Below, piece by piece: positions 1-53,098 of a stretch of 53,098 nt of DNA. Position 1 is the first letter of the stretch. The number at the start of each line of letters is the position of its first letter. The notes under the pieces were generated by a model. It had not been told where the DNA came from. It saw nothing but the letters and a program-made list of their open reading frames with translations, and made no database searches. A program made the position numbers and the translations under genes. The DNA comes from a virus. The DNA lies in the IMG/VR virus record IMGVR_UViG_3300048925_000625, positions 1-53,098 of that record, one strand, 5' to 3'.

Positions 1-477
1 GTGCACTATATCGCCCACATCACCCTGACCACGGGGCACATTGCGCGCCAGCAGCGTGCCGACGTATCGGATGCGGCCTTGGCAACCCTCGTGCCCTGGC
101 TGGCTGATGCGCTGGCCACAGGGCAGCGGACACCGCTCCCGTGGCTGCCTGGTGGTTGCTCCGCGCTGGCCCTGCAGCAGGATGGGGCGCTCGTTGTGAC
201 GGTGTATGGACCAGATCCCAACATCGGCAAGCCCGTTGCCCTGGCGACGTTCGGCGTTGCGCCGCGATCGCGCAGTGCGCCGCCCCTGTGGGACATGCTG
301 ATGCGCACGCAACCCTACGTGATCGCCGGCCTATCAATGCCGGCTGCGCCGTGGTGCGCCGTGGTGCCCTATCCCGTGCTGGTTGCCCATCCAGATGCAA
401 TCGAGTGGCTTGGCGATCTGGAGCGATGCGTCGCATGGGCATGGGCAAGCCGGCACCCAGGCTTGCGGGCCGTATGA
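1..477 (+). CDS. Hypothetical phage-associated protein
   Basis: 158 aa opening with GTG at the first base of the window, so a start further upstream cannot be excluded. The N-terminus has the look of small accessory proteins at prophage ends, but I assign no function. It has no signal peptide or membrane segment. The stop overlaps the start of the next gene by ATGA, so the two are probably translationally coupled. It points toward the tail genes, opposite to the late operon. The GC-rich third positions and uninterrupted frame support coding. Confidence 0.6.
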   Translation: MHYIAHITLTTGHIARQQRADVSDAALATLVPWLADALATGQRTPLPWLPGGCSALALQQDGALVVTVYGPDPNIGKPVALATFGVAPRSRSAPPLWDMLMRTQPYVIAGLSMPAAPWCAVVPYPVLVAHPDAIEWLGDLERCVAWAWASRHPGLRAV

Positions 478-683
478 CTAGTGCCACACCCATCGCAGCT
501 TGGCGCGCACGCATGGGCCTGTCTCAGCGGGCTGCAGCTCAGGCACTGGGCATGAGCCTATCTGGATACCAGGAGCAGGAGCGCGGCTCCGGATTCGACG
601 GCAAGCCGCGCGAGGCTCCGCGTGTCCTGCTCCTCGCGTGCGCGGCGATTGAGCATGGCCTGGAGCCGGTCGCCCTTGATTGA
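474..683 (+). CDS. XRE-like helix-turn-helix protein
   Basis: 69 aa. ATG at 474 overlaps the previous stop (ATGA), which decides the start. Residues about 8-30 (WRARMGLSQRAAAQALGMS, then LSGYQEQERG) fit an XRE helix-turn-helix: an RxxxGLSQ opening, an AAxxLG turn and a recognition helix. It is shorter than a repressor and has no oligomerisation or protease domain. Being coupled to a hypothetical gene at the outer end of the late region suggests a small accessory regulator; the target is unknown. Confidence 0.65.
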   Translation: MTSATPIAAWRARMGLSQRAAAQALGMSLSGYQEQERGSGFDGKPREAPRVLLLACAAIEHGLEPVALD

Positions 684-852
684 TGCCGGCCTGGCGCTGC
701 TCAGGCGCCTCACGGGTTGAGCGGCCTCACTGGCGCCCGCGGCCGGCAGATACAGTATCGCGGCGCGCGGCATCCCCGCAGTATCAGCGGCCGCCGCATC
801 GGGCGGTCGGGATTTTCCTACCTGCCCTGCATTGCCGCGCTCGCATCAGGGG
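684..852. other. Intergenic gap between convergent genes
   Basis: About 170 bp between the HTH gene (+) and the last tail gene (-). A short CCGCC/GGCGG stem-loop followed by a T-rich stretch (about 794-816) could terminate the plus-strand pair. No gene or RNA is recognisable, and I found no copy of the sequence flanking the integrase that would mark a left attachment site. Confidence 0.4.
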
Positions 853-1794
853 TCACGTGGGGGTTGGAACTACTCGCGCCAGGATCTTCGAGTTTTGCGT
901 GTCAGCTGTGCTGCCATCCGCTACAACATCGATCTGCGTATTCGGTACAGTGATCTCGAACGCTCCGGTGGAAGCGTCGCTCGTCGCAGTACCGACCAAG
1001 GCACCAGTGTCATGGCGGTACGCACGGACGGTACGCGACAGGCCCGCGCCTGCGCTGGTCTTCACCGTCCCGGTCACCTTGGCTCCGCCGCTGCCGGAGC
1101 CGGCACCCAACAGCCAGGCTATCAGCGACGACAAAATATTGGCTCCATCGGTCGTGAGGCTCGTCTGGGCGCGGCCGTAAAGGAAACCCGCGTGGGCACA
1201 GCGCGAAGCCAGCAACGATCCGTCAACCAACTTCGTCCCGACCTCCCATACTTGCAGCACTGGCTGTGCCCAGGCAGGGCCGTCTGCGCCCGCCGCAGTG
1301 GAATTCGTCATATAGCCAAGCGTCAGCGCACCGGACAACGGGTATGGGACTACCAGCGAGCAATACTCCGTCGCGTTTGCAATTTGGTAGTTCCCAGCGG
1401 TCAACCCAACCGAAGAATATGCATATGGCACGTAAAGTCGCCCAAGGCCAGTAACCCCGGCGTTGACGACCTCTACAAGCCCAGCAGCCTGCAGCGGAAC
1501 CGTAGGTACATCCCCCCATACGTTGCTGTCGGAGCCATTCCGGACATAGCCGAAGAGCACCGGCTTCCCAGAGGTCAAGAGATCGTGCACCAACGTGCCA
1601 AGCGTTGCCCCGGATGCTTGGTAGCTTGCCCGGACAAATACGACCAGGTCATAGGCCGCCAAGCCAGAGACGGTGGCCGATGTCGAGGTGTCCGCGAGCA
1701 ACGTCACCGTGTGACCAAGCCCTTGGAGCAGGGTTCGGACACCGGTCGGCCCCCCATGTGAAACATCTTCGGTCAGTAGCGCAATGGCTGCCAT
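853..1794 (-). CDS. Distal tail protein with C-terminal carboxypeptidase-regulatory-like domain
   Basis: 313 aa, the last gene of the late operon, starting 2 bp after the tail-hub gene stops. Residues about 1-95 read as a Rossmann-like alpha/beta domain (AAIALLTEDVSHGG, YDLVVFVRASYQ, GKPVLFGYVRN). The middle is beta-rich. After a Gly/Ser linker, residues about 238-313 (AKVTGTVKTSAGAGLSRTV, GALVGTATSDASTGAFEI) match a carboxypeptidase-regulatory/Ig-like beta sandwich often seen on phage tail tips. Its place at the end of the tail module suggests a tip accessory or receptor-binding protein; that role is inferred. Confidence 0.65.
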   Translation of the reverse strand: MAAIALLTEDVSHGGPTGVRTLLQGLGHTVTLLADTSTSATVSGLAAYDLVVFVRASYQASGATLGTLVHDLLTSGKPVLFGYVRNGSDSNVWGDVPTVPLQAAGLVEVVNAGVTGLGRLYVPYAYSSVGLTAGNYQIANATEYCSLVVPYPLSGALTLGYMTNSTAAGADGPAWAQPVLQVWEVGTKLVDGSLLASRCAHAGFLYGRAQTSLTTDGANILSSLIAWLLGAGSGSGGAKVTGTVKTSAGAGLSRTVRAYRHDTGALVGTATSDASTGAFEITVPNTQIDVVADGSTADTQNSKILARVVPTPT

Positions 1795-1796
1795 GT

Positions 1797-4619
1797 CTAG
1801 TACTCAAAAAGTGCCGCGCTGCCGGAGGGCGGCGTGTAGGTGTCCGGTGGGAACACAAAATCGATGGGGCCGCTAGGCAGTTGCGCTATGTCGAACTCGA
1901 CCTCAGCGGACTGGAAGCTGGTTAGGCCGTCGCGGACCGCCGTGACGCGAATGAGCACATGCGCACTCGCATCTCCCAGCTCAGCCGACCCGAGGGTCAC
2001 GGTCGAACCCGTGACGCCGGGCAGCTCGTAGATGGCAGTCCCATCGACATAAGCCTTCAGCGCGTAGCTCGTGCCCGGCTCCGGACCAATCGACGCCGCT
2101 GCAGAATCGATCAACTGATCGGCCTGCAGCAAACGATCGCGATGCTTCCACGTGATCACTACAGCATCCGTAACCGGATCCACCGGCGCGGGGTCATCGT
2201 TAACGCGCAGATCGGCGGGCGGGTACGGGCGCGCTGCCCGGCCATGCATGCTCACCGGCAGTGCAGTCGCGAGCGGCAACGCCAGCTGCTGGCTGCTTGT
2301 GTTGGGCAGCAGCTTCGCGCTGACGGTCTCGCCGTCCGTGTACTCCGTCTGATCTGCTGCCGCGTCGGAGTCATAGAACCAGATGCGCGAGCCGGCCGCG
2401 TGCGGCGCCTCAACGGTGTCCGCGCAGCCACGACCCAGGGTGATCGCGCCGGTGGCCACGTTGAGGGCGTCAACGCGGACGATCTCGTCGTCCCACAGCG
2501 CCGCCGAGCCCACCACAACCTCATCCAGCCGCCGGCCGTCGGTGAGGGTGAAGGCCTTCCCGAACTTCGTCGCCGGGGCGGTGATGACTCCGGTTGGGCA
2601 CCACTCGCCCACACCCTGGTCAGCGTAGTCGCCGCCCGCGGTCGTGAAGAGGGAGTAGTTCAGCTCGCCATTCGGATCGGTGGCCACCGCCGCCAGGAAG
2701 GCGGCATCCGCAGCCAGCGCGCCCAAGTCCGCCGCCGACAGCGTGCCGGCCAGCTCGACGTATGGCACCTCGAAGGCGCGCTGCAGCGCGATCACGCTGG
2801 GCGTCTGGGGCGCGGACGTATCCACCCCCGGCTCAGGCTGGACGTACACCGAATCAGGCATGCCGAACACGTCTTGCACCGAATCGAACCGGATGGCGCC
2901 CGACTTCAGCGCCCCGCTGTCCTTCTCGCCGACCATGCAGACCATGTCGGCGATGCCGCGTTTCGGTGCCTGCAGGCGGAACTGCTGACCAGGTCTCCAC
3001 GCATAGGCCACCCGCGTGGTGACCAGGTCGTGCTTCCGCAGCGGGGACGCTTTGCCCTTCAGCTCGCGAGCGCCGGCGCGAAGCGCCAGGCCCTCGGTGG
3101 GGATCTCGCTGTAGTCGACGGTCTCGGCAATCACCCGGCCAAGCGTGCGAATGGCCCCCAGCGCCTGCAATGGGGCCGTCGTGCGGTCCTCCTTCTGCTC
3201 CGGGTCAAACCACTTGACGGAGACCTGATTGACCGCGCCGTCTTGCGAACTAGGCTGCTCGGCGAACTCAAGAATGTCATCGTCGGTCAGGATCGGCAGC
3301 GCGTCAATGTCGTAGTCGCCGCGGATGAGGTCGAGGTACCACAGGCCATCGACGATGCTCTTGTTCAGCCGCGCACTGATGACATTGCAGATGCGCTGCT
3401 GAAACGCCTCCACGGTCTCATTCGTCGACACGTACTCCGTGCACAACCCGAAGCCCTCGGCATAAAGCTTGTCGGCAGCCGCACGGAAGCTGGCGTCGTT
3501 GATCAGCGCGGTCGGCTCACCGGCCATGTCTGCAGCGGTCACGCTGTCGTAGAGGATGTGCGCGGCGTTCATAGCCAGCAACCCACCCAGGTTCGCCGTG
3601 ATCGCAGCGGTCAGTGCATTCGGGTCTGCTCCGGATACGACGCGCACGTCGTTGCCCGTGTTGTCTACGAACTTCGTGTAGGTCCTCAGCTCGAGGTCGA
3701 TATTGATCCCGATCACCTTCACGCCGACCAGGGTCTGCACAATGGCCTCGGCGGCCTCGGCGATCTGTAGCGCGGTCATCGAACCGCCCAGAGTGGTCGG
3801 CTGGCCATCTGTGATGAAGAAGGCGGTCTGGATCTCGCTACCGGCAGCCGCGAAGAACGGGGCACAGTCCATCAGCCCGGCCGGGAAGTACGTGGCATAG
3901 CTGGCGGTGCGGGCGTTGACCCAGGTTTTGATCGCCGTGATGTCCGCCGCCGTGCAGTTGTGCCGCGTGATGGATGTTCGTTCGCTCGGTTCGTTGCCCC
4001 AGCCCACCACCATCACGTCGACGCGCGCGCCGTTGAGCCCGATCACGCGCGTCAGCAGATAGTCCAGTGCGCCGTTGATCGCGATCTTCGCGTTATCCAG
4101 GCGCGTGCCGCTGAGATGCACCACGTCGTTCATTGAGCCGGAGAGGTCCAGCGCGAAGTAGAGCGCAAGAGACTTCCCAGGCAGCATGCCGATAACGGCC
4201 TTCTCCGGATACCAGGGCGTGTCGTTGTCCCAGCCCTTGAGGATCCGGCGCACTTTGAACGCCGCTGGCTTCGGGTAGGGGTTGAACGCGCCGAACTTGC
4301 CCCCCTTGAAGACAATGCTTGGGCGGCCGCGATACGCGCTCTGCTTGCTCCCCAGGTTCGCGGCGAGGTACGCATTGGGCTGCTGGTCCGCCTCGCCCAT
4401 CATGATGTCGCACTCGCCCTGGATGCCGCCTTCGCTCTTCTCTCCGCCCCACAAGTTCGGCGCGTCCACGTAGATCGTGCCGCTCTGGGTCATTTCGCCC
4501 GTCCAGGCGTCGCGGTCGCCACCGCGGAACGCCAGAAAGGCGTCCAGCACACCGCGGCCCAGTCCGAAGTGCAGCAGCAGGTAGTACCAGTAGCCGACGG
4601 TTTGCTTCTTACTTCCCAT
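1797..4619 (-). CDS. Tail hub/tip protein with embedded von Willebrand factor A domain
   Basis: 940 aa, in the position of the tail-tip hub (lambda gpJ or GTA hub-like). The N-terminal ~125 residues resemble phage hub proteins. Residues about 150-345 form a vWA domain: the MIDAS motif LDLSGSMND, and later FFITDGQPT carrying another metal-contacting Asp. Downstream (about 345-940) it returns to hub-like beta-rich sequence, including DYDIDALPILTDDDILEF and RPGQQFRLQAPKRG, and ends in fibronectin-like sequence (YPPADLRVN, VVITWKHRDR). The gene overlaps the upstream small gene by 11 bp. The vWA could mediate metal-dependent adhesion at the tip; this is inferred from the fold. Confidence 0.75.
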   Translation of the reverse strand: MGSKKQTVGYWYYLLLHFGLGRGVLDAFLAFRGGDRDAWTGEMTQSGTIYVDAPNLWGGEKSEGGIQGECDIMMGEADQQPNAYLAANLGSKQSAYRGRPSIVFKGGKFGAFNPYPKPAAFKVRRILKGWDNDTPWYPEKAVIGMLPGKSLALYFALDLSGSMNDVVHLSGTRLDNAKIAINGALDYLLTRVIGLNGARVDVMVVGWGNEPSERTSITRHNCTAADITAIKTWVNARTASYATYFPAGLMDCAPFFAAAGSEIQTAFFITDGQPTTLGGSMTALQIAEAAEAIVQTLVGVKVIGINIDLELRTYTKFVDNTGNDVRVVSGADPNALTAAITANLGGLLAMNAAHILYDSVTAADMAGEPTALINDASFRAAADKLYAEGFGLCTEYVSTNETVEAFQQRICNVISARLNKSIVDGLWYLDLIRGDYDIDALPILTDDDILEFAEQPSSQDGAVNQVSVKWFDPEQKEDRTTAPLQALGAIRTLGRVIAETVDYSEIPTEGLALRAGARELKGKASPLRKHDLVTTRVAYAWRPGQQFRLQAPKRGIADMVCMVGEKDSGALKSGAIRFDSVQDVFGMPDSVYVQPEPGVDTSAPQTPSVIALQRAFEVPYVELAGTLSAADLGALAADAAFLAAVATDPNGELNYSLFTTAGGDYADQGVGEWCPTGVITAPATKFGKAFTLTDGRRLDEVVVGSAALWDDEIVRVDALNVATGAITLGRGCADTVEAPHAAGSRIWFYDSDAAADQTEYTDGETVSAKLLPNTSSQQLALPLATALPVSMHGRAARPYPPADLRVNDDPAPVDPVTDAVVITWKHRDRLLQADQLIDSAAASIGPEPGTSYALKAYVDGTAIYELPGVTGSTVTLGSAELGDASAHVLIRVTAVRDGLTSFQSAEVEFDIAQLPSGPIDFVFPPDTYTPPSGSAALFEY

Positions 4620-4830
4620 GTGCGGCCTCCTCGGCTGCAGCCCAGTCCGCTAAAGCGATGGCCAAGCCGTCGCCGGTGGCGCGCAGCACGCTGTCGTCGA
4701 TCCCGTTACGCACGAAGTCCCCCCAGTCCAACTCCTGCCGGGCGAACCAATCCCGCCCGCCACGGGCGCACAGCCCGGCGCGCGGCGACAGGCCTGGAAT
4801 CGTACGGAAGTGTTCCATCGTCACGATCAT
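4609..4830 (-). CDS. Small tail-module protein
   Basis: 73 aa. I chose the ATG at 4830 (MIVTMEHFRTIPGLSPRAG) because it overlaps the upstream gene's end as ATGA and gives a compact gene. The sequence contains FCARGGRDWF-like residues (LCARGGRDWFARQ) and an acidic helical C-terminus. In related siphophages a short Cys-containing protein sits between the BR0599-type tail protein and the hub. It may be a tail-assembly factor; no enzymatic motif is clear. Confidence 0.6.
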   Translation of the reverse strand: MIVTMEHFRTIPGLSPRAGLCARGGRDWFARQELDWGDFVRNGIDDSVLRATGDGLAIALADWAAAEEAAHGK

Positions 4831-5243
4831 TTCTTGCCCGACTTCTTGATCTTGGTGGTCTTCATTTGCTTCCACCCCAGGACGATCGAATCGTCAATCC
4901 ACCGGGTCCCGTAGAGCTTGCGCTGACCCTGGCCATCCTCGACAGTCGGGCGCGACGCTGTCTGCGCCTTCTGTTCCCCAGGCTTGGGAGTCAGGGCGTA
5001 GCTGACGAGCGCCGCCACGATCATGATGATCAGCTGCACCCACCACACGAATGCTTTCTGCGGCTCGTTGAGCGTGGGCAGCGGAGCATGGGCAAGTAGC
5101 CAGACCTGATGCGCGGAGACTGCGGCGAGCAGCGCGGCCAGGGCGAGATGCGCCCACCACCCGCCCTTAGTGTCCATCCACCAATAGCGCGATCGCCAGG
5201 TCCACACGTAGACCCATTGCTGCAGCATCGTGCGCCTCACCAT
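4827..5243 (-). CDS. Membrane-anchored tail-module protein
   Basis: 138 aa with two predicted membrane helices, roughly residues 30-52 (AHLALAALLAAVSAHQVWLL) and 66-86 (WWVQLIIMIVAALVSYAL), then a basic, Lys-rich C-terminus. It overlaps both neighbours by a few bases, so it belongs to the tail operon. A two-helix protein here is seen in several phages of this gene order, but its job is unknown. It could assist tail-tip assembly or act at the membrane; neither is shown. Confidence 0.65.
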   Translation of the reverse strand: MVRRTMLQQWVYVWTWRSRYWWMDTKGGWWAHLALAALLAAVSAHQVWLLAHAPLPTLNEPQKAFVWWVQLIIMIVAALVSYALTPKPGEQKAQTASRPTVEDGQGQRKLYGTRWIDDSIVLGWKQMKTTKIKKSGKK

Positions 5244-6106
5244 ACGGGGAACCCGCCGAAGGGGTTCTTGCCCGACAAGTACATGCAGCCGCCGTAGTTG
5301 TCCGTGTTGTCAAAGCTCTCGCACCCGTCCCAGTTGTGCGGGCATCCAGGCAGCGCGATCAACTCCAACTCAGGCGCGAGGTCGCCGGCGCCGTAGTTGA
5401 CGACGATGGCATCTCCGGTGTGCGCCATGATGTCCCGTCGCTCGACGACTCCACTCGCGCTCGTCCACTCGATGTAGCCGCCCTCGAGGTTCTTGGGGCT
5501 CGCCGCAAATGCGGCCGCCTTCAGCATCAACCCGCTGACCGAGATAAGCGTCGCGGCGAAGGCATGCAGCGCAGGATCGACGTTGCACATGCCCAGGCCC
5601 TGCGAATACAGCACCACCTGGCAACCGCGCGACCAGACTCCGCCATTGCCGGTCGTCGTCGAGTGACCACTGGTCGGCTCACACGTCAGCTCCAAGGCAG
5701 TGTCTGTGAACTTGGGCTGCGCCGCGCGGCCGGACCACTCGACGGTTGTCTGTAGGTCCGGGTCGTTAACGTGGTAAGCCAGGCACGTCACCGACACGAT
5801 GCCAGACGGGGGATATGGTCGCCAGATGTCGCCGAAGGGCTGGGTAACCGGCTTGTCCACAGCGTTCGGATCGAGCAGGTATGGCATCTTGATCGTGATG
5901 TTGTTCTTCTTCCGCTCTGGGCTCTCGACGATCTTGCTGCGGCTGATTGCCGCCGGCAGGTAGATCTTCTCGTTCGGCTTCCCCGCGTCGAACACCACCT
6001 GTTGGGCCCCGCTGCAGTAGCGCCAGATTCGGTTCTGCAGGGCGAACACGAACAGGTGCTCCGGACGCCCCAGCCAGCGGCTCAGCTCAAAAAACTCAAA
6101 GGCCAT
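5237..6106 (-). CDS. Phage BR0599-family minor tail protein
   Basis: 289 aa. The C-terminus carries the family's Cys/Gly-rich ending (LPGCPHNWDGCESF, then DNYGGCMYLSGKNPFGG), matching the conserved BR0599 domain. The N-terminus (SRWLGRPEHLFVFALQN) fits the usual opening of this tail protein, comparable to gp14 of gene transfer agents. It follows the distal-tail gene and precedes the hub genes, the normal order. It probably forms part of the tail tip complex. Confidence 0.8.
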   Translation of the reverse strand: MAFEFFELSRWLGRPEHLFVFALQNRIWRYCSGAQQVVFDAGKPNEKIYLPAAISRSKIVESPERKKNNITIKMPYLLDPNAVDKPVTQPFGDIWRPYPPSGIVSVTCLAYHVNDPDLQTTVEWSGRAAQPKFTDTALELTCEPTSGHSTTTGNGGVWSRGCQVVLYSQGLGMCNVDPALHAFAATLISVSGLMLKAAAFAASPKNLEGGYIEWTSASGVVERRDIMAHTGDAIVVNYGAGDLAPELELIALPGCPHNWDGCESFDNTDNYGGCMYLSGKNPFGGFPVW

Positions 6107-7274
6107 GCGGGACCGCCTTCAGCGTCATCTCGGTCTGCACCGTCCGGTCATCGAACCAGTTCAGCCTGTTGGTGTCGGCGTCCTGGCGCATCAACGCCAT
6201 GAAGCTGATCGCCGCGACATCTTGGACGCCGAAGGCGACCTCTATCTCGCTGTCCAGTGCAACCACCTCTTGTTCGGCCCCAGCTTCTGCCACCGCTGTC
6301 ACGCGCCGATAGAAGACCGCCCCATCGTGAAGCTCGATGCGGATGTCCTTTCTGTGCTCCGCCAAGCCGGCGTCGGCCAGTCCTGACCATTCGACAGCCA
6401 GCACCACATCGCCGGCGCTCACGTCTTCGACCAGGACTAGATCGAGCGCCTTCGACGGCACCCAAACCGGCTGCCAGCGGCCGCACATCGTCCAAAGCAG
6501 ACCGAGGAAGGCCGCTATCTCGGCACGACTGGTGGCGGACATCTGCACCGTCAGCTCGGGCATCGCAACGCCCGGCACATCCGCGACGTAGACCGGGCCG
6601 GTATCCTCATCGGCGGTGGTGGTCAGTCGCGCAGGCGTCCACTCCGGATCGGAAGTCCAATCCACAAAGGCTTCCAGGACCGGGTAACCGCGATAGATCG
6701 GCATGCCATGCGAGAAACCGACGCTCATCACGTCGTCGAGCCGCGCCTCGGCGCTGTAGGAGACGCTATCGCCGGTGAACCGCGCGAGTTGAGGCATGCC
6801 GTCGAAGCGACCGGCGTACAGAGGGCGCACCAGCGCGCCAACGCCCCAGGCCCTTTCTGTGCCTGCGGAAAGGGTGATGCCAGAGGCCCCGACCGCGTCG
6901 ATCGAGACAACCTCCGCTTCGCGGGGATTCCCGGCGCAGATTAACGCGCGCCCCCCAGACGCAAAGCGCAGGAGCGACGCATCGCCGGGCAGCGACGTGG
7001 CACCCGCCTCGACACCGTCGCCCAGCACCAGCGTATCGCCCAGGAGAGGAAAGTCCCACGGGCCGGTTCCGTGCGAGTGCAACGCGTTCTCGAGCCACCG
7101 GCGAAGCTGGCCACTCTGCAGGCCGTCGAAGGCGAGCACCACGCGCGGCGCGGTGCGAAGCCGGCGACGCTGCTCCCCTCCCGTCGCCTCGGCCTGAGTG
7201 ACGTCCGTCAGCCACTCCAGGGACTCGGAGGCCTCGCCACCGACAGCGAACACGAAGGGCGCCGGCTCAGCCAC
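6096..7274 (-). CDS. Distal tail / minor tail protein
   Basis: 392 aa. I chose the GTG at 7274 (VAEPAPFVFAVGG), which overlaps the end of the tape-measure gene by 8 bp; the longer frame would run deep into that gene. It is beta-rich without enzymatic motifs. Its position, immediately after the tape measure and before the BR0599 protein, is that of a distal tail protein (Dit/DUF2460 position in gene transfer agents). The exact family is not recognised from sequence alone. Confidence 0.7.
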   Translation of the reverse strand: MAEPAPFVFAVGGEASESLEWLTDVTQAEATGGEQRRRLRTAPRVVLAFDGLQSGQLRRWLENALHSHGTGPWDFPLLGDTLVLGDGVEAGATSLPGDASLLRFASGGRALICAGNPREAEVVSIDAVGASGITLSAGTERAWGVGALVRPLYAGRFDGMPQLARFTGDSVSYSAEARLDDVMSVGFSHGMPIYRGYPVLEAFVDWTSDPEWTPARLTTTADEDTGPVYVADVPGVAMPELTVQMSATSRAEIAAFLGLLWTMCGRWQPVWVPSKALDLVLVEDVSAGDVVLAVEWSGLADAGLAEHRKDIRIELHDGAVFYRRVTAVAEAGAEQEVVALDSEIEVAFGVQDVAAISFMALMRQDADTNRLNWFDDRTVQTEMTLKAVPHGL

Positions 7275-10200
7275 GCGACAGCCCACCCCAGTTATTGCGC
7301 ACGTGGGTGAGCACGACGTCTTCGCCCGCGGCCCCGGCCATGGCATTGGCGACAGCGTCGTCGCCGATGGCAACGATGGGCGTCGTCACCCTACGACTAC
7401 CCTGCCCGTCCGCCTGGCGAGCCTGCAGCGCCCTCTCTTGCTGGCGCGTCCGGATGGTCTCGCCTCGCTCGAGGATCGCCGGCACCTCTTTCGACGTCAG
7501 CCCGGCGACGCCACCGGTGTGATACCTAGGCGCGCCCGCGAAAATCGCCGGGTTGATCCCGGAGCGGAACATCGTGAAGGATCCCGCGACGCCGCCGGCG
7601 TGGGCAGCGCCGAGGATGCTGGTGGAGTTGGCCGCGGCCAGCGTGGCCGCCGCGCTCTGCGCCGCGGCCACGATCGTGGCGGCCAGCGTGGTGCCGGCCG
7701 TGGTCAGGATGCTCGCCGCGCTCGCCGAAGCCGTCGTGAGCGCAGTCCCGGCAGTAGCCGCCGCGGTAGCCGTGGTCGCCGCGGTAGCGGCTGCATCAGC
7801 GGAGGCGTCCCCACTGGCGCCGAACAGGCTGCTGACCGCGCTGATCGCCTGCTTGCCAAGGGTCTGACTGTACATGTCCGCCACACCGGCCGCGAAGTCC
7901 GCGACGAGCTGGCGGAATGCATCCGCCGCCGTCATCGACCCCTCCCGCAGGTTGGTTAGGAACTTGGTCACCGCGTTGTAGCCGCTGTCCTCAAAGCCCT
8001 GCCGCGTCTGGTTCAGCGACGCGTCGATGTTGGCGAGATCGGTCTGGATCTGCGCCATCCCGGTGAAGGCCTGGGCGTACTCCGAACTGCTGGGGTCGAG
8101 CGTCGCCAGATAGGCGCGCTGATCCGCCAGCAGTTTCGCCAGCGTCGCCCGCGCCTGTTGCCGTATGGCCTCCAGCCGCTGCTCGCCCTGCACGTACCCC
8201 AAGGTGCCAGCCTCCATCTGGGCCGAGACCGCGGATTCCTCAGCGCGCAACTGCGACGCGGTGGCCGATGCCTGCGTCGCGAACTGGTCCAGCTGTGTCC
8301 TGGCGATCTGGGTATCGATGTAGAGGTTGACCCGCGCCACGCCATCGAGGTCGCCCCCCGCCAGAAGCTTGGCCTTGAGATCCTTGTATTGGGCCTCCAG
8401 CTCCGCGCGGCGAGCAGCAGCCAGCTTGCCCTGCTGCTCCAGCTGGCGGACATAGATCTCCTCCAGCGACTTCGCGAGTTCCTCTTCCGCGGCCTTCTGT
8501 TCCCGCGCGCCACTGACGCCGATCTCGGCACGGTCGCGCTGCAGCGTGAGTATCTTCTCTTCAAGGCTCCTGCGTTTCTCCAGAACGGTGCTGCTGTCTT
8601 GTCCGTTGGCGCCGTTCTTTGCAGCGGTGACAGCTAGCTCGGCGCGCGCCTGCTCAATCTCCAGATCGATCGCGCGCTTCTGCAGCTGCTCACGCTGCGC
8701 GTAGTAGCTCTTGATGCCGACTAGATGATCGGCATACATCTGATCCAGCGCTTTCAGCTGGCGCTGCACTTCATCCCGCGTCAGGGCGTTGGACGCCGCG
8801 ATGGCCTTCCCAGTACCGGTGACGGCAGCGGCGGCGGTCTTGCCGACCGAATCGACAGTCGCGCTCTCGAGTGCCTTGATCTGCTTGTCCCAGTCGTCCA
8901 GCTGCTGGGCCGCAGAGAGCATGGCGCCACGCATCGCCTGCACATTGCCGTCGGCGTCGCCCATGCTCGCTCGGGGCATGCCCATCGGGCCGCCGCCGCC
9001 GATGTCCGTGCCGACCGCCTGGGACTTGTAGCGTGCCTCCTCGAATGCCGCCCTGGCCGCCTTGAGCGTGTCCGCCGCCTGCTGCCGCTTCGCCTTCGCG
9101 TCTGCAAGTGCGGCGTCCCGGCTCGCCAGTGCCATGTTCTTGTTGGCCTCCAGCGCGGCCGTGTGTTCCTCGGCGGCGCGCTTGGCGTCCTGGGTGCGCT
9201 GGTACAAGTAGTAGATGCCGGCGGTCAGCGCGGCGATCGCCAGGGTGATCGGCCCGCCCATGGTTGCGAGGGCGGCGCGCAGACCGACCGCCGAGAGCTC
9301 TGCCGCGACGATCGCCGTCCGAAGCGCGGCAAGGCCCCGGATCAGCGCCGTGACACCCGACACCGCCGCGGCGACCGCCTGCACGGCAAAGTACGTGCCC
9401 ACCGCCACCGCCAGCGTGTCAAAGTTCTCGACCAGCTTTGCCGACACCGCCAGCAGCGGATCGAGGTATCGCGGCAGGTCCGATGCAACCTTTCGAATGG
9501 CAGCAGCGAACTGCTGACTCGCGCCGGTCGACTGGTCCACGTCGCCCACGTAGTCCAGGAACGCATTGCGCAGCTGCGTCATCGCATCGCCGATGGTCTG
9601 CGGCATCGCCGCAAACTCCTTTTCGAGCACGCCGGACTGGGATTCCAGCGCCTTGATCAGCACATCGGTGGTCAGCTTGCCCTGCTGCGCGAACTGCTTG
9701 AGCTGGCCGACAGATATCCCCAAACCCGAGGCGATAGCCTCCGCGAGGCGGGGCGTCTGCTCCAGCACCGAGTTGAGCTCGTCGCCGCGCAGCGTGCCGG
9801 AGGCCAGCGCTTGGCCGAACTGCATCACAGCTGCTTCACCAGCACCAGTCGAGGTGTACGACAGCTTGATCGCCTGATTGACCGAATTGGTCAACTTGAG
9901 CAGGCGCTGCTGGGATAGCCCCTGGCTACGAGTGCTGCGCTCCATGCGGGCATACAGGTCGACCGTGGAGGTCAGCCCGGTACGCGTGTCTTGGGCCACT
10001 TTCAGGATGCCCTCGTAGTCACCCTTGGCGGATCGCACCCGGCCGCGCAGCGCCGTGGCCTCGTCCGCCATATCCCCAAGCGTGTGCAGGCTTGCGATCG
10101 ATGCGTAGGCCGCGGCCAGGCCGAGGACCTGATTTCGCACCGCCTTCAGACCGCCGGTCCAGCCGCCCAAGCTCGGGATGCTGGCCTCCGCGGTTTTCTT

Positions 10201-10305
10201 CAGGGACGACAGATCGCCGCGCAGCACGGCCAGGCCCTGCTTGATGTCAGCAAGGTCGGCCGAAATGCGGACCCGCAGGGATGCGGCGTTGGCGCTGCTA
10301 CTCAC
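7267..10305 (-). CDS. Tape measure protein
   Basis: 1012 aa, starting at GTG 10305 directly after the stop of the frameshifted chaperone product. Residues about 70-260 match the tape-measure N-terminal domain (SAKGDYEGILKVAQDTRTGL, QFGQALASGTLRGDELNSVL, AEAIASGLGISVGQLKQ). Hydrophobic segments follow near 300-365, then long Ala/Gln/Glu-rich coiled coil (about 365-760), then an Ala-rich stretch and a C-terminal tail-tip segment. It sets tail length; by the usual rule of thumb of about 1.5 angstrom per residue, a tail near 150 nm is expected. Confidence 0.93.
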   Translation of the reverse strand: MSSSANAASLRVRISADLADIKQGLAVLRGDLSSLKKTAEASIPSLGGWTGGLKAVRNQVLGLAAAYASIASLHTLGDMADEATALRGRVRSAKGDYEGILKVAQDTRTGLTSTVDLYARMERSTRSQGLSQQRLLKLTNSVNQAIKLSYTSTGAGEAAVMQFGQALASGTLRGDELNSVLEQTPRLAEAIASGLGISVGQLKQFAQQGKLTTDVLIKALESQSGVLEKEFAAMPQTIGDAMTQLRNAFLDYVGDVDQSTGASQQFAAAIRKVASDLPRYLDPLLAVSAKLVENFDTLAVAVGTYFAVQAVAAAVSGVTALIRGLAALRTAIVAAELSAVGLRAALATMGGPITLAIAALTAGIYYLYQRTQDAKRAAEEHTAALEANKNMALASRDAALADAKAKRQQAADTLKAARAAFEEARYKSQAVGTDIGGGGPMGMPRASMGDADGNVQAMRGAMLSAAQQLDDWDKQIKALESATVDSVGKTAAAAVTGTGKAIAASNALTRDEVQRQLKALDQMYADHLVGIKSYYAQREQLQKRAIDLEIEQARAELAVTAAKNGANGQDSSTVLEKRRSLEEKILTLQRDRAEIGVSGAREQKAAEEELAKSLEEIYVRQLEQQGKLAAARRAELEAQYKDLKAKLLAGGDLDGVARVNLYIDTQIARTQLDQFATQASATASQLRAEESAVSAQMEAGTLGYVQGEQRLEAIRQQARATLAKLLADQRAYLATLDPSSSEYAQAFTGMAQIQTDLANIDASLNQTRQGFEDSGYNAVTKFLTNLREGSMTAADAFRQLVADFAAGVADMYSQTLGKQAISAVSSLFGASGDASADAAATAATTATAAATAGTALTTASASAASILTTAGTTLAATIVAAAQSAAATLAAANSTSILGAAHAGGVAGSFTMFRSGINPAIFAGAPRYHTGGVAGLTSKEVPAILERGETIRTRQQERALQARQADGQGSRRVTTPIVAIGDDAVANAMAGAAGEDVVLTHVRNNWGGLSRG

Positions 10306-10895
10306 TCAATCCTCCAGAGCCTGCATGAACTTCTTGTAGTCGCTCTTCTCGTACTGGGCTGCACGCGCGACCACGAGCCGGTCGCGCAGCTGCCGCCGCT
10401 CTTGCCGCTGCGCAGCCGCGGTGAACTGCTTCAACTGGAAGAGGGTGTATCCGCGGATGGCTTCGAGGCTGTGGCCGTGTCCGATGAGGAACTGCATGGA
10501 GTCTTCCCAGCCCCACTGCCGCTGGTTGCCTCCGCGCGCAGGTACCTCTGCACGGCCAGGTGAAAAAAATCGATGTTGGCCTCGACGACCTTCCCGACGA
10601 GCGCGATGAACGCCGGGATGGACTGCTCGCCCTGGATCCACTCCTTGCTCCGCCGCGCGCCGACCGCTGCGAAAGCTGCGAGCTCTTCACCGAAATCCAG
10701 CAGTACGTCGGCGAATACGGCAACCTCGCGCGCTCCCTCTCCGTTGGCCAGCAACTGCAGGGCCGGCATCACCGGCTGCGCGGCGTCAATGAACGCACGC
10801 AGCTCCGCCACCGTCAGGGGCGTCAACTCCAAGCGCTCGCCGCGGTACTCCACGGCGAACGCTTTCGGCGAGATCACGTCGAGTGCGTCAGTCAT
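10306..10895 (-). CDS. Tail assembly chaperone G-T fusion made by -1 frameshift
   Basis: The zero-frame product (10431-10895) meets a TTTTTTT heptamer read as (GA)T TTT TTT at 10569-10563. A -1 slip there enters a frame that runs through FFSPGRAEVPARGG and MQFLIGHGHSLEAIRGYTL to a stop at 10306, directly before the tape measure. This gives an extended protein of about 195 aa. The arrangement (tube gene, G, GT, tape measure) is that of lambda gpG/gpGT. The downstream part could also start at its own ATG at 10497 (63 aa), but the perfect slippery site and frame relation favour frameshifting. Confidence 0.85.
10431..10895 (-). CDS. Tail assembly chaperone (gpG-like, unshifted product)
   Basis: 154 aa. 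The start ATG at 10895 overlaps the tail-tube stop by ATGA. The folded part runs to about residue 120 (TPLTVAELRAFIDAAQPV, EQSIPAFIALVGKVVEANID); the last ~30 residues (SGSGAGKTPCSSSSDTA) are low complexity, as expected where the frame merely overlaps the T frame. Together with the frameshifted form it should coat the tape measure during tail assembly. The slippery site lies at about codons 109-111. Confidence 0.85.
   Translation of the reverse strand: MTDALDVISPKAFAVEYRGERLELTPLTVAELRAFIDAAQPVMPALQLLANGEGAREVAVFADVLLDFGEELAAFAAVGARRSKEWIQGEQSIPAFIALVGKVVEANIDFFHLAVQRYLRAEATSGSGAGKTPCSSSSDTATASKPSADTPSSS
10563..10569 (-). promoter_or_regulatory. -1 ribosomal frameshift slippery site TTTTTTT
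   Basis: Seven consecutive A on the plus strand, read as T TTT TTT on the coding strand in the phase needed for a simultaneous two-tRNA slip. It sits in a gene of about 67% GC, where a 7-base T run is conspicuous. The slip joins two frames that both look coding. Confidence 0.85.
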
Positions 10896-11638
10896 TTGAC
10901 GATTCGCACCTGGAAGTACTTGGACACGCCGACGCCGGACTTGCTGCCATCGGATTGCAGTGCGCCGGTGACCTCGCCGCCGCCGAACTCGTCGGCGATC
11001 GCGGCCAGTTCGTTGAGCATGCCGCCGCTCACCTTGTGGCAGATGATCTCCACGGCCTTGCCGCTGCGCGCCTCGTTCAGCCCGGCGAAGACCAACTCGT
11101 AGTTCTTGGACGGGTCGACCAGCGCTTCGGTCACTTCCTGCTCGGCGTACGAATAGGTGACCTTGAGGTTGGGCGCGCCAGCCACGGGTGCCGGGATCGA
11201 GCTGCCTGCCGGGATGTACAGCATGTTGTCGACCAGGTCGTAATCGTCGCCCGGATCGTAGGTCGTGGTGCCGGCCTGGTTGGTCACCTCGGTGATCGCG
11301 CTCGGGATCTTCTTCAGCGTCGCGTAGCCGCCCTTGTACGCGACCACATCTTCATCGGGAGCCGCTCCGGCCGGCACATTGGTCACCCTACCGCGCAGGG
11401 CGCGCGCGAAATTCTCGCCGATGAAGTCGTGGAACGTGTAGGCGATGTTGACGCCGGTGACACGGTTGACAGACGCATAGTTGCCTCCGCCAGGCACCGT
11501 GTGGTCGGCCAGGGTGATGTCGTTGGTCTGGGGACTGATCGTCAGCGCGCTGCAGTTGCCCACGTCCACGAGGGGTGCAGCGGCGGCGTACTCACGGATC
11601 TTGATTTTGCCGCTGCCCAGGTATGCGTAGTTTTCCAT
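10892..11638 (-). CDS. Major tail tube protein
   Basis: 248 aa. The opening MENYAYLGSGKIKIREY and the repeated beta-strand pattern (SALTISPQTNDITLADHTV, NIAYTFHDFIGENFARAL) fit siphophage tail-tube subunits. It lies between the tail terminator and the G/GT chaperone, the standard order. Expected to polymerise into the tail tube. Confidence 0.85.
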   Translation of the reverse strand: MENYAYLGSGKIKIREYAAAAPLVDVGNCSALTISPQTNDITLADHTVPGGGNYASVNRVTGVNIAYTFHDFIGENFARALRGRVTNVPAGAAPDEDVVAYKGGYATLKKIPSAITEVTNQAGTTTYDPGDDYDLVDNMLYIPAGSSIPAPVAGAPNLKVTYSYAEQEVTEALVDPSKNYELVFAGLNEARSGKAVEIICHKVSGGMLNELAAIADEFGGGEVTGALQSDGSKSGVGVSKYFQVRIVK

Positions 11639-11674
11639 CGGGTGCTCCTCGTGTTGATCGCCGCGGCGCGGCGC

Positions 11675-12109
11675 TTACTTGATTGGGATGTGGGATTGGT
11701 AGGTGATCAGGGCCCCGGTCCAGCCCATGCCCGCCTCGGGCTTCACCGGCTCCATGGAGACGTAGACAGGGAACTGGATGCCAGCGGGATAGGTGGATTG
11801 GCGGTCCGCCATCGCCTGTTCGACATCGCTGACGATCGCGTCGAGCCGGGCCTGTGCCTCGCCGAGGGCGGCCGGCACCTTGGCGAGCACGCCCAACTTG
11901 GTAAGACGATGCGTCTTCGCCACCGCTGCATCCTGAGAACGCTCCTGCTTGAGCACTACCGGAGTCAGCACGGCGTCGGCGCTGTCGTCGACCTGGCCAG
12001 GTTCCAGTGTCACGGCGGCGCCGGCATCGGTCTGGTAGCCGTCCTCCTGACGAATACGCCGCAGGTTCGCGGCGACGGCTGCTCGCAACAGCTCGCGTGG
12101 GCTATCCAT
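11675..12109 (-). CDS. Tail terminator / completion protein
   Basis: 144 aa from ATG 12109 (MDSPRELLRAAVAANLRRI), overlapping the upstream connector stop by 8 bp. An N-terminal helix (LLRAAVAANLRRIRQ) and central FPVYVSMEPV/GWTGALITYQ strands fit the gpU/gpZ-type tail completion proteins usually placed just before the tube gene. Function rests on position and size. Confidence 0.65.
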   Translation of the reverse strand: MDSPRELLRAAVAANLRRIRQEDGYQTDAGAAVTLEPGQVDDSADAVLTPVVLKQERSQDAAVAKTHRLTKLGVLAKVPAALGEAQARLDAIVSDVEQAMADRQSTYPAGIQFPVYVSMEPVKPEAGMGWTGALITYQSHIPIK

Positions 12110-12425
12110 TGGCCACCACCCATTGGCTGCGTGACTCGTCCTGCTTGAATCGCTTATCGAGCACGAATGTCTCCCTAGGAAGGACGAGCCGGCCCCCGCG
12201 CACGGGCTCCACTTCGGCACGCTGAAATGCCACCAGCGTCTTCGGAGTGCTGACCGCCGCACCGTCGTCGCCGTAGTCGACGACGTCTCGGTCGATCGTC
12301 ACCGTGCAGGGCTGCGCCGTGGTGCTGCCTGGCGCGTAGTAGTTGCCAGCGTCAGCGATTCCCGCCGCAGAAAAAGCGGAGAGGGCAAGCGCATCGAACT
12401 GCCGGAGAAAGTCGCGTTGGCTCAC
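12102..12425 (-). CDS. Head-tail connector protein (stopper-like)
   Basis: 107 aa. GTG 12425 overlaps the upstream stop as GTGA, which decides the start. Features include VSQRDFLRQFDALALSAFSA, a beta-rich centre and a C-terminal DKRFKQDESRSQWVVANG resembling the LDRRFRxD ending common in gpFII/stopper-like connectors. It probably joins head and tail. Confidence 0.65.
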   Translation of the reverse strand: MSQRDFLRQFDALALSAFSAAGIADAGNYYAPGSTTAQPCTVTIDRDVVDYGDDGAAVSTPKTLVAFQRAEVEPVRGGRLVLPRETFVLDKRFKQDESRSQWVVANG

Positions 12426-13186
12426 GATCGCCTCCGGGGTGATTGAACGGCTTTCGCCAGCTCGCGGCCGAAATAGAACGGCATGAGCTTTTCCCACTGC
12501 CGTTCGGCAAGGCCGAAGATGTCGTAGCGCTTCCGGTAGGTCGCGCGCGGGGTGAAGATCAGAACGCTGCGCACCGCGCTCCCGAATCCGGTCTCGATGC
12601 GCTCGTAGACGCCTGGCAGAAGCTTCCCGCGCCTCTTGGTGAGCGCGAAGTAGTCGCCACCACGACGTGGCGCCCGCGCGCGCCGGCGCGCGATGCTGTT
12701 GGGGGTCTGGTTCTGGTAGCGGTCGCTCTGCGCGCCCAGCTGCGAGAGGATCGTAGTGATCGTCTTGCCGGGCACATTTCCGTAGGCATCCAGCTTCGCG
12801 CCGCGGCCGGCGACCGCGAACTCGCCCGACGGCATCATGCCCTTCTGCTGCAGCAGGTTTTCAAAACCCTTCTTTCTCCGCTGGCCGCCCTCGACTTCAG
12901 GCCCCAGATACTTCGCGGGCGGATTCCCCTTGAATGCTTCGTCGCGCAGGTATATCTCCGCATACAACCTGCTCTTCGTAGCCTTGCGGTAGAGAGCCGC
13001 ATTGCGCGTCAGAGGCGCCGGCCGATCGAATACGCGGGGCGCGGTGCGCTTCCACAACTCCCGAATCTCATAGGCGGTTGCATTGCACGCTTGGACGATC
13101 GCGAACGGCAACTGCTCGCGCTCGATCTGCGAGAAGTGGCGATCCAGCACTTTGCCGGGATCGACCTGGATCCTTATTGCGCTCAT
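12422..13186 (-). CDS. Minor tail/neck protein (gp10- or gpZ-like)
   Basis: 254 aa from ATG 13186 (MSAIRIQVDPGKVLDRHFSQ), preceded by a hairpin that separates it from the capsid gene. The start of the protein (REQLPFAIVQACNATAYEIR) resembles the N-terminal helix of phage minor tail Z / HK97 gp10 proteins. It is basic, with an Arg-rich middle (IARRRARAPRRGG). The position between capsid and tail-tube genes supports a neck role. Confidence 0.7.
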   Translation of the reverse strand: MSAIRIQVDPGKVLDRHFSQIEREQLPFAIVQACNATAYEIRELWKRTAPRVFDRPAPLTRNAALYRKATKSRLYAEIYLRDEAFKGNPPAKYLGPEVEGGQRRKKGFENLLQQKGMMPSGEFAVAGRGAKLDAYGNVPGKTITTILSQLGAQSDRYQNQTPNSIARRRARAPRRGGDYFALTKRRGKLLPGVYERIETGFGSAVRSVLIFTPRATYRKRYDIFGLAERQWEKLMPFYFGRELAKAVQSPRRRS

Positions 13187-13197
13187 GGGCTCTCCAG

Positions 13198-13227
13198 CAA
13201 CCCGGCCCACGCATGTGGGCCGGGTTG
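13198..13227 (-). other. Perfect 13-bp stem-loop after the capsid gene
   Basis: CAACCCGGCCCAC, loop GCAT, GTGGGCCGGGTTG. It sits between the capsid stop and the next gene on the late transcript. No T-tract follows on the minus strand, so it is more likely an mRNA stabiliser or processing site than an intrinsic terminator. Confidence 0.6.
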
Positions 13228-13233
13228 TGCCGA

Positions 13234-14241
13234 TCAGGCCGTGCCGCTCGCCTTCAGGCGGATCACCGCGCGCGGCCGGGTGTTGAGGTTGATCGGGTTG
13301 GACTGGCTTTCCAGCTCGACGCCCTTGTCCATGCGAAGCTTCGCGATCTTGCTGTAGTACGGGAGTCCAGTGCCCTTCACCGTCTCGATGTAGTCGGCAG
13401 GCGCGAAGCGGGTGATGAACATATCCGGCACGCCCACCGGGAATGCCAGCGCCTCGCCGGCCGGGATGAACGGCGTTCCGCCCACCGCCCCGACCATTTC
13501 CTCGAACACGATGCCGGCGAAGGTGAAGCCCGCGCGCGGATCGTCCCGGAGCGCTGCGCCGTCCTGCCACCGCGCGTAGGCGTCACGCACGTCCTTGTGG
13601 TCGATCAGCAGGTCGAAGAACTCCGGGCTGCAGAGCACACGCACGCCGTTGTAGGGGACGCCGCCCAGCACATCCTCGATCTGGCGCTTCACGCCCAGCA
13701 GCTTGGGGCGAACCTTGGTGCTGTCGGAGCCAAGCGCCATCGGCACCACGATCTGTTCCACGCCGAACTCTTGGTACATGTCCCAGATCACGGAGCCGTC
13801 CGAGTCCAGCACCTGCCCTCGGATCGCGCCCATGCGGTGGTACTCGATGGTGTAGTCCACGTCCCGGCGGTGGACCAGCTGCAGCTGGTTGACCACGGCG
13901 GCGACGCTGTCGCCGGCCGGATCCGTGGTCGGGTCGTAGACGTTCAGCAACGTATCGGCCATGACGGTGGAGCGCTGCGGCAGATGCGCGGTCTCGAACA
14001 GCTTGACCTTGCCGCGGTCCAGGTTCTTCGGCTGGCCCGGCGCACCGCGGGGCACGTTGGGCACCAACACCAGCTTGCCGTCGGTGATGCCGACCTTGAC
14101 GATGTTGGTGCCGGTCAGGCCGGACTCGCTGAACAGGCCCAACTGCGCGATGCGGGTCGGCACGCGCGGCAGGTTGTTGATGTAGGCGTTCAGCGCGTCG
14201 AGACTCAGGACGCCCAGCGCCAGAAGGGTTTGCAGATCCAT
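13234..14241 (-). CDS. Major capsid protein (gpE family)
   Basis: 335 aa, the normal length for lambda gpE-type capsid proteins. Typical stretches are YINNLPRVPTRIAQLGLF near the N-terminus, APGQPKNLDRGKVKLFET, TAHLPQRS, and the C-terminal SNPINLNTRPRAVIRLKAS. An RBS-like AGGAAA precedes ATG 14241. It forms the icosahedral shell and follows a decoration-protein gene, as in lambda D-E. Confidence 0.95.
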   Translation of the reverse strand: MDLQTLLALGVLSLDALNAYINNLPRVPTRIAQLGLFSESGLTGTNIVKVGITDGKLVLVPNVPRGAPGQPKNLDRGKVKLFETAHLPQRSTVMADTLLNVYDPTTDPAGDSVAAVVNQLQLVHRRDVDYTIEYHRMGAIRGQVLDSDGSVIWDMYQEFGVEQIVVPMALGSDSTKVRPKLLGVKRQIEDVLGGVPYNGVRVLCSPEFFDLLIDHKDVRDAYARWQDGAALRDDPRAGFTFAGIVFEEMVGAVGGTPFIPAGEALAFPVGVPDMFITRFAPADYIETVKGTGLPYYSKIAKLRMDKGVELESQSNPINLNTRPRAVIRLKASGTA

Positions 14242-14260
14242 GGATATTTCCTCGTGCGTC

Positions 14261-14291
14261 GGAAAAGAAAAAGCCCCGCGTCAGCGGGGCT
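14261..14291 (-). terminator. Intrinsic terminator/attenuator between decoration and capsid genes
   Basis: On the minus strand AGCCCCGC, loop TGAC, GCGGGGCT, then TTTTTCTTTTCC. The 8-bp stem and T-tract are a strong intrinsic terminator inside the late operon, 20 bp before the capsid start. Late transcripts would need antitermination or partial readthrough to express capsid and tail genes. Confidence 0.8.
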
Positions 14292-14315
14292 CGGGTAGGT
14301 TGGAAGTGGTGGGGG

Positions 14316-14996
14316 TTAGGCAGCGGCGGCGATGACGATGCCGTCGCTGACAGCCGACGTGAGGTTCGACGACGCAGCAGTCAGGGTGAAGGTGCCGGCG
14401 GCGCTGAACGCGACCGCGTCCCAGGTCACCACGCCGTTTACGGCCGCTTTCGCGCCGCCACCGGTGAGCGTGCCGGTGCCACTGGTCTTGGTCAGCGTCA
14501 CGGACGCGCTGCTGCCGTTGACCAGCGCGCCGAACACGTCCTTGATCTGCGCGACGACCGGGCCAAGCGGCTGGCCGGCCTGGCCAGCGACGGGCACTTG
14601 CGTGAACTCGACGTGGTGAGCGGCGCCGGACTTGATGGGAACCGCCGTCCAGCGGATCACGATGTCAGAGGCGGCCAGGCTCTGCGCCGCCAGCAGCTTC
14701 TCGTCGGCCGTGGTGTCCGCCGCCCAGGCGAGCAGCTCGCCATGCACCTCGGCGTCGCGCGCGACGGCCGTGCCCTTCACGGCCAGGCCGCCGGCTTCAC
14801 CGGTGTCGACCTGACCATAGAGCACCTTGATCGCGTCGGCACCGTCAGCGGCCTTGGTGTTGTCGGCCTTCAGCAGCGTGCCGGCGGGCAAGATGCCTTG
14901 ACCGGCCGGGATGTAGACGAGCTCGCGGCTGCGCTCGCCGTTGCTCTCAGAAAGCAGGAATTCGGCGTTGCGGACGCCAGCTCGGGAAATTTCCAT
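14316..14996 (-). CDS. Head decoration protein (gpD-like) with C-terminal Ig-like domain
   Basis: 226 aa, about twice the length of lambda gpD. Residues 1-125 are the gpD-like part (NAEFLLSESNGERSRELVYI, PAGQGILPAGTLLKADNTKA, IVIRWTAVPIKSG). Residues about 133-226 form a bacterial Ig-like/invasin-type domain (AGQPLGPVVAQIKDVFGALV, GSGTGTLTGGG-like turns, FSAAGTFTLTAASSNL). Such domains on capsid surfaces are linked to weak carbohydrate binding in other phages. The neighbours are the protease upstream and capsid downstream. Confidence 0.88.
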   Translation of the reverse strand: MEISRAGVRNAEFLLSESNGERSRELVYIPAGQGILPAGTLLKADNTKAADGADAIKVLYGQVDTGEAGGLAVKGTAVARDAEVHGELLAWAADTTADEKLLAAQSLAASDIVIRWTAVPIKSGAAHHVEFTQVPVAGQAGQPLGPVVAQIKDVFGALVNGSSASVTLTKTSGTGTLTGGGAKAAVNGVVTWDAVAFSAAGTFTLTAASSNLTSAVSDGIVIAAAA

Positions 14997-14997
14997 C

Positions 14998-16398
14998 TCA
15001 GTTGCCTCGCTTTTGGTAGATGGTTGTGGGATTGAGGGAAGCCTTGACCTCGGCCTCCCGCTTCGCGGCGTCCGTCGCCGGAAGAGTGGTGACGATCTGC
15101 GCTGCACGGCCCTCCTCAGCCTTCAGCGCCAGCAGCTGCCTGCGGACCGCGGTCAGATCGGTGTCGGAAGCGATGTAGTCGGCGGCCAGGCTCTCGCCGC
15201 CGCGCGTCGCGGCGGCGCATGCATCGCGCACCGCCACCGCGTATGCCAGCGCCGCGGCCGGATCCTCGTCGGCTCGTGGACCGCGGAGGATCAATGCGAC
15301 CTTCAGTTCGGCCGGCAGTTCGCTGCCGGCGACCGCCTCGGAGAGCGCAGCGACGGCGAGAAGCGGCGCCATGGCGGCGACACCTGCGGCAACGTTGGCG
15401 GCCTCAACCGCGGCGGCGTCAGGCGCGGCCGCGGAACTGCCCTCTTCGTCAGAATCGGAATCGACAGGCTGCTCGGGCGGCGCCGCAGCGGCCAAGCCCA
15501 AGTGTGCGACCAAGTCGTCCCAGGTGCCGAGCTTCGTTGCGAATCCGGCCGACACCGCGCCTGCGCCGCGGAAGGTGGCCGCCTCTGTGGCGCGCACCGC
15601 CGCTTCGTCCATGCCGCGGTTGCGCGCGACCGTTTCCACGAACATGCCGTACAGCATGTCGATCTCCGCCTGAGCCGCGGCCCGCGCCTCCTCACTGATG
15701 GGGAAGTTCTGGTTGAGGTCGATCTTGCGTTCGCCGCCGTAGATCGGCGTCACCTTGAGGCCCACCTGCGCGTTGTTGCCGCTCCAGTCGTGGTGGAACC
15801 CGACCACGCCGATCGAGCCCACGCCGCCGGTGCGGCTGACCCAGATGTCGTCGCAAGCGCTTGCCAGCGCGTAGGCGGCCGAGTAGGCGCAGTCGTCGAC
15901 CATCGCGTGGATGGGCTTGGTGCCCCGCGCCGCAAAGACGCGGTCGACCAGATCGAAGCAACCCGCGGCCATGCCGCCGGGAGAGTCGAGCCGCAGCACG
16001 ACGGCGTCGATACCGTCGTCGCTGATCACCTCGTCGAACACGTCGCGCAGCGCCGCGTAGCTGACGGGTCCGCCGCCGCTGGGGCCTGGCATCGGGCGAT
16101 TGACCAGGCCGCCGGTCACGTTGATGACCGCGATGGTCGTACCGGCGCGCTCCGCCGGCGGATCTTCGTCCGGCGGCAGCAGCGTGACGGTGGACGCGGC
16201 GCCGATCACCATGCGATCGCAAGTGAGCACGGTGTCGTCGCTGGTCACGGCGCCTTCGAGGTAGGCACCGATGAGCGCCTCGCCCATGGCAGCGTGCACC
16301 AGCAACGGCTGGTTGAGCGCCGCCGTTGCCAGCGATGCGACGACGGGGCGCTTGCTGCGCCCGAAGAGGCGGGCCAGGAGGCCGGGCTTACTGGTCAT
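14998..16398 (-). CDS. Capsid maturation protease/scaffold (S49 family)
   Basis: 466 aa from ATG 16398 (MTSKPGLLARLFGRSKRP); an upstream extension would lie inside the portal gene. The S49/SppA-like domain spans about residues 60-310, with VVLRLDSPGGMAAG and the nucleophile Ser in CAYSAAYALAS. From about 320 a DSDEEGSS acidic linker leads to an Ala-rich helical C-terminal part resembling the lambda Nu3 scaffold, which may also be made separately from an internal start. It cleaves portal/scaffold during head maturation. Confidence 0.92.
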   Translation of the reverse strand: MTSKPGLLARLFGRSKRPVVASLATAALNQPLLVHAAMGEALIGAYLEGAVTSDDTVLTCDRMVIGAASTVTLLPPDEDPPAERAGTTIAVINVTGGLVNRPMPGPSGGGPVSYAALRDVFDEVISDDGIDAVVLRLDSPGGMAAGCFDLVDRVFAARGTKPIHAMVDDCAYSAAYALASACDDIWVSRTGGVGSIGVVGFHHDWSGNNAQVGLKVTPIYGGERKIDLNQNFPISEEARAAAQAEIDMLYGMFVETVARNRGMDEAAVRATEAATFRGAGAVSAGFATKLGTWDDLVAHLGLAAAAPPEQPVDSDSDEEGSSAAAPDAAAVEAANVAAGVAAMAPLLAVAALSEAVAGSELPAELKVALILRGPRADEDPAAALAYAVAVRDACAAATRGGESLAADYIASDTDLTAVRRQLLALKAEEGRAAQIVTTLPATDAAKREAEVKASLNPTTIYQKRGN

Positions 16399-17884
16399 CG
16401 GGATTTCCTTGTTCGTTGGGGTCTGGTGATGCGTCGCCGCCGGCGTCCGCATCCTTCTGCGCGGCGCCCGAGGTGTTGGTGCGGCGCGCGTCGCTGTCCA
16501 GCACCAGGCCGAGACTGTCGGCCCGGGCGTTGCTGGCCCTGATCTCTTCGTCGACCTGCTCCGGGTCTTCGCCGGCGCCGAGGATGACCTTGTCGCGCGA
16601 CTTGAAGCCGGCGCGCACCGCCGCTTTCTCGGCGCCGACGTCCTGCACGGGGTGGCTCCAGGGCCAGCCCTCCGGCACCCACAGCGTCTCGGTGACCTCA
16701 TCGCGCAGTTCCGCGTACCCGGGCACCTCCAGCAGACCCGCCAGCACCGCTTGGTCGAACCAGCCGTCGCGAATGCGCTGGCAGAACATCGGGATCATGT
16801 ACAGCCACTGGTCCGCCTCAATCACCCGGCGGAATTCGTTGAGGATCAGACGCAGCGCGCGGTCGGAGACGTTGCGCAGGTCGCCGGTCAGCACCTCGTA
16901 TGGGATGTCGTGCCCGGCGGCAATGGCCATCAGGTGGCCGCGCAGGAACTCGGCATAGTCGTTGCCGGCCCCCGGCGGTTCGGAGAATTCGACCTTGTAG
17001 CCTGGCGGCAGCTCCTGCATGGTCGCCGGCTCGAGGCCAGCCAACGGCGTGCCGTCGGCATCCGTGCCCGACTGCAGGTCGTCCACCATCGGCGTCCCGC
17101 CGCCGGTGCCGTCGTCGGGCACCTCGGGCACGACGTAGAAGCCCGCAAACAGGTTCGCGATCGCCTGCCTCTCGAGCACTGCGTCGTCGAGCCGGTCCAG
17201 ATTGAACATGCGCAGCAGCACCGCGGCCGAGGCGGGCACGCCGCGCAGCGCGCCGGCCCGGTTGGGCCTGTACAGGTGGATCACCTGCTCGGCCGGCACG
17301 CGTACGAGCTCGTTTCCGTTGACGCTCACCGACTGGTCGCCCGGGTGCTCCCGGAACATCCAGTAGGCAACCCGCCGTCCGATGGCATCGAACTCGATCC
17401 CTTCGCGGATCGCGTTCCCGGTGCTCGCGGTCGAGTAGTAGCTGCGCGGGCACTGTTCGGACTCGATCAGTTGCACCTGCAGCGGCACCGGCAGCCCGTC
17501 TTCCGGGCGGCGGAAGCGCAGGCGCGCGAACACCTCGCCGGCCTCCTTCCATTCGCGCCACGCCAGCGCCTGCTGACCATAGAAGTCGAGTACGCCATCG
17601 GCGTCGCTGTGCTTCATCCACCGCTTCCACAGCCTGGCCACGCGCTGCTTCAGCTCCGCACTGCCCCACAGCGGCTTCGCCTGGATGCCGGTGGCGATGC
17701 CGTTCGAGACGCTCTTGTTGAGCGCGCTGACGGCCCAGGGATCGTTCCTCGCCAGGTGACGCGCACGGGCCAGCACCGTGGGCAGGCCCAGCATCGCCGA
17801 GTTGGGCCCGCGCATCACCGGCTGCAGCGTGCGCAGCCGGCGGCCGAGCCCCGCCGCGCGGTAGCTCTCCTGGACCTCAGCCAT
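16388..17884 (-). CDS. Portal protein (gpB family)
   Basis: 498 aa. It contains characteristic lambda-type portal segments: MRGPNSAMLGLPTVLARAR, ARNDPWAVSALNKSVSNGIA, VQLIESEQCP and QWLYMIPMFCQRIRDGWF. It overlaps gpW by 8 bp upstream and the protease by 11 bp downstream. It forms the dodecameric DNA gate of the procapsid. The C-terminus is acidic and probably disordered. Confidence 0.95.
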   Translation of the reverse strand: MAEVQESYRAAGLGRRLRTLQPVMRGPNSAMLGLPTVLARARHLARNDPWAVSALNKSVSNGIATGIQAKPLWGSAELKQRVARLWKRWMKHSDADGVLDFYGQQALAWREWKEAGEVFARLRFRRPEDGLPVPLQVQLIESEQCPRSYYSTASTGNAIREGIEFDAIGRRVAYWMFREHPGDQSVSVNGNELVRVPAEQVIHLYRPNRAGALRGVPASAAVLLRMFNLDRLDDAVLERQAIANLFAGFYVVPEVPDDGTGGGTPMVDDLQSGTDADGTPLAGLEPATMQELPPGYKVEFSEPPGAGNDYAEFLRGHLMAIAAGHDIPYEVLTGDLRNVSDRALRLILNEFRRVIEADQWLYMIPMFCQRIRDGWFDQAVLAGLLEVPGYAELRDEVTETLWVPEGWPWSHPVQDVGAEKAAVRAGFKSRDKVILGAGEDPEQVDEEIRASNARADSLGLVLDSDARRTNTSGAAQKDADAGGDASPDPNEQGNPDDQ

Positions 17885-18098
17885 TGCCGGTGCCGGACTG
17901 GTACAGACGCATGGTGCGCCGGCGCGGGCGCGGGGTGGCGCCGGCGGCGCCGTCGACTTCCCCGCGCATCTGCTTCAGGGCCGCGCGCATCGCGTTGAGG
18001 CTCTGATACCGGACCTCGCGATCGCCGTAGCGAACGGACAGCGTGCCGGACGCGATCGCGGTCTCGAGCGCGGTGATCTGCTCTTTCGTAAATGCCAT
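17877..18098 (-). CDS. Head-tail joining protein gpW
   Basis: 73 aa, the usual gpW size. The N-terminal helix (TKEQITALETAIASGTLSV), the strand (VRYGDREVRYQSL) and the helix (NAMRAALKQMRGEV) match gpW, and the tail is basic (PRPRRRTMRLY). It sits between the terminase large subunit and portal, the standard place. It closes the portal channel after packaging. Confidence 0.92.
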   Translation of the reverse strand: MAFTKEQITALETAIASGTLSVRYGDREVRYQSLNAMRAALKQMRGEVDGAAGATPRPRRRTMRLYQSGTGNG

Positions 18099-18099
18099 C

Positions 18100-20184
18100 T
18101 CAGCGTCCTAGATATTTGCTGCGTACGACCCGGCGGCGCGGCGCGCGTGGTCGCGGGATTTCCGCGACGTTGCCCACCACCACTTCCGGGTTGCGGTCCC
18201 ACTCCGCGGCCCAGGCCGGCGGCGCTTCCCGGCGGATCGCCGGGACCTTCAGCCACAGGGCCAGGCCTTCGGCGTAGCCGGTGAGGTCGAAAACCTCGTT
18301 GCGCCGGCCCGCCATGTTTTCCCAACCCCGCGCGGTACGCGTCTCCGCGGTCAGCTCGGCGTAGTACGTCTCCGGCAGCCAGTCCGGGAAGTGGTAAAAG
18401 CCCGGCCCCGGCTCGGCGCGCTTCACGTTCGCGTCGACCGTGTCCTTGATTCGGTTCGAGTTGATCAGCAGCTGCGGCACGTCGCCGGCCGAGCCGGACT
18501 TTCGGTCCTTTCGCTTGCGGCTGTCCGGGTACGTCTCCTGGATCAAGGGTCCACCGATCCGCGGATCACCTTTCACCAGCCTGACGCGCGCGGCCAAGCC
18601 GCGAGGCTTGAGCGACCGCCAGAACTCCAGCGCTCGCATCGACGTGCCCGCCTTGCCGCCCCAGTCGATGCCCACGGCGCGCACCGGCATCGTTCGGCCG
18701 GTCTCGTCGTTGAGGGGGTAGCGCCGAGCTATGACCTTCTCGACCAGGCGCTCCCAATCCTCGATGTACCGCGGCGGATCTAGCGGCAGGAAGCCGCCGC
18801 TGCCGTCCTCGCGCTTCGACGTCCGCAGCGTGAACGAATCGATCACCCACCGCTCGAGGTGGCCCTCGTCGCTGAAGCCGAACCCCAGCACCAGCACCAC
18901 GAAGCGATTGCCCTGCACGTCGACCGTCGCCAGGAGGAACCTCACCCCAGCGGGCACCGTGCCTTTCGGCCAGTCCTCGGCGCGCTCGCGCAGCTCGTTG
19001 GGGTCGCTGGACGAGCGCGCCGCCATCGGTACGTAGTTGATCGCCCCGTCGACGTTGTACGTCGACTTGAGCGGCTTCTCCTCGCCGGTCGTGGCAAACG
19101 TGCGCATCGCCTGCAGCAGCCGTTCGACCAGGGACTCCCAGGACTGGTAGGCCGCCGCCACGCCGCCCAGCCAGTAGCTGGCGATGCGGGTGTCGAGCGA
19201 ATCACCTTCGATGGTGCCGTCCGGGTAGATCACCTGCCCTTCGCCGACCCAGCGCCCGGCGGCGTTCATCTGCTCCTTCCAGCGGTGCTGCAGCCCGTCG
19301 CCGCAGTGCGGGCAGTGCAGCAGCGAGTAGCGCCGCGCCATCGCCTGGATATCGTCCACGACCACCCGCTCCAGCAGCTCGGGGAGCGGCGGCAGCGCGA
19401 AGCCGTCGTAGCCCGGCGCGGCCTGGAAGCGTTCGCCGCAGCTGGGACACGGCCAGTACCAGCGGCGCCGGTCGCCGCGCATGTAGAGCGCGGCGATGCC
19501 CGGCGCCGGCGGCCCATGGTGCGGGTGCGCCGGGCGCCAGTTGCCGTCGGCGTAGTCGTTCGCCGGACTGGACTCGGCGACGCAGATGCCCGCCGACATG
19601 AAGGTCTGCGTGCGCTTCAGCGCCAGGCCGAACGCTTCGTCGATCGAGAGATCGCCGGTGTAGTTGTCCACGTCCGTCATCAGGACGTCGTGGATGTCCT
19701 TGCCCGACAGGACGGACACCGACGGCCACCCGAACCGCAGCGACATGCCCGACCGGAAGAATTTCAGCAGGATGTTGTCGTCGTGCGACCGAGCACTCAG
19801 CCGACGCCGCAATTCCGGACTGGCAGCGATACCGCGCGAGATGCGCGTCTTGCTGTAGTCCTCGGCCATGTCCTTGGACATCTGCACGATCATCGTGTCG
19901 GCCGGATTGCAGGTGATCGTGTAGGCCAACCGCCCGTCGATCAGCGCAATCGTCTTGCCCGAGCGGGCCGGGCCCACGAACACCACCGCCTCATAGAGCC
20001 GGCTGCCGGTCAGATCCAGCGGCTGCACCATGTAGGGCGCCACCGCCGGGTCCCAGGGACCGGCGGCGCCGCTCGCATTCGCGATGTGCAAGTGCTGCGC
20101 GCCGGCGCTGACAGCGATGCGCCGCGGCGGCCGGATCATCTCGGCAACGCCGAGGCGCACCTCACGCGCTGTCGCGTACTGCAT
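18100..20184 (-). CDS. Terminase large subunit (GpA family)
   Basis: 694 aa. The Walker A-like VGPARSGKT is near residue 72, with an aspartate motif VLMTDVDNY near 165-175. Two zinc-binding CPSCGERF and CPHCGDG pairs lie in the middle, and the C-terminal half has nuclease-type elements (AVGIDWGGKAGTSM). This is the lambda gpA-like terminase that cuts cos ends and powers packaging. It overlaps TerS by 23 bp. The family predicts cohesive ends, with a cos site likely in the gap upstream of TerS. Confidence 0.95.
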   Translation of the reverse strand: MQYATAREVRLGVAEMIRPPRRIAVSAGAQHLHIANASGAAGPWDPAVAPYMVQPLDLTGSRLYEAVVFVGPARSGKTIALIDGRLAYTITCNPADTMIVQMSKDMAEDYSKTRISRGIAASPELRRRLSARSHDDNILLKFFRSGMSLRFGWPSVSVLSGKDIHDVLMTDVDNYTGDLSIDEAFGLALKRTQTFMSAGICVAESSPANDYADGNWRPAHPHHGPPAPGIAALYMRGDRRRWYWPCPSCGERFQAAPGYDGFALPPLPELLERVVVDDIQAMARRYSLLHCPHCGDGLQHRWKEQMNAAGRWVGEGQVIYPDGTIEGDSLDTRIASYWLGGVAAAYQSWESLVERLLQAMRTFATTGEEKPLKSTYNVDGAINYVPMAARSSSDPNELRERAEDWPKGTVPAGVRFLLATVDVQGNRFVVLVLGFGFSDEGHLERWVIDSFTLRTSKREDGSGGFLPLDPPRYIEDWERLVEKVIARRYPLNDETGRTMPVRAVGIDWGGKAGTSMRALEFWRSLKPRGLAARVRLVKGDPRIGGPLIQETYPDSRKRKDRKSGSAGDVPQLLINSNRIKDTVDANVKRAEPGPGFYHFPDWLPETYYAELTAETRTARGWENMAGRRNEVFDLTGYAEGLALWLKVPAIRREAPPAWAAEWDRNPEVVVGNVAEIPRPRAPRRRVVRSKYLGR

Positions 20185-20668
20185 CTTCGATGATCGCCTC
20201 GTACATGGATTGGCGAACCCGGTCGCACTGCTCCTGCACCTTGATCACCTGGTCCGGCGTCAGGCCCGCCTTCCGCTCCAGTACGTCGGGGAGGGTGTCG
20301 AAGAACTGCACGACCTTCTTCACCAGCTCCGCGTAGTCCGATTCGACCTCGGCCGCCGGCACGAGCATGCCGGTCGTCGTCTCGGCCTTCAGGCGCTCGT
20401 TCTCGGACTGAAAGTAGGCGCGGCGCTCCATCGGCGGCAGGTCGCGCGGATCGATAACGCCGTCCGCGCCGCCGCCGGCGCCGGCGACCCGATCAATCAG
20501 CGCCGGCGCCGCGTCGGCCAGCCGGTACACGTCGTTCGCGCCGCGCTTGCCGGTGGGCGGAACGCCCGCTTCGCGCAGCCGCTTCGCCGCGGTGCGCCGG
20601 TCCATCCCGAACTCATCCGCCAGCCTGGCGATGGACCAGCCCGGCGAGAAGTTCAGGGTGTCGGCCAT
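20162..20668 (-). CDS. Terminase small subunit
   Basis: 168 aa. The N-terminal winged-HTH region (PGWSIARLADEFGMDRRTAA, then KRLREAGVPPTGKRGANDV) should bind the packaging site. The central helices (ERRAYFQSENERLKAE) are typical of TerS oligomerisation regions. It is immediately upstream of TerL and overlapping it. The HTH segment is nearly repeated in the early-region gene at 38065-38499, including about 30 bases of almost identical DNA. Confidence 0.88.
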   Translation of the reverse strand: MADTLNFSPGWSIARLADEFGMDRRTAAKRLREAGVPPTGKRGANDVYRLADAAPALIDRVAGAGGGADGVIDPRDLPPMERRAYFQSENERLKAETTTGMLVPAAEVESDYAELVKKVVQFFDTLPDVLERKAGLTPDQVIKVQEQCDRVRQSMYEAIIEDAVRDSA

Positions 20669-20870
20669 GTCCTACCTGATGTACTGCTCGCTCAGCGTCC
20701 GATTGCGGGTTTTCCCCGGAGCTGAGCGCAAATCACGCCCGCTGTGGTGGAGCATTTAGAGGGCCGAAAAACTGTCGATGACCGGGGTCCGAATTCCCCC
20801 CGGTGGCCTGTGGATAACCCAGGGGCCCCGCCCCTCGTTCAGCTTCGTGAATAGGCCGATCCATTCAGCT
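20669..20870. other. Gap upstream of terminase: candidate cos region
   Basis: About 200 bp with several symmetric elements. CGCTCAGC at 20689-20696 is the inverse of GCTGAGCG at 20721-20728. A stem ACCGGGG/CCCCGGT is near 20780-20805 and is followed, on the minus strand, by GTTTTTCGG, so it may terminate lysis transcripts. A GGGGCCCC palindrome lies near 20822. In GpA-type phages the cos site lies just upstream of TerS, so it is expected here, but the exact cut cannot be read. Confidence 0.5.
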
Positions 20871-21251
20871 TCACTGTTCAGTTTCGAGCGCATCCGGGCC
20901 TCGTGGAACGTGTTCGTGGAACGTGGCAGCCAACGAAGGCCATTGCCACGCGCCGCGTTCGCCTGCGTCACCGCGCCGCACCGACCGCGCCCAGTGCACG
21001 TCGGTGCCGTCGAGCAGCACCTGCACGTTGGCCCGCTCTCCCGGCCAGGCGCGTACGACCACGGCCGCGAAGACTTCGCCAGCCGATACGTCGGTTCCCA
21101 TGTGCGGCTGCGCGCCCATCGACCACGCGTCGCTGAGGATGGCGTCCTGTATCTGCGCCGCGGTGCGCCGGCGCGCGTTGATGAGCTGCGCGTCGGCATC
21201 GCTCAGCGTGTAGTGCACCACCGCGCCGATGGCCACCTCGCGCAGGCTCAC
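20871..21251 (-). CDS. Hypothetical lysis-module protein
   Basis: 126 aa. GTG 21251 overlaps the Rz stop as GTGA, fixing the start. It has an alternating helix/strand pattern (VSLREVAIGAVVHYTLSDA, VFAAVVVRAWPGERANVQV) and no membrane segment. It is the last gene before the terminase gap. Small proteins with this start occur between spanins and terminase in related phages, but the function is unknown. Confidence 0.65.
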   Translation of the reverse strand: MSLREVAIGAVVHYTLSDADAQLINARRRTAAQIQDAILSDAWSMGAQPHMGTDVSAGEVFAAVVVRAWPGERANVQVLLDGTDVHWARSVRRGDAGERGAWQWPSLAATFHEHVPRGPDALETEQ

Positions 21252-21796
21252 GGTGTGGTCTGCCCGATGGTCTCGGCCACGCCGCACGACTCAGCCAACG
21301 CACGCGTCGCGATCAGTTCGGCTTGGAACCATCGGATGTCGTTGTCGCACTGGTCGGCGTTGCCAATAATTCGGCCCGCGCTTTCTGCCCGTAGCTTGGC
21401 GCCTTCATCCGGTCCACCGGCAGCGGCGGCAACTTCACCAGCGAGGGTGGCGGTGGCGGCGGTGGCTTCCCAGTGCTGCTGCAGCCTGATGCTGCGATCA
21501 AGAAGACCAGCAACCAGAGCGGAATGCGCTGCTTTTCCATCGTCGATACCCTTCTGGTAGGCCTGCTCGTTGGCCGAATGCGCGATGGCGAACGCCTGCG
21601 CGGATTGCTGTGCCTTGCGGGCGACAGCGGCGGTGCTCTCGGCGAGCCCCTGCAGTACCTGTGCGTTCTTGGCGCGCGTGCTGGCATGGGCCGCCTGCTC
21701 GCGCGCCAGGTGCACCGATTGCACACCCGTCGCGATGCCTAGCAGTAGGCAGAGCGCGGCGAGCGCATACACCACTGGCCCCGTGATCAAGTTCAT
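21248..21796 (-). CDS. Rz-like inner-membrane spanin
   Basis: 182 aa. An N-terminal signal-anchor (residues about 7-26, VVYALAALCLLLGIATGVQS) is followed by a long Ala/Gln-rich coiled coil, the usual i-spanin architecture, and the Rz1 gene is nested inside in another frame. It should bridge to the outer membrane lipoprotein in the last step of lysis. Confidence 0.85.
   Translation of the reverse strand: MNLITGPVVYALAALCLLLGIATGVQSVHLAREQAAHASTRAKNAQVLQGLAESTAAVARKAQQSAQAFAIAHSANEQAYQKGIDDGKAAHSALVAGLLDRSIRLQQHWEATAATATLAGEVAAAAGGPDEGAKLRAESAGRIIGNADQCDNDIRWFQAELIATRALAESCGVAETIGQTTP
21313..21540 (-). CDS. Rz1-like outer-membrane spanin lipoprotein
   Basis: 75 aa, wholly inside the Rz gene in a different frame, from ATG 21540. 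MEKQRIPLWLLVFLIAASGC is a lipoprotein signal with lipobox IAASGC. It is followed at once by a polyproline run (GKPPPPPPPSL), the hallmark of Rz1. It pairs with the Rz-like protein. Confidence 0.88.
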   Translation of the reverse strand: MEKQRIPLWLLVFLIAASGCSSTGKPPPPPPPSLVKLPPLPVDRMKAPSYGQKARAELLATPTSATTTSDGSKPN

Positions 21797-22284
21797 GCCG
21801 TCCCCGCTCGCTCAAGTCCCAGCACCAGCTTCACCACGGCGCGCCTATCGCTCGCGCTGGCGCCGTAGACCGTGTCCCAATTGCATACGAGCAACTCCGC
21901 CGCTGCCACTTCCCAGTCGCCCTTGCGGATCGCGGCCCACAGCTCGCTCCAATCGCGCATACGCTCCGGGCCGAGGATGTCGGCGAGCGCATAGATGTAG
22001 GGCAGCTTCGGCTGCGCCTCGGGGTGTACCGCCAGCAGTTCGAACACTCGGCCGCGCAGCACACCCTGCGACCACTCGACGTCGTCCAGCAGCGCCGCGG
22101 CCGCGATTTTGCGGCTCTGCGGGCGGACCTCGATCGGCCGGCCATACCCATGGCGCAGCACGCGGTTGCTGTCGCGCCCTGGCAGCGGCCGCATGGGCCA
22201 GCACTCCTTCAGCAGCTCAACCGCCTTCTCGCAGGCCTCCCTTTCGGAGGTAGCGAGGGCCGCGTCGTCCAGGTCCGGCATCAT
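21793..22284 (-). CDS. Hypothetical lysis-cassette protein
   Basis: 163 aa starting MMPDLDDAALATSEREACEK; ATG 22284 overlaps the holin stop as ATGA. The C-terminal half (IRKGDWEVAAAELLVCNW, then a charged helix) faintly recalls the C-terminal lobe of phage lysozymes, but the catalytic Glu region is not recognisable. It lies between holin and Rz. Treat as unknown. Confidence 0.6.
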   Translation of the reverse strand: MMPDLDDAALATSEREACEKAVELLKECWPMRPLPGRDSNRVLRHGYGRPIEVRPQSRKIAAAALLDDVEWSQGVLRGRVFELLAVHPEAQPKLPYIYALADILGPERMRDWSELWAAIRKGDWEVAAAELLVCNWDTVYGASASDRRAVVKLVLGLERAGTA

Positions 22285-22757
22285 TCCCTCCGCTTCCCGA
22301 ACAGCGACAGTTGCTGGCCTTCGCCGCGCAGGTCCGCGGCCCAGCGCCGCGCCCACCGACCGGGCGTCAACTCCAGCACGATCAGCAGCAGCGACCAGGT
22401 GTACGGCGTCGACAGTCCCACCAGCGCGCCGATGATCAGACCCAGGGGCTCGCGCCACAGGATCCAGACCACGCTGAAGGACGCGACCGCGCCGGCCAGC
22501 TGCGCCACCATCGCCGCGGCGGCCGACGTGAGGCAGCGCATCGGGAAATGGCTGGCGCGCAGCGTGACCAGCCAGCCCGCGAGCACCGCCAGCGCCACCG
22601 CCCACAGACCCACCGGGCCGTCGTGGATGACGCGCAGCAGGAACGTCCAGGCCCACTCGATCGCCGTCTTCGTCTCCGCGGTGTTCCACAGCAGGCCGCC
22701 CGCGGCGACGCCGGCGCCGGCCGTGAGGCCGATCTTCGTGCCGGTGCCGGCGCTCAT
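22281..22757 (-). CDS. Putative holin
   Basis: 158 aa from ATG 22757, overlapping the endolysin stop. It has three or more hydrophobic segments: about 9-24, 50-66 (VGLWAVALAVLAGWLVTL) and 80-125 (two helices, AGAVASFSVVWILW and GLIIGALVGLSTPYTW). The C-terminus is basic and cytoplasmic. Size, topology and position next to the endolysin support a holin. Confidence 0.7.
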   Translation of the reverse strand: MSAGTGTKIGLTAGAGVAAGGLLWNTAETKTAIEWAWTFLLRVIHDGPVGLWAVALAVLAGWLVTLRASHFPMRCLTSAAAAMVAQLAGAVASFSVVWILWREPLGLIIGALVGLSTPYTWSLLLIVLELTPGRWARRWAADLRGEGQQLSLFGKRRE

Positions 22758-23428
22758 CGAGCCAGCACCTTCAGGCAGCGTTCGAAGCGCGCGCGGCGGT
22801 CGGGCCAGCCGTTCGGCATGGCCGAAGACTTCGCGTTGCCCAGGTTGATCCGCCGGCTGATCGCCAGGTCGTTGCGGCTGTCGGCCAGGGCATTGAGGCC
22901 CCATTCGCTCCACAGCGCGGCGGCGCTGAGCGCGCCCCACTGCGGCGTTTCCAGCAGCTCCGGGTGCTGCACGAAGTCCGGGGCCGCGGCGACCCGCTGG
23001 CGCACCAGCGCGGTCACGTCGGCCATGTTGCCGCGGCCGGTGACCCCGATCGGGCCACGCGCGCGGTACCGGTAGCCGTCACCGCTCGCCTCAGAGCCAT
23101 TGCCGTTCCGACCGGAGTAAACCGCATTGCCCAGCGCCACCGGGTTGCGCGCCAGCTCATCCACGCGCGGCAGCAGCGAGCGCCAGCGCGAGCCGGGCCG
23201 TGCGGCTTGGCAGACCTCGCGCAGCCGCGCGGGGCTGTAGCTCAGCAACTCCGACAGGTGCGACAGGCCCTGCGACTCGTGGCCCACCTGCGCCAGGTAC
23301 GCGGCCATGCGGTCGAGCGTGTTGATGCTGTAGAGCGCGCACGCTTCACTGATCGGCTCGACCCAGCGCTCGGCGGTCAGCGGCGCGCAGGCCAGCGCCA
23401 GCTGCAGTTTCTGGGCGGTCAGTTCCAT
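22754..23428 (-). CDS. Endolysin, GH19 chitinase-like lysozyme
   Basis: 224 aa from ATG 23428 (MELTAQKLQLALACA), with GAGGTG upstream. It contains the GH19 signature: AAYLAQVGHESQGLSHLSE with the catalytic Glu, then NAVYSGRNGNG, RYRARGPIGVTGRGNM and ALWSEWGLNALAD. It has no signal peptide, so it depends on the holin. It cleaves peptidoglycan glycan strands. Confidence 0.92.
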   Translation of the reverse strand: MELTAQKLQLALACAPLTAERWVEPISEACALYSINTLDRMAAYLAQVGHESQGLSHLSELLSYSPARLREVCQAARPGSRWRSLLPRVDELARNPVALGNAVYSGRNGNGSEASGDGYRYRARGPIGVTGRGNMADVTALVRQRVAAAPDFVQHPELLETPQWGALSAAALWSEWGLNALADSRNDLAISRRINLGNAKSSAMPNGWPDRRARFERCLKVLAR

Positions 23429-23572
23429 AGGCACCTCATGGGTGGCCAGCACGATCACCCCTGCCGCGTTCCCCGCCCGAAGGCTGAGAATCCGCCCGCA
23501 ACATGACCCTCGGCGCGTCTCACGACGGGCTTGTGGGCTTGAGGGTGACCGTGGTCCGGCCGTAAACGAAGA

Positions 23573-23619
23573 AGCCGCCGGCTGACCTGGGGACTCCCGG
23601 TCCTGGTCAGCCGACGGCT
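23573..23619 (-). terminator. Long stem-loop, possible tR'-like terminator
   Basis: Arms AGCCGCCGGCTGACC and GGTCAGCCGACGGCT pair over 15 positions with one mismatch around a 17-nt loop. On the minus strand a TTCTTCGTTT stretch follows. It lies upstream of the lysis genes, where lambda has the Q-overridden terminator tR'. The T-tract is imperfect. Confidence 0.55.
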
Positions 23620-23699
23620 ATGCGTGTCTGGGCGTCCGTACACACCTACGCCCACGGTAGGGATTTGACCCTAACGCTGGTTCCCGAGGCAACTGCGGT

Positions 23700-23731
23700 T
23701 CCTCATGAGGAGGATTCTCTCCTCATGAGGA
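23700..23731. promoter_or_regulatory. Paired 12-bp palindromes TCCTCATGAGGA
   Basis: Two perfect palindromes at 23700-23711 and 23720-23731, centre to centre 20 bp, so on the same DNA face two turns apart. This is a typical layout for co-operative binding of a dimeric regulator. They lie between the lysis genes and the higBA promoter and may control either. Confidence 0.7.
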
Positions 23732-23752
23732 AGATTCCCGGGCCTTGGCCCG

Positions 23753-23780
23753 TTGCAATCTGTATCCCGTAGGATACAAT
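23753..23780 (+). promoter_or_regulatory. higBA promoter with embedded operator
   Basis: TTGCAA (23753-23758), 16-bp spacer, TACAAT (23775-23780). A perfect inverted repeat TGTATCC-CGTA-GGATACA (23761-23778) fills the spacer and the -10 box, as expected for autorepression by the antitoxin. The toxin ATG at 23787 is so close that the transcript may be nearly leaderless. Confidence 0.75.
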
Positions 23781-23786
23781 AGGCAT

Positions 23787-24077
23787 ATGACGACGATCAC
23801 CCAGACCGAAGACTTCAGCAAGTGGCTCGGCAAGCTGCGCGACTCGAAGGCGCGCGCGGTGATCGTGGAGCGCATCCAGCGCGTCTCCCACGGCCTGTTG
23901 GGCGACGTGAAGTCGGTCAGCGGCGGCGTCAGCGAGCTGCGGATCGACTACGGCCCGGGCTACCGGGTGTATTTCACCCAGCGCGGCGGCGAGCTGGTCA
24001 TCCTGCTCTGCGGCGGCGACAAGGCCACGCAGCCGCGGGACATCAAGAAGGCGCAGGCCCTAGCCGCAGGACTCTAA
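23787..24077 (+). CDS. RelE/ParE-type toxin (HigB-like addiction module killer)
   Basis: 96 aa. It contains the family core FSKWLGKLRDSKARAVIVER, GDVKSVSGGVSELRIDYGPG and YRVYFTQRGGELVILLCGGD, followed by KATQPRDIKKAQ. Proteins of this family are ribosome-dependent mRNA nucleases or growth inhibitors. The gene is followed by its antitoxin 78 bp downstream (toxin-first order). It is divergent from the lysis genes and opposite to the surrounding operons, so it is probably an independently expressed cargo expressed from the lysogen. Confidence 0.9.
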   Translation: MTTITQTEDFSKWLGKLRDSKARAVIVERIQRVSHGLLGDVKSVSGGVSELRIDYGPGYRVYFTQRGGELVILLCGGDKATQPRDIKKAQALAAGL

Positions 24078-24155
24078 GTCAGCGGCGGCACTCAAGCGAG
24101 TAGCAAGGTAACCCAGTAACTCGGACCAGCGATAACCCGGTAAAGCGAGAACCAC

Positions 24156-24452
24156 ATGTCCAAGACCAAGACCATCCCGTTCGACCCGGCCGAGTACCTC
24201 ACCGACGATGAGGCGCTCGCCACCTACCTGACCGAGGCCCTGGCCGCCGACGACGTCGCGCACTTCCAAGAGGCGCTGCAGACTGTGGCGCGCGCGCGCG
24301 GCATGTCCCAGATCGCCGAGGCTGCCGGCCTGGGCCGCGAGAGCCTGTACAAGGCGCTGAAGCCGGGCACGCAACCACGATTCGACACCGTGCAGCGGGT
24401 GCTGGCCGCGGTCGGCGTGCGCCTGAGCGTCGAGCCTGTGAAGGCTGCCTAA
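24156..24452 (+). CDS. HTH antitoxin (HigA-like addiction module antidote)
   Basis: 98 aa. It opens with FDPAEYLTDDEALATYLTEA, followed by the HTH RARGMSQIAEAAGLGRESLY and a C-terminal PRFDTVQRVLAAVGVRL strand, typical of COG3636 antidotes. It should neutralise the upstream toxin and repress the operator at 23761-23778. It ends 10 bp from the convergent early-operon gene. Confidence 0.9.
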   Translation: MSKTKTIPFDPAEYLTDDEALATYLTEALAADDVAHFQEALQTVARARGMSQIAEAAGLGRESLYKALKPGTQPRFDTVQRVLAAVGVRLSVEPVKAA

Positions 24453-24462
24453 CCCCCGGCGC

Positions 24463-25236
24463 CTACGCCGAGAACACGCGCTTCGCGAATTCGTCGCGCC
24501 CGCCGTTGAGCGCAGCCTGGAGCGCCGCGGTCGCGCACTTGTGCGCCTGCATGTAGATCGCCTTGCGCATCTTCGCCGCCCGCGCGAGCTCGGAGTACGG
24601 CCGCCGGTGCTCCGGCCAGACCAGCTCGGACGCCGCGTCGTAGATCACCATCCGCAGCCGCCACCGATCCGCAGGGTCAGACAATGTCAAGGGCCGCGGC
24701 CGCTGCGCGCGCACGTGCCGGCACACAAGCCGGTAGGCCTGGGCCGACAGGCGTGCGATCGTCGGCGCATCGGCGCGCGTGGCCACCGCCAGCACGGTTT
24801 GCTGTTCCACCGGGTCGCGCATGTAGGCCACGGCCGCGGCGATATCGCCGCTGCTGAGCGTGGACGCCGTGCTGCGGCCCGCCACCGGCACGCGGTACCC
24901 GCCGCCGACCAGCAGCCGTGCCAGCAGCTCCAGCGGGTCGCGCTCGTCGCTCCACGGATCACCTCCGCGCCGCGCGCGCGCCGGTGGCGGTGCGGTCGCT
25001 GCCGGCCTGGCCGCGCGCCGCGCCGGCGGGCGGCGGGCCCACTGCTGCTCGGCCCTCGCCACCGCGCCCGGTCCCACGCATTCCGGCCCGTAGGCGCCGC
25101 AGGTACGGCACCGCAGATGCGCGCGGTCGCCGCGCTCGTTGCTGACCAGGCGGATGCGCGCGCCGCCGCAGCCACCGCAACCGGACACAGGCGCGTTCGT
25201 TGATAGCTCGGCCGGCGCGGCCAGAATGTTCTCCAT
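24463..25236 (-). CDS. Zinc-ribbon protein, candidate Q-like late regulator
   Basis: 257 aa from ATG 25236 (TGATG overlap with the helicase stop). Residues about 21-55 form a zinc ribbon (CGGCGGARI ... LRCRTCGAYGPEC) like Lar-type ribbons. An Ala/Arg/Pro linker follows. The C-terminal ~150 residues are helical (SGDIAAAVAYMRDPVEQQ, ARAAKMRKAIYMQAHKCAT). It is the last gene of the early minus-strand operon, just upstream of the late-control region and lysis genes, the place of an antiterminator or late activator. Function is inferred from position. Confidence 0.55.
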   Translation of the reverse strand: MENILAAPAELSTNAPVSGCGGCGGARIRLVSNERGDRAHLRCRTCGAYGPECVGPGAVARAEQQWARRPPARRAARPAATAPPPARARRGGDPWSDERDPLELLARLLVGGGYRVPVAGRSTASTLSSGDIAAAVAYMRDPVEQQTVLAVATRADAPTIARLSAQAYRLVCRHVRAQRPRPLTLSDPADRWRLRMVIYDAASELVWPEHRRPYSELARAAKMRKAIYMQAHKCATAALQAALNGGRDEFAKRVFSA

Positions 25237-26984
25237 CAAGGCACCTCGAAGATTGGCGTCACGTTGTCGTTGATCGGGATCAGCTCGCCGGCGTCACTCA
25301 GGAAGCGCGCGGCCAGCTGCCGCAGCTGGTTCTCGCCGGCGTCGCGCCTCTCGACCAGGTGCTCGCCGGGATTCCGGACCCCCTCAATCTGCTCGCGCTT
25401 CACGCCCAGCACGTCCGACACGATTGGGTCGCTCCCCTCGTCGCTGATCAGGAAGAACGCCTGCACCGGCTCCTTCTGGCCATCCCGGTGAATGCGGCCG
25501 ATGCACTGCTCGTGCACGCCCGGCGACCAGTCCAGCTCGCCGAACACCACCGTGCTGCAGACGTGCTGCAACCCGTCGATGCCGGCGCCGGCGCGCAGGC
25601 TGATCAACATGAGCCGGCTCTGCCCGGACACGAATGCGTCCTTCGATGCTTGTTTCTGGGTCGGCGACTCGCTGCCGGTGTACATGACCGGGTTGTAGGC
25701 GGCCAGCTTCTCGTACCAGATCGCGTACACGTCGCGGTGCCACCCGAACAGCAGCACCTGCTGGCCGCTCTCCAGCAGCAGGCGGACGAACTCCGCGACA
25801 TAGGGTGCCTTGGCGATGCCAGTTGCCTGGCGGACGAGCCGGTCGAACTCGCCGGCCGCCTGCATGCGCTCGCCGCGGTACCGCTCGTTGGAGCGCAGAA
25901 TCGTGCGGGCCAACGCCACGGCGTCGCCACTGATCGCGTCCAGCACCTTGGCATCGGACTCGATCTCGTGCGCGATCTTGGAAAGCGCCGGCAGCTCTCG
26001 GCCGACCTCCTTGCGCGTCCGACGCAGCATGATGCCCTCCCGGCGCAGATACGCCCCGAACTGCTCGGCGTGCGCCAGCCTCGCCTTCCCGCCCGGCGCC
26101 GCGATGCACCACTCGCGCAGGAACTCCTCGTAGCTGCCCAGGCAGTCCGGGATGAGCGGATCCACCACGTGGTAGAACTCGGCGCCGTAGTTGTAGATCG
26201 GCGTCGCCGTCAGGCCCATGCGCAGCCGGGCGCGGCGCGCCAGGTACCGGCAGGCGTTATGAATCTCGGTGCCTGGGCTGCGCAACTGCTGGCATTCCTC
26301 GAACACGACGTACTGCACGAGCTCGCCCAGGGTCTCCGCCCAGCCTCGCAGCTTGTGGTAGCTGACCAAGATCACGTCCGGGAGCGTGTCCCACAGATCC
26401 GGGATGCGCTGCCGCGGCTGGCGCACCAGCGGGTACGGCCGGCCGCTGCGGATGTGGTGCACGCGCAGGTTGGGCACGAACTCGGCCAGCTTCTCGGGCC
26501 AGTGGTTCGGCAGCGCGGCTGGGTACACGACCACCGCCGGCAGGTTCTCCGGCACCGCCATTGGGCACATGCCCGTGACCGTCTTGCCCAGGCCCAGGTC
26601 GTCGGCCAGCAGGAGGCCGCCGCGGATCGTCACCTGCGCGCCAGCGTAGCGCTGGTACTCGCGCGGCGGCTTGGCCAGCTCGAACGCCGGCACCTGCATG
26701 CGACCAGCAGCGAGCTGCGCCAGGCTCGCCTCCATGTGGATGTGCGCTTCGGCCAGGTCCTCCAGCCTCGCCTGCACCGATTCCGCTGCCTTCATCGGGT
26801 ACCGCCCCAGGAACCAGCGCAGCTCGCGGCTGTTCTCCGGCGTCGCTTTCAGGCAGATGTGTGTCGCAGCCCCCTGCTTCACGCGCGGGAACACCCGCTT
26901 CAACCGCGCGCGCACCTGCGGCTCACAGGTGATCAGCCAGTCCCCGCCGCCCAGGCGTAGTTCGCCATAGGTGGCCGCCGTCAT
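25236..26984 (-). CDS. SNF2/SF2-family helicase
   Basis: 582 aa. Q-motif-like PPREYQRYAGAQ precedes motif I LLADDLGLGKT (about residue 125). Motif II reads FEECQQL instead of the usual DEAH/DEAQ. Motif III is MGLTATPIYN. The C-terminal RecA lobe has LLFGWHRDVYAIWYEKL, LISLRAGAGIDG and motif VI QCIGRIHRDGQ. Phage enzymes of this type support replication, recombination or transcription remodelling. It is tightly packed with the VRR-NUC gene upstream (4-bp overlap), an association common in phage replication modules. Confidence 0.9.
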   Translation of the reverse strand: MTAATYGELRLGGGDWLITCEPQVRARLKRVFPRVKQGAATHICLKATPENSRELRWFLGRYPMKAAESVQARLEDLAEAHIHMEASLAQLAAGRMQVPAFELAKPPREYQRYAGAQVTIRGGLLLADDLGLGKTVTGMCPMAVPENLPAVVVYPAALPNHWPEKLAEFVPNLRVHHIRSGRPYPLVRQPRQRIPDLWDTLPDVILVSYHKLRGWAETLGELVQYVVFEECQQLRSPGTEIHNACRYLARRARLRMGLTATPIYNYGAEFYHVVDPLIPDCLGSYEEFLREWCIAAPGGKARLAHAEQFGAYLRREGIMLRRTRKEVGRELPALSKIAHEIESDAKVLDAISGDAVALARTILRSNERYRGERMQAAGEFDRLVRQATGIAKAPYVAEFVRLLLESGQQVLLFGWHRDVYAIWYEKLAAYNPVMYTGSESPTQKQASKDAFVSGQSRLMLISLRAGAGIDGLQHVCSTVVFGELDWSPGVHEQCIGRIHRDGQKEPVQAFFLISDEGSDPIVSDVLGVKREQIEGVRNPGEHLVERRDAGENQLRQLAARFLSDAGELIPINDNVTPIFEVP

Positions 26985-27400
26985 AGGGCTTGCCTCGACA
27001 GGCGCACGAGCTGGAACGGTTTACCGTTCCAGGCCGGTCGTTCCCGCAGCGAGGTGTCCCCCCAACGCTCCGTGCTCGCCAGCAGCACGCCCGTCACGGA
27101 GGGCAGGTGGATGTAGCGGTCCGCCTGGTGCAGTGCCTCGCTGAGGGAGCCGCCGACCTTGACCTCGATCACGAGGCCGTCGAGCCAGAAGTCCACGCGG
27201 TTCCTCGCGTCCAGCCGGCGCTCGCGCTCGAACGCCAGCCCCGCCGATTCCAACACACCGGCCATAGCGTCGTGCAGCTGCACCTCGCTGCCGTAGCGGT
27301 ACCGATAGCCGCCAAGCAATCGCCCGAGCGACGCCAGGCGCATGTGCTCCGCCGAGGCCTGGCCGGTGCGCAGCGGCACCGGCTCCGATTGAATTTTCAT
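26981..27400 (-). CDS. VRR-NUC-like nuclease
   Basis: 139 aa from ATG 27400 (MKIQSEPVPLRTGQASAEHM). The nuclease core has an early Glu (YGSEVQLHDAMAGVLE) then RNRVDFWLDGLVIEVKVGGS, a PD-(D/E)xK motif with D and ExK, and HQADRYIHLPSVTGVLL. VRR-NUC-type enzymes act on branched DNA, and coupling with an SNF2 helicase suggests a processing pair. Confidence 0.8.
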   Translation of the reverse strand: MKIQSEPVPLRTGQASAEHMRLASLGRLLGGYRYRYGSEVQLHDAMAGVLESAGLAFERERRLDARNRVDFWLDGLVIEVKVGGSLSEALHQADRYIHLPSVTGVLLASTERWGDTSLRERPAWNGKPFQLVRLSRQAL

Positions 27401-27750
27401 TCCCCCTTCCTTTCCGCGGCCTTCGCGATGCGTTCGAACTTGCCGATTTGTTCTTGGTTCACCGCGATGGCCTGCTGCTTGCGCTGCAGCGCCTTCTCGC
27501 CGATCACCCTCTCCGCCTGGATGACCTCCAGCTGCGCACGCAGGCTGGCGACCTTCTCGCGGGCCCACACCGATTTCGGCTTCATGGGCGCCTTGGCCTT
27601 CGGTTTGGCGGCCGGCGCCGGCGCCGGCGCCACGTCGCTGGTGGGCCGCCCTCCACCGGCGATAGGATCCGCGCCCGCGGCGAGCCGGCGCGCAACCTCG
27701 GCTGCCAGTGCGGCGGTGTCGAAGGCCTGGAGCTGCTCGGCTGTGGTCAT
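27397..27750 (-). CDS. Hypothetical coiled-coil protein
   Basis: 117 aa. An N-terminal helix (AEQLQAFDTAALAAEVARRL) precedes a Pro/Ala/Lys-rich linker and a C-terminal coiled coil (EKVASLRAQLEVIQAERVIG). It overlaps both neighbours by 4 bp. It may be a small adaptor of the modification or replication genes; no known family recognised. Confidence 0.6.
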   Translation of the reverse strand: MTTAEQLQAFDTAALAAEVARRLAAGADPIAGGGRPTSDVAPAPAPAAKPKAKAPMKPKSVWAREKVASLRAQLEVIQAERVIGEKALQRKQQAIAVNQEQIGKFERIAKAAERKGE

Positions 27751-30353
27751 GCCGCTTGAGCTCCTTGGTCTGCGGTCTGGGCCGGCTCCAGCGTGTCGAA
27801 CAGGCCGGGCATCGACATTTCCCGTTCCGCGGCCTCCAGATAGCGGACGCCGTCCATGAAGTAGGTGGTGCTGAGCTCCGACGCGCGCCCCTGCCGCCCC
27901 AATTTCAACGCTCGGTAGGGAACGGTGAACAGGCCGCCGAACGGGTCGAAGACCAGCTCGCCGGGGTTGCTGAACCGCTCGATCAGGCGATCGACGATGT
28001 CGAACTGCAGCGGGCAGATGTGGTTCTCCAGGCCCCGCCTAGTCTGGTCGCCGTTGAGCGTCAGCATGCGGTTGACGTCGTGCCAGACGTCCTGGTGATG
28101 GCTGCCGGGTGCCAGCGACATGAAGCTGGACGGCAGCGCGCCGCGCGCTTCGAGCTCTTGGCCGATGCGCACGTGCGTGTGAAAGTCGTAGACCTCGCGC
28201 AGGCTGTATTCGGTGAAGAGCTTGGCGAGCTTGTCCGGGCCCAATTGCGCCAGTTCGTCGGCGGTGAGGTGGCGCTCGCCGCTGGACCGCCAGAAGGCGT
28301 GCGCGTCGACCTGCCAGCGCGCCCGCGTGTAGTCGGCCTTGTCCTTGCGCACGGGTGTGTCGGCATAGCCGCGGCTGCGGTCCGTCTGCGGCTTGTGGAA
28401 CAGCACGATGTACTCCGGAGAGCCGACGCCCATTTTCGTGCCGTCCTTGCACTGCTCGGACCAGCCCAGGCGATAGGTTTGGTTGTTCTCCCTCACCACG
28501 TCGGTCACGACGGTGATCATCCCCATGTAGTCGAAGCCGTGGTCGCGGAAATGAAAGATCGTCTCCGCATGGAACGGGCTTGCCGTCGGCACGCCGGCGC
28601 CGGTCACGTTGCCGAACTGGATGCGATCCTTGACGTGGATCGCGGCGATGCGCCCGGGCTTGAGGATCCGCAGCAGCTCCGGCGTCAGGAAGTCCATCTG
28701 CTGCCAGAAATGTTCGTTGTCGTCGGTGTGCCCCAGGTCGTTGTAGCTGGGGCTGTACTCGTAGTGGTTGGCGAACGGAATCGAGGTCACCACCAGGTCG
28801 ACGCTGTCCTCGGCCATGCCGCGCGCCTCCAGGACGCAATCGTTGTTCGCCACGAGCCAGCCCTGGCCCCTCGCCTCGATGCGCTCCACGCCGATCGAGC
28901 GCGTCAGTACCTGCGCCATCGCCGCATCGCTCAGACCGAACTCCCGGATGATCTCGCTCATCTTTTCCACCATCTCCTCGTGTCGGGTCCACTTCGCCTT
29001 CAGGCTGGCCAGCACCTCGCGTTCGCTTTCGGCGTAGACGATCCACACCTCGACCGGGTGGGCCTGCTGGAACCGCTGGATGCGGTGGATGGATTGAATG
29101 AAGTCGTTGAACTTGAAGCCGATGCCTGCATACACGGCCAGGTGGCAGTGCCGCTGGAAGTTGCAGCCGCTGCCGGCGATGACGGGTTTCGCGGAGAGGA
29201 TCGGGATCCGGCCTTCGCTGAAGTCGATCACCGCCTGCTCGCGCTCTTCGAGTTCCTGGTCGCCGTAGATGCTGACGGCAGCGGGTATGGCTTCCTGCAG
29301 CGCGTGCCGCTCCACCTCGAGGTCATGCCACAGCAGCCAGTGCTCCTCCGGCCGCTCCGCAACGATCCGCCGGACCGCGGCCACGCGGCTGGCCAAGGTG
29401 TCCCGCTTCTCGCGCGCCGCGTCGCGCACACCGATGGCCGCGTCGCGGAAGAGCTTTCCCTGCCCGTCCCGCTCCGCGCCGGCGCCCCCGTGGTCGACCG
29501 GCACCTCGACGTAGTGCACCCGGATCTCGGGCAGGTCGTAGCCCTCGTCGCTGTAGCCGAGGTCGGACGGCCGCTGCAGAAACAGGGCCCAGCTGGCGAC
29601 CCACAGCCAGAACTCGCGTTCCTTGTGCGGGTAGAGCTGCAGGTTGCCGGCCTTGGTGCTGTCGCGCTTGAACCACCGGGTGAGCGCCTGCCCCGTGTCC
29701 ATGACGCCGAGGAAGCCGGCGTAGTGGATCAGTTCCTTGTAGCGGTTCGGGCTCGGCGTGGCCGTGGCGACGAAGCGGTACCGGACGTTATCGAACAGGG
29801 TCAGGAACTGCTGGTAGGTCTTCGAGCCGAAACTGCGCAGCACCGACGCCTCGTCCAGGCTCGCCGCGGTGAACAGGTTCGGGTCCAGCTTCCCGTCGCG
29901 CACGCTCTCGTAGTTCGTGAGGTGCACGCCGTCGAACGTCGGGTCGATCTCGGCGCTGGTGCGGACGAAGCGCACCGCCTGGACGCGCCGTGGATCCTGC
30001 TCGAGCCATTCTCGGAGGTGGCGGCGCTGCTCATCGCTCACCATCGGGTGCTCCCCGGTCGCCAGCAACTGGGCGTCGTGCGCGAACTCATGCTTCACGC
30101 CCAGCGGCAGTACCAACCCTACGGCGCCGCCGGCATGCGCGCGCGCCAGGCGCAGGATCTCCAACTGCTGCACGCTCTTGCCGAGGCCGAAGCGCTCGAA
30201 CAAAGCGCGGCGGCCGCCGGCGCAGGCCCAACGCACCGCGTCGGGCTGGTGCCGGATCAGGATCGGGTTCACCTCGTCCGCGGCGACTTCGAAGCCCAGC
30301 GACGGCGCCACGCGCACCTTGCGCTCGAGGAACTGCAGGTAGGAGTCGCTCAC
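27747..30353 (-). CDS. Helicase-DNA methyltransferase fusion
   Basis: 868 aa from GTG 30353 (GTGA overlap). Residues 1-~460 are an SF2 helicase: motif I RFGLGKSVQQLE, motif II SLDEASVL, motif III VATATPSPNRY, and motif VI FIQSIHRIQRFQQ. Residues ~500-850 are an amino-methyltransferase with motif IV VTSIPFANHYEYSP preceding motif I LVFDPFGGLFTVPYRAL, i.e. beta-class order. Both motifs deviate (TSIPF for TSPPY; GGLFT for GSGT). It sits beside a cytosine methyltransferase and probably modifies phage DNA against restriction. Confidence 0.82.
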   Translation of the reverse strand: MSDSYLQFLERKVRVAPSLGFEVAADEVNPILIRHQPDAVRWACAGGRRALFERFGLGKSVQQLEILRLARAHAGGAVGLVLPLGVKHEFAHDAQLLATGEHPMVSDEQRRHLREWLEQDPRRVQAVRFVRTSAEIDPTFDGVHLTNYESVRDGKLDPNLFTAASLDEASVLRSFGSKTYQQFLTLFDNVRYRFVATATPSPNRYKELIHYAGFLGVMDTGQALTRWFKRDSTKAGNLQLYPHKEREFWLWVASWALFLQRPSDLGYSDEGYDLPEIRVHYVEVPVDHGGAGAERDGQGKLFRDAAIGVRDAAREKRDTLASRVAAVRRIVAERPEEHWLLWHDLEVERHALQEAIPAAVSIYGDQELEEREQAVIDFSEGRIPILSAKPVIAGSGCNFQRHCHLAVYAGIGFKFNDFIQSIHRIQRFQQAHPVEVWIVYAESEREVLASLKAKWTRHEEMVEKMSEIIREFGLSDAAMAQVLTRSIGVERIEARGQGWLVANNDCVLEARGMAEDSVDLVVTSIPFANHYEYSPSYNDLGHTDDNEHFWQQMDFLTPELLRILKPGRIAAIHVKDRIQFGNVTGAGVPTASPFHAETIFHFRDHGFDYMGMITVVTDVVRENNQTYRLGWSEQCKDGTKMGVGSPEYIVLFHKPQTDRSRGYADTPVRKDKADYTRARWQVDAHAFWRSSGERHLTADELAQLGPDKLAKLFTEYSLREVYDFHTHVRIGQELEARGALPSSFMSLAPGSHHQDVWHDVNRMLTLNGDQTRRGLENHICPLQFDIVDRLIERFSNPGELVFDPFGGLFTVPYRALKLGRQGRASELSTTYFMDGVRYLEAAEREMSMPGLFDTLEPAQTADQGAQAA

Positions 30354-32443
30354 GGCGCATCCTCCATCAGCACGTTGACCAGGGCCTCGCCCATCAAGCA
30401 GGGCACGGCGTTGCCGATCTGCTTGGTGATCTCCGTGCCGGTGCCGGCGAAGTCGTAGACCTCGTCCTCGTGGTCGAAGCTGGTCGCGCGCGCGAGCTCG
30501 CGCCAATGCAGCATCCGGTACCGGATGTCGATGCGGACACCCGCCGCCGGCACCGCCAGACCGAAGCGATTCGCCGTGGTGATAGCCGGCACCGGGCCGG
30601 CAACGTCGTGCGTGCGTGGCTGCTGGCCGCTGCGCTCGCCGTAGTGCGGCACCAGAAACGGCTCGGCCAGGCCAGTGTTTTGCTTGGTGACAATCGCGCC
30701 CAGCGGCTGCGCGGGCGTGCGGACGTACGCGCCGTTGCCGCCCGTCTGGTCCGTCTGGATCAGGACCGGCGTGGCCATCGACATCTCGTTGCTGCCGGTC
30801 AGCGCGGGCACCGGCGCGGAGGGGTCGACCAAGCGGCTCGCCGGGTTCCGGCCGTCACTGTCGCCATGGCCGGCGCGCATCAGAATCGGCGCGGCCAGGC
30901 CCAGCTCGCCGCGTGCCGCTCCGGTTACGGTAGGCAGCGGCTTCTTCAGGTCGTAGGTCCTCGTATCGCCGTGGTGCGTCACCGGCAGACCGAACGGCTG
31001 CGCCATGCCGAAACGCGCCCGGGTGGTGATCGCCGGCAGCGGCTCGCTGGCCGGCGCCGCGGTGAGTCCGCTGCCGCCGCCGTAGTACGGCGCGACCAGC
31101 GGCTCGGCCAGATAGCCGGCGCCGGCGGTGCACGCAGTAGGGAAAGGCTCCGACGTCGGCCGCGCGGTACGGCCGCCCTCGCTGTTGCAGCGGTTGACGA
31201 TGAGCGGCTCGATCAGCTGCGGCCGTGCGTTGCCGGGGTGCTTCGCCGCGCTGCCGCCGCCGGTCGTGATCGTCGGCACCGGCTGGCTGGTGGGCTTCGC
31301 AGCGTTGCTGGCGCCGACGCCCATCAGCAGGGGCTCCACGAAGTGTGGCCGCGCGCCGTTGCCGCCGCCCACGATGGTGGGCACTGGCTCGCCCAGGTCG
31401 CGCGCCGCGCCGCCGCTGGCGGTGGCCATCACCAGCCCAACGTGCCCTCCGCCGGCGGTCAGGGTAGGCAGTGGGCCGTCCACTGGACGCGCGGTGTTCT
31501 CCAGCGCGTGCGCACCGGTCCCGCGGAAGTGCACGAGCATGGGCGCCGCTTGCTCGGCGGGGACGTCCAGGATCGGCTCGCGGCCATCCAGGAGCGCACG
31601 CAGCGCGTCGACGTAGGGCTGCGGCCATCCGTAGCGCTCGGCGCCAGCCAGGATGCGCCGCAGCGTGTTCGGCGCCAATGGCTTCTTGCGGGTGAAGATG
31701 CTGCCGCCTTCCCGCTGCCAGTCGATGATGTCCGCGGCGGCGCGCCAGCGCTTCCGGCTACCGAGCAGGTCCGTGTTCGGTTCGGCGGCATAGGTGGGCT
31801 CGGGCCAGCGCAGCGGCTTGCCGTCGCTGCGGCCGATCAAGATGAAACGGCGGCGGGTCGTGGCGTCGCCATAGTCCGCCGCGCACAGCACGCGCCAGTC
31901 CAGACGGAAGCCGACAGAGCGCAACGCGGCGACCCAAGCGCGGAAGTACTCGCCCTTGCGGCTCGGGATCGGCCGGCCGGTGACCATGCTGCACGGGCCC
32001 CAGTCCATGAACTCGGGCACGTTCTCCACCAGGATGCGCTTCACCCGCAGCTCGGTGCACCAGCGCACGACGTGCCACGGGTCCATGCGCTGCTGGTCGT
32101 TGACCGGCTTGCCGCCGCGCGCGCGGCTGTGGAACGTGCATGCCGGCGCCGCCATCAGCAGGTCGAGGTACCCCTCGGGCACCAGTTGGATTGGGCGCGC
32201 ACTCTCCAGGTCGGCGCAGTGGATGCGATCCGCGTGCTCGGCGTGGTTGCGCTTGTTCGTCTCGATCGCCACCGGCCAGTGGTTGACGCCGACCAGCTTG
32301 AACGGCATGCGCAAGCCGCGGAATGCGCGGGTGGCGCCCGTGCTGAGCCCGCCCGCGCCGCAGAACAGGTCCGCGACCAGCTTGGGGCGCGCCCGGGTGG
32401 CGCGGTTTATGTGGATCTGTGGGGCGTGAGAACCGTCAGCCAT
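30350..32443 (-). CDS. DNA cytosine-5 methyltransferase with repeat-rich recognition region
   Basis: 697 aa from ATG 32443. N-terminal catalytic motifs: I VADLFCGAGGLSTG, IV APACTFHSR with the catalytic Cys, VI RILVENVPEF and VIII TTRRRFILIG. The C-terminus has motif IX/X (GTEITKQIGNAVPCLMG). Between them, residues ~335-630, about nine degenerate ~30-37-residue repeats share P-[VL]-P-[TA]-[IL]-[TV] cores (GPLPTLTAGGG, EPVPTIVGGG, QPVPTITTGGG, KPLPTVTGAA). It likely protects phage DNA and overlaps the fusion methylase. Confidence 0.88.
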   Translation of the reverse strand: MADGSHAPQIHINRATRARPKLVADLFCGAGGLSTGATRAFRGLRMPFKLVGVNHWPVAIETNKRNHAEHADRIHCADLESARPIQLVPEGYLDLLMAAPACTFHSRARGGKPVNDQQRMDPWHVVRWCTELRVKRILVENVPEFMDWGPCSMVTGRPIPSRKGEYFRAWVAALRSVGFRLDWRVLCAADYGDATTRRRFILIGRSDGKPLRWPEPTYAAEPNTDLLGSRKRWRAAADIIDWQREGGSIFTRKKPLAPNTLRRILAGAERYGWPQPYVDALRALLDGREPILDVPAEQAAPMLVHFRGTGAHALENTARPVDGPLPTLTAGGGHVGLVMATASGGAARDLGEPVPTIVGGGNGARPHFVEPLLMGVGASNAAKPTSQPVPTITTGGGSAAKHPGNARPQLIEPLIVNRCNSEGGRTARPTSEPFPTACTAGAGYLAEPLVAPYYGGGSGLTAAPASEPLPAITTRARFGMAQPFGLPVTHHGDTRTYDLKKPLPTVTGAARGELGLAAPILMRAGHGDSDGRNPASRLVDPSAPVPALTGSNEMSMATPVLIQTDQTGGNGAYVRTPAQPLGAIVTKQNTGLAEPFLVPHYGERSGQQPRTHDVAGPVPAITTANRFGLAVPAAGVRIDIRYRMLHWRELARATSFDHEDEVYDFAGTGTEITKQIGNAVPCLMGEALVNVLMEDAP

Positions 32444-32714
32444 TGGCGGTGGAGTCCTTGTGGTCCATGGTCTTGCCGGCGCCCTCGCGGAAAGCCGGCT
32501 CATCGAAATCGAATCCATCCCGCCCGAGCACGCAGGCGGGGAAGGCGCGCGGCGGGTCCAGGCCGCAAGCCGCCACGCGGCCGATGCCGGCGAACAGCGC
32601 GGTGCGGCGGGTGCAGTAGCAGCAGCCGCCCTCGGCGAGGACCGCGGCGCGCACGCGCTTCGTCTGGGCACGGGAGCAGCTACGTTCGGGGCGCGTCAGC
32701 GTGTCGGCCGTCAT
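32436..32714 (-). CDS. Small cysteine-rich protein
   Basis: 92 aa from ATG 32714 (MTADTLTRPERSCSRAQTK), overlapping the upstream antirepressor by 4 bp and the methyltransferase by 8 bp. The centre EGGCCYCTRRTALFAGIG and later AACGLDPP/PACVLGRD provide several Cys that could bind zinc. The function is unknown. Confidence 0.6.
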   Translation of the reverse strand: MTADTLTRPERSCSRAQTKRVRAAVLAEGGCCYCTRRTALFAGIGRVAACGLDPPRAFPACVLGRDGFDFDEPAFREGAGKTMDHKDSTANG

Positions 32715-33520
32715 CGGGAGGCCTCGCCGGCGGCGTACTGCTGCGCGCGCAGGTGGTCGGCAGTGCCCCACCCCAGCTTTTCGCGGCCGAGCAACTCGCC
32801 CAGGCGCGCCAGCCCCTTCGCGGTCACCCTCACCTGCTCGCAGACGTGCTCCACGTCGTCGCGGTCGCGGATCACGGCCGCCTTGTGGGTCAGCACCCCG
32901 CTCTGCAGGCGCGGCTGGTACGCCAGCCAGTTGCGGCCGCCCGCGCGCCGGTAGATCCAGCCGTTCTGCTCGAGCCAGGTGAACAGCTGGCGCGGCGGCA
33001 CCTGCAGCAGCTTCGCGGCCTCGGTGATGTTGAACGAGCCCGCGGCGCTGGCCAGCGCATCCAGCGCCTGGAGCTTGGGAGCCTGGTGGTGCACCTGGTC
33101 CTGCAGCGCCTGCACTTTCTCGGTGTAGCCCAGCAGCAGCTGGCGCAGCGCCGCCGGGTCGGCCAGCAGCTGCAGCGGATCCGGCGTCGGCTGCGGCGTC
33201 GGCGCGTGCCGCTGGGTGGCGAGGAAGGTGTTCAGCACCTGCAGGTGGAACTGCGGGCTGATCCAGGCCGCGTAGGCGATCACCAGCGGCTCGGCGACGT
33301 ACGTCCCGGGCGCGGCGCCGCCGTGCTGCGAGACCAAGGCCGGAATTCCGGCTTCGGTGCTGGCAGCGGCGGCCAGCGCCTGGGTCTGCTGGTTCTCGAC
33401 CCACCGGGACGGTCGGTGCCGCGGCAGGCCGCCGGCGGCGCGGTGCAGGTCGTTGAGCGAGTAGCGACCGTCCGGGTCGCGCGCGATCACGGTGCCGGCG
33501 ACGGTCATGGCGACGGTCAT
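32711..33520 (-). CDS. KilA-N/ANT-type phage antirepressor
   Basis: 269 aa from ATG 33520; a second in-frame ATG lies at 33508. The N-terminal KilA-N domain (GRYSLNDLHRAAGGLPRHRP, PGTYVAEPLVIAYAAWISPQ) is followed by a helical linker (LGYTEKVQALQDQV) and a C-terminal ANT domain (NITEAAKLLQVPPRQLFTWL, WIYRRAGGRNWLAY, VRVTAKGLARL). Such proteins relieve repression in temperate phages. This matters here because the CI-like repressor has no self-cleavage domain. Confidence 0.88.
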   Translation of the reverse strand: MTVAMTVAGTVIARDPDGRYSLNDLHRAAGGLPRHRPSRWVENQQTQALAAAASTEAGIPALVSQHGGAAPGTYVAEPLVIAYAAWISPQFHLQVLNTFLATQRHAPTPQPTPDPLQLLADPAALRQLLLGYTEKVQALQDQVHHQAPKLQALDALASAAGSFNITEAAKLLQVPPRQLFTWLEQNGWIYRRAGGRNWLAYQPRLQSGVLTHKAAVIRDRDDVEHVCEQVRVTAKGLARLGELLGREKLGWGTADHLRAQQYAAGEASR

Positions 33521-33528
33521 GGCGGCGC

Positions 33529-34023
33529 TCAAGAGAACACCTCGACCTTCCAGCCGCTGCCGTCGCGCTGCACCGCGACGAACCGGAACGGGTACATGGC
33601 CGCGGCGACCTTGATCTTGACCCGGGCGTCTTCCTCCCAGTGGCCCTTGGCTTCGTGCGCCTCGAGCTCGCCGGCCGCCGTCATCAGGAAGAAGTCGACG
33701 GTGAGGAAGGTGGCCTTGGCCAGGCGCAGCTTCACCGACTCGAACACCCACCAGAGGATTTCGCCGGCGGCGCGGCGCTGCTCGAGCACCTCGGCGTAGG
33801 CGGCCTCGGTCTTGTTCATCTCGTCGGCGACGTGGCGCGGCCGGCCGCGGGCCACCAGACCAGCGGCAGCGGTACCGGCCGCCGCGCGCGCCGCCGGCGC
33901 GGCGGGCGCATACGGACGGGAGGCGGCTCCAGGGCCGGCCGTTGCCGCGGCGACCAGCTTGCGCATGCCAGCGGGCATCTCCGACGCATCGCGGTAGCGC
34001 AGCACGCGCTTTCCCTTGCTCAT
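33529..34023 (-). CDS. DUF1064-family nuclease
   Basis: 164 aa from ATG 34023. After a ~60-residue Ala-rich N-terminus, the conserved core is NKTEAAYAEVLEQRRAAGEI, LTVDFFLM (Asp) and LEAHEAKGHWEEDARVKIKV (Glu-x-Lys), the PD-(D/E)xK pattern of DUF1064 proteins. These replace RusA/Holliday-junction nucleases in many phage replication modules. Confidence 0.82.
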   Translation of the reverse strand: MSKGKRVLRYRDASEMPAGMRKLVAAATAGPGAASRPYAPAAPAARAAAGTAAAGLVARGRPRHVADEMNKTEAAYAEVLEQRRAAGEILWWVFESVKLRLAKATFLTVDFFLMTAAGELEAHEAKGHWEEDARVKIKVAAAMYPFRFVAVQRDGSGWKVEVFS

Positions 34024-34544
34024 GACTGGCCCTCGGCGGGCAGGCCCAGGACGCGCGCGGCGCGGCCGCGGAAGGCCTCCCACTCGCCGTTGATACGGCC
34101 CTGCATCTCCTCGAACTCGATCTGCAGCAGCGCCAGGCGCTGTGCCTGGGTCAAACCGCCGAGCAGCGGCGGCGCGCTGGCAGCCGGCAGCGGCGCGGCG
34201 GCGAAGAGTCCCGGCGCCGACCGCGGGGCCGTGCCGCCGCTCGGTGCCGCTGGCGCATCCACGACATCATCGCCGGCGGCGCACCAGACCGGCTCCATGC
34301 GGCCATGCCGCGGATTGCTGCGGTTCTCGCAGCGCCGGACCTGGCCCTGGCCGTCCAGGTGCCGCAGGATCCCGGCCACGCTGGCGACGCTGAGGCTGGT
34401 GAAGCACTCGGCCGGGTGATGGCGCTGCATGGACGTCACGCCCATCTGCTCGAGCAGGTCCGCCGCCGTGCACTCGCCTGCGCGCTGCAGGCAGTACCGC
34501 GCGAGCTGCACGTGATACCGGCGGAGGTCGTCGGCGGCGATCAT
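34020..34544 (-). CDS. Hypothetical winged-helix-like protein
   Basis: 174 aa. Residues ~1-85 resemble a winged helix (YCLQRAGECTAADLLEQMGV, SVAGILRHLDGQGQVRRCEN). A Pro/Ala linker follows, then a C-terminal helix (LGGLTQAQRLALLQIEFEEM). It overlaps both neighbours by 4 bp in the replication operon. A DNA-binding role is plausible but not shown. Confidence 0.6.
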   Translation of the reverse strand: MIAADDLRRYHVQLARYCLQRAGECTAADLLEQMGVTSMQRHHPAECFTSLSVASVAGILRHLDGQGQVRRCENRSNPRHGRMEPVWCAAGDDVVDAPAAPSGGTAPRSAPGLFAAAPLPAASAPPLLGGLTQAQRLALLQIEFEEMQGRINGEWEAFRGRAARVLGLPAEGQS

Positions 34545-35206
34545 GCCTGCGGGCCCTCCAGCGCTTCGCGCAACTCCGCGAGGCGGCGCTGGACCTCCGG
34601 CGATGCCGACGGTGCCGGCTCGACCCTGCCGGACAGCAGCGCATGCGCGTTGAACGGCGCGGCGCCGACGCCATCGATGAGCAGGTGCGGTGCTACGGCC
34701 GCGTGCTCCAGCTGCCCGCGCGCGACGGCCTGCCGAAGAACCTCAGTCCGCCCGCTGACGTCGAACCCCAGCGCGGCGCTGTAGGCGGCCGGGCGCTGCG
34801 CCGCGCGCGCGTCCTTGACTGCCTTGGCGTACGCCTCGAGGAACGACATGCGCGCGCCAATCATGTCGCCACGCACCACCAGCGGGTAGGCGACGGCCCA
34901 GGCGCTCTGCATCTCGCGAGTCCAGACGACCGTGTTGCGCTCGTCGGCGGCCGGCACCGCCAGCGCCCATGCCTGGTTCGGCGACGGGTGCCCGTCGTCG
35001 ACGCGCTCGATGATCGCCGCCAGCGACAGCCGGCCTTTCAGCTCGCGCCGGCACGCCGTGAGCGCGGCCTCCAGCGCCGGCAGCGGATAGGCGGCCAGGT
35101 CCTCGACCATCAGCGCCGCGGCGGCAGGACGGATCTCATCGCCGATCACCTCCGCAGTGGCAACCAGCAGCCGCACCAGTTTCTCCTGTTCAGCGTCATC
35201 GAGCAT
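34541..35206 (-). CDS. Putative replication accessory (loader-like) protein
   Basis: 221 aa from ATG 35206, overlapping the initiator gene end by 11 bp. The N-terminal helical part (ATAEVIGDEIRPAAAALMVE, DLAAYPLPALEAALTACRRE) and GRLSLAAIIERVDDGHPSP resemble helicase-loader/replication P-like proteins that follow an O-like initiator. No ATPase motif is visible. The assignment rests on position. Confidence 0.55.
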   Translation of the reverse strand: MLDDAEQEKLVRLLVATAEVIGDEIRPAAAALMVEDLAAYPLPALEAALTACRRELKGRLSLAAIIERVDDGHPSPNQAWALAVPAADERNTVVWTREMQSAWAVAYPLVVRGDMIGARMSFLEAYAKAVKDARAAQRPAAYSAALGFDVSGRTEVLRQAVARGQLEHAAVAPHLLIDGVGAAPFNAHALLSGRVEPAPSASPEVQRRLAELREALEGPQA

Positions 35207-36092
35207 TGGCGGCCTTCCGCGCGTTGAGCAACGCGATCGCTTCGTCGGCCGCGTCGTAGTTGGATTGGGTGCGGTCGGACTGCTGCGCACGGGTCTGGGT
35301 CATGGTTCGGCCGGTGGCCCACTGGGTGCGGTAGGCCTCTGCCTTCGCCAGCAGCAGACCGAGGTCGTGCATGCCCTGCACGACGAATCGCTCGTTGACC
35401 GTGACGAACCAGCTGGCCACCTGCGGCGCTTCGACATGGCCCAGGCGCTGTACCAGCTGCTTGACGTTCGCGTTGACCTTGGCGTTGCGCACCGGCGCCA
35501 CGCTATGCCGGACCTGGTAGGCCTTCGAGTAGGCCGTCCACGTCGCCCTGCATGCGGCCTGCAACTCGGTCTCGGAAGCCACCTGCGCCGGCGGCGCCGC
35601 CAGGCCCGCCGGAGATGACGGTTCTTCTGATGGTTCAATGATGGTTATATGACGGTTAGGCGGCGCCCCGTGCAGGTCTAGACCTGCGCCCCGTGCCGCA
35701 CCCCCTGCATCGGGCGCACCCCCGGGTGCATCGGGCGCCCCCCCTGCACCGGGCGCACCCCCTGTGCCCGGCGCAGGGGTGTCCGCGACCTTGCCGACCT
35801 TGCGCTTGCCCTTCCCCGGCGCCTTGCTCGCGTCGTACTTGTCGGGCGTGACCGTGTAGTTCGAACTGCTGTTGAACCGGCGCTCGCGCGCCAGCAGGCC
35901 GACCGCTTCCAAGTGGTCCATGGCACTGCGCACCGCGCGCTCCGACATGCAGCAGCGGCGCGCGATCGTGCCGACGGCCGGCCAGCAGACCCCGTCGTCG
36001 TTGGCCTGATCGGCCATCGAGATGAGCACCATCTTCTGCGTCACGCTGAGGCCTTGGAGTGGCCAGCACTGGCCGGCGATCACGGTCGACAT
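35196..36092 (-). CDS. Replication initiator-like HTH protein (O-like)
   Basis: 298 aa from ATG 36092. Residues 1-100 form a winged-HTH DNA-binding domain (LSVTQKMVLISMADQANDDG, TIARRCCMSERAVRSAMDHL, LARERRFNSSSNYTV). A low-complexity Gly/Ala/Pro linker (about 113-145) follows, then a helical C-terminal domain (TELQAACRATWTAYSKAYQV). This matches lambda O organisation. The DNA encoding the linker region carries iteron-like repeats (35616-35770), as lambda O contains ori. Confidence 0.75.
   Translation of the reverse strand: MSTVIAGQCWPLQGLSVTQKMVLISMADQANDDGVCWPAVGTIARRCCMSERAVRSAMDHLEAVGLLARERRFNSSSNYTVTPDKYDASKAPGKGKRKVGKVADTPAPGTGGAPGAGGAPDAPGGAPDAGGAARGAGLDLHGAPPNRHITIIEPSEEPSSPAGLAAPPAQVASETELQAACRATWTAYSKAYQVRHSVAPVRNAKVNANVKQLVQRLGHVEAPQVASWFVTVNERFVVQGMHDLGLLLAKAEAYRTQWATGRTMTQTRAQQSDRTQSNYDAADEAIALLNARKAANAR
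35616..35779. other. Candidate replication origin inside the O-like gene
   Basis: Four TGAYGGTT repeats start at 35616, 35628, 35639 and 35650, spaced 12, 11 and 11 bp, in a locally AT-richer patch. A perfect 16-bp palindrome GCAGGTCTAGACCTGC is at 35672-35687. Three GC-rich units TGCAYCGGGCGCMCCCCC start at 35706, 35727 and 35745, with a degenerate fourth at 35763. Helically phased iterons, a palindrome and a location within the initiator gene match the layout of lambda ori. Confidence 0.6.
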
Positions 36093-36093
36093 G

Positions 36094-36273
36094 TCAGATT
36101 CCCGCCGCCGCGCCGCGGGCACCGAGCCCCAGCAGCTCGCGTTCGGCGCCGCCACTGGAGGTGAACCAAGGCGACACAGCGACCCAACGGCCATTGGCGC
36201 CGACCGCGTGCACGATCCATCTGTGTCCGTGCCCCCAGACCTGCAGACTGGTGCTTCCGGCTGAAATGCTCAC
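36094..36273 (-). CDS. Small hypothetical protein
   Basis: 59 aa. GTG 36273 overlaps the upstream stop as GTGA, and the gene ends one base before the initiator ATG. It has a beta-rich opening (VSISAGSTSLQVWGHGHRWI) and a Gly/Ala tail. The tight packing supports it; function unknown. Confidence 0.55.
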   Translation of the reverse strand: MSISAGSTSLQVWGHGHRWIVHAVGANGRWVAVSPWFTSSGGAERELLGLGARGAAAGI

Positions 36274-36584
36274 CGGGGCCACCGTGCGCTGAGGGGTTGG
36301 TACCAGCCGCTCGCCGAAAGCTGCATCGGGTCGAGCATGGGCGGCGTCGAGGACTGGCCTGCGAGCATCGCTCGCCGCCAGCGAAAAGCAGTCGCGCGGC
36401 ACACGTTCCAGCGCTCGGAAATCTGCTGCCACGTCGGGGGCGTGCGCTGTTCCCGAATCCACAGCACCACTTCGACGTGGGGCAGCATGCGGGCCACATG
36501 GGGGGGCAGCTCAACGCCAGCGGCGGCGCACTCGGCTACGAAGCCGACCGCCCACTCGAAGACGACCTCGCCGTTCCCAGCCAT
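36270..36584 (-). CDS. Small HTH protein
   Basis: 104 aa from ATG 36584 (TGATG overlap). The helix-turn-helix is at about residues 50-70 (TWQQISERWNVCRATAFRWR). The N-terminus is hydrophobic/acidic (VVFEWAVGFVAECAAAG). It probably binds DNA; a regulatory or replication role in the early operon is possible. Confidence 0.65.
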   Translation of the reverse strand: MAGNGEVVFEWAVGFVAECAAAGVELPPHVARMLPHVEVVLWIREQRTPPTWQQISERWNVCRATAFRWRRAMLAGQSSTPPMLDPMQLSASGWYQPLSARWPR

Positions 36585-37075
36585 CAGGGGCACCCGAGCC
36601 GATCGACGGCCCTGGTCGCGGGTTCCTCGCGCGTCGCCCGCGGCAGCGCCGGCGACGCCGGCGGCAGCCGATCGAGGCGCGCCAGGTCCGCCGCAGCCTG
36701 CGCCAGCATCTCTTGGAAGCTGTCCGATGCCTGGGAGATGCGCTCGAGCAGTTCGAGCCGGCGCTCCTCTGTGGGGATGCGGCTCACGTTGTATCCGAGG
36801 TCCGCGGCCATGTGCAGGAACAGCTGGTGCCGACCGAAGCGCTTCATCAGCGCCCAGACCTCGCCCACCTTGAAGAATTCCGCCTTGTTCGGATTGAGGC
36901 ACGCGTTGAAGCGCGCCACCTGCGCCTCGCGGCTACGCAGCGTCTCGCGCGACCAGAATCCCTCGTCCAGCAGGAACTCGATCATCTCGCCCTTGAGCTC
37001 CGAGCTCACCTCCAAGGTCTCGCGAAGCGCGCGGTGCGCCTCGCGCAGCCACAGTTCGTCGGTCCAGGTCGTCAT
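36584..37075 (-). CDS. Hypothetical early protein
   Basis: 163 aa from ATG 37075 (ATGA overlap). A helical protein with WTDELWLREAHRALRETLEV and NPNKAEFFKVGEVWALMKRF. No known motif. The second gene of the early minus operon. Confidence 0.65.
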   Translation of the reverse strand: MTTWTDELWLREAHRALRETLEVSSELKGEMIEFLLDEGFWSRETLRSREAQVARFNACLNPNKAEFFKVGEVWALMKRFGRHQLFLHMAADLGYNVSRIPTEERRLELLERISQASDSFQEMLAQAAADLARLDRLPPASPALPRATREEPATRAVDRLGCP

Positions 37076-37698
37076 CGCGCCGCTCCAATGCTGACGACGC
37101 GTGCGCCCTGCTCTTCCAGCGCGGCCTGGATGCGCGCCTGCAGCGTCTCCAGTTCGGCGGCCAGGTCCCGGCTCTCGCGGAGCGCTCGCAACAGCGCAGG
37201 CACGTCGGAGGCGTCCACCTTGCCGTCGGCCATGACCTGCGCCAGCGCCTCCAGGGTATGGCCGACCTCGAGCGCGAGGCCGGCGACCTGCAGTACGCCG
37301 GCGTTCGGCACGATCTCCGGCGCTCGCGCGCCCAGGAAGCCGTAGCGCCTGGCCAGCTCGCGCTCGCAATCGTCGCGCCAGGGCTGCGGCATCGCCGCCA
37401 CCCACGCTTCCTCCAGGTCGGCTGGCAGCTTCACCGTCCCGTCGCGGAAGCGCTCCACGATCTTCGCATTGCGCTTGTGCGCGACATCGATGCTGGCCAG
37501 GTCCGTGCCGACGTGGAACTGGACCACGCGCTCGGCCGGCGCCACGCGTTGCATGTAGCTCTCGGCGACGGCCTGCGCGAAGCTGGTGTCGGTGTGCCCG
37601 CTGTTGCGGATGCACTCCGTCGTCGCCCTGCAGATCACCGCAGAGCGCGGCTCACGGTACTGGCTGTCCACCGAGGGGACCTGACACACGTGCGTCAT
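37072..37698 (-). CDS. Hypothetical early protein
   Basis: 208 aa, first gene of the tightly overlapped early block that continues to 24463. It has a Cys-containing N-terminus and DLASIDVAHKRNAKIVERF, then a C-terminal coiled coil (LAAELETLQARIQAALEEQG). Similar-length proteins occur early in GC-rich temperate phages, but no function is known to me. Confidence 0.65.
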   Translation of the reverse strand: MTHVCQVPSVDSQYREPRSAVICRATTECIRNSGHTDTSFAQAVAESYMQRVAPAERVVQFHVGTDLASIDVAHKRNAKIVERFRDGTVKLPADLEEAWVAAMPQPWRDDCERELARRYGFLGARAPEIVPNAGVLQVAGLALEVGHTLEALAQVMADGKVDASDVPALLRALRESRDLAAELETLQARIQAALEEQGARVVSIGAAR

Positions 37699-37914
37699 TT
37701 ACTTGCTCCAACGGAGGATTCATCGTTTGCGGCATGGACAGACGACAGCCCAAGGACGGCCGAACCGGCCCCATCGCGCGCGCAGCGGCGCGCCGCTGCG
37801 GCGACTGCGGGGCGGACACGCGTGGTGCCCTCCCCGCGCGCGCCGTCTACCTGGGAGCCGCCCCCCAGTCGGTAAGCTGCAGGCACCACACGAGCAGCCC
37901 GACTGGAGGGCGAC
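37699..37914. other. Intergenic gap in the early region
   Basis: About 215 bp upstream of the minus-strand early block and of the small plus-strand gene at 37915. I see no clear promoter pair or RNA. It could hold a regulatory leader for the early block because the cro transcript must cross it. Confidence 0.3.
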
Positions 37915-38112
37915 ATGGATCTGCCGAAGGTCCGGCATCCCATTCGGGATCCGGAGACGAATGTCACGTACGTGGTCATGGCCTACCGCCAGCTGACGCA
38001 GCACGAGGTGGTGCAGACCGTGCGCATCCACCAGCGGCAGACGCGCAAGAAGCCGAAGCACGGTTCAACGGTCACCATCCTTACCGTGCTCGGCGCCACG
38101 GAGAACCTGTAG
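37915..38112 (+). CDS. Small hypothetical protein opposite the cro operon
   Basis: 65 aa with a strong GGAGGGCGAC ribosome-binding site before ATG 37915. MDLPKVRHPIRDPETNVTY and a basic middle (HQRQTRKKPKHGSTV) read as a compact beta-rich protein. It overlaps the end of the convergent gene at 38065 by 48 bp. Function unknown. Confidence 0.6.
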   Translation: MDLPKVRHPIRDPETNVTYVVMAYRQLTQHEVVQTVRIHQRQTRKKPKHGSTVTILTVLGATENL

Positions 38113-38499
38113 CTCTTCCTCGGTCAGTTGCCGCCCGAGCGCCCGGTGCTTGGCGAGGATCCGCTGCCATATCTCCGGCGAAATCCACTCGCCGCTGCCC
38201 TCCATCGCGCAGACGATCTGGGCGCGCGCGACGCGCGATGCCGAATATGCCTCGGCCGACGCTTTGTCCAGGTGCTCGACGATGACGCCGGCTCGATCCG
38301 TGAGCGCCAGGGCGGCGTCGGATAGCCGATACACCGCCGTGTCTCCGCGCGTGCCCGCGGGCGTCACGCAGGCCTCGCGCAGGCGGTTCGCTACATCATC
38401 GCGATCCAGGCCGAACTCATCCGCCAGCCTGGCGATGGACCATCCCGGCGCGTGCTCGCGATTCAGCACGGAAGTGCCTCGCCGAACAGCCTCGTCCAT
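38065..38499 (-). CDS. TerS-like HTH protein in the cro operon
   Basis: 144 aa from the first in-frame ATG at 38499. Residues ~18-65 (PGWSIARLADEFGLDRDDVA, then NRLREACVTPAGTRGDTAVY) closely match the N-terminal DNA-binding domain of this phage's TerS (20162-20668), including about 30 bases of almost identical DNA (38411-38443 versus 20618-20650). The remaining helical part (GEWISPEIWQRILAKHRALG) differs. The same frame stays open upstream to the cro stop, without an ATG. It may be an early regulator recruited from a terminase domain, or the reverse. Confidence 0.65.
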   Translation of the reverse strand: MDEAVRRGTSVLNREHAPGWSIARLADEFGLDRDDVANRLREACVTPAGTRGDTAVYRLSDAALALTDRAGVIVEHLDKASAEAYSASRVARAQIVCAMEGSGEWISPEIWQRILAKHRALGRQLTEEELQVLRGAEHGKDGDR

Positions 38500-38619
38500 G
38501 CCGGCGACAACGCCCGAAACCAGCTGCTCGTATGCAGTGGCGCGCTCGGTCGGCGTTGAACGGCACAGCCAGTCGCGCAGCCATAGCCTGGGATTCCAGC
38601 GATCGGGATCGCGCGCATG

Positions 38620-38886
38620 TCAGGCGCCCTCCACGGGGACGATGCGGTTCGCATCGGGGTCATCCGCGGCCGCCGCCGCAAGTTCATTGACCAAATCCGG
38701 ACGCAGCAGCTGGATGGTCTGCATCCGCGCCTTGGGGATGCCTTCCCGTTTCCACTCACTGACGGAAGGCGAACTGATTTTGAAGAGCCGCGCGACTGCG
38801 GCGGTACCGCCGAGCTCGTCGATCAACTTGCGGCGCGCCTCGACGGCGGGAACGTCCAATGCGTCAGGTAGTTTCAAGGTGTCCAT
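38620..38886 (-). CDS. Cro-like repressor (YdaS-type HTH)
   Basis: 88 aa. The HTH is TAAVARLFKISSPSVSEWKR, followed by EGIPKARMQTIQLLRPDLV, typical of YdaS/Cro. It is divergent from the CI-like gene with the operator cluster between. Its promoter TTGACG-16-TATAAT (minus strand, 38919-38892) is strong and would start at or next to the ATG, so the message may be leaderless. It should repress the lysogenic promoter early in infection. Confidence 0.85.
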   Translation of the reverse strand: MDTLKLPDALDVPAVEARRKLIDELGGTAAVARLFKISSPSVSEWKREGIPKARMQTIQLLRPDLVNELAAAAADDPDANRIVPVEGA

Positions 38887-38891
38887 GGCCC

Positions 38892-38956
38892 ATTATAGGC
38901 ATGCCTATGCCGCCGTCAATAGGCACACCTACTCACCTAATGGGTAGGCTTGCCTA
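38892..38956. promoter_or_regulatory. OR-like operator cluster with divergent promoters
   Basis: Three 12-bp sites of form TAGGYNNNCCTA: TAGGCATGCCTA (38896-38907, a perfect palindrome extendable to 14 bp), TAGGCACACCTA (38920-38931) and TAGGCTTGCCTA (38945-38956). The first lies within the cro promoter (-35 TTGACG at 38919-38914, -10 TATAAT at 38897-38892). The last abuts the ATG of the CI-like gene. CI and Cro should compete here as in lambda. Confidence 0.85.
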
Positions 38957-39688
38957 ATGGAGCCATGGGCAAAACGGATCAAGGAGCTGCTGGACGCGGG
39001 ACGGTCGCGAGGACTCACCCAGTCCGGCCTTGCAAAGGCGTGCGGCCGTCAGCAGCCGTCGCTGTCCCAGTGGTTCAACGACAGCGAGTCGAAGCAAGCC
39101 ACGAAGATGATCATGGGCGACAACTTGCTCGCGGCGGCCAAGTACCTGGGCACGACCCCTGAGTGGATCATTTACGGCAAAGCCAGTCCCGCCGTGCCGC
39201 AGGAAACCGCGCTGCGCCAGGAGGATGCTGCCCTCGTTGATCGGATCAGGGAAACGGTGAAGCTAATTGGCGTTGACCGCCTGGCGGCGATGGGCAGTGG
39301 CGTGCGCCGCCCGGATCCTGCGATTTTGGAGCGGACCCACCGGTTCATGTCGCGCGACGGCCAGTACGACCTGTCGAAGCCGGATCAGGCAAAGTTGTTC
39401 GCCAGCGCCTATGAGTGGATCGCATCCAAGACCATCGAGAGTGACGAGTCGCCGGACAACATGATGTTGTTCTTCAGGTGGCTCGAGCAGCGCGGCGATA
39501 GCGAGCAGATGCCGGCGACGACGGCGACGAGGGCAGCCCCCGCGGAAGCGTTGGGCGACGCTGACCTTATTCGCGTGCTGCAGGGATTCATCGAGGCAGA
39601 CAGCAAGCAGGCGGTACCACTAGGCAAAATGGTCAAGGAAGAGGGCCAGCACTCTAATGCAAAAGCCCAGGTGCGTAGGGCGCGATAG
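38957..39688 (+). CDS. CI-like repressor lacking an S24 protease domain
   Basis: 243 aa. ATG 38957 follows directly on the third operator, so the transcript from a PRM-like promoter would be leaderless. The HTH is SGLAKACGRQQPSLSQWFND, followed by KYLGTTPEWIIYGK. Unlike lambda CI, the C-terminal part (RIRETVKLIGVDRLAAMGSG, MMLFFRWLEQRGDSEQM) shows neither the Ala-Gly cleavage site nor the Ser/Lys dyad of S24/LexA-type repressors. Induction by RecA-stimulated self-cleavage is therefore unlikely; the ANT antirepressor may serve. Confidence 0.85.
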   Translation: MEPWAKRIKELLDAGRSRGLTQSGLAKACGRQQPSLSQWFNDSESKQATKMIMGDNLLAAAKYLGTTPEWIIYGKASPAVPQETALRQEDAALVDRIRETVKLIGVDRLAAMGSGVRRPDPAILERTHRFMSRDGQYDLSKPDQAKLFASAYEWIASKTIESDESPDNMMLFFRWLEQRGDSEQMPATTATRAAPAEALGDADLIRVLQGFIEADSKQAVPLGKMVKEEGQHSNAKAQVRRAR

Positions 39689-39747
39689 TTGTCTACGTGC
39701 GGACACAGCCGACCCTGTAACGTCGGCTGGTCAGGAGGGAACAGAGC

Positions 39748-41328
39748 ATGGAGCGGTCCAAAGTTGCGCGGGTTGGGTTGGGCATCATCTTCAGCCTTTC
39801 CTATGCCGGGCTTTTCATAGCGCTCTGGTATTCCTCGAACTCCCAGTTGTACCTTCCGGCAGGCATTCGCGTCGCGGGGCTCTTGTTCCTTCCCCGCCGC
39901 ATGTGGCCCTACTTGATGCTGGGCGACGCTGCCGCGCTCCTGTTCTTGCGCGCTCCGAAGGCCGAGCAATACAGCACGGAATGGGCATTCCTTAGTCCTT
40001 TTTTGCTGCTGCCAATTATCTCGGTCGCCGTGCACTATGCGCGGCGCCTTCTCCCTGACATCGTCGCGCGCCAGAAATTCGCGCCAGCGATCATGCTCGT
40101 CACCGCGGTTTGGACCGGCGTCGCGAATGCATCGCTGAACTATTTTCTGAGCGGACCGGTTCAAGACAATACGCTTGAACTTTTCATTCGTTTCGCGATC
40201 GGGCAGTACCTGGGCATGCTGACGATCGCGCTGCCGATCATGCTATGGCGGGCGCGCGGCGAGCCGATGCTGCGGCCTCAAAATCTTGGCAGGGACTTTC
40301 TAATCGCGGCGCTGACGCTCGCTACCGCGTATGCGGCGGTGCAGGTCGCCGACGTGCATGTCCTCAAGCAAGGCCTGCTGATGCTGATGTTGTTCCCCAC
40401 CGTCGCGCTGACCATGAAACACGGCTGGCGCGGCGCCGTACTGGGAATTGCTGCGGCGAACTTTGCGATTCGGCTTACGCTGCCGGAGACGGGCCTGATC
40501 GGCGCACACGATGCTGACGCCTTCGTCGCCCAGCAGGTTCTCGCCGTGATCGGAACGGCGCTGTACATCCTCGGCTGCCGAATTTCCATCACATACGACC
40601 GGGCAGCAAGGCTCGGCATGGCCGAGAAGCGCGCGATTGCACTAGCTCAGTCGAATGAAGCTACGATCGAGCGCGACCTCCGCGACCGCGCTAGATCGCT
40701 CGCGATTTCGCAAATGACCATCCACTCCGGCTATCAGGAGCTCATTGAGCAAATGAAGTCTGACGGGTACTACTCACTAGCGATGAAGTTGACTAGCCAG
40801 GGCGTCGTCAACACCCAGATGCTCCTAGACAACGCCTCTGCCGTCTATCCGCTCGGAATCGACACCGAAGGCCTGTACTGGGTACTCGAATCGCTGTCCT
40901 TCGCAAACGCTTGCCAAACGGAGGTGCATAGTCACCTCACTGGCCCCGTTCATGCGCTCCCGATAGCTACACAGCTGCTCGCCTATCGTTGCATTTGCAA
41001 CGCCATCGACCTGCTGAGCGGCGCGCACGCGCACAAGATCCACGCGAGAGTGTGGCGCCTCGCCGGTGCGTGCGGAATCGTCGTTTCCGTGCAAGGACTG
41101 CGGCTCGACGGCGCCTACAGTGTGGATCTGACCGGCGCCGGGACACAACTTGAGAACAGAATCGAAACACACGGCGGCCTTTGCAAGCGCCGCCGCAGCC
41201 GAATCACATTTGCCCTATTCGATTGTTCAGCGGCGAAAACCGGTCAGGGCGTTGCCACCGCCTCGATCCACCAGATCGGCCCCCTGATGTCGGCAGCCAC
41301 ACGGACGATGAAGTCGGCAGAGCGATAG
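39748..41328 (+). CDS. MASE1 membrane sensor with degenerate kinase region
   Basis: 526 aa, 59 bp downstream of the CI-like gene. Residues ~1-285 hold about eight hydrophobic segments of the MASE1 type (YLPAGIRVAGLLFLPRRMWP, VWTGVANASLNYFLSGPVQD, LMLMLFPTVALTMKHGWRGA). The C-terminal ~230 residues align in layout with LytS/HisKA_3-type kinases, but I see no phospho-His motif or ATP-binding Gly boxes (only an N-box-like LAYRCICNAIDLL). It lies between the two operator clusters, the position of lambda rex, so it is probably expressed in the lysogen. It could act in superinfection exclusion or host signalling; unproven. Confidence 0.75.
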   Translation: MERSKVARVGLGIIFSLSYAGLFIALWYSSNSQLYLPAGIRVAGLLFLPRRMWPYLMLGDAAALLFLRAPKAEQYSTEWAFLSPFLLLPIISVAVHYARRLLPDIVARQKFAPAIMLVTAVWTGVANASLNYFLSGPVQDNTLELFIRFAIGQYLGMLTIALPIMLWRARGEPMLRPQNLGRDFLIAALTLATAYAAVQVADVHVLKQGLLMLMLFPTVALTMKHGWRGAVLGIAAANFAIRLTLPETGLIGAHDADAFVAQQVLAVIGTALYILGCRISITYDRAARLGMAEKRAIALAQSNEATIERDLRDRARSLAISQMTIHSGYQELIEQMKSDGYYSLAMKLTSQGVVNTQMLLDNASAVYPLGIDTEGLYWVLESLSFANACQTEVHSHLTGPVHALPIATQLLAYRCICNAIDLLSGAHAHKIHARVWRLAGACGIVVSVQGLRLDGAYSVDLTGAGTQLENRIETHGGLCKRRRSRITFALFDCSAAKTGQGVATASIHQIGPLMSAATRTMKSAER

Positions 41329-41666
41329 ACGACAGTGCCCGCCGAGCCCGCACCGATCGTCACGCGATCCACGTCGGCGCCCATCGGCACGATCCAGGCT
41401 GTGCTATCCACCTTCGCAACTGCAGCGCGCACCACGCCATTCCGGTCGTTGACCTGGATATAGTTCACACCGTCCCGCTCGAACGCATAGATCTGCCACG
41501 CGGCATCGAGCGACGCGTCCTGTGCCGCCGGTGCGCTTTCGCCAAGGCCCGCCTTCGCCTTCGGCTGACCGTTTCCATCGTTGGGGCAGCAGGCGAACGC
41601 TACTGCCGGGACCACCGCAAGCACCGCGATGCACACAGGCGCTAGGCGCCTCCTAGAGCTGGACAT
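41244..41666 (-). CDS. Exported or lipoprotein small protein (lysogenic cargo)
   Basis: 140 aa. The signal sequence MSSSRRRLAPVCIAVLAVVP is followed by AVAFACCPND: a basic n-region, hydrophobic core and Cys right after a small residue. It could be a weak lipobox or an ordinary signal peptidase site before CC. The mature part is beta-rich (DAAWQIYAFERDGVNYIQVN, FIVRVAADIRGPIWWIE). AAGGAAAC precedes the ATG. It converges with and overlaps the MASE1 gene by 85 bp. A surface or periplasmic moron is likely. Confidence 0.7.
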   Translation of the reverse strand: MSSSRRRLAPVCIAVLAVVPAVAFACCPNDGNGQPKAKAGLGESAPAAQDASLDAAWQIYAFERDGVNYIQVNDRNGVVRAAVAKVDSTAWIVPMGADVDRVTIGAGSAGTVVYRSADFIVRVAADIRGPIWWIEAVATP

Positions 41667-41800
41667 GGTTGTTTCCTTGTCTGGTTGTGACCTGCCGACT
41701 GCAGGTGGCCTAGCTTACGATGCGGGCCGCGTCCCGCCTTCGGCCAAATCCGGGATGCCGACGACCGGGAAGACACGGTCGGCCGCTGTCTACGAAAACA

Positions 41801-41841
41801 TAGGCAGACCTATTGCGCAGAGACATAGGTTTGCCTATATT
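41801..41841 (+). promoter_or_regulatory. PL-like promoter with OL-like operators
   Basis: TAGGCAGACCTA (41801-41812) and TAGGTTTGCCTA (41826-41837) match the OR-like sites. They flank and overlap a promoter with -35 TTGCGC (41813-41818), a 17-bp spacer and -10 TATATT (41836-41841). Binding of the CI-like repressor would block the operon starting at 41895, which runs through the DGR to the integrase. Confidence 0.85.
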
Positions 41842-41894
41842 GGGTGCGAACCCCAACGAGACCCACCGCCGCGGTGGAGGGGATGGACGGAACC

Positions 41895-42557
41895 ATGATC
41901 AGCATCGCAAGCCAGCAGGCGCACTCCGCCGCAGCGCTGCAGGCCGAACCCGTTACCTGCGGACGCCGCGTCCGTTACCCCGGCAGCATGGCCTCCCATT
42001 CCGGCGAAGGCCTCATCGTCGCGGTGTCCGAGCACCACGTCGACGCGATCTTGTTCGACGGCCGCGCGTTCCGCCGGCTTCCGAAAGCTGCTTTCTCGGG
42101 CATCCGCCCCTGGGAGCTTCTGGACCGTGTCCACGGCCCGCGCCTGATCGAGGTCGTGAAGCAGCAGGCGGCAGACCGGGCGGCGGCCGAGTCGTTGCAG
42201 AAGGCAACCGCCGCCCAGCGCCTGCTGGACGATGTCGCCGCGCTGATCGCCTCCCACCCTCACCTCACCCCGGTCGGTCCCGAGCACCGCGGGCAGGCTG
42301 CCGTCGGCAAGAACCTGCGCGCGCACCTGAAGCACCGCGGCATCAAGGCGCGCGTGCGGTCCCACGGCGGTTCGTACCACGTGCGGCTGACGGCCGACGC
42401 GACCGAGGAACAGCTGCAGGCGGCGAACGCGATCGCCACGTCCTTCGAGTTCGGCTCCTTCGACGGGATGACCGACTCGTACAACTACGTGACCAGCGCA
42501 TGGACCGAGGCCTTCGGCGGCGTGCGCTACGTCTTCGTCGGCCAGGAGGGCGCGTGA
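41895..42557 (+). CDS. LPD29-like phage protein, first gene of the PL-like operon
   Basis: 220 aa from ATG 41895; ATG 41883, close to GGAGGGG, is an alternative. The C-terminal ~110 residues match the LPD29-type domain (GKNLRAHLKHRGIKARVRSH, FGSFDGMTDSYNYVTSAWTE, AFGGVRYVFV) found in large polyvalent and small phage proteins. The N-terminal half is helical (EVVKQQAADRAAAESLQKAT). Role unknown; expressed at induction from the CI-controlled promoter. Confidence 0.7.
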   Translation: MISIASQQAHSAAALQAEPVTCGRRVRYPGSMASHSGEGLIVAVSEHHVDAILFDGRAFRRLPKAAFSGIRPWELLDRVHGPRLIEVVKQQAADRAAAESLQKATAAQRLLDDVAALIASHPHLTPVGPEHRGQAAVGKNLRAHLKHRGIKARVRSHGGSYHVRLTADATEEQLQAANAIATSFEFGSFDGMTDSYNYVTSAWTEAFGGVRYVFVGQEGA

Positions 42558-42859
42558 TGGGCGCCGACCTGCGGTACGCCACCCCCAGCCGCGGCCCGTT
42601 CATCGCGCCGCGCGGCGCCTGCACCGTGTGGACCGCCAACGGCGAGACGCTGGTCGCCGAGTGCAAGTCCCCGCACCTGACCCCTGCCGGGAACGCCGCC
42701 AATGCGCAGCTGCTGGCGCTGGGCGCCTCGGCCGTCGAGCATCTGCGCGTGGCGCTGCAGCAGCTGGCGGACCTGGGCGCGGACAACGAAGAGGCCCGGG
42801 CCATCGTCGCGAAGGTGGACGCGATCGGCAAGCCTCAGCCGCAGCGGGTGACGGCATGA
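42557..42859 (+). CDS. Small hypothetical protein
   Basis: 100 aa, TGATG overlap with the gene upstream. It opens with TPSRGPFIAPRGACTVWTAN, then ANGETLVAECKSPHLTPAG and helices LGASAVEHLRVALQQLADLG. Small proteins of this pattern (GP-domain-like) recur in early operons of GC-rich phages. Function unknown. Confidence 0.6.
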   Translation: MGADLRYATPSRGPFIAPRGACTVWTANGETLVAECKSPHLTPAGNAANAQLLALGASAVEHLRVALQQLADLGADNEEARAIVAKVDAIGKPQPQRVTA

Positions 42860-43371
42860 AGCGCAACTCGCCCACGCGCGGCCGGCGCGCCTCGTTCTTC
42901 TGGCTGGGCCTGGTCGCGCTGTGCGCCGGCGCGGCCGTGGCCCTCGCCGCGGGCGCCGCCACATCGGATGCCCGCGGCGGCGAGGAAGCCGTGCACGTAC
43001 CCGCCGGGCTGTCGATCACGTCGCCGCGCCTGTGCGCCGCGGTCGTGGTCTACCGCCTGGCCAGCGCCGACGACTGGGGCCTGCGCACGACGCTGGCGCA
43101 GACCGCATTGAACGCGTTCGACGCCGTCGGCGGGGTGCCGGACTGCGCCGCGCCCGTCACCGCGGCGCTGAGCCACCGGTTCGACGCGCGTCGCTGGCAA
43201 GCCGCGCTGGACGCCGTCGACGCAGTACGCAGCGGCGACTACACGCCCTCCCCAGCCGCCTGCGCGCGCGCCAACGCGGTCGTGGCAGCCGACGACGGCG
43301 GTCCGACCAGCGCCGCTGCCCGCGCGCAGTGCGTGATGGCCGGCCTGGCCTTCGTGGAGGTGCAGCCGTGA
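42856..43371 (+). CDS. Hypothetical membrane-anchored or exported protein
   Basis: 171 aa, ATGA overlap. The basic start MKRNSPTRGRRASFF is followed by a hydrophobic segment (WLGLVALCAGAAVALAAGAA), a signal peptide or anchor. The rest has four or more Cys (SPRLCAAVVVYRLAS, GVPDCAAPV, SPAACARANA, RAQCVMAG) that could form disulfides outside the cytoplasm. It is an early gene that may alter the cell envelope. Confidence 0.6.
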   Translation: MKRNSPTRGRRASFFWLGLVALCAGAAVALAAGAATSDARGGEEAVHVPAGLSITSPRLCAAVVVYRLASADDWGLRTTLAQTALNAFDAVGGVPDCAAPVTAALSHRFDARRWQAALDAVDAVRSGDYTPSPAACARANAVVAADDGGPTSAAARAQCVMAGLAFVEVQP

Positions 43372-43832
43372 CCGCGCGTGTTCGGATCGAGGTGGCCGCG
43401 CTCGGCGGATTGCGCTGCATGTTGGAGCGCAACGAGTACGGGGACTGGTGCGCGGCCCTCTTCCGCCAGTGCAAACGCGAAACCACCTTCGTCGCATGGG
43501 GGTTCGCAAGCAGCGCGTCAGAGGTGTCGGCCGTCGAAGACCAGTCGTATCTGAGGATCGGCCGATGCCACTTCGAGCTGCCAGCCGCCAGCCTCAAGAA
43601 GCTCGAAGCCTGGCTCGACCAGGTCACCAACGCCACGCCCGAAGGGGATAACCGCGGTGTGCCCGCGGGTGGAAGCCATGCCGGTCCGGACGCTGCTGCA
43701 GGCAAACCGGATGCCGCTGTCGAAGGCGCGCTGCAGCCCACTCCCCATGATGATGCGCCACCTAGACTGCAACAGGCGGCGGGAAGACAGGCCCTGCCGG
43801 TGCAGTCGGAAACCCCGGCAGGTGCGTCATGA
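43368..43832 (+). CDS. Hypothetical protein
   Basis: 154 aa from GTG 43368 (GTGA overlap). A folded N-terminal ~90 residues (GLRCMLERNEYGDWCAALFR, SYLRIGRCHFELPAASLKKL) precedes a Pro/Ala/Gln-rich, probably disordered tail. No family recognised. Confidence 0.55.
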   Translation: MTARVRIEVAALGGLRCMLERNEYGDWCAALFRQCKRETTFVAWGFASSASEVSAVEDQSYLRIGRCHFELPAASLKKLEAWLDQVTNATPEGDNRGVPAGGSHAGPDAAAGKPDAAVEGALQPTPHDDAPPRLQQAAGRQALPVQSETPAGAS

Positions 43833-43996
43833 AGCGCTACGACCCGACCCCGGAGCAGCGCGCCGCGATGGATCGCGCGAAGGCCCCGCAGCCACACCCC
43901 TACCGCAGGCATCACCCTGCACCGAAGGCCGTGACGGCGCACCACGCGCGCGCCGAGCGGGTCGTTCCGAAGCGCGACCGGCTGGTGCGCCTGTGA
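43829..43996 (+). CDS. Very small basic protein
   Basis: 55 aa between ATGA and GTGA overlaps, which argue it is real. MKRYDPTPEQRAAMDRAKAP leads into a His/Arg/Lys-rich part (HPYRRHHPAPKAVTAHHARA) of strong positive charge. It could bind nucleic acid; unknown. Confidence 0.5.
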   Translation: MKRYDPTPEQRAAMDRAKAPQPHPYRRHHPAPKAVTAHHARAERVVPKRDRLVRL

Positions 43997-44376
43997 GCGC
44001 GCAACTGCGCCGCCTCGGGGCCGGTCTGATTGCGGCCGTGCAGCGCACGGTGCGCCGCAGGCGCGCAGTCGGGCCCGCGCGCCTGCTGGGTGCTGGCCTC
44101 GACGCCATCGTGCAACGCAAGGGGCTGCCGCCGCTTTCGCTGCCCGAGCTGATCGCGGTGTTCGAGCAGCACCGTCGGCACGTTCCTTCCGTGACGCCGC
44201 AACAGCGCCTAGCGCGCTACGAGCGCGCCAAGACAGCGCGTCCCGACCGGCAGGCCGAGCTGCGCCGGTTGGTCGGTGAGGGCTACCAAGCTGCCTGGCG
44301 GCGCGGACGGTGGCCCCGTCTCTCAGCCATGGCGAGCGCGCTCGCGCGCATCGAGCGGAGCCGCAGGCCGTGCTGA
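43993..44376 (+). CDS. Hypothetical basic helical protein
   Basis: 127 aa from GTG 43993 (GTGA overlap). It is Arg-rich and helical (LRRLGAGLIAAVQRTVRRRR, PPLSLPELIAVFEQHRRHV, YERAKTARPDRQAELRRLVG). Function unknown. Confidence 0.55.
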   Translation: MSAQLRRLGAGLIAAVQRTVRRRRAVGPARLLGAGLDAIVQRKGLPPLSLPELIAVFEQHRRHVPSVTPQQRLARYERAKTARPDRQAELRRLVGEGYQAAWRRGRWPRLSAMASALARIERSRRPC

Positions 44377-44549
44377 CCGTCAGCGTCTACATCCCGGGCG
44401 TCGCGCGCCTGCACGTCGTCCTCGCCGACTCCGAAGAAGCCGGCATTGCCGACGCCCTCTACGCCCTCGGCCTGCACTTCGTGCCCGAGGGAACCACCGT
44501 CACCACCGAACAGGTGGGCGACTCCGATTTTTCTTCTGCCGCGAGGTAG
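44370..44549 (+). CDS. Small hypothetical protein
   Basis: 59 aa from GTG 44370, overlapping the upstream gene by 7 bp. VSVYIPGVARLHVVLADSEE and a C-terminal strand suggest a compact alpha/beta fold. No family recognised. Confidence 0.5.
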   Translation: MLTVSVYIPGVARLHVVLADSEEAGIADALYALGLHFVPEGTTVTTEQVGDSDFSSAAR

Positions 44550-44555
44550 CCCGCC

Positions 44556-44921
44556 ATGCTCGCCTGGTTCTTCCGTCTCTTCCGCCGCCGGCCCGCTCAA
44601 GGTGGCGTCGTTGGTCATAGCGCGCAAGCCGTGCCGTCGCCTCTGAGCGAATACCCGCCAGGCGTTCGCGTGTATTTCCAGCCACGTCCCGCGCACGAAT
44701 CAGCACCCGCGCCGCCACCCATCTACCTCGGGCCCGGCTTCTTCGTGGACGAGCCCCAAGCGCCTCTGGATGCGGCCTCCCCGCCTGCTGACGCCGGGGG
44801 CGGCGGCGGCGAGTCCGGCGGCGCCGGCGCGAGCGGTGGCTGGGACGCGCCCAGCGACAGCGGCAGCAGCTGCAGCTCCTCCGATTCCAGCAGCGATTCC
44901 AGCTGCTCCACGTCCGACTAG
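44556..44921 (+). CDS. Small hydrophobic-start protein with Ser-rich tail
   Basis: 121 aa. The start MLAWFFRLFRRRPAQGG is short, hydrophobic and basic. The middle is proline-rich, and the C-terminus has Gly repeats and a Ser/Asp/Cys-rich low-complexity tail (SGSSCSSSDSSSDSSC). It resembles small proteins seen before recombination genes in early phage operons; function unknown. Confidence 0.55.
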   Translation: MLAWFFRLFRRRPAQGGVVGHSAQAVPSPLSEYPPGVRVYFQPRPAHESAPAPPPIYLGPGFFVDEPQAPLDAASPPADAGGGGGESGGAGASGGWDAPSDSGSSCSSSDSSSDSSCSTSD

Positions 44922-44935
44922 CCGGCGAGGCACCC

Positions 44936-45844
44936 ATGTTCTTCCGAAACCTGACCCTGTTCCGCTTCCCCACCGCCATCGACTTTTCCCAGATCGACGC
45001 GATGCTGCCCGAGGCGAGGCTCAAGCCGGTCGGCCCGCTGGAGATGAGCTCGCGCGGCTTCATCTCACCGTTCGGCCGCGGCGAGCACGAGGTACTGTCG
45101 CACCGCATCGGCGATTCCCTGTGGCTGACCGTCGGCGGCGAGGACAGGATCCTGCCCGGCTCGGTGGTCAACGACATGCTCGAGCGCAAGGTCGCCGAGA
45201 TCGAAGAGAAGGAAGGTGTGCGCATCGGCGGCCGCTCACGCAAGCGCCTGAAGGACGACCTGATCCACGAGCTGCTGCCGCGCGCCTTCGTCAAGGGCTC
45301 GCGCACCGACGCGATGCTCGACCTGCAGCACGACTTCGTCGCGGTGGACACCTCCAGCCGCAAGGTCGGCGAGAACGTGGTGTCCGAGATCCGCGGCGCG
45401 CTGGGCACCTTCCCGGCCATGCCGCTGAACGCCGAGGTCGCGCCGCGCTCGGTCCTGACCGGCTGGATCGCCGGCGAGCCGCTGCCCGAAGGTCTGAGCC
45501 TGGGCGAAGAATGCGAGCTGAAGGACCCGATCGAGGGCGGCGCCACGGCGCGCTGCAGCGCGCAGGAGCTGCGCAGCGACGAGATCGAGAAGCACCTGGA
45601 GGCCGGCAAGCAGGTGACGAAGCTGGCGCTGGTGCTGGACGACCACGTGTCCTTCGTCCTCGGCGAGGACCTGGTGATCCGCAAGCTGAAGTTCCTGGAC
45701 GGCGCCCTGGAGCAGCTGGACGACACCGACCAGGACGGCGTGCGCGCCGAGCTGGATTCCCGCTTCGCGCTGATGAGCGGCGAGGTGCGCCGCCTGTTCC
45801 TGCTGCTGGAAGGCGCGCTGAAGCTGAGCAACGCCAATGGCTGA
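44936..45844 (+). CDS. rdgC: RdgC recombination-associated protein
   Basis: 302 aa, full length for RdgC. Conserved pieces include MFFRNLTLFRFPTAIDFSQI, EMSSRGFISPFG, LWLTVGGEDRILPGSVVNDM, RIGGRSRKRLKDDLIHELLP, AFVKGSRTDAMLDLQHDFVA and KQVTKLALVLDDHVSFVLGE. RdgC binds duplex DNA as a ring dimer and restrains RecA-dependent recombination. It is carried here as a phage recombination gene just upstream of the DGR. Confidence 0.95.
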   Translation: MFFRNLTLFRFPTAIDFSQIDAMLPEARLKPVGPLEMSSRGFISPFGRGEHEVLSHRIGDSLWLTVGGEDRILPGSVVNDMLERKVAEIEEKEGVRIGGRSRKRLKDDLIHELLPRAFVKGSRTDAMLDLQHDFVAVDTSSRKVGENVVSEIRGALGTFPAMPLNAEVAPRSVLTGWIAGEPLPEGLSLGEECELKDPIEGGATARCSAQELRSDEIEKHLEAGKQVTKLALVLDDHVSFVLGEDLVIRKLKFLDGALEQLDDTDQDGVRAELDSRFALMSGEVRRLFLLLEGALKLSNANG

Positions 45845-46418
45845 CCAGCCGATGGACCTGCTGGAAGCCTTCGCGCTCGCGGACGAAGTGAGCCCCGACC
45901 CTGCGCGCGCGCATGCCGCGCTGGTGTGCCTGCGCGCCGCGATCAATGCCGGCACCCCGACTACCCAACCCAACACCGCCGGCGCGCCCGGCAAAGGACC
46001 CGCAGTGAACAGCGCCACCACCGAAAGCCCCACCAGCACTCCGACCGTCATCCCTCAGATCAGCTACGCCAGCGCGCCGGCACTGGAGGAGCGGGACCTG
46101 GGCGGCGGCGAAAGGCTCCTGCAGCGCGAATTCCTGGCCGAGCTCGAGCAGCTCAACAAGACAGCGCCCGCCGGCACGACCTGGCGTCTCGAGACGCCCC
46201 ACGAGCTCTTCGCCCTGCGCTCGCCGCTGACCCACGAGAACGCGAACAAGGCGCACAGCATCGACGACAACATCAAGGCGGGCTGGTACTGGACCAGCGA
46301 GGAAACGCCCTGGTTCGCGGGCGGCCGCGTCGTCGTCGGTTTCGCCCTCGGCGTCGTCAACTACGGCCTCGCCAACTACCGCGCGTTCGCGCGTGCGGTG
46401 CGCGTGGTCGGTCAGTAA
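45837..46418 (+). CDS. DGR target protein 1 (C-type-lectin-like, carries VR1)
   Basis: 193 aa from ATG 45837 (8-bp overlap with rdgC), or 137 aa from GTG 46005, which has AAAGGA 6 bases upstream and may be the main start. The first ~55 residues (MDLLEAFALADEVSPDPARA) look like a separate small protein fused in frame. The rest has TTWRLETPHELFALRSP, GWYWTSEETPWFAGGRVVVG and ends in the variable FALGVVNYGLANYRAFARAV, typical of DUF1566/formylglycine-enzyme-like CLec folds. It has no signal peptide. The VR lies at the extreme C-terminus. Confidence 0.88.
   Translation: MADQPMDLLEAFALADEVSPDPARAHAALVCLRAAINAGTPTTQPNTAGAPGKGPAVNSATTESPTSTPTVIPQISYASAPALEERDLGGGERLLQREFLAELEQLNKTAPAGTTWRLETPHELFALRSPLTHENANKAHSIDDNIKAGWYWTSEETPWFAGGRVVVGFALGVVNYGLANYRAFARAVRVVGQ
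46306..46417 (+). repeat. DGR variable repeat VR1
   Basis: 112 bp matching the template repeat at 47398-47509. In the 33-bp core, template AAC codons become CTC, GTC, AAC, TAC, GGC, CTC, AAC and TAC, i.e. 10 of 16 template adenines changed and no other internal base. The only other difference is G to C at 46413 in the 3' IMH region. A GGCCC-TT-GGGCC repeat follows the stop at 46421. Confidence 0.95.
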
Positions 46419-46458
46419 TTGGCCCTTGGGCCTTTCCTCCTTTCAAGGACACGCAACC

Positions 46459-46890
46459 ATGAAGCATCAGGTCCTGCTCAACGTCGAGCGCCTCACCATA
46501 AACATCACCCAGCCGCCGCGCGGCGAGGAATTTTCCGCCGTGCTTGGCTCGGTGGTGGAAGGAGCCCAGGTACCGAGCGAGTACCGCGAGCTCGGCGGCG
46601 GCGAACGCATCACGCAGGCGCAGGCCTTGCGCGAGGTCGCGGAGCTCGGCGCCGGCTGGCGCCTGGAGACGCCGCACGAGCTGTTCGCACTCGTGGACTA
46701 CGGCCACAAGAACAAGCACGGCGCCTACACCCGCGACGAGAGTTTGAAGGACGGCCCGTATTGGACGAACCAGGAAACGCCCTGGTTCGCGGGCGGCCGC
46801 GTCGTCGTCGGTTTCGCCTACGGCGTCGTCGACTACAGCGTCGCCCACTACCGCGCGTTCGCGCGTGCGGTGCGCGTGGTCGGTCAGTAA
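46459..46890 (+). CDS. DGR target protein 2 (C-type-lectin-like, carries VR2)
   Basis: 143 aa from ATG 46459 with AAGGA upstream. It is a paralogue of target 1: RELGGGERITQAQALREVAE, WRLETPHELFALVDYG, YWTNQETPWFAGGRVVVGFA, then the variable core YGVVDYSVAHYRAFARAV. No signal peptide or virion-attachment domain is visible. VR2 covers its C-terminal ~37 residues. Tandem targets allow two versions to be diversified from one template. Confidence 0.92.
   Translation: MKHQVLLNVERLTINITQPPRGEEFSAVLGSVVEGAQVPSEYRELGGGERITQAQALREVAELGAGWRLETPHELFALVDYGHKNKHGAYTRDESLKDGPYWTNQETPWFAGGRVVVGFAYGVVDYSVAHYRAFARAVRVVGQ
46778..46889 (+). repeat. DGR variable repeat VR2
   Basis: 112 bp. Template AAC codons become TAC, GTC, GAC, TAC, AGC, GTC, CAC and TAC: 10 of 16 template adenines changed, no other internal base. 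It shares the G-to-C change in the 3' IMH region (46885) with VR1. Its pattern differs from VR1 at most codons, so the two were mutagenised independently. Confidence 0.95.
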
Positions 46891-46911
46891 TTTGATTTTG
46901 GACTGAGCCCG

Positions 46912-47340
46912 ATGAGCTACCAAGTCCCCAAGCTCGTGCAGGATGTCCGCCGTTTGCGCGCGGACGTCGAGATGGCAGTGCGCGGGTTCGATCGCTTCCA
47001 CAAGTACGGAAGCGGCGACTGCCTGCGCCGCCAGGTGCTGGCGGTCCAGAGGACCGGGCTGCGCGCCTGGCGTGACAAGGCGCAGCAGGCCCAGTGGCTC
47101 GACCGGCTCATCCACGAGATCGACCAGCTCAAGGAAGAAATGCAGTTCGCGCAGGACGTCCGCGCGTTCCGCGGCCTCGTACAGTTCCAGCACCTCTACC
47201 GCCAGGTCGACGAGATCGGGCGGCAGGCAGGTGGCTGGCGCAAGCAGCACCCCAGTGCCCAGAATGCACGCCGCTCAGGCGGCGCGCAGCGTGGCCAGAT
47301 ACTGAGTACCCATGCCACCCCGAGTGGGGTCAACGCATGA
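46912..47340 (+). CDS. avd: DGR accessory variability determinant (Avd)
   Basis: 142 aa. A helical-bundle protein with the Avd pattern: LVQDVRRLRADVEMAVRGFD, FHKYGSGDCLRRQVLAVQRT, AWRDKAQQAQWLDRLIHEID and FRGLVQFQHLYRQVDEIGRQ. In BPP-1 Avd is a pentamer that binds the reverse transcriptase and template RNA and is needed for mutagenic homing. Its stop overlaps the reverse transcriptase ATG (ATGA at 47337). The order target-avd-TR-RT is the same as in BPP-1. Confidence 0.92.
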   Translation: MSYQVPKLVQDVRRLRADVEMAVRGFDRFHKYGSGDCLRRQVLAVQRTGLRAWRDKAQQAQWLDRLIHEIDQLKEEMQFAQDVRAFRGLVQFQHLYRQVDEIGRQAGGWRKQHPSAQNARRSGGAQRGQILSTHATPSGVNA

Positions 47341-48713
47341 CGAACCTGTGCTACCAGAATGGATGCGCAGGCGGGTCCCAAGCGCGTGGGGATGCGTCGC
47401 CCTGGTTCGCGGGCGGCCGCGTCGTCGTCGGTTTCGCCAACGGCAACGTCAACAACAACAACGCCAACAACCGCGCGTTCGCGCGTGCGGTGCGCGTGGT
47501 CGGTGAGTATCAGGGTGCAGGCCGGACGCTGTTCGAAGAGCTCTATTTGTCCTACCTCGCGGCACGCCGCGGGAAGAAACCCAGTCTCAACAAGCTGGCG
47601 TTCGAAGCCCGATGGGCAGACCGCCTGTTGGAGCTGGAACAGCGGCTGACGGCCGGCACATGGGAGCCGTCGCCCTACACGTGCTTCGTCGCGGAGCTGC
47701 CGAAGGCACGCGAGATCCATGCTCCTGACTTCGCCGACCGCGTTGTCCACCACTGGGCGGTCGAGCGGATCGAGCCGGCCTTCGAGCGCATCTTCATCCA
47801 CGACTCGTACGCGAATCGGGCCGGCAAGGGATCGCATGCCGCCGTGCGGCGCGCTACCCAGTTCGTGCGCGAGGTGCACAGCGGCCATGGCGGCGGCTGG
47901 TACCTGCAGCTCGACATCGCGAACTTCTTCTACTCGATCTCGCGGCGCCGGCTCTGGGAGATATTGAAGCGCGGCATGCAGCGTGCGGCTGTGCCGGACC
48001 AGGTGCAGCGGGTGATGCATGCCCTACTGCGCCGCTCGGCGAACGAGCACGGCGTGCGCTACCGGTCGACCGCGGCGCAGCGTGCCATGGTGCCGCGGCA
48101 TAAGCAGCTCGTGAATGCGCGTCGCGGCTGCGGCCTCCCGATCGGCAACCTGCCATCCCAGTTCCTCGCCAACGTCTACATGAACGAGTTCGACCAGTTC
48201 GTGAAGCACGAGCTGAAGGCGAAGCGCTACATCCGTTACGTCGACGACTTCGTGCTATTCCACCACGACAGAGCCGTCCTAACCGATCAGCTGCAGCGAA
48301 TCGAACGGTTCCTCGCTGACCACCTCGGGCTGCGGTTGAAGGACGACATCCGGCTGCGCCGGCTGACCGACGGCCTGGACTTCCTGGGCTACGTGATCCA
48401 TCCGACCCACACCCGGGTGCGCCGGCGTGTGGTTGCCCATGCCCGCGCCGCCTTCGCGTCGTGGGAACAGGCCCACGTCCGCAAGCAGCACCTGTCGGCG
48501 ACGCCGGCCGACCTGCGCCGGATCCGCAACCAGATGGCCAGCTTCGAAGGCCACTTCCGCCATGCGGACAGCTTTCGCCTGCGCGCTGGGCTTCACCGCC
48601 GGTTTCCCTGGCTTCTCGAGGCGTCCTGCAACCGCCGGTTCCACCCGGCCGTGGAGCACCTGCTCCTCCGCATTCCTCTCAGCTGGCGCCGCGCGCCGAA
48701 GGACACCGCATGA
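47337..48713 (+). CDS. DGR reverse transcriptase (TR in frame near its N-terminus)
   Basis: 458 aa from ATG 47337, coupled to avd by ATGA. Residues ~21-57 are encoded by the template repeat. The RT fold starts near 60 (RTLFEELYLSYLAARRGKKP). Motif A is WYLQLDIANFFYSIS (Asp193). Motif B reads GLPIGNLPSQFLANVYM, with the DGR signature IGxxxSQ instead of QGxxxSP. Motif C is YVDDF (Asp303/304). The thumb follows GYVIHPTHTRVRRRV. Starts at GTG 47490 or 47496 would remove most of the TR-coded leader but lack a visible RBS. It makes error-prone cDNA from TR RNA, substituting at adenines. Confidence 0.95.
   Translation: MTNLCYQNGCAGGSQARGDASPWFAGGRVVVGFANGNVNNNNANNRAFARAVRVVGEYQGAGRTLFEELYLSYLAARRGKKPSLNKLAFEARWADRLLELEQRLTAGTWEPSPYTCFVAELPKAREIHAPDFADRVVHHWAVERIEPAFERIFIHDSYANRAGKGSHAAVRRATQFVREVHSGHGGGWYLQLDIANFFYSISRRRLWEILKRGMQRAAVPDQVQRVMHALLRRSANEHGVRYRSTAAQRAMVPRHKQLVNARRGCGLPIGNLPSQFLANVYMNEFDQFVKHELKAKRYIRYVDDFVLFHHDRAVLTDQLQRIERFLADHLGLRLKDDIRLRRLTDGLDFLGYVIHPTHTRVRRRVVAHARAAFASWEQAHVRKQHLSATPADLRRIRNQMASFEGHFRHADSFRLRAGLHRRFPWLLEASCNRRFHPAVEHLLLRIPLSWRRAPKDTA
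47398..47509 (+). repeat. DGR template repeat (TR)
   Basis: 112 bp. The variable core (47439-47471) is AAC GGC AAC GTC AAC AAC AAC AAC GCC AAC AAC: 16 mutable adenines in eight AAC codons. AAC can only become NNC codons, so stop codons never arise. The 3' end GTGCGGTGCGCGTGGTCGGT is the GC-rich IMH-like part, with one mismatch to the VRs at 47505. Flanking sequence before CGCCCTGG is unrelated to the VR genes. Confidence 0.96.
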
Positions 48714-49102
48714 ACACGATCACCCCTGAGGCGCTGGAGCGCGCCCTCGCCGCCGCGCGCGCCGCCCTCGGACTGGACGAATTGCCGACCCGCACGTACG
48801 ACGCGCTGATTGCCAGCTGGCTCGAGCTGCAGGCGGCACTGGCCCCGCAACCGCGACCGATGGAGTCCGCGCCGCGCGACGGCACGATGCTGCGTCTGCT
48901 GGTCGACTTCACCGACCATGCCACCGAGGACACCATTGGTCCGTCCTGGACGATAGGCGCCAACAGCTTCGACGACACCGGCGAAGATCTGTGGCAGTTC
49001 GCTGGCTGGTGCTGGACGCACGACCACTTCACCGAGGGCAAGGGCAAGCCGGTTGGCTGGCTGCCGCTGATCGACAGCCGGGAGGGCCGCAGCGATGGCT
49101 GA
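48710..49102 (+). CDS. DUF551-like small phage protein
   Basis: 130 aa, ATGA overlap with the reverse transcriptase stop. An N-terminal helical part (PEALERALAAARAALGLDEL) precedes a C-terminal segment (MESAPRDGTMLRLLVDF, WQFAGWCWTHDHF, KPVGWLPL) with the pattern of DUF551-like early phage proteins. It shows that the host early operon resumes directly after the DGR. Confidence 0.65.
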   Translation: MNTITPEALERALAAARAALGLDELPTRTYDALIASWLELQAALAPQPRPMESAPRDGTMLRLLVDFTDHATEDTIGPSWTIGANSFDDTGEDLWQFAGWCWTHDHFTEGKGKPVGWLPLIDSREGRSDG

Positions 49103-49154
49103 CCGCACCGGCATCGAGTGGTGCGACAGCACCTGGAACCCCTGGATCGGCTGC
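49095..49154 (+). pseudogene. 5' remnant of a Gp37/Gp68-like (DUF5131) gene
   Basis: ATG 49095 overlaps the upstream stop. The first ~20 residues (MADRTGIEWCDSTWNPWIGC) match the conserved start of phage Gp37/Gp68 proteins (IEWTDxTxNPWxGC). The usual CxxxSPGCxxCYA continuation is missing. The frame then runs to 49694 only as the complement of the minus-strand gene, so the gene was truncated when that gene arrived. Confidence 0.65.
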
Positions 49155-49202
49155 TGGACGGCCAGCTGCATGCTGCCTTTCCGGGGGATGCCCGTGGCTG
49201 AG

Positions 49203-49655
49203 CTACCGCCGCTTTTTCTTCCTGGCCAGGAAGTGCTGCTGCAGCAGCTCCAGCGTTTCCGCCAGCGCCTCGTCGCTGCTCAGAGCGGCCTCGTACGCGT
49301 CGTAGCCGCCGATGAGCGCGGTCCGCTGGTGGCCGTGCAGACCCGGGTCCAGCGCGAGGTCGTACGCTTCACTCAGAGTGCGCCAGCGCTCCTGGCGCTT
49401 GCGCTTTTCGTAGTCGGCAAGGAAGGCGTCCTTGAATCCGACGATCCCGCCCTGGATGGTTTGCAGCGGGCCGTCCCTGTATTCGCCGCGATACACATGC
49501 AGCGCCGCCGCCAGCAACAGAAACGCGGTGTCCTCGGTAAGGGCCGCCCGCTCTTCTCGCGTGCGCGTGCCCGTCGGCCTCAACAGCTCGCCGGCGCGCC
49601 GCTGCATGGCTTGCGACACCTCGAACTTCTCCAAATTCTTATACGGGTTTCCCAT
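49203..49655 (-). CDS. Hypothetical protein inserted against the operon direction
   Basis: 150 aa from ATG 49655 (MGNPYKNLEKFEVSQAMQRR). A helical protein (LTEDTAFLLLAAALHVYRGE, IVGFKDAFLADYEKRKRQER, LSEAYDLALDPGLHG) with a basic end. It is the only minus-strand gene in this part of the PL-like operon and sits at the truncated Gp37/Gp68 gene, so it looks like late-acquired cargo. Function unknown. Confidence 0.6.
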   Translation of the reverse strand: MGNPYKNLEKFEVSQAMQRRAGELLRPTGTRTREERAALTEDTAFLLLAAALHVYRGEYRDGPLQTIQGGIVGFKDAFLADYEKRKRQERWRTLSEAYDLALDPGLHGHQRTALIGGYDAYEAALSSDEALAETLELLQQHFLARKKKRR

Positions 49656-49686
49656 GTCGAAAAGGCTATCGCCGGGAGGGTGCGCT

Positions 49687-50031
49687 GTGCGTGATTTGAC
49701 CCTCCAGCAGTTGGAGATCCTGCGGCACTCCCTTGGTACAGGCGAGGGTGGCCGCCAGGCCAGCCATCGCAACCATTTCGTCACCGGCGCCGGCGGCGAC
49801 GACCACTCCACGTGCCTGCAGCTGGTCTTCATGGAGCTTATGACCCAGCACCCCCCTTCCGCGCTGACGGGCGGCGATGACGTCTTCACGGTGACGAAGG
49901 CCGGCCGCGAGGCGGAGGCGTCCAACCGCGCGCCGGCGCCGAGGCTGACACGCAGTCAGCGCCGCTACCGGAATTTCCTCGCGGCCGACTGCGGCATGAG
50001 GTTCGGCGAATGGCTGCGGGGAGCGCGATAG
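49687..50031 (+). CDS. Hypothetical early phage protein
   Basis: 114 aa from GTG 49687 with GGGAGGG upstream; VRDLTLQQLEILRHSLGTG matches the usual opening of a family of small phage proteins. The middle is Gly/His-rich and the end is RRYRNFLAADCGMRFGEWLR. An ATG at 49654 in the same frame would overlap the divergent gene start, so I prefer the GTG. Function unknown. Confidence 0.7.
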   Translation: MRDLTLQQLEILRHSLGTGEGGRQASHRNHFVTGAGGDDHSTCLQLVFMELMTQHPPSALTGGDDVFTVTKAGREAEASNRAPAPRLTRSQRRYRNFLAADCGMRFGEWLRGAR

Positions 50032-50265
50032 ATGGGCTATCGAAACCCCCTGCTGCAGCTTCCCGCCGGCCGCGCCCTGCAGCTGCTGCCTGCCAAAGAA
50101 CGCGCCCACCTGGAGGCATTGCTGCGCCAGCTGCGCAGCCAGGCCGACACCGAGGCCGAGAAGGCCTGGCGCAAGCGCAAAGGCCCCATGGCCGCGTATT
50201 GGCGCGCCGTCTCCACCTACGCCCGGCATACCGCCCACGCACTCTCGAAAGGCACCGCACCATGA
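50032..50265 (+). CDS. Small helical protein
   Basis: 77 aa starting directly after the previous stop. It contains LQLPAGRALQLLPAKERAHL, EALLRQLRSQADTEAEKAWR and a basic C-terminal helix. Function unknown. Confidence 0.6.
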   Translation: MGYRNPLLQLPAGRALQLLPAKERAHLEALLRQLRSQADTEAEKAWRKRKGPMAAYWRAVSTYARHTAHALSKGTAP

Positions 50266-50891
50266 CCATCCCCGCTTTCCCCCTCACCTGGCCGACCGGC
50301 TGGAAGCGCACGCCGCTGGCGGCGCGCAGGCCGGGACGGTTCAACAAAGGCCGGCGCACGCGCTACGACGGCCGGCACGAGGCGGCCCGGGAGCTGACGA
50401 TTGCCGAGGCCGTCGATCGCGTACGCGCGGAGCTGCAGCGCATGGGCATCGACGACGACGACCTGGTCATCAGCAGCAACCTCGAGCTGCGGCTCGACGG
50501 CCTACCGCGCTCGAACCAGCGCGAGCCCGCCGACCCCGGCGTGGCCGTGTACTGGGTGGACCGGTTCGACCGCAACCAGCCGCCGAAGTGCATGGCCATC
50601 GACCAGTACGACCGGGTCGCCGACAACCTCGCCGCGGTGGCGGCGACGCTGGACGCGATGCGCGCGATCGAGCGCCACGGCGGCGCCGCGATCTTGGAGA
50701 GGGCCTTCGCCGGCTTCGCCGCCCTTCCCGGCCCGGCTGCGGTCGACTGGCGCGCCGTCCTCGACCCCGCAGATCCGGTAGGCAGCTACCGCCGCCTGCG
50801 CGCGAAGCACCACCCCGATCGCGACGGCGATGCCGCGGCATTCCGGCGGGTCCAGGACGCCTGGGCTGCGTACAAGGCCGAGGGTTGCTGA
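50262..50891 (+). CDS. J-domain-like protein
   Basis: 209 aa from ATG 50262 (ATGA overlap). The C-terminal ~35 residues (YRRLRAKHHPDRDGDAAAFR, RVQDAWAAYK) carry the HPD tripeptide and flanking helices of a J domain, which recruits DnaK. The N-terminal part has ELTIAEAVDRVRAELQRMGI and VYWVDRFDRNQPPKCMAIDQ (YDRVADNLAAVAATL), a conserved phage segment. It may bring host chaperones into phage replication; inferred. Confidence 0.75.
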   Translation: MTIPAFPLTWPTGWKRTPLAARRPGRFNKGRRTRYDGRHEAARELTIAEAVDRVRAELQRMGIDDDDLVISSNLELRLDGLPRSNQREPADPGVAVYWVDRFDRNQPPKCMAIDQYDRVADNLAAVAATLDAMRAIERHGGAAILERAFAGFAALPGPAAVDWRAVLDPADPVGSYRRLRAKHHPDRDGDAAAFRRVQDAWAAYKAEGC

Positions 50892-50893
50892 GG

Positions 50894-51148
50894 GTGCCCA
50901 GGTTCGTGACCATCGAGAAATTCCACGATCTGACCGGCTACACGCCGGATGCCACGCGCTCGAAGATCAAGCGCGGCGAGTGGCTGGAGGGTGCTCTATT
51001 CCGCAGGGCGCCCGACGGCCGAATTCTGATGGACCTTGAGGGCTACGAATGGTGGGTAATTCACGGACGGGAGGCGTCCGGCCAGCTACGGCTGGCAGCA
51101 TCGAGATCGACTTCTACTACCGCGGGGCGCGCTGCCGCGAGCGTGTGA
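50894..51148 (+). CDS. Excisionase (Xis)
   Basis: 84 aa from GTG 50894. VTIEKFHDLTGYTPDATRSK and KRGEWLEGALFRRAPDGRIL, followed by LEGYEWWV, match the excisionase family winged helix. It overlaps the integrase start by 100 bp in another frame; the last ~25 residues may be poorly conserved. It should direct integrase to excision. Confidence 0.85.
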   Translation: MPRFVTIEKFHDLTGYTPDATRSKIKRGEWLEGALFRRAPDGRILMDLEGYEWWVIHGREASGQLRLAASRSTSTTAGRAAASV

Positions 51149-52230
51149 AGCTGGCGCCGACGGCGCGGAATCTGCGCTACTGCGAGAACCTTCTCGGGCA
51201 GATCAAGGTCGAGATCGAGAAAGGCACCTTCGACTACGCCACCCACTTCCCGGACAGCAAGCGGGCCAGGAAGGTGGCGGAGAAGCCGGCGACGCTCGAC
51301 GACCTGGCCACGGTCCTGCAGCGCTGGCTGAAGCAGAAGGATCCGGAGCTCGAGCACAGCACCCAGATCAGCTACCGGCGCATCATCGACAACATCCTCA
51401 TCCCGAGGTGCGGCACGGTGCGGCTGCGCGACTTCGACCGCATCGCGCTCAAGGACCTGGTGGCCACCTTCCCCGACGACGTCAGCGCGAAGCGGATCAA
51501 CAACGTCCTCGGGCCGCTGCGCGGCGCGCTGGACGAAGCGGTCGCCGACGGCCTGATCGCCACCAACCCTGCCGCCGGCTTCCGCGTGAAGCGCCGCGCC
51601 AAGGCCAACGCCCGGGACGAGATCGACCCGTTCACGCCGGTCGAGGTGCGCGCGATCCTGGCCGCCTGCAGCGAGCCGCAGGTGCGCAACTACTGCCAGT
51701 TCAACTTCGCCACCGGCCTGCGCACGTCGGAGATGATCGGCCTGTGCTGGTCCGACGTCGACTTCGCCGCGGGGACGGTCCGGATCCGGCGCGCCTGGGT
51801 GATGGGCAAGATGAAGGCGCCCAAGACCGAGGCGGGCGTGCGCGTCGTGGAGCTGGTGGCGCCGGCGATCGCGGCGCTGAAGGCGCAGCGCGAGCACACC
51901 GCGCTGGCCGGGGAATTCGTGTTCCACGATCCGCGCACGGGCGCCCGCTGGGGTTCGGACCAGAGCCTGCGTGCCGGCGACTGGCAGCGCGCCCTGCGCC
52001 GCGCCGGCGTGCGCTACCGCTACCCCTACCAGATGCGCCACTCGTTCGCCTCCCAGGCGCTGAGCGCCGGCGAGAACATCATGTGGGTGGCCAAGCAGAT
52101 GGGGCACCGGGACTGGACCATCACGGCCAAGAAGTACGCGCGGTGGATCCCGTCGATCGTCCCGGACGCCGGCAGCAAGGTGGCCGGCCTGTGGACCCCC
52201 GAAAGTGACGATTCATCGGAAGTCGCGTAG
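51049..52230 (+). CDS. int: Tyrosine integrase
   Basis: 393 aa. The N-terminal arm-binding DUF3596-type domain (GSIEIDFYYRGARCRERVKL, KGTFDYATHFPDS) precedes a core-binding SAM-like domain (about 85-175) and the catalytic domain: Arg in FATGLRTSEMIGL, YPYQMRHSFASQ, MGHRDWTITAKKYARW with the Tyr nucleophile. ATG 51049 overlaps xis. It ends 80 bp before the host ssrA gene and reads toward it. Confidence 0.93.
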   Translation: MVGNSRTGGVRPATAGSIEIDFYYRGARCRERVKLAPTARNLRYCENLLGQIKVEIEKGTFDYATHFPDSKRARKVAEKPATLDDLATVLQRWLKQKDPELEHSTQISYRRIIDNILIPRCGTVRLRDFDRIALKDLVATFPDDVSAKRINNVLGPLRGALDEAVADGLIATNPAAGFRVKRRAKANARDEIDPFTPVEVRAILAACSEPQVRNYCQFNFATGLRTSEMIGLCWSDVDFAAGTVRIRRAWVMGKMKAPKTEAGVRVVELVAPAIAALKAQREHTALAGEFVFHDPRTGARWGSDQSLRAGDWQRALRRAGVRYRYPYQMRHSFASQALSAGENIMWVAKQMGHRDWTITAKKYARWIPSIVPDAGSKVAGLWTPESDDSSEVA

Positions 52231-52309
52231 GATGCGACCTGCAAAGCGGGTTCCCGGTCAGTTTTTGGTCAGTTCACCGGCGGGGAGCCTTGGAACGCTT
52301 GAAGAAACC
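52231..52309. other. Integrase-ssrA junction
   Basis: 79 bp between the integrase stop and mature tmRNA 5' end, with a direct GGTCAGTT repeat (52257 and 52268). The right attachment site and the ssrA promoter should both be at or near this gap. I see no convincing -10/-35 pair, so the junction may have changed the promoter. Confidence 0.5.
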
Positions 52310-52661
52310 GGGGGTGCACTGGTTTCGACGGGGGTTGCAAAATCGCTTGGCGCATGCCGAGGGGGCAGCTTTCCTCGTAAATCCAGCCGCAAACTTATAG
52401 TTGCCAACGACGACAACTACGCTCTGGCCGCTTAAGGCCTAGCCCCGAAATCGCTTGTGTCCGTGCTCGCGACGTAGGGTCATTATCACGGAATCGCCGG
52501 TGGTGGCTGCCTGTCAGCCATTGGCTAAATCAAGCAGGCTGGTCCCGGGATGCGCTTCGCACATCGTGCTGTTCCGGGGCGAGATCCAACGATGAGCTAA
52601 GCATGTAGTGCCGGGGATGGAGTGCCTTCGGACGGCGGTTCGATTCCGCCCACCTCCACCA
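52310..52661 (+). ncRNA. ssrA: Transfer-messenger RNA
   Basis: The 5' GGGGGTG pairs with 3' CACCTCC before ACCA (encoded CCA at 52659-52661). The conserved GGTTTCGACGGG and GGCGCATGCCGAGG blocks and the T-arm GGTTCGATTCC are present. The tag reading frame is 52403-52435 (ANDDNYALAA, stop TAA). It rescues stalled ribosomes. It is intact, so the prophage did not destroy it. Confidence 0.97.
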
Positions 52662-52697
52662 TCTGAACGTTCGCAGCGAATGGCGGACGGACGACAA

Positions 52698-52748
52698 GGG
52701 TCGGATTTTCCTGGAGTCCAGGCAATCCGGCCCTTTTTGTTTGTAGCC
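52698..52748 (+). terminator. ssrA intrinsic terminator
   Basis: Arms GGGTCGGATT and AATCCGGCCC (one G-T pair) enclose an inner CTGG-AGT-CCAG stem and are followed by TTTTTGTTTG. It lies 36 bp downstream of the tmRNA 3' end. Confidence 0.88.
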
Positions 52749-52837
52749 GTCATGGGTAGGACGCGCCCCGGGCGGCAATGTGCCTGCTGGCATGTCAGCT
52801 TCCGACCAGTAACTGTTAGATTGGAGCCTTTGCTATT

Positions 52838-52855
52838 TGGTACGACTGTGTACCA
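52838..52855. promoter_or_regulatory. Inverted repeat TGGTAC-N6-GTACCA
   Basis: A perfect 6-bp inverted repeat 27 bp upstream of the last gene. It could be an operator bound by that small DNA-binding protein or part of its promoter. No separate proof. Confidence 0.5.
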
Positions 52856-52882
52856 TCCAATTTTCCGCATCCGGAGCATGCC

Positions 52883-53098
52883 GTGACCGAGCCTTGGGTA
52901 TCCGTCGAGCAGGTCGCCGAACACTTGGGCGTCACGCGCGATTCCATCTACCGCTGGATCGACCGCAAGCATCTGCCCGCGCAACGCGTCGGGCGGCTGT
53001 GGAAGTTCAAGCTGTCCGAAGTGGATGAATGGGTGCGTGCCGGTGGTGCGGATGAAGAACAACGCAGCGATGTCCAGACGCCATCGCGCAAAGCTTGA
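52883..53098 (+). CDS. MAD1-like / excisionase-family HTH protein
   Basis: 71 aa from GTG 52883 with GGAG 8 bases upstream; it ends exactly at the window edge. WVSVEQVAEHLGVTRDSIYR, then WIDRKHLPAQRVGRLWKFKL and SEVDEWV are the MerR/excisionase-type winged helix. The closest named match I can recall is MAD1, the small first gene of the methylation-associated defence system, also seen before type I restriction genes. The identity and following genes lie beyond the window. Confidence 0.65.
   Translation: MTEPWVSVEQVAEHLGVTRDSIYRWIDRKHLPAQRVGRLWKFKLSEVDEWVRAGGADEEQRSDVQTPSRKA

Follow-up and report, generated by a model that had tools for sequence, protein, structure and literature searches.

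The window analysed here, a complete IMG/VR record 53,098 bp long with a GC content of 68%, contains a real DGR that appears new in RNA and gene architecture. The RT ORF contains the template repeat (TR) in its own reading frame, and the RT leader and the avd 3' end upstream of the TR are predicted to form a conserved structured RNA. At the level of sequence covariation, a strand of this upstream RNA pairs with the TR 3' end. A DGR with a translated TR and a conserved upstream RNA helix is very probably the joint explanation of the locus. This main feature, a TR that codes in frame for part of RT and is linked to a conserved RNA upstream, was overlooked in the first-pass annotation. DGRs have been modelled almost wholly on that of BPP-1, in which the template is intergenic and a downstream spacer primes the cDNA. 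A clade with a translated template and a conserved upstream RNA means that the spacer arrangement is not universal.

A DGR cassette with two targets in a prophage

The element is a DGR within a temperate siphovirus-type prophage. Minus-strand genes at 2–21 kb encode a siphovirus-type head and tail, and an integrase gene and a tmRNA are present (Table 1). Both targets are far from the tail genes. The cassette comprises, in order, an RdgC-like gene, target 1, target 2, avd, and the RT ORF. The RT ORF matches phrog_1423 (2.3e-94), RVT_1 (2.7e-17), and the BPP-1 RT (tblastn, 2e-26), and its closest solved chain by sequence match is PDB 8ub7 'Reverse transcriptase' (7e-35); it is thus a DGR-type reverse transcriptase, encoded next to an Avd protein. 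In the AF2 model of target 2 (pLDDT 81), the top PDB fold match by Foldseek is 8q4e, the Legionella Lcl C-terminal domain, with C-type lectins next. The Foldseek scores are modest (best E 3e-3, TM about 0.5), and nearly all top matches have one fold. Together with the weak Lcl_C matches, they put the variable repeat (VR) in the C-terminal part of a protein with a CLec fold.

Searched against genome contigs, the RT returns only distant RTs, mostly of Patescibacteria. A scan with the target protein identified a syntenic relative of equal layout, L092, whose RT is 71% identical, and an RT-domain alignment scan defined a clade of 49 phage loci with a TR, with RTs 52–74% identical.

Table 1 Coordinates of the DGR features and of neighbouring genes in the window
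Feature	Coordinates	Strand	Basis or remark
RdgC-like gene	44936-45844		Pfam RdgC 5e-98
Target protein 1, 193 aa, C-type-lectin-like (Lcl_C/DUF1566) C-terminal domain with VR1 in frame	45837..46418	+	Pfam Lcl_C 1.6e-5, under curated cut-off
VR1	46306..46417	+	112 bp, recomputed
Target protein 2, 143 aa, Lcl_C-like, with VR2	46459..46890	+	Pfam Lcl_C 3.8e-6, under cut-off
VR2	46778..46889	+	112 bp, recomputed
Avd accessory protein; 3' end doubles as part of the conserved RNA element	46912..47340	+	phrog_3206 'Avd protein of DGR' 9e-12; Pfam bAvd 3.5e-6
Upstream strand GATACT, pairs with 47506-47511	47298..47303	+	Covariation in 49 loci
Candidate priming adenosine	47305..47305	+	Putative, from geometry only: helix, one mismatch, A
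Conserved RNA element P1-P3	47309..47390	+	Pair counts; covariance model R1 match 47295-47394
P1	47309-47315/47384-47390	+	
P2, hairpin over GGGG 5' of the RT ATG	47317-47321/47326-47330	+	
RT ORF, 458 aa, start 5' of TR, ATGA overlap with avd stop	47337..48713	+	YVDD motif; RT fold from about residue 61
P3	within 47345-47355/47361-47371	+	
TR, in frame inside RT ORF, about residues 21-57	47398..47509	+	112 bp, recomputed
IMH*-like TR 3' end GTGAGTATC	47503..47511	+	VRs: GTCAGT, then stop codon
TR-side strand AGTATC of the long-range helix	47506..47511	+	Covariation
Integrase	51049-52230		
tmRNA	52310-52661		

Repeats and reading frame of the template

The TR and the two VRs described in the first-pass annotation, 112 bp each, are recovered exactly at the same positions in an ungapped alignment. 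Eight AAC codons supply 16 of the 18 adenines in the TR, and the 3' end holds the other two (47506 and 47509). As had been claimed, the internal differences (10 in VR1 and 10 in VR2) all fall among the 16 adenines of the AAC codons; the chance that 10 of 10 internal changes do so is about 3e-10 per VR (hypergeometric). The one G-to-C change common to both VRs near the 3' end is at G47505, and beyond it and the 10 adenines each VR equals the TR across all 112 bp. The VR 3' end thereby differs from that of the TR, as in an IMH/IMH* pair. In related loci, the TR reads GTGAGT in 49 of 49 and the VR reads GTCAGT in 80 of 85; three of the remaining five VRs still have GTCAG, and the other two are artefacts of the register set by the finder. 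The VRs of relatives depart from their own TRs almost only at adenines. Across the clade, 60% of TR adenines are changed compared with 1.35% of other bases, values obtained with a finder biased towards A. The variable codons of VR1/VR2 encode L/Y, V/V, N/D, Y/Y, G/S, L/V, N/H, and Y/Y; the two repeats thus differ from each other at most variable codons (6 nucleotides, 5 of 8 codons), as noted before. The adenine specificity, Avd (phrog_3206), RT (phrog_1423), and Lcl_C in both targets bear out the earlier assignment of a DGR with one template and two targets, and for RT, Avd, TR, and IMH the data also support its description as intact.

From 47076 and across the whole TR, the RT frame is free of stop codons, and its ATG at 47337 overlaps the avd stop codon (ATGA). 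No ATG lies between the TR and the RT domain of the prophage, and in the clade only L130 and L137 have one there. In all 49 clade loci, RT is read through the TR in the VR (AAC) frame; in other groups, the TR is in +1 phase in 30 of 34 loci. In the clade, the TR GAG codon and the RT domain are separated by one of eight distances between 15 and 36 nt, each of which keeps the phase. The ATGA start is found in 46 of 49 loci, and a Shine-Dalgarno-like sequence precedes it in 47 of 49. In addition, the TR has a TAT, TGT, or TTT codon at the position where most VRs carry a stop after GTCAGT. In an AF2 model from a 33-sequence alignment, pLDDT is about 30 for RT residues 1–60 and mostly 80–97 from residue 61. 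The leader has a dN/dS of about 0.5, indicating weak protein-level constraint. The conserved phase, the ATG position, the avoidance of stops, and the AF2 model are most simply read as translation of the leader and the TR into a predicted disordered N-terminal tail of RT.

Among the groups surveyed, the in-frame TR–RT fusion is specific to this clade. A survey finds the TR to be intergenic in most cases (PMC8144416). DGRs with two to four VRs and DGRs in which TR and RT ORF overlap (DiGReF group 3) were already noted in passages of PMC3521204; in those passages the overlap is an annotation class, and conserved phase, stop avoidance, and an RNA helix are unmentioned. In the literature searched, we found no description of the conserved TR phase or of stop avoidance.

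The open frame could instead be a chance frame in high-GC DNA, with a GTG or TTG 3' of the TR as the RT start codon and the TR left untranslated. In-frame GTG (47490 and 47496) and TTG (47547) codons are indeed present, and clade B, a group from Burkholderia phage Magia and Pseudomonas phages, reads the TR in another phase, with stops there in some loci (L161 and L172). However, a chance frame would hardly keep its phase in every clade locus despite the varied linker lengths, and the ATGA coupling with its conserved ATG position, the TNT codon that replaces the VR stop codon, and the lack of a conserved start codon between TR and RT also argue against it. We therefore regard an untranslated TR as highly unlikely and retain the tail reading. 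It is similarly improbable that VR1 and VR2 arose from a duplicated target with gene conversion in a DGR that is now silent. VR1 and VR2 of the prophage do share the same base at 6 of 8 sites mutated in both, as gene conversion would produce. However, across 31 two-VR loci the same base occurs at doubly mutated sites in 136 of 290 cases, where the mutation spectrum predicts a fraction of about 0.42–0.45; moreover, the targets diverge outside the VR (A6, 50% identity), and RT, Avd, and the RNA element are all intact. Since the shared-base fraction is near the spectrum expectation across these loci, the independent diversification of the two VRs claimed earlier is consistent with the clade data, although VR1 and VR2 alone, with their 6 of 8 identical sites, do not prove it. 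The further claim of recent activity goes beyond what one genome can show; the DGR may have been recently active.

Upstream RNA and its helix with the TR 3' end

The whole structured RNA, including the upstream helix strand, would span 47298–47390, that is, the avd 3' end and the RT leader. The case for this predicted structure rests on comparative evidence; single-sequence folding of the upstream region gives a mean z of -0.47, a stability that is not unusual. With RNAalifold on the codon alignment, the stretch from the ATG has a z of about -17, compared with about 0 for the part 3' of the TR; when the analysis is extended upstream, z values near the avd stop are about -8 to -45. Pair counting in 33 loci yields 27 pairs in four helices with 96.1% of cells paired, compared with 29–52% when the strands are slid by 1–3 columns. 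In these 33 loci, 18 pairs have changes on both sides, and covariation is 0.417 compared with 0.161 shuffled and at most 0.093 slid. The covariance model R1 picks up held-out members at E<1e-12. Run on clade B, BPP-1, and the distant RT loci covered, it gives no hit at E<=0.2, and Rfam has no match at E<=1 in 47200–47700. The clade showed neither a conserved structure nor synonymous constraint nor a covarying partner downstream of the TR, and an Sp-like structured spacer between TR and RT is absent, with about 20 nt from the TR end to the RT domain.

In the clade consensus, the upstream GANACU is complementary to the AGUNUC of the TR 3' end. The N pair is A-T in 20, C-G in 17, T-A in 10, and T-G in 2 of the 49 loci, that is, 47 Watson-Crick and two U-G pairs. 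The RT tree requires at least 8 changes of the upstream base and 10 of the TR base, and at least 8 of the changes are compensated. The N is a second codon position in both genes (I/T/K in Avd, Y/C/F in RT). Therefore, silent drift cannot explain the covariation, and the pairing dictates amino-acid changes. Another helix pair has switched from G-C to T-A in L102, and the same pair is C-G in L188 and L189 (CACACT/AGTGTG), which are identical in sequence. Pairing is also kept in L186 (GACACT/AGTGTC). L186, L188, and L189 are new loci, found from the DNA pattern alone and not used earlier. TR 3' ends score higher with their own upstream partners than with swapped ones (5.94 vs 4.59, p<=0.0005), in a permutation that ignores relatedness, for which the tree count corrects; downstream of the TR, own partners show no excess over swapped ones in the clade.

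Possible cDNA initiation and comparison with other DGRs

Homology and the adenine-only TR/VR differences suggest that one TR feeds two small C-type-lectin-like targets through adenine-mutagenic retrohoming. The transcript from the avd 3' end through the RT leader to the TR would fold into one conserved RNA, and the most likely role of the long-range helix is to deliver the TR 3' end to the RT–Avd complex, where cDNA synthesis would start. In the upstream strand, the helix is followed by the mismatched G47304, opposite TR G47505, and by A47305. As the order of helix, mismatch, and A is that of BPP-1, we propose a helix that holds the TR 3' end ready for initiation, with A47305 as a candidate primer, and put the likelihood of this at about even or somewhat below. 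The G (TR)/C (VR) difference falls on the G47304 mismatch, where the VR base could pair and the TR base cannot. Because P2 covers the RT Shine-Dalgarno-like sequence, template folding and RT translation are probably mutually exclusive, and avd translation, coupled through ATGA, would open P2. Only tentatively do we extend the proposal to the whole clade, with cDNA primed from the upstream RNA (GANACU-G-A) and not from a downstream Sp, with template, RT mRNA, and RT N-terminus as one molecule, and with P2 as a switch. If true, upstream priming would leave the 3' side free, which could have allowed the merger of template, RT mRNA, and RT N-terminus.

The helix might alternatively close the TR loop or mark the cDNA end, with priming by an unrecognised downstream element as in BPP-1. 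The published BPP-1 primer, A56, lies in Sp, 3' of the TR. In BPP-1, an upstream motif is reported to end reverse transcription (PMC12875486). We recovered the pairing of the BPP-1 TR 3' end (TR123–129) with Sp48–54, which is followed by C55 and A56; an 8-nt upstream complement to TR108–115 of BPP-1 is not clearly beyond chance. Downstream priming is at odds with the clade's lack of a conserved structure, synonymous constraint, or covarying partner on that side, and with a helix at the extreme TR 3' end whose upstream strand continues, like Sp, with a mismatch and an A. This alternative is a serious possibility, if short of probable. The prophage DGR, with an avd–RT reading frame and a target, offers a compact system for locating the cDNA start by compensatory mutation.

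The prophage DGR resembles the BPP-1 DGR (mtd-avd-TR-brt) in Avd, RT, the order target-avd-TR-RT, adenine mutagenesis, the IMH/IMH* difference, the CLec-fold target, and a TR 3' end paired with a nearby strand. However, BPP-1 has one VR and the prophage two, and the prophage RT is only about 30% identical. The BPP-1 TR is intergenic and followed by a 140-nt Sp, whereas the prophage TR is in the RT frame with the RT domain next to it. Unlike in BPP-1, a stem-loop directly behind the VR is not enriched in the clade (stems >=6 in 4 of 85 VR flanks, 3.9% in shuffled flanks), and a linear motif is found there instead. A GGCC-CTTG-GGCC stem-loop occurs at VR1 alone.

Clade B is like the prophage's clade in that the TR abuts RT (10–46 nt), in usually having two VRs, and in a structured upstream RNA with an upstream strand predicted to pair with the TR 3' end. 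It differs in an RT about 40% identical, in a TR read in +1 phase, and in an RNA of distinct sequence. Upstream partners of the TR 3' end (p<=0.0005 each) and a structured upstream RNA are found in both clade B and Patescibacteria-type DGRs, and an upstream partner unique to the prophage's clade is thus rejected. As the pairing also occurs in these two other DGR groups, a helix between an upstream strand and the TR 3' end may be a common DGR feature, possibly a general rule of DGR RNAs. The Patescibacteria-type DGRs also exceed swapped pairs downstream.

Sequences behind the variable repeats of clade A

In the 85 VR 3' flanks from clade A, the phage loci whose RTs are 52–74% identical to that of the window, a linear motif, GTCAGTRATTKGNCTTTYTG, follows the VR stop and is conserved at positions 1–20. 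The motif contains no stem-loop. The motif is a possible retrohoming signal. In the VRs located at about -640 in L123, L130, and L148, reading continues beyond the usual stop, and a second stop follows ...ASQCLVIGQ, giving the 3' signal a tandem-looking arrangement. At L144, whose RT is 74% identical to the window RT, neither a TR nor a leader lies upstream of the RT; this locus is possibly a decayed or recombined DGR.

Template surroundings in other DGR groups

In clade B, the Burkholderia phage Magia and Pseudomonas phage DGRs (L151–L179, L097, and L098), the TR directly abuts the RT. The RT frame passes through the TR in the +1 phase and is Thr-rich in nearly all members, and it meets stops within the TR in L161 and L172. 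The upstream RNA is conserved, and its strand AATCTG pairs with CAGATT of the TR, with compensated changes in L095, L170, and L176. In the mostly Patescibacteria DGRs (L012–L091), a conserved 12-bp helix is positioned immediately 5' of the TR, and strands such as AAATGAAGA, about 100–115 nt upstream, pair with TCTTCATTT at the TR 3' end. Among the loci inspected, avd lies between TR and RT on the opposite strand.

Genes flanking the DGR and the right end

An RdgC-like gene immediately precedes the DGR targets in the window and in its syntenic relative L092, and a connection with recombination during retrohoming is conceivable. The tmRNA gene of the window is probably the integration site. The integrase is placed 5' of the tmRNA gene, which is the unusual side.

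Coordinates of the RdgC-like, integrase and tmRNA genes
Feature	Sequence	Position	Remarks
RdgC-like gene	window	44936-45844	
RdgC-like gene	L092	5001-5906	
Tyrosine integrase	window	51049-52230	adjoins tmRNA gene
tmRNA gene	window	52310-52661	tag ANDDNYALAA; right end, adjoining tyrosine integrase
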